IMG/VR virus record: IMGVR_UViG_3300010885_056153 | Location: 1 to 21,642 of that record | DNA: 21,642 nt | DNA from: a virus | Direction: 5' to 3' (one strand) | Shown: positions 1 to 21,642 of the stretch, in pieces | Numbering within the stretch: the stretch's first letter is position 1 | Layout of the letters: each line of letters begins with the position of its first letter | Notes under the pieces: model-generated | Seen by the model: only the letters and a program-made list of their open reading frames with translations | What the model was told of the DNA's origin: nothing | The model's database searches: none | Made by a program: the position numbers and the translations under genes

Positions 1-237
1 AAAGTTAGCGTCTGGGGCACCAAAAGTAAGGGTTCCATTAGTGGTCACATACGTGGTGTCATAAGTGGCATCACCCAACGGTAATGAAAACGGCAAAATC
101 ATCTGGTGCGCGGCGTCGTCTTCCCCAGTCCATGAGTAAGTGTCGCAAGGCGCGTCAATCACAGCCTGTGCGGGCATGGCGCTTAACGAAAAAGCAAACG
201 CAAGCATCAAGGCAGCAAAAATTTTAAGGTATTTCAA
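1..237 (-). CDS. Secreted nidogen-like protein, partial (C-terminus beyond left edge)
   Basis: The frame is open from a TTG at 237 to the window edge (79 codons visible). I chose TTG because an AGGAGAG ribosome binding site lies 8 bases upstream and no ATG fits. The N-terminus is a clear Sec signal peptide: MKYLK, a hydrophobic core around residues 6-19, and an AxA-type cleavage site near AMPAQA (about residue 25). The mature part has a Cys near residue 31. It then has a pattern of the type LPFSLPLG...YDTTYVTTNGTLTFG (about residues 49-73), which resembles the start of nidogen-like (NIDO) domains in secreted bacterial proteins. It is the last gene seen on this strand, just after the tRNA. Function is unknown; it could be an exported adhesin-like or host-surface protein. 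The signal peptide call is firm, the domain call is by pattern only. Confidence 0.6.
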   Translation of the reverse strand, partial: MKYLKIFAALMLAFAFSLSAMPAQAVIDAPCDTYSWTGEDDAAHQMILPFSLPLGDATYDTTYVTTNGTLTFGAPDANF

Positions 238-281
238 TGCCAGTTCTCTCCTAAGGGCAATACATAAAGTTTACCCGAAGA

Positions 282-296
282 AAGATTAATAATCTT
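282..296 (-). other. Small inverted repeat beside tRNA 3' end
   Basis: A 6-bp inverted repeat (AAGATT / AATCTT, 3-base loop) sits 6 bases past the 3' end of the tRNA in the direction of transcription. There is no proper U-run after it, so it may be a weak terminator or a 3' processing boundary rather than a classic terminator. Confidence 0.25.
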
Positions 297-302
297 GACT
301 TG

Positions 303-374
303 CTCCCACTGCTGGACTCGAACCAACAACATCAGAGTTAACAGCTCTGCGCTCTGCCATTGAGCTAAGCGGGA
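303..374 (-). tRNA. tRNA-Asn (anticodon GTT)
   Basis: A full cloverleaf can be folded by eye on the minus strand. The acceptor stem TCCCGCT pairs with AGTGGGA (one G-U). The D arm is GCTC/GAGC with a 7-base loop. The anticodon stem CAGAG/CTCTG encloses the loop CTGTTAA, giving anticodon GTT. The variable loop has 5 bases, and the T arm GTTGG/CCAGC encloses TTCGAGT. The discriminator base is G and is followed by CA rather than CCA, so the CCA end is probably added after transcription. It lies between two genes for exported proteins. A phage tRNA usually supplements host decoding; many AAC/AAT codons occur in the Asn-rich tail proteins here, which fits but does not prove that role. Confidence 0.93.
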
Positions 375-416
375 TAGTGAGCCTTTTAATGTCTTTGCTC
401 AGGACATCCAATTAAA

Positions 417-944
417 TTAGTAAATTATTTCATCTTTTGTTGTAGCTTCTTCTACATTAGCTTCAACTGGAGGTGGGATTAGAAACACCATAGATGGGTT
501 TCTTGCAAATACGATTCTTGTTGACCATATTTCTTCTAATTTAACTCTTCTTCCTGGTTTTGGTGAATGAAGAATCGTGTTGTTACCAACGTAGATTCCA
601 ACATGGTGGGCATATCCATTGCTGTAAACAAAAAATACTAAGTCACCCACTTGTGCTTCATCCTTTGAAATAACAGTCATAACTGCAAGTTGTTCATTAG
701 CAGTTCTCGGAATTTCTATTCCGTTTTTATCGAAAACATATTGAATAAATCCAGAGCAGTCAAAGCATCTCGTGCTTTCTCCACCCCGACAATATGGGAT
801 TCCTATATATTTTGTAGCGATTTTTACAGTTTCGCTATTTTGTGTTTCTTCGGCGCTAGCTTGACCCTGGGCTGCTGGTAGCGTTACGAATAAACCCGTA
901 AGAAGCGCAGCAGCGGTGGTCAAAACTTTCGTTCTAACTAACAT
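417..944 (-). CDS. Secreted NlpC/P60 peptidoglycan endopeptidase
   Basis: 175 residues. The N-terminus is a Sec signal peptide (MLVRTK, hydrophobic residues 9-25, cleavage near QASA at about 31). The rest is a compact NlpC/P60 domain: the catalytic Cys is C63 in DCSGF, His H114 in HHVGIYVG, and third polar residue H126 in ILHS; the DLVFF strand precedes the His. Enzymes of this family cut the D-Glu to diamino-acid bond in peptidoglycan stem peptides. There is no separate wall-binding domain, and a short Pro/Glu-rich tail follows the domain. ATG 944 is the only sensible start; an ATG 15 bases upstream runs into a stop, and the binding site (AGGG) is weak. It is either a signal-peptide-exported lysin or a virion- or moron-type wall hydrolase. 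The family is sure, the role in the phage cycle is not. Confidence 0.88.
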   Translation of the reverse strand: MLVRTKVLTTAAALLTGLFVTLPAAQGQASAEETQNSETVKIATKYIGIPYCRGGESTRCFDCSGFIQYVFDKNGIEIPRTANEQLAVMTVISKDEAQVGDLVFFVYSNGYAHHVGIYVGNNTILHSPKPGRRVKLEEIWSTRIVFARNPSMVFLIPPPVEANVEEATTKDEIIY

Positions 945-997
945 AAAGTTACCCTAACATAAAAAAAGTTAGAGTTCATCTAGACAAGGTGTAATAC

Positions 998-2581
998 TTA
1001 AACAGATGTTCCTTGAATAAATGACTTCAAAGAACCAAGGGTTAGGTCTACTCCGCCCTTATCATCAATGCCTTCACCGTCCATAACAGCATTGGCTATT
1101 GAGTTTTTCTGCTGTAAAGACTCGTGTTGGCGCACTTCAATAGAACCAGACACTAAAAAATCTTGAATAACAATAGTTTCCCAAGTAGATGAAGCTCTTT
1201 TTATTCGACCATTTCTTTGCGTCGCAAGGCCAGACGACCACGGCATGTCATAATTAACCAATAAATTGGCAGCAGGCAGGTCAACGCCATAACCCCCAGC
1301 GTCACTGCTAATAAGAACACGGACATTAGGGTTAGTGTTAAATTCAATCTTATTATCTTCTTTAGATTTTGCATCAAGTTGTCCTGTGTATGTACGACAA
1401 ATGTCTACCCCCAGCTTATCTCTAATCATGCCTACCATGTCTATGTAAGTAGCAAAAATTACAACTTTATTGTCTGGGCGCTGGTCCAAGAAGTCTTTAA
1501 CGTACTCAATTAACGCGTCTAACTTAGGGGATGCGGTGACTCCGTCTAGTAGTCCCTCTTCTAAAAGGTAACTAGCGTACAAAGACCCTGAGTCACCTAA
1601 ATCTTGAAACTTTTCAGCACTTACTCTAACTAAGTCTGGATGGGAGCACAACATTTTAAGGCACCCTACTTTAGACATAATGCGCCCACGAATTTCATCT
1701 GCTCGGCTACCTGATTTATCAGCGTACCCGTAATGAGTAAGCATGTTAAACGAACCGCCAAACAAGTCTTTAGCATTGTCTAGCTCTTGAATTAAATCAT
1801 CAACAATTTTTCTATAAAGTTTTGCAGATTTTCTGTCAAAGTACACAAGGATAGGTTCTTTGTGTATTGAGTCAGGTAGGTATGGAGCTACGTCTGGGTC
1901 TTTCTGTGACTTCCTAACGGAAGCTTCTTTCATTTTCGTATGTAGCGTAGGTAAATTTCTATACCTATCAACACCGCCCCAAGTATTACGAACGATAAAT
2001 GTTGAGTCAAAAATATCAAAACGTCCCAGCACTTTCTGATCTACAAATTGCATGATGGAGTATAGTTCTTCGGGCTTACCGTTTTCAATAGGTGTTCCTG
2101 TAAGAGCAAACTTAAAAGGAGCGTTTGCAAGTCTTTTTACTTGCTTAGCTCGTTTAGACCTAAAAGATTTAATTGCTGTGGCTTCGTCTAGCACAACAAA
2201 ACCACGAGGTAACTTGCTGACGTATGCCCAATCATTAACTACCTGTTCGTAATTCATAATGATGTAGTCCACCCCAGAATTTTCCCAGTTCATTGCTTCT
2301 GCGTATTGAGCTTGACGTTGCTTAGGAGTTCCGTCAATTACTAATGAGGTAGAGTCGCTAAACTTTGTAATAGAGTTAGCCCATTGGTACTTAAGACTGG
2401 ACAGGCAAATCACTAACCCAGGTTCGTAAATCTTTTCTTCATCCATCAACCTTTCAACAGCTGCGATGGTTAGTACAGTCTTACCTAGACCTAAATCATA
2501 AGCAACCAACATTGAACCTTGATCACACATACGGTCTACGGCGTCCACTTGGTACGGCAATAGTGTTCCAATAAATGACAT
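998..2581 (-). CDS. SNF2-type superfamily 2 DNA helicase/ATPase
   Basis: 527 residues with the SF2 motif set in order: LLPYQVDAV Q-like motif (7-15), Walker A DLGLGKT (29-35), motif II DEAT (132-135), motif III TGTP (161-164), then the second RecA lobe with VVIFATY (about 373-379), SSDAGGYGVDLPAA (425-438) and the arginine-finger motif QRNGRIKR (455-462). The DLGLGKT and TGTPIEN forms and the QRNGRIKR form are typical of SWI2/SNF2 proteins found in many phages. It should be a dsDNA translocase acting in replication, recombination or repair. No extra domain is visible beyond the two lobes. The gene follows an intrinsic terminator, so it probably has its own promoter; I see no clear Shine-Dalgarno before ATG 2581. 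A free-standing SWIM zinc finger protein is encoded at 5626-5937, in the same transcription direction. Confidence 0.9.
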   Translation of the reverse strand: MSFIGTLLPYQVDAVDRMCDQGSMLVAYDLGLGKTVLTIAAVERLMDEEKIYEPGLVICLSSLKYQWANSITKFSDSTSLVIDGTPKQRQAQYAEAMNWENSGVDYIIMNYEQVVNDWAYVSKLPRGFVVLDEATAIKSFRSKRAKQVKRLANAPFKFALTGTPIENGKPEELYSIMQFVDQKVLGRFDIFDSTFIVRNTWGGVDRYRNLPTLHTKMKEASVRKSQKDPDVAPYLPDSIHKEPILVYFDRKSAKLYRKIVDDLIQELDNAKDLFGGSFNMLTHYGYADKSGSRADEIRGRIMSKVGCLKMLCSHPDLVRVSAEKFQDLGDSGSLYASYLLEEGLLDGVTASPKLDALIEYVKDFLDQRPDNKVVIFATYIDMVGMIRDKLGVDICRTYTGQLDAKSKEDNKIEFNTNPNVRVLISSDAGGYGVDLPAANLLVNYDMPWSSGLATQRNGRIKRASSTWETIVIQDFLVSGSIEVRQHESLQQKNSIANAVMDGEGIDDKGGVDLTLGSLKSFIQGTSV

Positions 2582-2603
2582 ACAAAAAGACTACACTACG
2601 CTA

Positions 2604-2634
2604 GGCAAAAAGAAAACCCACCCCGAAGGGTGGG
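2604..2634 (-). terminator. Intrinsic terminator after the M23 gene
   Basis: On the minus strand a perfect 7-bp GC-rich stem (CCCACCC / GGGTGGG) closes a UUCG tetraloop and is followed by TTTTCTTTTT. The hairpin is at 2617-2634 and the T-run just below it. It lies 17 bases past the stop of the M23 peptidase gene and before the SNF2 gene, so it should end transcripts of the replication operon and separate them from the SNF2-NlpC-tRNA segment. Confidence 0.88.
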
Positions 2635-2651
2635 CTATCTCTGAGCAAAAA

Positions 2652-3056
2652 CTATGCGTCTAAAAGTGCCTGTGGGTCAAGCCCGCTGCCTTTTTTCCAA
2701 CCTGGTCCTGCCTGTAGTTCCATATGTAAATGGGGACCCGTGCAGTTTCCGTCTGCTCCAACTTTTCCAATAACGTCTCCCACTGCAAGGACTTGTCCGA
2801 CCTTGACGCTGTTGGAAGACAAGTGAGCAAATAGTAAATGTCCACCTTCAACTTTCATAAGGACTGAGTTCTGACCAAATGCAGCGCCCCAACATTGTCC
2901 TTCTTTAACTACCTTACCCGCAACTGGAGCAACAACTACAGCTCCCGTTGGGGCAGCGTAATCTACTCCTTCATGCTTTCCTGAGGACCATCGTTTTCCC
3001 TTAACTCCGAAGGGCGTGGTTACCTTGTACTTTGCATCTTTCATTGGCGATGCCAT
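2652..3056 (-). CDS. M23 family metallopeptidase (probable endolysin or virion lysin)
   Basis: 134 residues, essentially one LytM/M23 domain. Zinc ligands are visible: H28 and D32 in HEGVD, and H111 in the HLH motif (H109-x-H111); H78 in FAHLS is the usual additional catalytic His. These enzymes are zinc endopeptidases that cut peptide cross-bridges in peptidoglycan. There is no signal peptide and no wall-binding domain, so export would need a holin or pinholin, which I do not see here, or delivery in the virion. ATG 3056 has a good ribosome binding site (AGGAGA, 5 bases). It follows the primase by 8 bases and ends the operon before the terminator at 2604-2634. With the secreted NlpC/P60 enzyme nearby, it forms a likely two-enzyme wall-degrading set. 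Confidence 0.88.
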   Translation of the reverse strand: MASPMKDAKYKVTTPFGVKGKRWSSGKHEGVDYAAPTGAVVVAPVAGKVVKEGQCWGAAFGQNSVLMKVEGGHLLFAHLSSNSVKVGQVLAVGDVIGKVGADGNCTGPHLHMELQAGPGWKKGSGLDPQALLDA

Positions 3057-3064
3057 ATTCTCTC

Positions 3065-3991
3065 CTAAAGACTAGTCATATATCTAACTGAATGTTTAGC
3101 AGATTCCAATCCAGCTAGTACTTCTACTCTGCTCATGCCACCAACATCTTTCATGTTAGTGTTTGAGTAATCGAAAAACCAGGCCTCAAAATTATGTGAC
3201 TTAGTCAATTGGGCCATCTTGTGAGAAGCGGAAACTCCAGCTTCATCGGAATCTAGTGCTAGGACAATTCTAGCAGCGGAACGTATGTATTTCAGTTGAA
3301 CTTCTGAAATTAATGCGCCATACACAGCGACTCCCCCAGGAATTCCTATAGACGCAAGACGTACTACGTCTAATGGAGACTCAACAACTATCATGTCTCC
3401 ACCTGTGTACTGCTGGTACCCAAACAAGCCATTAGATTTTTTTACACCAACTGGGTAATTACGAAAGTGTCTACCGTTAAATGCTTTGACCTGCCAGCCC
3501 TGCAAGTTACCTGTGTGTGGGTCTCGAATAGGAATAATCCAACTCTCGGTAGAACGTTCCCACCGTAAACCAAAATGCTGTGCGGCAGCTAAAGTTAGAC
3601 CGCGAGCCTGTAGGGCATGCGCTGGTGGGTCTGTAAAAGCTGACAGGGAGGCTTCGGATATGTATACCAGTTCCTCAAACACTTCCCTAGGCTTACTAAT
3701 AGCCCGCTCAAAAGCATCCATAAGTTCCCCGCCAGAAGACAACCAAGACTTAGCGTCGTCGTAGCTTAACTCTCGCATAGTAGCGGTCAAGGAAATAATG
3801 TTTCCCTTGTACTCGCAGGAAAAACAAATGTGTGCGCCAGTGTCTGCGTTTATGTACCAAGAAGGATTGCGGTCTACCTTACCTGTACGAGACTCGTGCA
3901 TAGGGCAAAACCCTTGAATCTCATTCCCACGAGAACCTACATGCTCAACACCCAAGTCTTCTAAGACGCGTTCCATTTCATCTATGGTCAC
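3065..3991 (-). CDS. DNA primase, CHC2 zinc finger plus TOPRIM
   Basis: 308 residues. The N-terminal zinc site reads C29-x2-H32 ... C56-x2-C59, the CHC2-type finger of DnaG-like primases. The TOPRIM core spans about 200-275: the conserved Glu is E204 in VVESPLD and the acidic pair is D247/D249 in ALDSDEAG. It should make RNA primers at the fork with the DnaB-type helicase encoded just upstream. It is shorter than cellular DnaG and lacks a clear C-terminal helicase-binding domain, as is common in phage primases. The start is GTG at 3991, overlapping the helicase stop in GTGA, which implies coupled translation. It is close in style to T7 gp4 split into two genes, but the order (helicase first) and separate polypeptides are typical of many phages. 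Confidence 0.92.
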   Translation of the reverse strand: MTIDEMERVLEDLGVEHVGSRGNEIQGFCPMHESRTGKVDRNPSWYINADTGAHICFSCEYKGNIISLTATMRELSYDDAKSWLSSGGELMDAFERAISKPREVFEELVYISEASLSAFTDPPAHALQARGLTLAAAQHFGLRWERSTESWIIPIRDPHTGNLQGWQVKAFNGRHFRNYPVGVKKSNGLFGYQQYTGGDMIVVESPLDVVRLASIGIPGGVAVYGALISEVQLKYIRSAARIVLALDSDEAGVSASHKMAQLTKSHNFEAWFFDYSNTNMKDVGGMSRVEVLAGLESAKHSVRYMTSL

Positions 3992-5217
3992 ATGTCATCA
4001 CTACTAATCTCACGGAACTCACCTGTGTTCCAACCCCACACTAATGAAACTTCTAGAGGGCCACAGTTACGGCTAGCCATAACTTTTAACAACCTAGTGT
4101 CATCTACATTTTCATCTTCACGCTGTAAACCAAATACAACATCAGCATCCTGAAAGAACGAAGAAGAGTAACCAATAGAGTCAGTTGTAACGCTGCCCTT
4201 TCGCGTCTTCCAACCCAAAGCCTGAGTGGTAATAACAATTGGAATCTGGTGCTTCTGGGCTAAACGCTTTAAGCTACGCGTAATGTTAGTAATCGCTAGT
4301 GCAGTGTTTGCTTCCCCTGATTGTTCGTCCATCATAAGGTAAACACCATCAATAAATAAAACGTCAGGCTGTAGTTGCTGAATCTTGTTTGAGATACCAG
4401 AAATTACTGAGGCGCCCGCAGAATCCGTAAGCCAAAACTTATGCTGAAGCATTGTCATGCCCCGAAGTTTTGCTTGATACCGTGACTCTTCTTCTGCGGT
4501 TAATGTTCCTGTGGTCAAGCGGCTGTGCGAGATGCGAGAACGCATGGCATCGTAACGAGTAAGTTGTTCTTGGTTGCTCATCTCAAAAGATTGAAAGACG
4601 GGTACCTTTCCACCGCTATGAATGTTATGAGCCATCTGCAAAGCAAGAGTGGACTTACCTGTCTTAGGTAGAGCAACAATTACAATAAGTTGCCCTGGTT
4701 GTAGCCCGCTGGTTGCTTGGTCTATGGTGTTAAATCCTGTTGCCATTCCACGAAGACCTCCTGGAAGGTTCTTACGCTCAAGGTATTCTTCCCAACGCTG
4801 GTCTGTGTTCTGAGTAATGTCAATGTCACTAACAGAATGAAACCCGTTGTCATCAAGTGTAGAGAACCCACGCTGCAAAATAGATACGGCATTTTCGTGG
4901 TTACCAAACTTTTCAATTTCCTCAATCGCTTTGCGAATCGAGTTATTAACAATTGATTTACGTTGCGCTTTGACTACTTCGTCTATTAAGAAATCAAGAG
5001 AATCGTTAACCTCAACAATAACGTATGTAGGAAAATTTTCTTTAATAACCTCAAGGCTAGGAACTTCATTGTAGTTGGTGTAGTGAGTCCTAACAAAAGA
5101 CCAAACTCTTCGGTCCTCGTTGTTAGAAAACCATGGCTCTGTTACGCCGCGTTCCAGTAGGAAGCTAAGACTTCTATCGTTAATTGCTCGGTTTAGTAGT
5201 AGGTTTTCGTAGTTCAT
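3988..5217 (-). CDS. DnaB-type replicative DNA helicase
   Basis: 409 residues. Residues 1 to about 125 form a helical N-terminal region like the DnaB N domain. The RecA-type core begins near 155 (ATGFNTIDQATSGLQPGQL), with Walker A ALPKTGKST (182-190), the signature region QSFEMSNQEQ (209-218), Walker B VLFIDG (286-291) and a Q motif with IVITTQ (327-332). A hexameric 5'-3' helicase at the fork is the expected role. The gene starts at ATG 5217 behind AGGGG and overlaps the primase by 4 bases. An AAA+ DnaC-like loader is encoded in the same operon, which supports use of a dedicated loader. Confidence is high for the family. Confidence 0.92.
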   Translation of the reverse strand: MNYENLLLNRAINDRSLSFLLERGVTEPWFSNNEDRRVWSFVRTHYTNYNEVPSLEVIKENFPTYVIVEVNDSLDFLIDEVVKAQRKSIVNNSIRKAIEEIEKFGNHENAVSILQRGFSTLDDNGFHSVSDIDITQNTDQRWEEYLERKNLPGGLRGMATGFNTIDQATSGLQPGQLIVIVALPKTGKSTLALQMAHNIHSGGKVPVFQSFEMSNQEQLTRYDAMRSRISHSRLTTGTLTAEEESRYQAKLRGMTMLQHKFWLTDSAGASVISGISNKIQQLQPDVLFIDGVYLMMDEQSGEANTALAITNITRSLKRLAQKHQIPIVITTQALGWKTRKGSVTTDSIGYSSSFFQDADVVFGLQREDENVDDTRLLKVMASRNCGPLEVSLVWGWNTGEFREISSDDM

Positions 5218-5226
5218 CTGGTCCCC

Positions 5227-5622
5227 TTAAAAGTCCATTCCTAGGCGACCATACATTAGTTGGTGCTCTGGGTCAATTACGCCGATTACTTCTGGTCTAT
5301 ATGGTAGGTCTGCAACTAACTTCTTTGGAGAAGCGTAGTGGTTGTAATACCTGAACGGGTTGTTACCTGCTCTATCAATTTTGTTAAACAGTATTTCAAG
5401 TTCAGGGTCTTTGTACTCAAATGAGACTAGCTCAAGTGTTACTCCTGCACGAGTAGTGTACAAGTAAAACTTGTTTAAAAGAAATTTGTCAAACCCAATC
5501 TCTTCGGATTTAACATTAAATATTTTTAGCTTTTTTTCTATTACGGGTACTTTAATGAATAACAAATTAGCATTCACAAGCACACGCCTTGGCATGTCGT
5601 TGCTGATATCCCCTTTATACAT
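5227..5622 (-). CDS. Uncharacterised replication-operon protein
   Basis: 131 residues, no domain I recognise. It is mixed alpha/beta in look, basic in the first half (RRVLVNANLLFIKVP, EKKLKIF) with aromatic-rich stretches (FYLYTT, NPFRYYNHY) and no Cys, membrane segment or signal peptide. A possible better-defined core starts at the second Met (residue 10, NDMPRR); an AAGGGG sequence lies 13 bases before that Met, while the first Met at 5622 has only a weak AGAAG upstream. The gene lies 3 bases after the SWIM gene and 9 bases before the DnaB-type helicase, so a replication or repair accessory role is likely from position alone. Confidence 0.65.
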   Translation of the reverse strand: MYKGDISNDMPRRVLVNANLLFIKVPVIEKKLKIFNVKSEEIGFDKFLLNKFYLYTTRAGVTLELVSFEYKDPELEILFNKIDRAGNNPFRYYNHYASPKKLVADLPYRPEVIGVIDPEHQLMYGRLGMDF

Positions 5623-5625
5623 GGT

Positions 5626-5937
5626 TTAACAGACTTCTATTTTTCCGAATTTAATAATAAATTTTCGTAGCTCTTCTGCAGATTCGTGAGCTTTATCTGC
5701 GTCTTCATCAGTAACCAATGTAGAAATTTGTAAAGGGTAGGTGCCGTGGTTTTGTTTGACACGGGAAGATACAAATTTAGTGTGCTTGCAAGTACCGCGA
5801 CCAGCATACCCTGGGCAAGTGCAAACAAAGTTTCTTTCACCATCAATACTTACTTCAAAAATACCTGGACCTGGGGTACCAGAGCCACCAAGAAAAATTT
5901 GAACTAACTTAGTATCTTCCACAACGCCCTCGCTCAT
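5626..5937 (-). CDS. Small free-standing SWIM-type zinc finger protein
   Basis: 103 residues. The motif C39-x-C41-x8-C50-x-H52 within FVCTCPGYAGRGTCKH matches the SWIM zinc finger consensus CxCx(n)CxH. In bacteria that finger is usually a domain of SWI2/SNF2 ATPases or is linked to recombination complexes, and it is thought to bind DNA or protein. A helical C-terminal tail (about 77-95, rich in E/K/A) follows. The start ATG overlaps the stop of the loader gene (ATGA). Since the phage's own SNF2 protein has no SWIM domain, this could be its detached partner. The motif is clear; function is inferred. Confidence 0.72.
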   Translation of the reverse strand: MSEGVVEDTKLVQIFLGGSGTPGPGIFEVSIDGERNFVCTCPGYAGRGTCKHTKFVSSRVKQNHGTYPLQISTLVTDEDADKAHESAEELRKFIIKFGKIEVC

Positions 5938-6629
5938 TTTTTACGTAAGTCCCCTTTAGTAGATTTTAGTTCAATTGTTGCAAAAGCTTCGTGTATAAAC
6001 GAACTAGTTGCTTCACCATATGCGGCAGACCAAGCTTCAACAGGAAGATTTGTCGTGACTATAGTGGGAAGTCCTAAGTTAAACCTGGTACGCAGTATGT
6101 GGTGAAGTAAGTTCTTGTTCCAACCACTGCCTGACACATGCTCTTTGCCTACGTCATCAATGACTAGAACTCGAATGTTATACGCATCATCATCACACTC
6201 GCCGTGCATACCTAAAAACAAACGCTCTTGCTCATCGGTTCTATCTGCGCCCATCAATGAACCTTTAAGTTCAATAATGTCGTTGTAAGTAGCAAAGTAA
6301 CAAGGCTTAACAAGAACTCGCCCCTCGTTAATTACAAACTCTTCTAACGAAAATGTCCGCATCATCTCTTGAATGATAGCTAAAGAAAGCGTAGTCTTTC
6401 CGTGGCCTGGCTCTCCAACAAGTAACAAGCCTTTACCACAAATAGGTTTACCATCTGCACGGATAACGTCGCCAGATTTAACCTTACGTATCCAATTGGA
6501 TACAAGTTTCAAATCCTGATCAGATACCTCTTTGCAGTCCGACAACTCCCAGCCTCTACGGTTTGAGGGAACGTTAGCAATGGTTAACCACGACTTACGT
6601 CGTACAGGTAACTCGCTAGCATTAATCAT
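5934..6629 (-). CDS. DnaC-like AAA+ helicase loader
   Basis: 231 residues. Walker A is GEPGHGKT (72-79) and Walker B is VLVIDDVG (154-161), with sensor-1-like TTN (192-194, IVTTNLP). This arrangement, with a short N-terminal region of about 65 residues and the IDDVG form, is that of DnaC/IstB-type ATPases. In phage replication operons they load the DnaB-type helicase onto the origin; IstB transposition helpers share the fold but no transposase is present here. ATG 6629 has a GAGGAA binding site. The gene overlaps the 55-residue ORF upstream by 8 bases and the SWIM gene downstream by 4, so the set is translated as a coupled unit. Confidence 0.87.
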   Translation of the reverse strand: MINASELPVRRKSWLTIANVPSNRRGWELSDCKEVSDQDLKLVSNWIRKVKSGDVIRADGKPICGKGLLLVGEPGHGKTTLSLAIIQEMMRTFSLEEFVINEGRVLVKPCYFATYNDIIELKGSLMGADRTDEQERLFLGMHGECDDDAYNIRVLVIDDVGKEHVSGSGWNKNLLHHILRTRFNLGLPTIVTTNLPVEAWSAAYGEATSSFIHEAFATIELKSTKGDLRKK

Positions 6630-6789
6630 TTGTTTCCTCTGACTTGCCGCAACTGCAGTTAGTGCACTTGCAGTCTGGTTTAGTACTCTCTGCGTTTTGA
6701 ATCCACTCAGTTATGCGCTGAACAGTATCTGCTGTAAGGCCAGCCTGACGGTAATCACGTTCAAGGCTTTCTTCAAATGCTCTCTTCAT
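6622..6789 (-). CDS. Small Cys-rich protein (55 aa)
   Basis: The ORF starts at ATG 6789, one base after the stop of the initiator gene (TAACATG), and ends inside the start region of the loader gene with an 8-base overlap, so it fills the gap exactly. The first 35 residues are helical and charged (MKRAFEESLE, TVQRITEWIQ), and the C-terminus has a C-x-C-x2-C-x-C cluster (C40, C42, C45, C47), which could bind one metal ion. I do not recognise a family. Tight coupling on both sides and codon use like its neighbours argue that it is a real gene. A role as a small adaptor for the initiator or the loader is a guess from position. Confidence 0.7.
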   Translation of the reverse strand: MKRAFEESLERDYRQAGLTADTVQRITEWIQNAESTKPDCKCTNCSCGKSEETND

Positions 6790-6790
6790 G

Positions 6791-7723
6791 TTACTCACTT
6801 AACCACTCCTGTGACTTAGCCGCTTGGATTGCTGCGGTTTCTTTTTCTACTTCTGTTTGTACCATACGCTTGGCTTGTACTGCAAGTTCTGAAGCTCGGT
6901 GTACAAAAAGCTTCCACATATGTTCACCGTCATCGTACTTCTCAAACTTTGTTGTTGCAAAAAACAAATCTAACATTTTTAATTCTTCAAGTGCTGTAGT
7001 TTTTTGCGCTTTACGCATCGTAGCAAAAGCACCTGTAATAAGTCTGATTGTAATGTTGTTTTTAATATGAAAATGCTGAGTTAACCGTTCCATAAACTCA
7101 AAAGCAACCTCGTTGCTTCCCCAAAGCTCTTTAGCAAGGTTATGCCGTGTCCGCAAGGTAGTACTTTTTTTAGACTCAAAAGTGGTTTTACCTTCTTCCA
7201 TTTTTGCAGCGCGGTATTTAAGGTTTTCTTCTTCACCATCCCTGACATAGTCATCTTTTGGTGGGTCGCCTTTAAAGAAATCGTATGGCAAGTTACTCTC
7301 CATTGACATGTTTACTGTTTTGTATTCGTTCGCGAGGTTTTCCTCGCGAACTTCTTTACTAGTTATACTAGTTATATTATTAGGATTAATAAGCTGGTTC
7401 TCTCTTATAAGGATGACGTGTTTTCCGCCCCCCTCTACCCATTCCGCAGGTGGATAATCCGCCCCCTGCGGCAACCAGTTTTTAAGATACAACCATCCTA
7501 ACTCTGTAATATTTCCAAAATTATTCCATTGCTTGTTAGGGCCCGCTCTGTAGCTGCCTCTCTCGACCATACCAGCGTCCTCAAGCTCTTTTAAAGCTGT
7601 GCCCCAGTAGTCTCTACCAAATCCTGGAAAAGCCTCCATAAGCCCTGGTCTGGTCATACGGACCTTACCTGTGGCCCCTGCCATTAAGGCAACCAGTGCC
7701 TTAGGCGATATCGTACTAATCAT
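6791..7723 (-). CDS. Winged-helix replication initiator-like protein
   Basis: 310 residues. Residues 1-85 look like a winged helix DNA-binding domain: helices around ISPKALVALMAG and RPGLMEAF, a recognition-like helix GRDYWGTALKELEDAGMV, then a wing with NKQWNNFGNI. The middle (about 100-165) is a variable polar linker. The C-terminal part (about 190-310) is helical and charged. The layout (wHTH, linker, helical C-terminus, next to a DnaC-like loader and a DnaB-type helicase) parallels lambda O-type and DnaD-like phage initiators. The linker-coding DNA holds a strong hairpin and tandem repeats (separate entry), as an origin would. ATG 7723 overlaps the upstream stop in ATGA. It could instead be a transcription regulator; position favours replication. 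Confidence 0.6.
   Translation of the reverse strand: MISTISPKALVALMAGATGKVRMTRPGLMEAFPGFGRDYWGTALKELEDAGMVERGSYRAGPNKQWNNFGNITELGWLYLKNWLPQGADYPPAEWVEGGGKHVILIRENQLINPNNITSITSKEVREENLANEYKTVNMSMESNLPYDFFKGDPPKDDYVRDGEEENLKYRAAKMEEGKTTFESKKSTTLRTRHNLAKELWGSNEVAFEFMERLTQHFHIKNNITIRLITGAFATMRKAQKTTALEELKMLDLFFATTKFEKYDDGEHMWKLFVHRASELAVQAKRMVQTEVEKETAAIQAAKSQEWLSE
7328..7400. other. Candidate replication origin inside the initiator gene
   Basis: Within the linker-coding part of the winged-helix gene there is a perfect 10-bp inverted repeat, GTTCGCGAGG / CCTCGCGAAC with a 4-base loop (7328-7351). Two adjacent exact copies of ACTAGTTAT follow (7358-7366 and 7367-7375), then an A/T-rich stretch to about 7395. 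The repeats encode ITS-ITS in the protein. A GC-rich hairpin, tandem repeats and an AT-rich tract next to each other inside an initiator gene resemble the lambda-type origin within gene O. The repeats themselves are seen; the origin role is inference. Confidence 0.4.
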
Positions 7724-8253
7724 TTCTTTAGTACCCGCTTTAATTCCTTGCCAATAGCCTCTGCAAAGATGTCAGCAATGATACGAACTGCCTCGTATAG
7801 TGGGTCCTCAAACTCTTCTGGGTCTTCGTCGTCGTCGTCAGCCTCAGATTCTTCCTCAGTCATTTGTTCCTGCTCAGGAATAACAGGCGCTTGTACGGCT
7901 TTAATAGATTCTTGAGGCACTAGAGCATTAAGCCCGTCCGTCAAATCAAAAGCTGGGATGCCACCTTCTTTGGCAATAGCCAAACTGGACAGGGATTCAG
8001 GGTCATCGTCATCCCAAAGGATAAACATGGCTGAGTTTTCTTTAGTCACCTTGGGGTCAAACAGTTCTACCTCAAACGCAATGTTTTTATCGGCAAGGTA
8101 TTGCTTGAGCCAAACTTGCCCCTCGGAAAGACGTACTGGGTTGGCTAAAGTAAACGTAAGTTTAGGGTTGGCATGGATGTAGTCATCCACCAAAGCCTCA
8201 ACGTTTGCACGGCTGGTCTTACCATTGCCCGTGACTATAATGTGGTCGTACAT
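7720..8253 (-). CDS. Rossmann/SLOG-like protein with acidic tail
   Basis: 177 residues, first gene of the replication operon. Residues 1-115 alternate beta and alpha: strand HIIVTGNG, helix SRANVEALVDDYI, strand LTFTLAN, helix GQVWLKQYLADKN, strand AFEVELF, strand AMFILWDDD, helix SLSSLAIAKEGG, strand IPAFDL. The FILWDDDDPES...AIAKEGGIPAFDL stretch resembles the 'FWDG.S.GT...A...GIPV' ending of SLOG/DUF2493-type nucleotide-binding Rossmann domains. A strongly acidic run (about 134-150, with DDDDED) and a C-terminal amphipathic helix rich in lysine follow. GNGKTS is not a Walker A motif because the spacing to an upstream Gly is wrong. The function is unknown. Its start codon and ribosome binding site lie in a hairpin (separate entry). 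Confidence 0.6.
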   Translation of the reverse strand: MYDHIIVTGNGKTSRANVEALVDDYIHANPKLTFTLANPVRLSEGQVWLKQYLADKNIAFEVELFDPKVTKENSAMFILWDDDDPESLSSLAIAKEGGIPAFDLTDGLNALVPQESIKAVQAPVIPEQEQMTEEESEADDDDEDPEEFEDPLYEAVRIIADIFAEAIGKELKRVLKK

Positions 8254-8280
8254 AGGTTCTCCTAAACGGTAGGAGACCTA
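8253..8280 (-). promoter_or_regulatory. Hairpin masking the ribosome binding site and start codon
   Basis: On the minus strand TAGGTCTCCTA (8280-8270) pairs with TAGGAG-A-ACCTA (8264-8253), giving 11 base pairs with one bulged A and a 5-base loop. The right arm contains the TAGGAG ribosome binding site and the A of the ATG for the gene at 7720-8253. In a transcript that includes both arms, translation of that gene should be reduced. A promoter just upstream would start RNA near 8273-8270, inside or after the left arm, so promoter-born RNA would have a free start site. Confidence 0.65.
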
Positions 8281-8307
8281 CTATACACGCAACTTGTCTT
8301 TTAACAA
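8280..8307 (-). promoter_or_regulatory. Sigma70-like promoter for the replication operon
   Basis: On the minus strand TTGTTA (8307-8302, 4 of 6 to TTGACA) and TATAGT (8285-8280, 5 of 6 to TATAAT) are separated by 16 bases. The predicted start lies about 7 bases past the -10 box, near 8273-8270, giving a leader of under 25 bases before ATG 8253. Position in the only gap between the tail and replication modules supports it. Confidence 0.55.
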
Positions 8308-8311
8308 GTTG
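8290..8311. promoter_or_regulatory. Inverted repeat over the -35 region, possible operator
   Basis: A perfect 8-bp inverted repeat, CAACTTGT / ACAAGTTG with a 6-base AT-rich spacer, overlaps the proposed -35 box. There is no U-run after it on either strand, so it is a poor terminator. Its size and position fit a binding site for a dimeric regulator; an RNA hairpin at the 3' end of tail transcripts is the other option. Confidence 0.45.
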
Positions 8312-8331
8312 TCGTATAAAAATAAAGTTTA

Positions 8332-10716
8332 CTATATTGGGTACCTAATAATAACAATACCGTTAACCCCGTTTTGTCCAGAAGTATCATTACCACTACT
8401 TCCACCCCCACCACTTCCATATGCAGTTGAAGTTGCACCCTCACCTGAAGCAGTACCGCCACCCCCACCACCTACTCCATAGGTTTGATTAACGCCAGTT
8501 GCGTAATTATTGGTTGTACCTGCTCCACCTGCTCCACCAGTTGTTGCATTTGGGGCGTTGCCTCCAGCGCTTCCGCCAAAGCTGCCTCCTCCTCCTCCTC
8601 CTGCACCGCTAGTTAAGTTACCAGCACCGCTGCCACCAGCAAGACCTCCAGTGCCTGCAGCAGCACCCGCATTAGCCCCGTTGCCTCCGCCACCGCCACC
8701 GCCACCAGAGGCAGCTGAACTTCCACTAGTAGTAGTTCCACGACCACCACCAGGAGAAAAAGCCATCAGGGAAGTACCACTTGACTGACCGTTATTGGAC
8801 GCTCCACTTAATACCCCTGTTCCGCCGACACCAACAGTAACGGGTACGGCGTTCAGACTAGTACCAAGGTTGTAACCTGCAGTGTCGTAGCCCCCAGCGC
8901 CTCCGCCGCCTCCGCCAACGCCATTTTTGCCTCCGCCGCCGCCACCTCCACCACCCATTTGCATAAAATTGCCCGCGAGGTTTGTTACTAGTGGTTGGAA
9001 TGTTCCACTTTGTAAAAATACATGTGCAAAGTAAGTTGTTCCACCACTAACATAAGAATTAATAATATCTCCACCAGTTGCTTTTTGAACCGCGTTAGAA
9101 ACTATTGGCCCTGCGTTTGCTGACCAATTGGCTGTAGTTAATTGAGCGCTTTGAGCCTTAACAGAATATATGTACGAAGTATTAGTAGACACGGTAGTGT
9201 CAGTGTAAGGCAAAGTGATGGAGAAATTAGTGGCTCCAATGTTAGACCAGTTAGCTCCATTATCTGAAGAACGTCTAATGTTGTACCCAGTAATTGCAGG
9301 AATTGCAATTTGCGCAGATGTACCAATAATGCCGCTTACTATTATCGAGGTATTAGTTGTAGAGTTAACTGTTTTAGCTAAGGTAGGTGCAGGTAATGGG
9401 TCAACTAAATGGTACGCGTAAACAGGAGATGTTGTTGTTACGTAATTTCCAGTAATTGCTGGGCTAATAGCGCGTACTCGGTAAAGGTAAGCTCTACCAG
9501 ATTGCGCAGAAACTTGCGCAAAAGAAGTTGCAATTGTATTTTGTACTGTCACATAGCTATCATAAGCAATACTTGGACCAATATAGGAGTCAGCTTCGCG
9601 AGCTTGTTGAAGTTCGTATGTAGTTACAGCTGGGTCTGCTACTACTGTAGACCATGAAATGTTAATTCTATTAGCAACTCCAGCAACAGGTACGGCTGTA
9701 ATTGACGCAGGGGTATCTGTATAGTAAGCAGTTACAGAAGAAGAAGTTATGTAGTTACTGGTAACACTTCCACCCGTAGCATAGAAAGCTACGGCTCGTA
9801 CTCTGTAGATGTAGCTAATGGCGTCAACCGCATTCAAATCAGTGTAAGTTGTTTGAGAAGGTGGAATAGGACCCGACTCTGGTACAAGAGAACTCCACGA
9901 AGGAACAGGTGAAGTAGTAGTTATGTCTAGTCTTTGTAATTCGTAACTAGTAATAGTAGCGTTAGTAGTTGGAGCAGTCCAAGTTATAGTTATTGCATTT
10001 TCAGCATTATTTACTGGAATTGCAGTTATTGCACTAATGTTTGCAATGTACAAAGACACAGCAGTAGCTGTTGTTACATTTGTAGAGTTTGCATTAGCAG
10101 CACTAATTCTGTATTTAAGAGTTGTTGCTGAACCACTTGTTGCAACGTTACTATCAAGATAAGTTCCTTTAGCCAAACTTGAAAGAACTACAGAACTATT
10201 AGTTCCTGTTACGCGTTCTAGGCTGTAGATCACAAGAGAAGGGAACGCTACGCCAATAGCTTCCCAAACTAAAGACACACCCGTGCCTGTAGGGGTGGCT
10301 GTAATTGTAGGGTAAATATAGTTGTAAAAAGTAGGCCTGTCTACAACAACGGGTTGGGAATACCGTACTTTAGAAGCACTAAGAGCTGGGTTAACAGACG
10401 TCATTGTTCCGTAGACTCCAGCACCGCCAGTTAATGAAATAGTAGGGGCGGTAGCATAAACAGTAGTAGTAGGTAAAATTACGCTAAATTTGTTTGGCCC
10501 ATCTAATTTATACACAAGTACTCTAGTTACGTTAGGGCTATTAGCATCAGTACTGGTTAGCCCAGTGATAGTTACCCGCGCTCCCACGTAAAGGTTATGT
10601 GGGTCAACAGTAGTATAAGTAACAATAACAGGGGTAGTAGCCACAGCAACGGAAGGCGATACGGTAGCGCTAGAAATACTAGCAGCAAGGGTGGCGTTAC
10701 TAGCTTTTCTAAGCAT
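8332..10716 (-). CDS. Tail fibre/adhesin with FN3-like domains and polyglycine tip
   Basis: 794 residues. Residues 25-105 form a beta-rich module of the 'HNLYVGARVTITG...NKFSVI' type common in phage tail proteins. Four FN3-like beta-sandwich repeats follow at about 136-226, 227-333, 334-437 and 442-540, recognised by W near the second strand and YxYRVRA / YxYSVKA near the sixth. Residues 548-794 start with a YFAHVFLQSGTFQP segment and pass into long glycine runs (588-596, 601-606, 671-678, 706-711, 749-754), ending in GIVIIRYPI. That C-terminus (glycine runs, then G-VIIRYP) is a known type of glycine-rich tip in phage tail proteins. Such tips often bind receptors. ATG 10716 has GGAGGG upstream and overlaps the previous gene by 8 bases. 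It probably forms the distal host-recognition part of the baseplate or fibre. Confidence 0.8.
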   Translation of the reverse strand: MLRKASNATLAASISSATVSPSVAVATTPVIVTYTTVDPHNLYVGARVTITGLTSTDANSPNVTRVLVYKLDGPNKFSVILPTTTVYATAPTISLTGGAGVYGTMTSVNPALSASKVRYSQPVVVDRPTFYNYIYPTITATPTGTGVSLVWEAIGVAFPSLVIYSLERVTGTNSSVVLSSLAKGTYLDSNVATSGSATTLKYRISAANANSTNVTTATAVSLYIANISAITAIPVNNAENAITITWTAPTTNATITSYELQRLDITTTSPVPSWSSLVPESGPIPPSQTTYTDLNAVDAISYIYRVRAVAFYATGGSVTSNYITSSSVTAYYTDTPASITAVPVAGVANRINISWSTVVADPAVTTYELQQAREADSYIGPSIAYDSYVTVQNTIATSFAQVSAQSGRAYLYRVRAISPAITGNYVTTTSPVYAYHLVDPLPAPTLAKTVNSTTNTSIIVSGIIGTSAQIAIPAITGYNIRRSSDNGANWSNIGATNFSITLPYTDTTVSTNTSYIYSVKAQSAQLTTANWSANAGPIVSNAVQKATGGDIINSYVSGGTTYFAHVFLQSGTFQPLVTNLAGNFMQMGGGGGGGGGKNGVGGGGGGAGGYDTAGYNLGTSLNAVPVTVGVGGTGVLSGASNNGQSSGTSLMAFSPGGGRGTTTSGSSAASGGGGGGGGNGANAGAAAGTGGLAGGSGAGNLTSGAGGGGGGSFGGSAGGNAPNATTGGAGGAGTTNNYATGVNQTYGVGGGGGGTASGEGATSTAYGSGGGGSSGNDTSGQNGVNGIVIIRYPI

Positions 10717-13700
10717 AATACATTCCCTCCGTAATTAAAGAATCAATTTTTCCAGTGTTAAACACTCTATTGTAGTACAAATGGCTAACGCTATTATGAG
10801 CAGTGCTTTCCCACGTTGAATCAATATCTCCATGGTATATGTAATTTTGCCCGTCAAAAGAACCATCAAAATAATGTTTAAGTACAGACAAAGGCTCAAA
10901 CAATACCCCGTCTACATACACAGTAGAAGCGTTTCCAGTAGTATCTGTTCTAATAATACGAACCTCAGCATAGCTAGCATTTGATGGGGCTTTAGCTATT
11001 ACAAATACTCTGTTCCAACCAGCATTTGAAGATAGATTTACAGGAGTTCCTTCTGCTTGAGTTATTAAAACATTAGAAGAATTATAGTAAGAGCCACTAG
11101 TCCAAGTTGTTGTTGTGCTAGTAATTGCAGACCCACCAATGGCTGTTTCAAACCATGCAATTTGAATAACATAAGTGACACCAGCCCCCGCAGTTCTTTT
11201 TAAATACGCTGACGCCGTGTAAACGTTTTCAGATGTTGCAGAGCTAGGATTTACACCTATTCTAGAACTGTTACTTATGTAATGATTTGTAGAACTTGTA
11301 GAAACTATGTCTATTTTTGCAGATTTAAACCCAAAAACAGCTTGACTAGTAGTAGCAGAAATAGCTATCTGTGCAGAACTTAATGACCACGTAGATATAC
11401 CATCTTCAAACGAAGGATTAAGTATTAAATTTCGTCGGTTAGCTAACACACTAATTTGTGTGGTTCTAGCATCTTCAAATAATGATTGAGAAGCTACCAA
11501 AGCGCTGCCTTGAATGTCTTGATTAATAGCTGCTTTAGCAAATAATAAATTTATAAGGTCTCCCCATACAATAATTGGAGCGCTAGTTTGTGAAAACGTT
11601 GCGGCTGTTGTAGTAGTGTTTGCTACAACAAAGTTTCCACTAGTGCCTTGTACTGAAGATACGATAGTAAATCCAGTAGTAGTTGTGTACCCAGCAGGAG
11701 TAATTGTAGCAACATTTACAATATTTCCAGGAACAAAATTATTATTATTTGTTCCGTAAGTTACATACCCTGTTTTTACAGTGGCTCCAGAAAGCGGTGT
11801 TATTGGAGCGGGGCTAACAGTAAACGATGTTGTACTATTAATTTCCGTTACATACGTAGGATTAGTTGCATGAAACGCGCCCGTACCACTAGTTATTTTT
11901 ACTGCATCTCCAACAGAAAGTAGTGCGTTACTTGCGCTACTGCTTACGGTAATTACTGCACCAGATGAGCTGGCTCCAGTCATAGTGATTCCCGCTGGAG
12001 TGTCTGGGGTTACGCTAATAATAGACCTAGAAAGTAAATCATAAGCAACTAGTTTAGTTGCTGCGTTAGTTCCCGTAATAGTAAAGTTTCCATCAATTGG
12101 TGGGCCATACCCAGAAACTGAAATTGTGTTTCCTATTTCAAAATTATGGGTTAAATCTGTAGTCATAGATACTAATCCATTAGTTATGTTAACTGCGTTA
12201 GCATTAATTCCAGATTCAAACTGCATTGCGTCTACAAAATAATTGTTACGTGCAGAAAAGTAGGGTTGAGCATATACTGCATTGCTTGGAGAAACACCGC
12301 TGACCCCTACCGTATTCCAACCAGTAATAGGAAGTAAACTAGCTGAAGTTGAAGTAATAAGTTGTTGATTTTTGTTGTACCAATTTATGCCAACAGATAC
12401 AGTAGCTAAAGTAGTTCCTGCAGCATTAGCTTTTATGTTAAACGCGTATGGAACAGCGGGTAACACAAGCATTAAAGATGAAAACGCGCCAACTTTATCT
12501 GTAGTTGGTGATGGGGCTAATAGCACAGATGTTCCTGTAGCCATAGCTGCAGAAATATTATTAGATAAAGTAAGGGCTCCCGTTCCGCTATTTACGGCAG
12601 TAACTTTAGTGTTAACGGGTACATAGTTAGTAGTTTGCCCCGTTGTTTTAGAAGTAACACTAGATATTACGGTGTCTCCTACAGAAGCAACTAAAGGTTT
12701 TACAACAATAACGTTTGTTCCTGAAGCGTAATTAGTTGCAGTAATTGTATCTTTAAGACCAAGATTAAACGTTACAGCGGCAGTTGTTGCGGTAACAATT
12801 TTTGCCATACCAGAGCTAATATTTGTAGCAGTTACTAAAGTAGCTCCAGATAATGGAGTAGTAGCGGTAGCACTAATTTTAAATTGAGTACTGTTAACTA
12901 TTGAAGTAACAACAGTGCCTGCGACTAGAACACCTGTACCAGCAGTTGAAGTTACAGTTAATACTGCTCCAGAAGTTAATCCTGTAGTACTGTCTACCGT
13001 AACTAAATACCCAGAAGAACTTGCGTTAGTAAGAGTCAACCCACTTTGGTTTGCATAAGAAGCAATGTTAGTGGTTGTAGTTCCATAAGTAGTAGAAGCT
13101 GTAGGCCCTGCAAGAGTAAGACCAGAAGCAAACGGTGCGGCAGCTCCGTAACCTAAAGAAGTTGGGTCTGGGTACCAAAACCCAGTGCTATCAACAAATG
13201 AAGAAGTGTCGTAATCGTTAAGCAAATTTCTAGTACTAATTATTGAAGCGCCGTATCCAGTTAAACCTTCAACAAAATTTGAAATACCTTCTAAAGAACC
13301 TGAGTTTTGATAAGACCTAATAAGGAGTCCAAGTAAAGTTCTAGCTTGTGAAATGCTAGCTACGTTAGCTGGATTAAATCCAAATTGTTTTAATGCTAAT
13401 TCAACAAGGTTATTATCCATTGTTAAAATAGAAGAAGAGTTAAATACACTTAAAGTACTAGCTAAATAAACATCATAGTGAAAAGCAAATAACCTTATAA
13501 AATCTCTTAAGTCTTGGTTATCTTTACCTTGGTAATTTTTTCTATAAAATAAAGGAAGATGCCCTAATAAAGTATCTAAAGTTCCTTCGTCTTTAATAGC
13601 ATAACTAGATACCTCAGCAATTTTAGAATATTTAGGAATAAAATTAGAGGCGCTTGCTAACGCTGGATCGTTTACAGTGTATTTAACAAATATTGAGTAA

Positions 13701-14647
13701 TAATATTTTGGGGCTCTTAAGTCTGTTCCAGTTACTCCGTATCCAGGATTTGTTGTTAAAGCAGTAACCGCGCCTGTGTCATAAACGTGAAATGCCTTTG
13801 TAATTCCTAGTTCAGTAGTATCTACTCTACCTCCAATTAAATACCCAGGAATTCTTACAACGTCATTAACTTTGTAATTAGCTCCAGAAGACCTAACGGA
13901 AAGCGTAGTAGTGGCAACAGTTCCGTTACCAGTTCTAACTACATCAAAAGTAGCATTAGCACCTAGTGAAGTGTCTGTTGCAAAACTTTCAATATTGTTG
14001 TACGTAAATGTTCCAGAATTAAAATTTTGCAACCCTGGTTGGGAATTTAAAGTTACAGTTTTAATACCTGAAGTTGCGCCCGTAACCGCTGAGACAAGAA
14101 CGGTAATATTAGCTACACCAGAACCAAAACTATTAAGAGACCCATCATTGTTTAAGTACCCAACCTCATCTTTATACAAAGTTATAATGTCTCCTACTTG
14201 ATAGTCACCGCCTGGAGAGTTAATTGTTACGGACTCTACGCCACCTAAATACGCAGATGATCTAATGACATCAAATGTTGCACCCAAGCCAATGCTAGTA
14301 GGTAATCCCTGATAATTTAAAACACTTTTTTGACGAACAGCAATATAGGACTCAGAAGTTAAACCAGAGGTAGTTTTGCCTCCACCTGAAAACGTAATGC
14401 TTTCAAGTGCTGCTCCCGTATAAACCGCAGTAACAGTTGCAGCTAAAGAGTACGTTTGTTCTGAAAATATTGTAGTACCGTCATTAATATGCATAGGAAA
14501 CCCAGAAGTACTTCTCAATACGCACACTTCAGACCAGTTAATGTTTTCAGTTGGTGCGGCCCAACTAACATGATTAACTAAATAGTTAGAAGGTTTTGCA
14601 TCAGCTGAAACAGTAAGCAAAGGTACTGTAGCTGAAATTGTTGGCAT
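10709..14647 (-). CDS. Large tail protein I / fibre with carbohydrate-binding-like domains
   Basis: 1312 residues, a mosaic. Residues 20-60 look FN3-like (NHVSWAAPT). Two 'GATFDV...GxxYxVGDxxxI' repeats lie near 121-158 and 229-267, a repeat type common in phage structural proteins. Residues 353-475 match the P2 gpI/tail protein I pattern (LPLFYRKN, RDFIRLFAFHYDVY, LALKQFGF, SLEGISNFVEGLTGYGASI), the baseplate part to which fibres attach. Beta-rich modules follow (543-607, 820-870, 890-958). A jelly-roll carbohydrate-binding-like domain spans 1072-1255 (NLILNPSFEDGISTW...GWNRVFVIAKAPSNASYAEV...YVDGVLFEP), and a related one seems split around 475-815. The C-terminus has FDGSFDGQNYIYHG...STWES, often seen at ends of such proteins. 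Its start codon shares a base with the stop of gene J (TAATG). It likely joins wedge and fibre and binds surface glycans. Confidence 0.82.
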   Translation of the reverse strand: MPTISATVPLLTVSADAKPSNYLVNHVSWAAPTENINWSEVCVLRSTSGFPMHINDGTTIFSEQTYSLAATVTAVYTGAALESITFSGGGKTTSGLTSESYIAVRQKSVLNYQGLPTSIGLGATFDVIRSSAYLGGVESVTINSPGGDYQVGDIITLYKDEVGYLNNDGSLNSFGSGVANITVLVSAVTGATSGIKTVTLNSQPGLQNFNSGTFTYNNIESFATDTSLGANATFDVVRTGNGTVATTTLSVRSSGANYKVNDVVRIPGYLIGGRVDTTELGITKAFHVYDTGAVTALTTNPGYGVTGTDLRAPKYYYSIFVKYTVNDPALASASNFIPKYSKIAEVSSYAIKDEGTLDTLLGHLPLFYRKNYQGKDNQDLRDFIRLFAFHYDVYLASTLSVFNSSSILTMDNNLVELALKQFGFNPANVASISQARTLLGLLIRSYQNSGSLEGISNFVEGLTGYGASIISTRNLLNDYDTSSFVDSTGFWYPDPTSLGYGAAAPFASGLTLAGPTASTTYGTTTTNIASYANQSGLTLTNASSSGYLVTVDSTTGLTSGAVLTVTSTAGTGVLVAGTVVTSIVNSTQFKISATATTPLSGATLVTATNISSGMAKIVTATTAAVTFNLGLKDTITATNYASGTNVIVVKPLVASVGDTVISSVTSKTTGQTTNYVPVNTKVTAVNSGTGALTLSNNISAAMATGTSVLLAPSPTTDKVGAFSSLMLVLPAVPYAFNIKANAAGTTLATVSVGINWYNKNQQLITSTSASLLPITGWNTVGVSGVSPSNAVYAQPYFSARNNYFVDAMQFESGINANAVNITNGLVSMTTDLTHNFEIGNTISVSGYGPPIDGNFTITGTNAATKLVAYDLLSRSIISVTPDTPAGITMTGASSSGAVITVSSSASNALLSVGDAVKITSGTGAFHATNPTYVTEINSTTSFTVSPAPITPLSGATVKTGYVTYGTNNNNFVPGNIVNVATITPAGYTTTTGFTIVSSVQGTSGNFVVANTTTTAATFSQTSAPIIVWGDLINLLFAKAAINQDIQGSALVASQSLFEDARTTQISVLANRRNLILNPSFEDGISTWSLSSAQIAISATTSQAVFGFKSAKIDIVSTSSTNHYISNSSRIGVNPSSATSENVYTASAYLKRTAGAGVTYVIQIAWFETAIGGSAITSTTTTWTSGSYYNSSNVLITQAEGTPVNLSSNAGWNRVFVIAKAPSNASYAEVRIIRTDTTGNASTVYVDGVLFEPLSVLKHYFDGSFDGQNYIYHGDIDSTWESTAHNSVSHLYYNRVFNTGKIDSLITEGMYYA

Positions 14648-16365
14648 TACGGATTACCACCTGTGGTGTTGACAAAAATATAATTTTTATTAAGTATTGG
14701 AACTTCATTAATAGCGCATACTAAATCTGATACACCCCCGTTACCTTGAACGGTTATAGTTGAACCTACAGGAATAGTGATAGCGGTTGGAGTAGTGCTG
14801 ATCACAACAGTTGTAGTGTTAGTAACGCTTGCAATTGTAGTTACAGGAGTAGTGTAAGTGTACAAGCTTGCACCAGTGCTACTTACAATTGATTTAATTG
14901 CGGAGCCTTGCCAAAGACCAGCAGAACTACCTAATGTAATAGAAGTGGTTGCAGAGACAGAAGTAGTTGCTAATACAGTAGTTACTGCTGATTTAGAGTA
15001 CAAAACAGGTAGTTTTTCGTAGTCATTTAAGGTTACAGAGTTGACACCATCAATAGATTTAACAGTTGACTGCACATCTCCTTGAGAAATAACATCATTA
15101 AACGTAACGTTATCAAAAGCAAACAAGCTATAGATTGCCGACTGAACAGCTGCTCCAACGTTAGAGGCGCTGTACTGCGGGAGTACCGTTATGGTTACAT
15201 CCAAGTAAGGGTAGGCGGGAGTAAAATCTAAAACTTGTAAGGTAGTTGCGGGTGGAATTTTATTTACAAAATAGTCTGACACTGTTGTTTTAAAAGCTTG
15301 AGTAGACGCGCTTGCTCCAGACGCAGCAACATATAAAACAATAACGTTAAAAGAAGTTCCAATAGCAATAGCTTTTGATACACCTGATACTTGAATAGCA
15401 AGTTGACCGTAGTCGTCTAAAGAAACTGCGCGGCTAAGAGTGCGCAAGGCCGCTGGTGCGTTAACTCTAATAGAATCAGTAGATTCAGCGTCTGCGCCAC
15501 CGCTAAAAGCATCGGTGTTAGTAACCGTAACAGAAGTAAGGTTTACTCCGTTAGTTTCATCGTACACATTTTCAATGGCTCCTGCGGCTACGTTACCTAA
15601 ACTTCCTGCAGTATTAGAGTAACTATAAGTTGCCGAAATAGAAGAACCATTAGGAGGAATGCGGCCTGAATTACCATCACCAAATAAAATGTAAGTAATG
15701 CCCGCACCATCAGTAAATGTAGAAAATACAGGGTCGTCAGCAGCATAGTCAATTATGTATTGAACTTTAGTATAAGCAAGTGCACCGACAATTATTGAAA
15801 TAGTTCCGCCAGTAATTGCCCCAAGGTTAGTCAAAGCAAAATATTGATTAACAGAACCGTCTGATGTACCAATGGTTTCCGTTACTTGTTCACCTTGGAC
15901 TGCTGTAGTTGTACCTGTACCAGGAGTACTTCCAACTATTGCTGTAAGTGATACGGCTGTTTGAGTAGTAAATACAACACTTGGGTTAACACCATCAGAA
16001 GCAGTTGATACTTTTATTCCAGCAGGAATAATAATAGGGTTGGCACCTTCATTAGAAAAAGTAACCGTGCCACTAGCTGGGCTAACGTTGTTAGGGCTGT
16101 AGTTTAGTAATTTAGCTAACGCAATTACTGTGTCTCTTTGGGTAGAGGTGTTAATGTAAGACTCATTAGCCGCACGGTCAATTTGATAATTAAGTAAATC
16201 TCCTAAATAAGAAAACAACTCAAGAAGAACAATGCCAAAATCATTAGCGTCGCGGGAAACCCACTGAGGTGTAAAGTTAGGAATAAGTGCAATTAAATCA
16301 TCTCGAATTGACGCGTAGTCTCTAGAGGTATAATCTACTTGCGGTAGGTATAAGCTATCAGTCAT
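14647..16365 (-). CDS. Baseplate J-like wedge protein
   Basis: 572 residues. The N-terminus (YLPQVDYTSRDYASIRDDLIALIPNF...ANDFGIVLLELFSYLGDLLNYQIDRAANESYI) and the later SLDDYGQLAIQVSGVSKA region (315-332) are hallmarks of the P2 gpJ/T4 gp6 baseplate wedge family. The protein forms wedge dimers joining the inner hub to the fibre-bearing periphery and takes part in baseplate opening. Residues about 460-543 are a Ser/Thr/Val-rich beta module that interrupts the C-terminal part: normal sequence (VTLNDYEKLPVLY) precedes it and SDLVCAINEVPIL follows. This module resembles those in the next two tail genes. Start and stop are coupled to both neighbours by 1-base overlaps. Confidence 0.92.
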   Translation of the reverse strand: MTDSLYLPQVDYTSRDYASIRDDLIALIPNFTPQWVSRDANDFGIVLLELFSYLGDLLNYQIDRAANESYINTSTQRDTVIALAKLLNYSPNNVSPASGTVTFSNEGANPIIIPAGIKVSTASDGVNPSVVFTTQTAVSLTAIVGSTPGTGTTTAVQGEQVTETIGTSDGSVNQYFALTNLGAITGGTISIIVGALAYTKVQYIIDYAADDPVFSTFTDGAGITYILFGDGNSGRIPPNGSSISATYSYSNTAGSLGNVAAGAIENVYDETNGVNLTSVTVTNTDAFSGGADAESTDSIRVNAPAALRTLSRAVSLDDYGQLAIQVSGVSKAIAIGTSFNVIVLYVAASGASASTQAFKTTVSDYFVNKIPPATTLQVLDFTPAYPYLDVTITVLPQYSASNVGAAVQSAIYSLFAFDNVTFNDVISQGDVQSTVKSIDGVNSVTLNDYEKLPVLYSKSAVTTVLATTSVSATTSITLGSSAGLWQGSAIKSIVSSTGASLYTYTTPVTTIASVTNTTTVVISTTPTAITIPVGSTITVQGNGGVSDLVCAINEVPILNKNYIFVNTTGGNP

Positions 16366-16796
16366 TATGAGCCCTCAATTAATTCGCCTGCAGCCGTTAA
16401 CGAGGCTGTAGATATTGTAACAGAATCTGTTTCCCCAGCGGGAAGTTTATAAATAATAGTGAGAGAAAGGGTGCCTGTGCCGTCATCAAAAACAGGGTTT
16501 ACTTCAATTAAACTTAACTGAGGTAACCAAGAAACAAACATTTCTTTAATTGTTTGTCTACCTAGTTCTGTAGCGTCCAAAGCACTCTCGTATATTAATC
16601 CATCTAAACTAGCTCCATAATTATAATACCAAATACGCTCGTTAATTCCCGTGGATAGTAAGGTTAAAACTCTATCTTTCCAAGCTTTAGGTGAAGAATC
16701 GGAAGTAATGTCAACTTTTCCGTTTGTTGAAAGGGTAAACGGCAAAGATATTGAATAAGTTTGAGCGGGCAGAGCCTTGTTATATACAATTGCCAT
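16365..16796 (-). CDS. gp25/gpW-like baseplate wedge protein
   Basis: 143 residues from ATG 16796, or 150 from ATG 16817. I prefer 16796: it forms a TAATG junction with the stop of the spike gene and has AGGAG 10 bases upstream, whereas the 16817 start has no binding site. The order of elements fits T4 gp25/P2 gpW: LPFTLSTNGKVDIT near the N-terminus, WKDRVLTLLSTGINERIWYYNYGASLDGLIYE (a variant of the family's 'L.t..GeR.m.p.yG..l...lFe' core), then helix RQTIKEMFVSWLPQLSLIEV and strands TLSLTIIYKLP. It joins the sheath-facing baseplate ring to wedge J and is found next to J in nearly all contractile tails. Confidence 0.9.
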   Translation of the reverse strand: MAIVYNKALPAQTYSISLPFTLSTNGKVDITSDSSPKAWKDRVLTLLSTGINERIWYYNYGASLDGLIYESALDATELGRQTIKEMFVSWLPQLSLIEVNPVFDDGTGTLSLTIIYKLPAGETDSVTISTASLTAAGELIEGS

Positions 16797-17068
16797 TACT
16801 TCATTACTCCTAGCCATAGTGGGAAATTAGGGTCTCCGCCTTCAAACATTACAAAAACTCCAGTACCAGGCGGAGGTATAAAAATGTTTCCAGTTACAGA
16901 TGGATGAACACCCCAAGCCCAACTAGTTACAGCGGGGCCAAGAATTTGTGGGACACGAAGTTTAATTCTAAGTAATCCTTGAGGGTCAGTACTGTCTACG
17001 ACAAGCCCACGGTAAACTCCGTAAAACCTTTTATCGGAAAGGTCGCCAGTTAATAAATCAGAGTACAC
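16796..17068 (-). CDS. Minimal gp5-like OB-fold spike protein
   Basis: 90 residues. The sequence matches the N-terminal OB-fold of T4 gp5/VgrG: FYGVYRGLVVDSTDPQGLLRIKLRVPQI, then WAWGVHPS..., IPPPGTGVFVMFEGGDPNFPLWLGVMK. This fold sits under the gp27-like hub and carries the spike. Here the protein ends right after the OB-fold, with no lysozyme domain and no beta-helix, so it is far shorter than T4 gp5 (575 residues). The real membrane-piercing tip must be elsewhere or absent. The gene overlaps the hub gene by 11 bases, consistent with a hub-spike pair. Confidence 0.87.
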   Translation of the reverse strand: MYSDLLTGDLSDKRFYGVYRGLVVDSTDPQGLLRIKLRVPQILGPAVTSWAWGVHPSVTGNIFIPPPGTGVFVMFEGGDPNFPLWLGVMK

Positions 17069-18374
17069 CGCGTGCCGCCAATCTTCTTACTATTGCTTGA
17101 GGGCGATTTCGTACGTCTATATTATTTGGGCTATCAACTACTGTAGTTGCCACCCAAACGTACGGTTTTACATTGGATTCCGTTTCCCTGTTAGAGACCT
17201 CAGTAAACCCTGAATTATTGTAAGTTCCAGTTCCTTCAGTTAAAATAGAATCGGTGTTAAGGGGAACATTCCTAGTATCAGGAACTAAAGTTCTTACGCG
17301 TACATCGGAAGGGCTAGTAATTACTTCCCCTTTCCACACTTCAGCTTGACCAATAGAATCGGCTCCGACATCTAAAATAGTTGTATATGTTAAAATGTTA
17401 GGTGATTTTTCAACTACGTTGTGTTCTGTGTAAAGAACTATCCAATACCCAGTGTAGTTAGGGCCGATACCTTCTAAGTAAATTGGTTGGTCAGGTTTAA
17501 TTTCAGGAGTACCAATAATTTGAATGCGAGCACGGTACGGAAATCTGTTTCGTTCGTCAGCAGCTTTAGCTTCGTAAGCAGCCACTTGAAATCCAGGAGC
17601 TACAACATTTGTGGCAAAGCTATCAAAAAATTCTGTGGCGCTAGACTCGTTTAAAGTATTTTCTCTTTGGTTAGTAACCAAGCTATAGTTATGTCCTATG
17701 GGGTCTACGCCACCAACTTGTACTGCAGATTTATAAGAATCTTTATAGGCAGTGCTTTCTCCTAAGACTAGATTAAAAGAATATAAAGTAGACCCTCTTG
17801 GATCGTTAGCCTCAGACATTCTAAACCGTAAAGCGGCATCTCTGCTGTTTGTAAAATCATAAGTTATACTATGAAAATAAATAGTAGTATTTTCAACCCG
17901 TAATGAGTACCCGCATTGTTTAGCTAAACGGCTCATTAATTGCAATTGAGTATGACCAGCTTGAACAACTTGGTCGTAAATTCGTGGGTGGTCCTCTACT
18001 TGCGCAGTGAAACCGTACTCGTTTGCTATTTGTCTAACAATGTCAGATGCAGTCATGTTTTCAAATACGCGTTGCTTAGCTTGTTTTAATCTGTAAGAAG
18101 CACCAATAAAAGTAACTTCGGTAAAATTTGCACTAGGGGTAATATTAGGACGAATCTCATGGACATACCCTACCCAATCTCGGCTGTTGCTTTTTCCTCT
18201 AAGCACGCACTTTACTGGGTCTCCAGGTTTAACACTTGTATACCTAACTCCCCAGTCTCTAAACCTAACTTTTATAATTTCGTGAGCGTACCGTTCTTGC
18301 TTTAAAGTAAAAGAAGATATACGTTGTGGAGGGTTTTGAGACAACGGAAAAGATACGGAAACATAGTTAAACAC
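17058..18374 (-). CDS. gpD/gp27-like baseplate hub protein
   Basis: 438 residues. The protein has the hub pattern of the phage late control D / VgrG N-terminal family: beta-rich first domain (FTLKQERYAHEIIKVRF...GDPVKCVLRGKSNSRDWVGYVHEIRP), YRLKQAKQRVFENMTASDIVRQIANEYGF (about 112-140), and HTQLQLMSRLAKQCGYSLRVENTTIYF (about 155-182). The last two are the typical helix and 'LA...G....v....l.f' motifs. A hub trimer makes the pseudo-sixfold adaptor between the tail tube and the spike. The C-terminus (about 350-438) is a low-complexity extension with no match I know. It overlaps both the LysM gene (8 bases) and the spike gene. Confidence 0.88.
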   Translation of the reverse strand: MFNYVSVSFPLSQNPPQRISSFTLKQERYAHEIIKVRFRDWGVRYTSVKPGDPVKCVLRGKSNSRDWVGYVHEIRPNITPSANFTEVTFIGASYRLKQAKQRVFENMTASDIVRQIANEYGFTAQVEDHPRIYDQVVQAGHTQLQLMSRLAKQCGYSLRVENTTIYFHSITYDFTNSRDAALRFRMSEANDPRGSTLYSFNLVLGESTAYKDSYKSAVQVGGVDPIGHNYSLVTNQRENTLNESSATEFFDSFATNVVAPGFQVAAYEAKAADERNRFPYRARIQIIGTPEIKPDQPIYLEGIGPNYTGYWIVLYTEHNVVEKSPNILTYTTILDVGADSIGQAEVWKGEVITSPSDVRVRTLVPDTRNVPLNTDSILTEGTGTYNNSGFTEVSNRETESNVKPYVWVATTVVDSPNNIDVRNRPQAIVRRLAARGVL

Positions 18375-18648
18375 TAGGAATCCTTAATATGGTTCCACCC
18401 TCTATAGAAACATAGTTTGTAATCTCTGGGTTGTACTCCGCGATTACCCACCAAAGGTCAGGGCGATTAAAGTATTTCCAAGAAATAGCAGTTAGTGTTT
18501 CACCTTTAATAAAAGTATGTGTAGAGTAAGAAATTGAATCTAACGTATCAAAAGTGTAAAACACTATTGGATAAGCTTGTCCGTTTTCGGTTTTTCTAAA
18601 GTAATCCACAACAGATTTTTCGTATCTAGAACCCGCTCTAATTGACAT
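18367..18648 (-). CDS. Small LysM-domain tail/baseplate protein
   Basis: 93 residues. The C-terminal half is a LysM-like unit: HTFIKGETLTAISWKYFNRPDLWWVIAEYNPEITNYVSIEGGTILRIP (about 44-91), with the 'GETL..IA...y....W..I...N' pattern and the ending 'G..L.IP'. In contractile tails this short form resembles T4 gp53 and the LysM end of XkdP, which bind the tube initiator and wedge. LysM can bind peptidoglycan, but in this setting it is structural. It starts in a TAATG overlap with the protein encoded before it and overlaps the hub gene. Confidence 0.82.
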   Translation of the reverse strand: MSIRAGSRYEKSVVDYFRKTENGQAYPIVFYTFDTLDSISYSTHTFIKGETLTAISWKYFNRPDLWWVIAEYNPEITNYVSIEGGTILRIPSV

Positions 18649-19607
18649 TATCTACTCACCAAACCTGCGGTTGCCATTAAATTAAATTGAATTTCCATTG
18701 TAGACGCCATAGGAATCATGCCTTTAGTAAACTTGGTATGGGTTACGTTTAACGCGCTTACGTAACCAAGGTAGCTAAGGGGACCTAAGTCAATACGCAA
18801 AAGTGTTGGGCGAAGGAATCCAATTTCAGACGTATCTCTGCCTGTAGCCACGTTAGTCCAGCCAGGACCATTAATAGCTTTGTATAAATATTCAATATCT
18901 GCGGTAGTTCCGTACCTAACTAATTGAATTACTTTTTCAACAAGAGTTTCCGCAAACCCGTAGTCAAAAGAATGATTAGGGTTGTAACCTAAATTTCTTA
19001 ATAACGGGCCAACATTAGTAGGAGTCAAAGTTGTATTAGCTAAAGTATTTCCAGTAACATTTAATGAGTTTAAACAAGCAAAGTCATTAGTTCTGTCTAA
19101 AGGAACAGACACAGATAAAGCTTGTCCACTAGGAAAAGCGCCAACAACAGAAGCAAATTTATCTGCAAAGCTTGGAGTAACACTCAAATTAGTAGCAACA
19201 GAAGTACTAATTTGAGTAGGGTTCCACATAAATTGGAACCCATACCTAGGGTCTGTGCTGCTGCTACCGTTGTTGTAAGTGCCACTAGTTACATAATCGT
19301 TGTCTACACGGGCATACCAATAGATACGTCCGCGACGATATTTATGCGTAGCCCCTATTGCTTGCGTTGCAGGGTCTCTAACCATAGGGTCGTTAGAAGG
19401 TTCTACAGGAAGACTCCATTGGTGAGGAGGTAAATTCCATTTATAACCGTTAAGGCCAAGCCCAGTGGGTGCTACAGAAGCAGCATTATCTGTTCCAACC
19501 CAAGGAGTACTAAGAGCGTTAACAGTTTTATTAATGCTGTAATTGTTTGAGCGGTTACTTCCTGGGCTTTTCCAATCAATTACTTGATTAGGCGGAATAA
19601 ATACCAT
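18648..19607 (-). CDS. Tube-initiator-like baseplate protein (XkdP/Afp7 N-domain-like)
   Basis: 319 residues. The middle and end show a pattern like the N-terminal domain of XkdP/Afp7-type tail proteins: FQFMWNPTQIS (about 129-139), LSVSVPLDRTNDF, then LLRIDLGPLSYLGYVSALNVTHTKFTKGMIPMASTMEIQF, which follows the family's 'P..L...wG...y.G.v..l...yT.F...G.PvrA...l.f' form. In such systems the protein sits between the tape measure/tube and the hub. In many relatives a LysM domain is fused to its C-terminus; here LysM is a separate gene directly after it. The first 120 residues are polar and without known domain. It follows the tape measure stop by one base (TAAGATG). Confidence 0.6.
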   Translation of the reverse strand: MVFIPPNQVIDWKSPGSNRSNNYSINKTVNALSTPWVGTDNAASVAPTGLGLNGYKWNLPPHQWSLPVEPSNDPMVRDPATQAIGATHKYRRGRIYWYARVDNDYVTSGTYNNGSSSTDPRYGFQFMWNPTQISTSVATNLSVTPSFADKFASVVGAFPSGQALSVSVPLDRTNDFACLNSLNVTGNTLANTTLTPTNVGPLLRNLGYNPNHSFDYGFAETLVEKVIQLVRYGTTADIEYLYKAINGPGWTNVATGRDTSEIGFLRPTLLRIDLGPLSYLGYVSALNVTHTKFTKGMIPMASTMEIQFNLMATAGLVSR

Positions 19608-19608
19608 C

Positions 19609-21051
19609 TTACATCGCCCTACTTAAAGCATCAGAGATAGCGGAAGCAATGTTATATTGGTCCACTCCACCAGAAACATTAATAGTAATTGCCCCAGTAA
19701 ACATTTGGCCTGGGTTAGAAGGATTTACGGAGTCGTACTGATTAAACCCAGACCCAGGTCCTGCAAAGTACGGACTTGCAGGAGTGCCTGATCCAAACCC
19801 GTTTTTAAAAGCGTTAAAACCTGGTACACCAGCGGCACCTAATACGCCTAATCCAAATAGTCTACTTGGACCTTGAAGACCTAGCAGAGCTCCTGTAGCG
19901 TCAAACATTGAGTCAATAAGTAATTGACCTGCTCCGCCACGAGCGCCACCAATAGTTTCAAGGGTTGTACCAACGTTTCCAGTGTATCTAATTAAATCTG
20001 CTTCAAGACCCGTGGCATTAACCATTCCTTTGTAAAGTTCATTAAGAATGTTATTAGCACCAATAAGATTATTTACAGTGTTTCCTGAAAACTTTTGAAG
20101 TAACTTTAATTCACCAGTAGCACGGTTTCCTGTAGATACTACTGCTTCAGTCATTGCGCCTGATGCTTTAAGGGCCTCTTTACTAAAATCATCACCACCG
20201 TTATTTGCAGCCATTTGAGTAAGCCCAGAAATTACTGTGCTTCTAATGTTAGGGTCTAAACCAAAGTATTGGTTAAGAATGCTATCAAGAGCATTACCTG
20301 GCATAGCAGAAATAGCTATATTTTCTGGAGTTACAGGGCCAGCTTTAGATAAAATATCATAAAGTTGTTTAATAATTTGAGGCAAATCTATCATGCCAGT
20401 GCCCTCTTTGTTACGCATTTGGATACCAAACATGCGCGCCATGTTAACTGTCTTAGGGTCGTTAAGCCCCGCCATAACTCCTACGCCACCTGCTATGCCA
20501 AGTCCTGGAGTTAAGTTAGAAGCAAGCGCAGCGCCGCCCATAATTCCTGTGTAACCCGCACCAGCACCAAAGTTAGGTAACCCAGGCATCAAACCTTTTT
20601 GTGCCGCAAAATTAGACGCAAGAGCAGCGTCTTGGGGGCTAGTTGCGGTGCCCATAAGAGAGGCCCGAAGTTGCGAAGTCATAGCATTTTCTCTACTAGT
20701 TGCACCGCCAAAAAACTTCATTCGGTCGGCAAGTAGTTGAACATCAACGGCTTCTTGGGTAGTTGGTAGAGCCATGCTGACTGCGCCAGCAGCCCCAGCC
20801 AAAGCGCTAAAACCTGAGGCTAAAATTCTAGTAAATTGTTGACGGTCGGAGTAATTAGAAAACCGAGGAGGAGCGGGTGCGGCTCCTGAAGCTCCAAAAG
20901 CTGGAGCGCTACTATTATTATTAGACGGCTCGTTATTTCTTCCTAAAATTGAGCTGATCATTCCCGTCAAAGACGCCAACGCACGCTCTATTTTAGCGCC
21001 TTGCGCGGTGTTTGCCCGAAGTTCGGGGCCAATATCAGGTGGTTCAGCCAT
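19609..21051 (-). CDS. Tail tape measure protein (short)
   Basis: 480 residues. N-terminal helix, a Pro/Asn/Ala-rich stretch (about 40-65), hydrophobic Ala/Gly-rich segments (about 74-94, 164-193 and 390-410) and an end 'ITINVSGGVDQYNIASAISDALSRAM' type motif, whose last half is common at tape measure C-termini (strand, then helix ending in arginine). Position before the tube-initiator, LysM and hub genes and after the small assembly ORFs is the usual tape measure place. At about 0.15 nm per residue, a fully helical protein of this size would set a tail tube near 70 nm, short for a myovirus. Ribosome binding site AAGGA is 5 bases before ATG 21051. I see no peptidase domain. Confidence 0.75.
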   Translation of the reverse strand: MAEPPDIGPELRANTAQGAKIERALASLTGMISSILGRNNEPSNNNSSAPAFGASGAAPAPPRFSNYSDRQQFTRILASGFSALAGAAGAVSMALPTTQEAVDVQLLADRMKFFGGATSRENAMTSQLRASLMGTATSPQDAALASNFAAQKGLMPGLPNFGAGAGYTGIMGGAALASNLTPGLGIAGGVGVMAGLNDPKTVNMARMFGIQMRNKEGTGMIDLPQIIKQLYDILSKAGPVTPENIAISAMPGNALDSILNQYFGLDPNIRSTVISGLTQMAANNGGDDFSKEALKASGAMTEAVVSTGNRATGELKLLQKFSGNTVNNLIGANNILNELYKGMVNATGLEADLIRYTGNVGTTLETIGGARGGAGQLLIDSMFDATGALLGLQGPSRLFGLGVLGAAGVPGFNAFKNGFGSGTPASPYFAGPGSGFNQYDSVNPSNPGQMFTGAITINVSGGVDQYNIASAISDALSRAM

Positions 21052-21059
21052 GATAATCC

Positions 21060-21170
21060 TTATCTAGTAGCTCGTAATAGCCAGTTTTTTCTTTCCCTGT
21101 AGGAAAGAGAGCGCACATCGCTGAGGCTCCAACCAGAAAATGCTCGGATTATTACTTCGTAGGTGTCCAT
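21060..21170 (-). CDS. Small tail assembly ORF, possibly the frameshifted end of the preceding gene
   Basis: 36 residues from ATG 21170, ending just before the tape measure gene. Residues such as YEVIIRAFSGWSLSDVRSLSYRERKNWLLR resemble the short 'gGfs...i..M.y.ER..w' proteins that follow gp26-like genes upstream of tape measure genes. The frame stays open above the ATG, back to 21218, and translates as a plausible KDENYVDL stretch, yet no start codon and no ribosome binding site occur there or before ATG 21170. It overlaps the end of the preceding gene in the +1 frame. Either coupling from the stop at 21193 or a +1 frameshift would express it. Confidence 0.55.
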   Translation of the reverse strand: MDTYEVIIRAFSGWSLSDVRSLSYRERKNWLLRATR

Positions 21171-21192
21171 TAAGTCAACGTAGTTTTCGTCT

Positions 21193-21642
21193 TTATATAC
21201 GAAATAAGCTAGCCAGACTTAGCGGTAACGGAATTTCATTACCACATGCCTTGCAAGCCTTCGTCACCTCCCCAAGGCGTGGGCCTGGGGTGCGTTTATA
21301 AATTTCAGAAATTATAGTTTCTCTATCTAAAATACCAAGATTAAGAGCGGTTTGTATCCCTAAAGATGGCGTTCCATTAATGCTTACTACGCAACCAGAT
21401 AAAATAATAGTCATTAATTCTGAAGTAGTTTTGTTGTCTGCGTCAAGAAGTTTTTTGTTAGTAATCCCATTTGGCAAAGTAACTACAGCTTCACCATTTT
21501 TAGTGGCTACCGTAAATGTTCTATCAACAACTGGATCGTTAAGCGTACGGGTTTTAACGTCTTTTGTTAAGTCAATAATAACTTCATGCTCTACTAAACA
21601 TTTAGGACAAGTAGCGTTATAGGTAAGGTCTTTGCCAAAAGT
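21193..21642 (-). CDS. Zinc-ribbon tail assembly protein, partial (N-terminus beyond right edge)
   Basis: The frame is open from the window edge to the stop at 21193 (149 residues visible), so a TTG at 21477 is internal and not the start. There are two CxxC pairs, CPKC at visible residues 12-15 and CKAC at 130-133, enough for a zinc ribbon. Between them is a helical part with TTSELMTIILSG and DRETIISEI. This layout, paired Cys with 'R' motif and a terminal LFR, is similar to T4 gp26-like baseplate hub/assembly proteins found before tape measure genes; the match is by pattern only. It may work as a tape measure chaperone together with the small shifted-frame ORF that follows. Confidence 0.6.
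   Translation of the reverse strand, partial: TFGKDLTYNATCPKCLVEHEVIIDLTKDVKTRTLNDPVVDRTFTVATKNGEAVVTLPNGITNKKLLDADNKTTSELMTIILSGCVVSINGTPSLGIQTALNLGILDRETIISEIYKRTPGPRLGEVTKACKACGNEIPLPLSLASLFRI

Follow-up and report, generated by a model that had tools for sequence, protein, structure and literature searches.

A conserved stem over the start of a phage replication operon, set in fixed register behind a promoter-like -10, may insulate the operon from read-through RNA

Masking of translation starts in RNA that reads through from upstream is best described in phage T4. The Shine-Dalgarno (SD) sequence of gene e (lysozyme) is masked in an early long RNA, and RNA from its late promoter is translated (PMC3014915). 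Similarly, the SD of soc is masked in early read-through RNA and free in RNA from the adjacent late promoter (PMC3014915, PMC2988022). The ribosome-binding sites of I-TevI, I-TevII, I-TevIII, segB and Aeh1 mobE are sequestered in upstream-initiated transcripts, and in the homing endonuclease genes a promoter that excludes the 5' arm from the RNA relieves the masking (PMC2988022). According to a review, the genes known to be under read-through start masking are all late genes, masked on early or middle RNA (PMC2988022). In IS200, a stem occludes the ribosome site of the transposase gene in RNA entering from outside (PMC3196728). In phage gene order, early operons often sit behind late ones on the same strand, and few studies ask what prevents late read-through from remaking early proteins.

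We analyzed a 21,642-nt stretch of viral DNA (the window; IMG/VR record IMGVR_UViG_3300010885_056153), in which such a junction carries a stem over the start of gene 1 (Table 1). Folding of the minus-strand RNA gave an 11-bp stem in which 8280-8270 pairs with 8264-8253, from U8280 with A8253 to A8270 with U8264, by 11 Watson-Crick pairs and with A8258 bulged; the minimum free energy structure adds a closing pair, G8281-U8252. Both the SD and A8253 of the gene 1 start codon lie inside the stem, and a promoter-like pair, TTGTTA-16-TATAGT (8307-8280), stands between the stop of the tail gene and the ATG of gene 1. An initial annotation of this DNA had described a one-bulge stem of 11 bp over the SD and the first letter of the ATG, which proved exact by sequence and by folding, and a promoter that would start RNA inside or past its left arm; the pair is present, with a predicted start at 8274-8272. 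A single sequence would then act as promoter discriminator and start region and also form the anti-SD arm.

Table 1. Features of the gene 1 junction and its surroundings in the window.
Feature	Position	Strand	Remarks
-35-like hexamer TTGTTA	8302..8307	-	TTG with a 16-nt spacer in 7 contigs; in distant relatives a weaker match or a different spacer
-10 hexamer TATAGT with GTG before it	8280..8285	-	TAnnnT at all 51 starts; of 35 cluster representatives, 27-29 have the GTG
Expected RNA start, 6-8 nt past the -10	8272..8274	-	inferred from the -10 position
Left (anti-SD) arm UAGGUCUCCUA	8270..8280	-	core CTCC 8275-8272, 4 nt past the -10
Hairpin loop CCGUU	8265..8269	-	from folding
Right arm UAGGAGaACCUA	8253..8264	-	holds SD AGGAG (8263-8259) and the A of the ATG
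Gene 1, 177 aa	7720..8253	-	no known family; 4-nt overlap with gene 2
Downstream operon	998..7723	-	gene 2, small Cys-rich ORF, DnaC-like loader, two small genes, DnaB-like helicase, primase, M23 peptidase, SNF2-type helicase
Tail gene, 794 aa, upstream	8332..10716	-	glycine-rich domain and fn3 matches; stop 78 nt before the ATG

Taken alone, the stem of the window is moderately unusual, and the significance of the arrangement comes from the family comparison. The z of -6.5 for folding of the 81-nt piece around the stem overstates the start-masking hairpin because a second, window-only hairpin (8318-8284) contributes to it. When only the left-arm stretch, from the -10 to the SD, was shuffled, 26 of 2000 sequences reached the window's SD-opening cost of 9.7 kcal/mol (p ~0.013). 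The second hairpin, UAUACGaCAACUUGUUaaaaGACAAGUUGCGUGUA (8284-8318, minus strand; z -4.8 alone), overlaps the -35 and the spacer; it was rejected as a conserved part, being strong only in the window among the ~50 leaders screened (next was L109, z -2.6). Rfam 15 gave no match to the stem at the gathering score. Its sole match in the window was a tRNA gene at 303-374 (minus strand), which lies near the window end and adjoins an NlpC/P60 gene (417-944).

The layout of stem and promoter was found in a family of freshwater phages. A direct search with gene 1 gave six relatives; DnaC-like and DnaB-like protein profiles brought in more contigs, on which a gene-1 HMM was then run. This yielded 53 distinct gene-1 starts, with identity to the window protein down to ~25%, and the stem is conserved across this range. 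Fifty-one of the starts share the order TAnnnT, ~4 nt, CTCC or a variant, 5-11 nt, GGAG, 3-7 nt, start codon (L067 and L123, whose assigned starts lack a recognisable SD, were omitted); the presence of TAnnnT in every one was a search criterion, not an independent outcome. The -10 and the CTCC core are separated by exactly 4 nt in 38 of the 51 leaders and by 3-5 nt in 45, with the reservation that selection between overlapping TAnnnT candidates was slightly biased towards 4 nt. The loop takes every length from 5 to 11 nt, and its letters and those of the stem vary among relatives. A TTG-...-TATAGTAG pattern occurs at exactly one site each in the window and six related contigs, at identical spacing throughout. 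Promoter sequence and register are thus conserved in relatives, and the start of the promoter RNA is a prediction from the -10 position. Genome contigs gave one distant match (24% identity, in a MAG), with no integrated relative or host, and the matches listed from the phage collection were only DnaC-like proteins at 26-35% identity, mostly of actinobacterial and Pseudomonas phages.

The initial annotation had called gene 1 the first replication gene. It does head the replication operon; the gene itself is without known function. Its protein was modelled as a Rossmann-like alpha/beta fold (pLDDT 80) that includes a C-terminal helix and an acidic stretch of low confidence, and neither a PDB match at E<=0.001 nor a known protein family was found for it; residues G9, R15, N17, E19, L21, D24, W80 and G107 are invariant in homologues. 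The ends of gene 1 and gene 2, of gene 2 and the small ORF, and of the small ORF and the DnaC-like gene overlap or abut, as do gene ends on through the DnaB-like and primase genes. The small ORF, an unlisted Cys-rich one of ~55 aa (...CKCTNCSCGKSEETND; window ~6624-6790, minus strand), lies between gene 2 and the DnaC-like gene, whose start it overlaps, and similar small ORFs occur in the same place in several close relatives. Upstream, the tail gene is the presumed source of read-through RNA. In a search for same-strand ORFs, one of at least 80 aa ended no more than 300 nt upstream in 48 of the 51 leaders. Where a profile matched, these upstream genes were of tail type (baseplate/tail in the window, baseplate in L098, a weak tail match in L060); several others had no profile match. 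The earlier description of tail genes running into a replication operon agrees with the profile matches in the window and L098 and with the same-strand gene in the 48 leaders. The stop of the upstream ORF precedes the -10 end by 12-52 nt in 46 of 51 leaders and by ~250 nt in two; since translation of the upstream gene ends before the stem is reached, its ribosomes are not expected to keep the stem unfolded.

Comparison of the leaders indicates that the pairing of the arms is under selection. The near-invariant CTCC/GGAG core, which is expected of an SD and its complement, gives little evidence of pairing alone. When arms were swapped between genomes in 21 leader clusters, own arms paired at -9.35 and swapped arms at -7.36 kcal/mol (z -5.7, p<=5e-5), and the effect persisted when restricted to the arms outside the core (p 0.0015). 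The first outer pair is UA in 13 clusters, CG in 7, UG in 3, AU in 1 and GU in 1, that is, in 25 of 35 clusters (p 0.002); pairs beyond it covary weakly, partly owing to bulges, as in L041 (GCUG-CUCC/GGAGgCAGC) and L047 (GUGCUgCUCC/GGAGgAGCAC). RNAalifold recovered the core helix unaided, and 4 of its 5 pairs show compensatory changes. The covariation score of the named structure was matched by 1 of 500 shuffles, and slid versions scored less, the +1 slide being close behind (0.247 vs. 0.258) because some alignment rows are shifted by one. An extension in which the -10 would pair with the start codon was rejected as a covarying element (p 0.14, not significant). The paired changes in relatives that the initial annotation had named as a check are thus present: swapped arms pair worse, the helix is recovered and the -10 register is kept. 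Because the arms covary, coincidence is disfavoured.

The predicted cost of opening the SD depends on where the RNA begins. In read-through RNA the median over the 51 leaders was 7.2 kcal/mol (9.3-9.7 in the window), compared with 2.4 and 2.0 kcal/mol in predicted promoter RNA starting 7 and 8 nt past the -10. Other SD-bearing starts of the same loci, taken as a control, stood at 2.4 kcal/mol, and read-through RNA differed from 177 such starts at a Mann-Whitney p of 1e-18. A start 7 nt past the -10 removed >1 kcal/mol of the cost in 45 of 51 leaders; a few leaders (L045, L089, L098, L099, L104) fold weakly in the read-through form. Left-arm shuffling over 20 leader clusters gave a Stouffer p of 1e-12 for the SD-opening cost. 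As the 5' end was slid past the -10, the median fell gradually from 5.8 (+1) to 4.2 (+5), took its largest single step to 2.4 at +6 and reached 1.95 at +7. The largest step coincides with the position at which bacterial RNA polymerase usually initiates. For the window, the cost was 6.1 kcal/mol with a 5' end at 8275 and 2.9 at 8273, and the SD is predicted to be masked for 5' ends at 8275 and upstream of it and free for those from 8273 onwards, in line with the difference between long and shortened RNA that had been proposed. With CTCC at the usual start position, the family leaders have pyrimidines at +5 to +8 after the -10, and purines are present 1-3 nt after it. In the window, a purine start at 8270 (10 nt past the -10) is also possible. 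The true start could sit at purines 9-10 nt past the -10, with the SD still free, or, less plausibly, at those 1-3 nt past it, which would leave the SD masked.

The sequences show a conserved and covarying stem, a fixed register of -10 and anti-SD arm, and same-strand upstream genes that stop before the stem; together these point to translational insulation as the probable function, gene 1 being masked in read-through RNA and freed in promoter RNA. RNA reading through from the upstream tail operon, which is presumably late, would carry the entire stem; the whole stem would pair the SD and start codon and leave gene 1 untranslated. Poor translation of gene 1 may also lower that of the following genes, as their overlapping or abutting ends suggest. 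Promoter RNA would start 6-8 (up to 10) nt past the -10, within the left arm or beyond it, and the stem, with that arm shortened, could not fully close, so that gene 1 would be translated. The assignment of late and early timing is read from gene content alone. If it is right, a stem of ~30 nt could solve the read-through problem by the position of the RNA start, with no protein needed.

Other readings of the same dyad deserve consideration. An inverted repeat at a start site might be a DNA operator that binds a dimeric repressor and shuts the promoter, with RNA folding incidental; the dyad does straddle the expected start point, and GTAGG-TCT-CCTAC in the window is also a small palindrome. 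We regard this as unlikely because the distance between half-sites varies over 5-11 nt, all values occurring, which a dimer of fixed spacing would not tolerate, and because the stems of relatives often contain G-U pairs, mismatches and bulges on one side. Outer arm sequences also differ between clusters, and the combination of fixed half-site spacing with conserved letters that would mark an operator was not found. A switch in the promoter's own leader, that is, a hairpin opened by a protein, a ligand or temperature, would suit the strong conservation of an SD-masking stem and could begin at the purines 1-3 nt after the -10. That distance is shorter than bacterial RNA polymerase uses, however; the varying letters of loop and stem leave no conserved ligand pocket, no Rfam match was obtained, and the switch is judged improbable because CTCC keeps a fixed 4-nt register with the -10, which a switch would not need.

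The CTCC core, nearly invariant and exactly at the start point, could alternatively be a motif of the start site or initial transcript, with SD complementarity as a by-product. This is very unlikely: the outer arm letters track their partners, and CTCC or TTCC follows only 1 of 72 unique promoter-like matches that lack a following SD and start. CTCC was also absent from the other promoter-like sites in the relatives' genomes; the motif therefore belongs to the junction and not to the promoter motif. Finally, a strong stem at an operon junction might mainly trigger RNA cleavage or stop read-through transcription rather than mask a start, and untranslated RNA invites Rho or RNases. We consider this highly improbable, as the stem is not followed by a U-run, no terminator-like site turned up, and the position of the stem is tied to the SD and the -10 rather than to a cleavage consensus.

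Should translational insulation be the function, its signature offers a simple way to look elsewhere for start sites and insulation. Scanning viral contigs for TATAAT-N4-CTCC...GGAG...ATG gave 75 matches, against 70 with CCTC, which is also SD-complementary and so a poor control, and 38 with the non-complementary TCCC. After deduplication and with an ORF and a -35 required, 10, 10 and 7 were left, respectively, and no general enrichment of the design across viruses was shown, the mild excess being mostly gone. Look-alikes with TATAAT, an anti-SD arm 4 nt on, an SD and ATG were seen in L169 (3196-3227), L170 (713-744), L171 (2384-2421), L241 (5663-5694) and L281 (1835-1866), and are possible independent cases of the same design. 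Two relatives carry another GTGTATGCT promoter-like site (L153, ~7377, plus strand; L155, ~11951, minus strand), followed by AUUCC-AAGGA-GGAAU, a small hairpin whose loop carries an SD, and then a GTG start.

The initial annotation had drawn a parallel to T4 gene e, which is a fair analogue (PMC3014915). As in T4 e and soc, the stem masks an SD and would do so only in the long RNA, since a putative promoter overlies its 5' arm; the pairing of the SD in upstream-started transcripts, which marks the T4 type, is found here by predicted folding. In contrast to T4, which masks late genes on early or middle RNA, the gene in the window heads a replication operon behind tail genes, with timing inferred from content; the putative promoter is of the ordinary -10/-35 kind rather than a T4 late promoter, and the gene is unrelated. 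The element consequently would work like the T4 group and is not filed as a member of it. The I-TevI group likewise hides its ribosome-binding sites in upstream-initiated RNA and drops the 5' arm by its own promoter, but consists of mobile endonucleases expressed late. IS200 and IS10, whose transposase gene is reportedly likewise protected from impinging transcription, share the occlusion of a ribosome site in incoming RNA; there, transposase genes stand at the ends of an element, whereas the present stem sits between two phage operons and keeps a conserved register with its promoter. A literature search found no early gene masked in late RNA, which is weak evidence since its coverage is incomplete. 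There is perhaps an even chance that these loci represent a class of promoter-embedded insulators, with the anti-SD arm locked behind the -10 and an early replication operon silenced in late read-through RNA, the reverse of T4, which may recur in unrelated phages. The mechanism, read-through start masking, is a known one; what would be new is its temporal direction, apparently opposite to that of T4 if gene content predicts timing.
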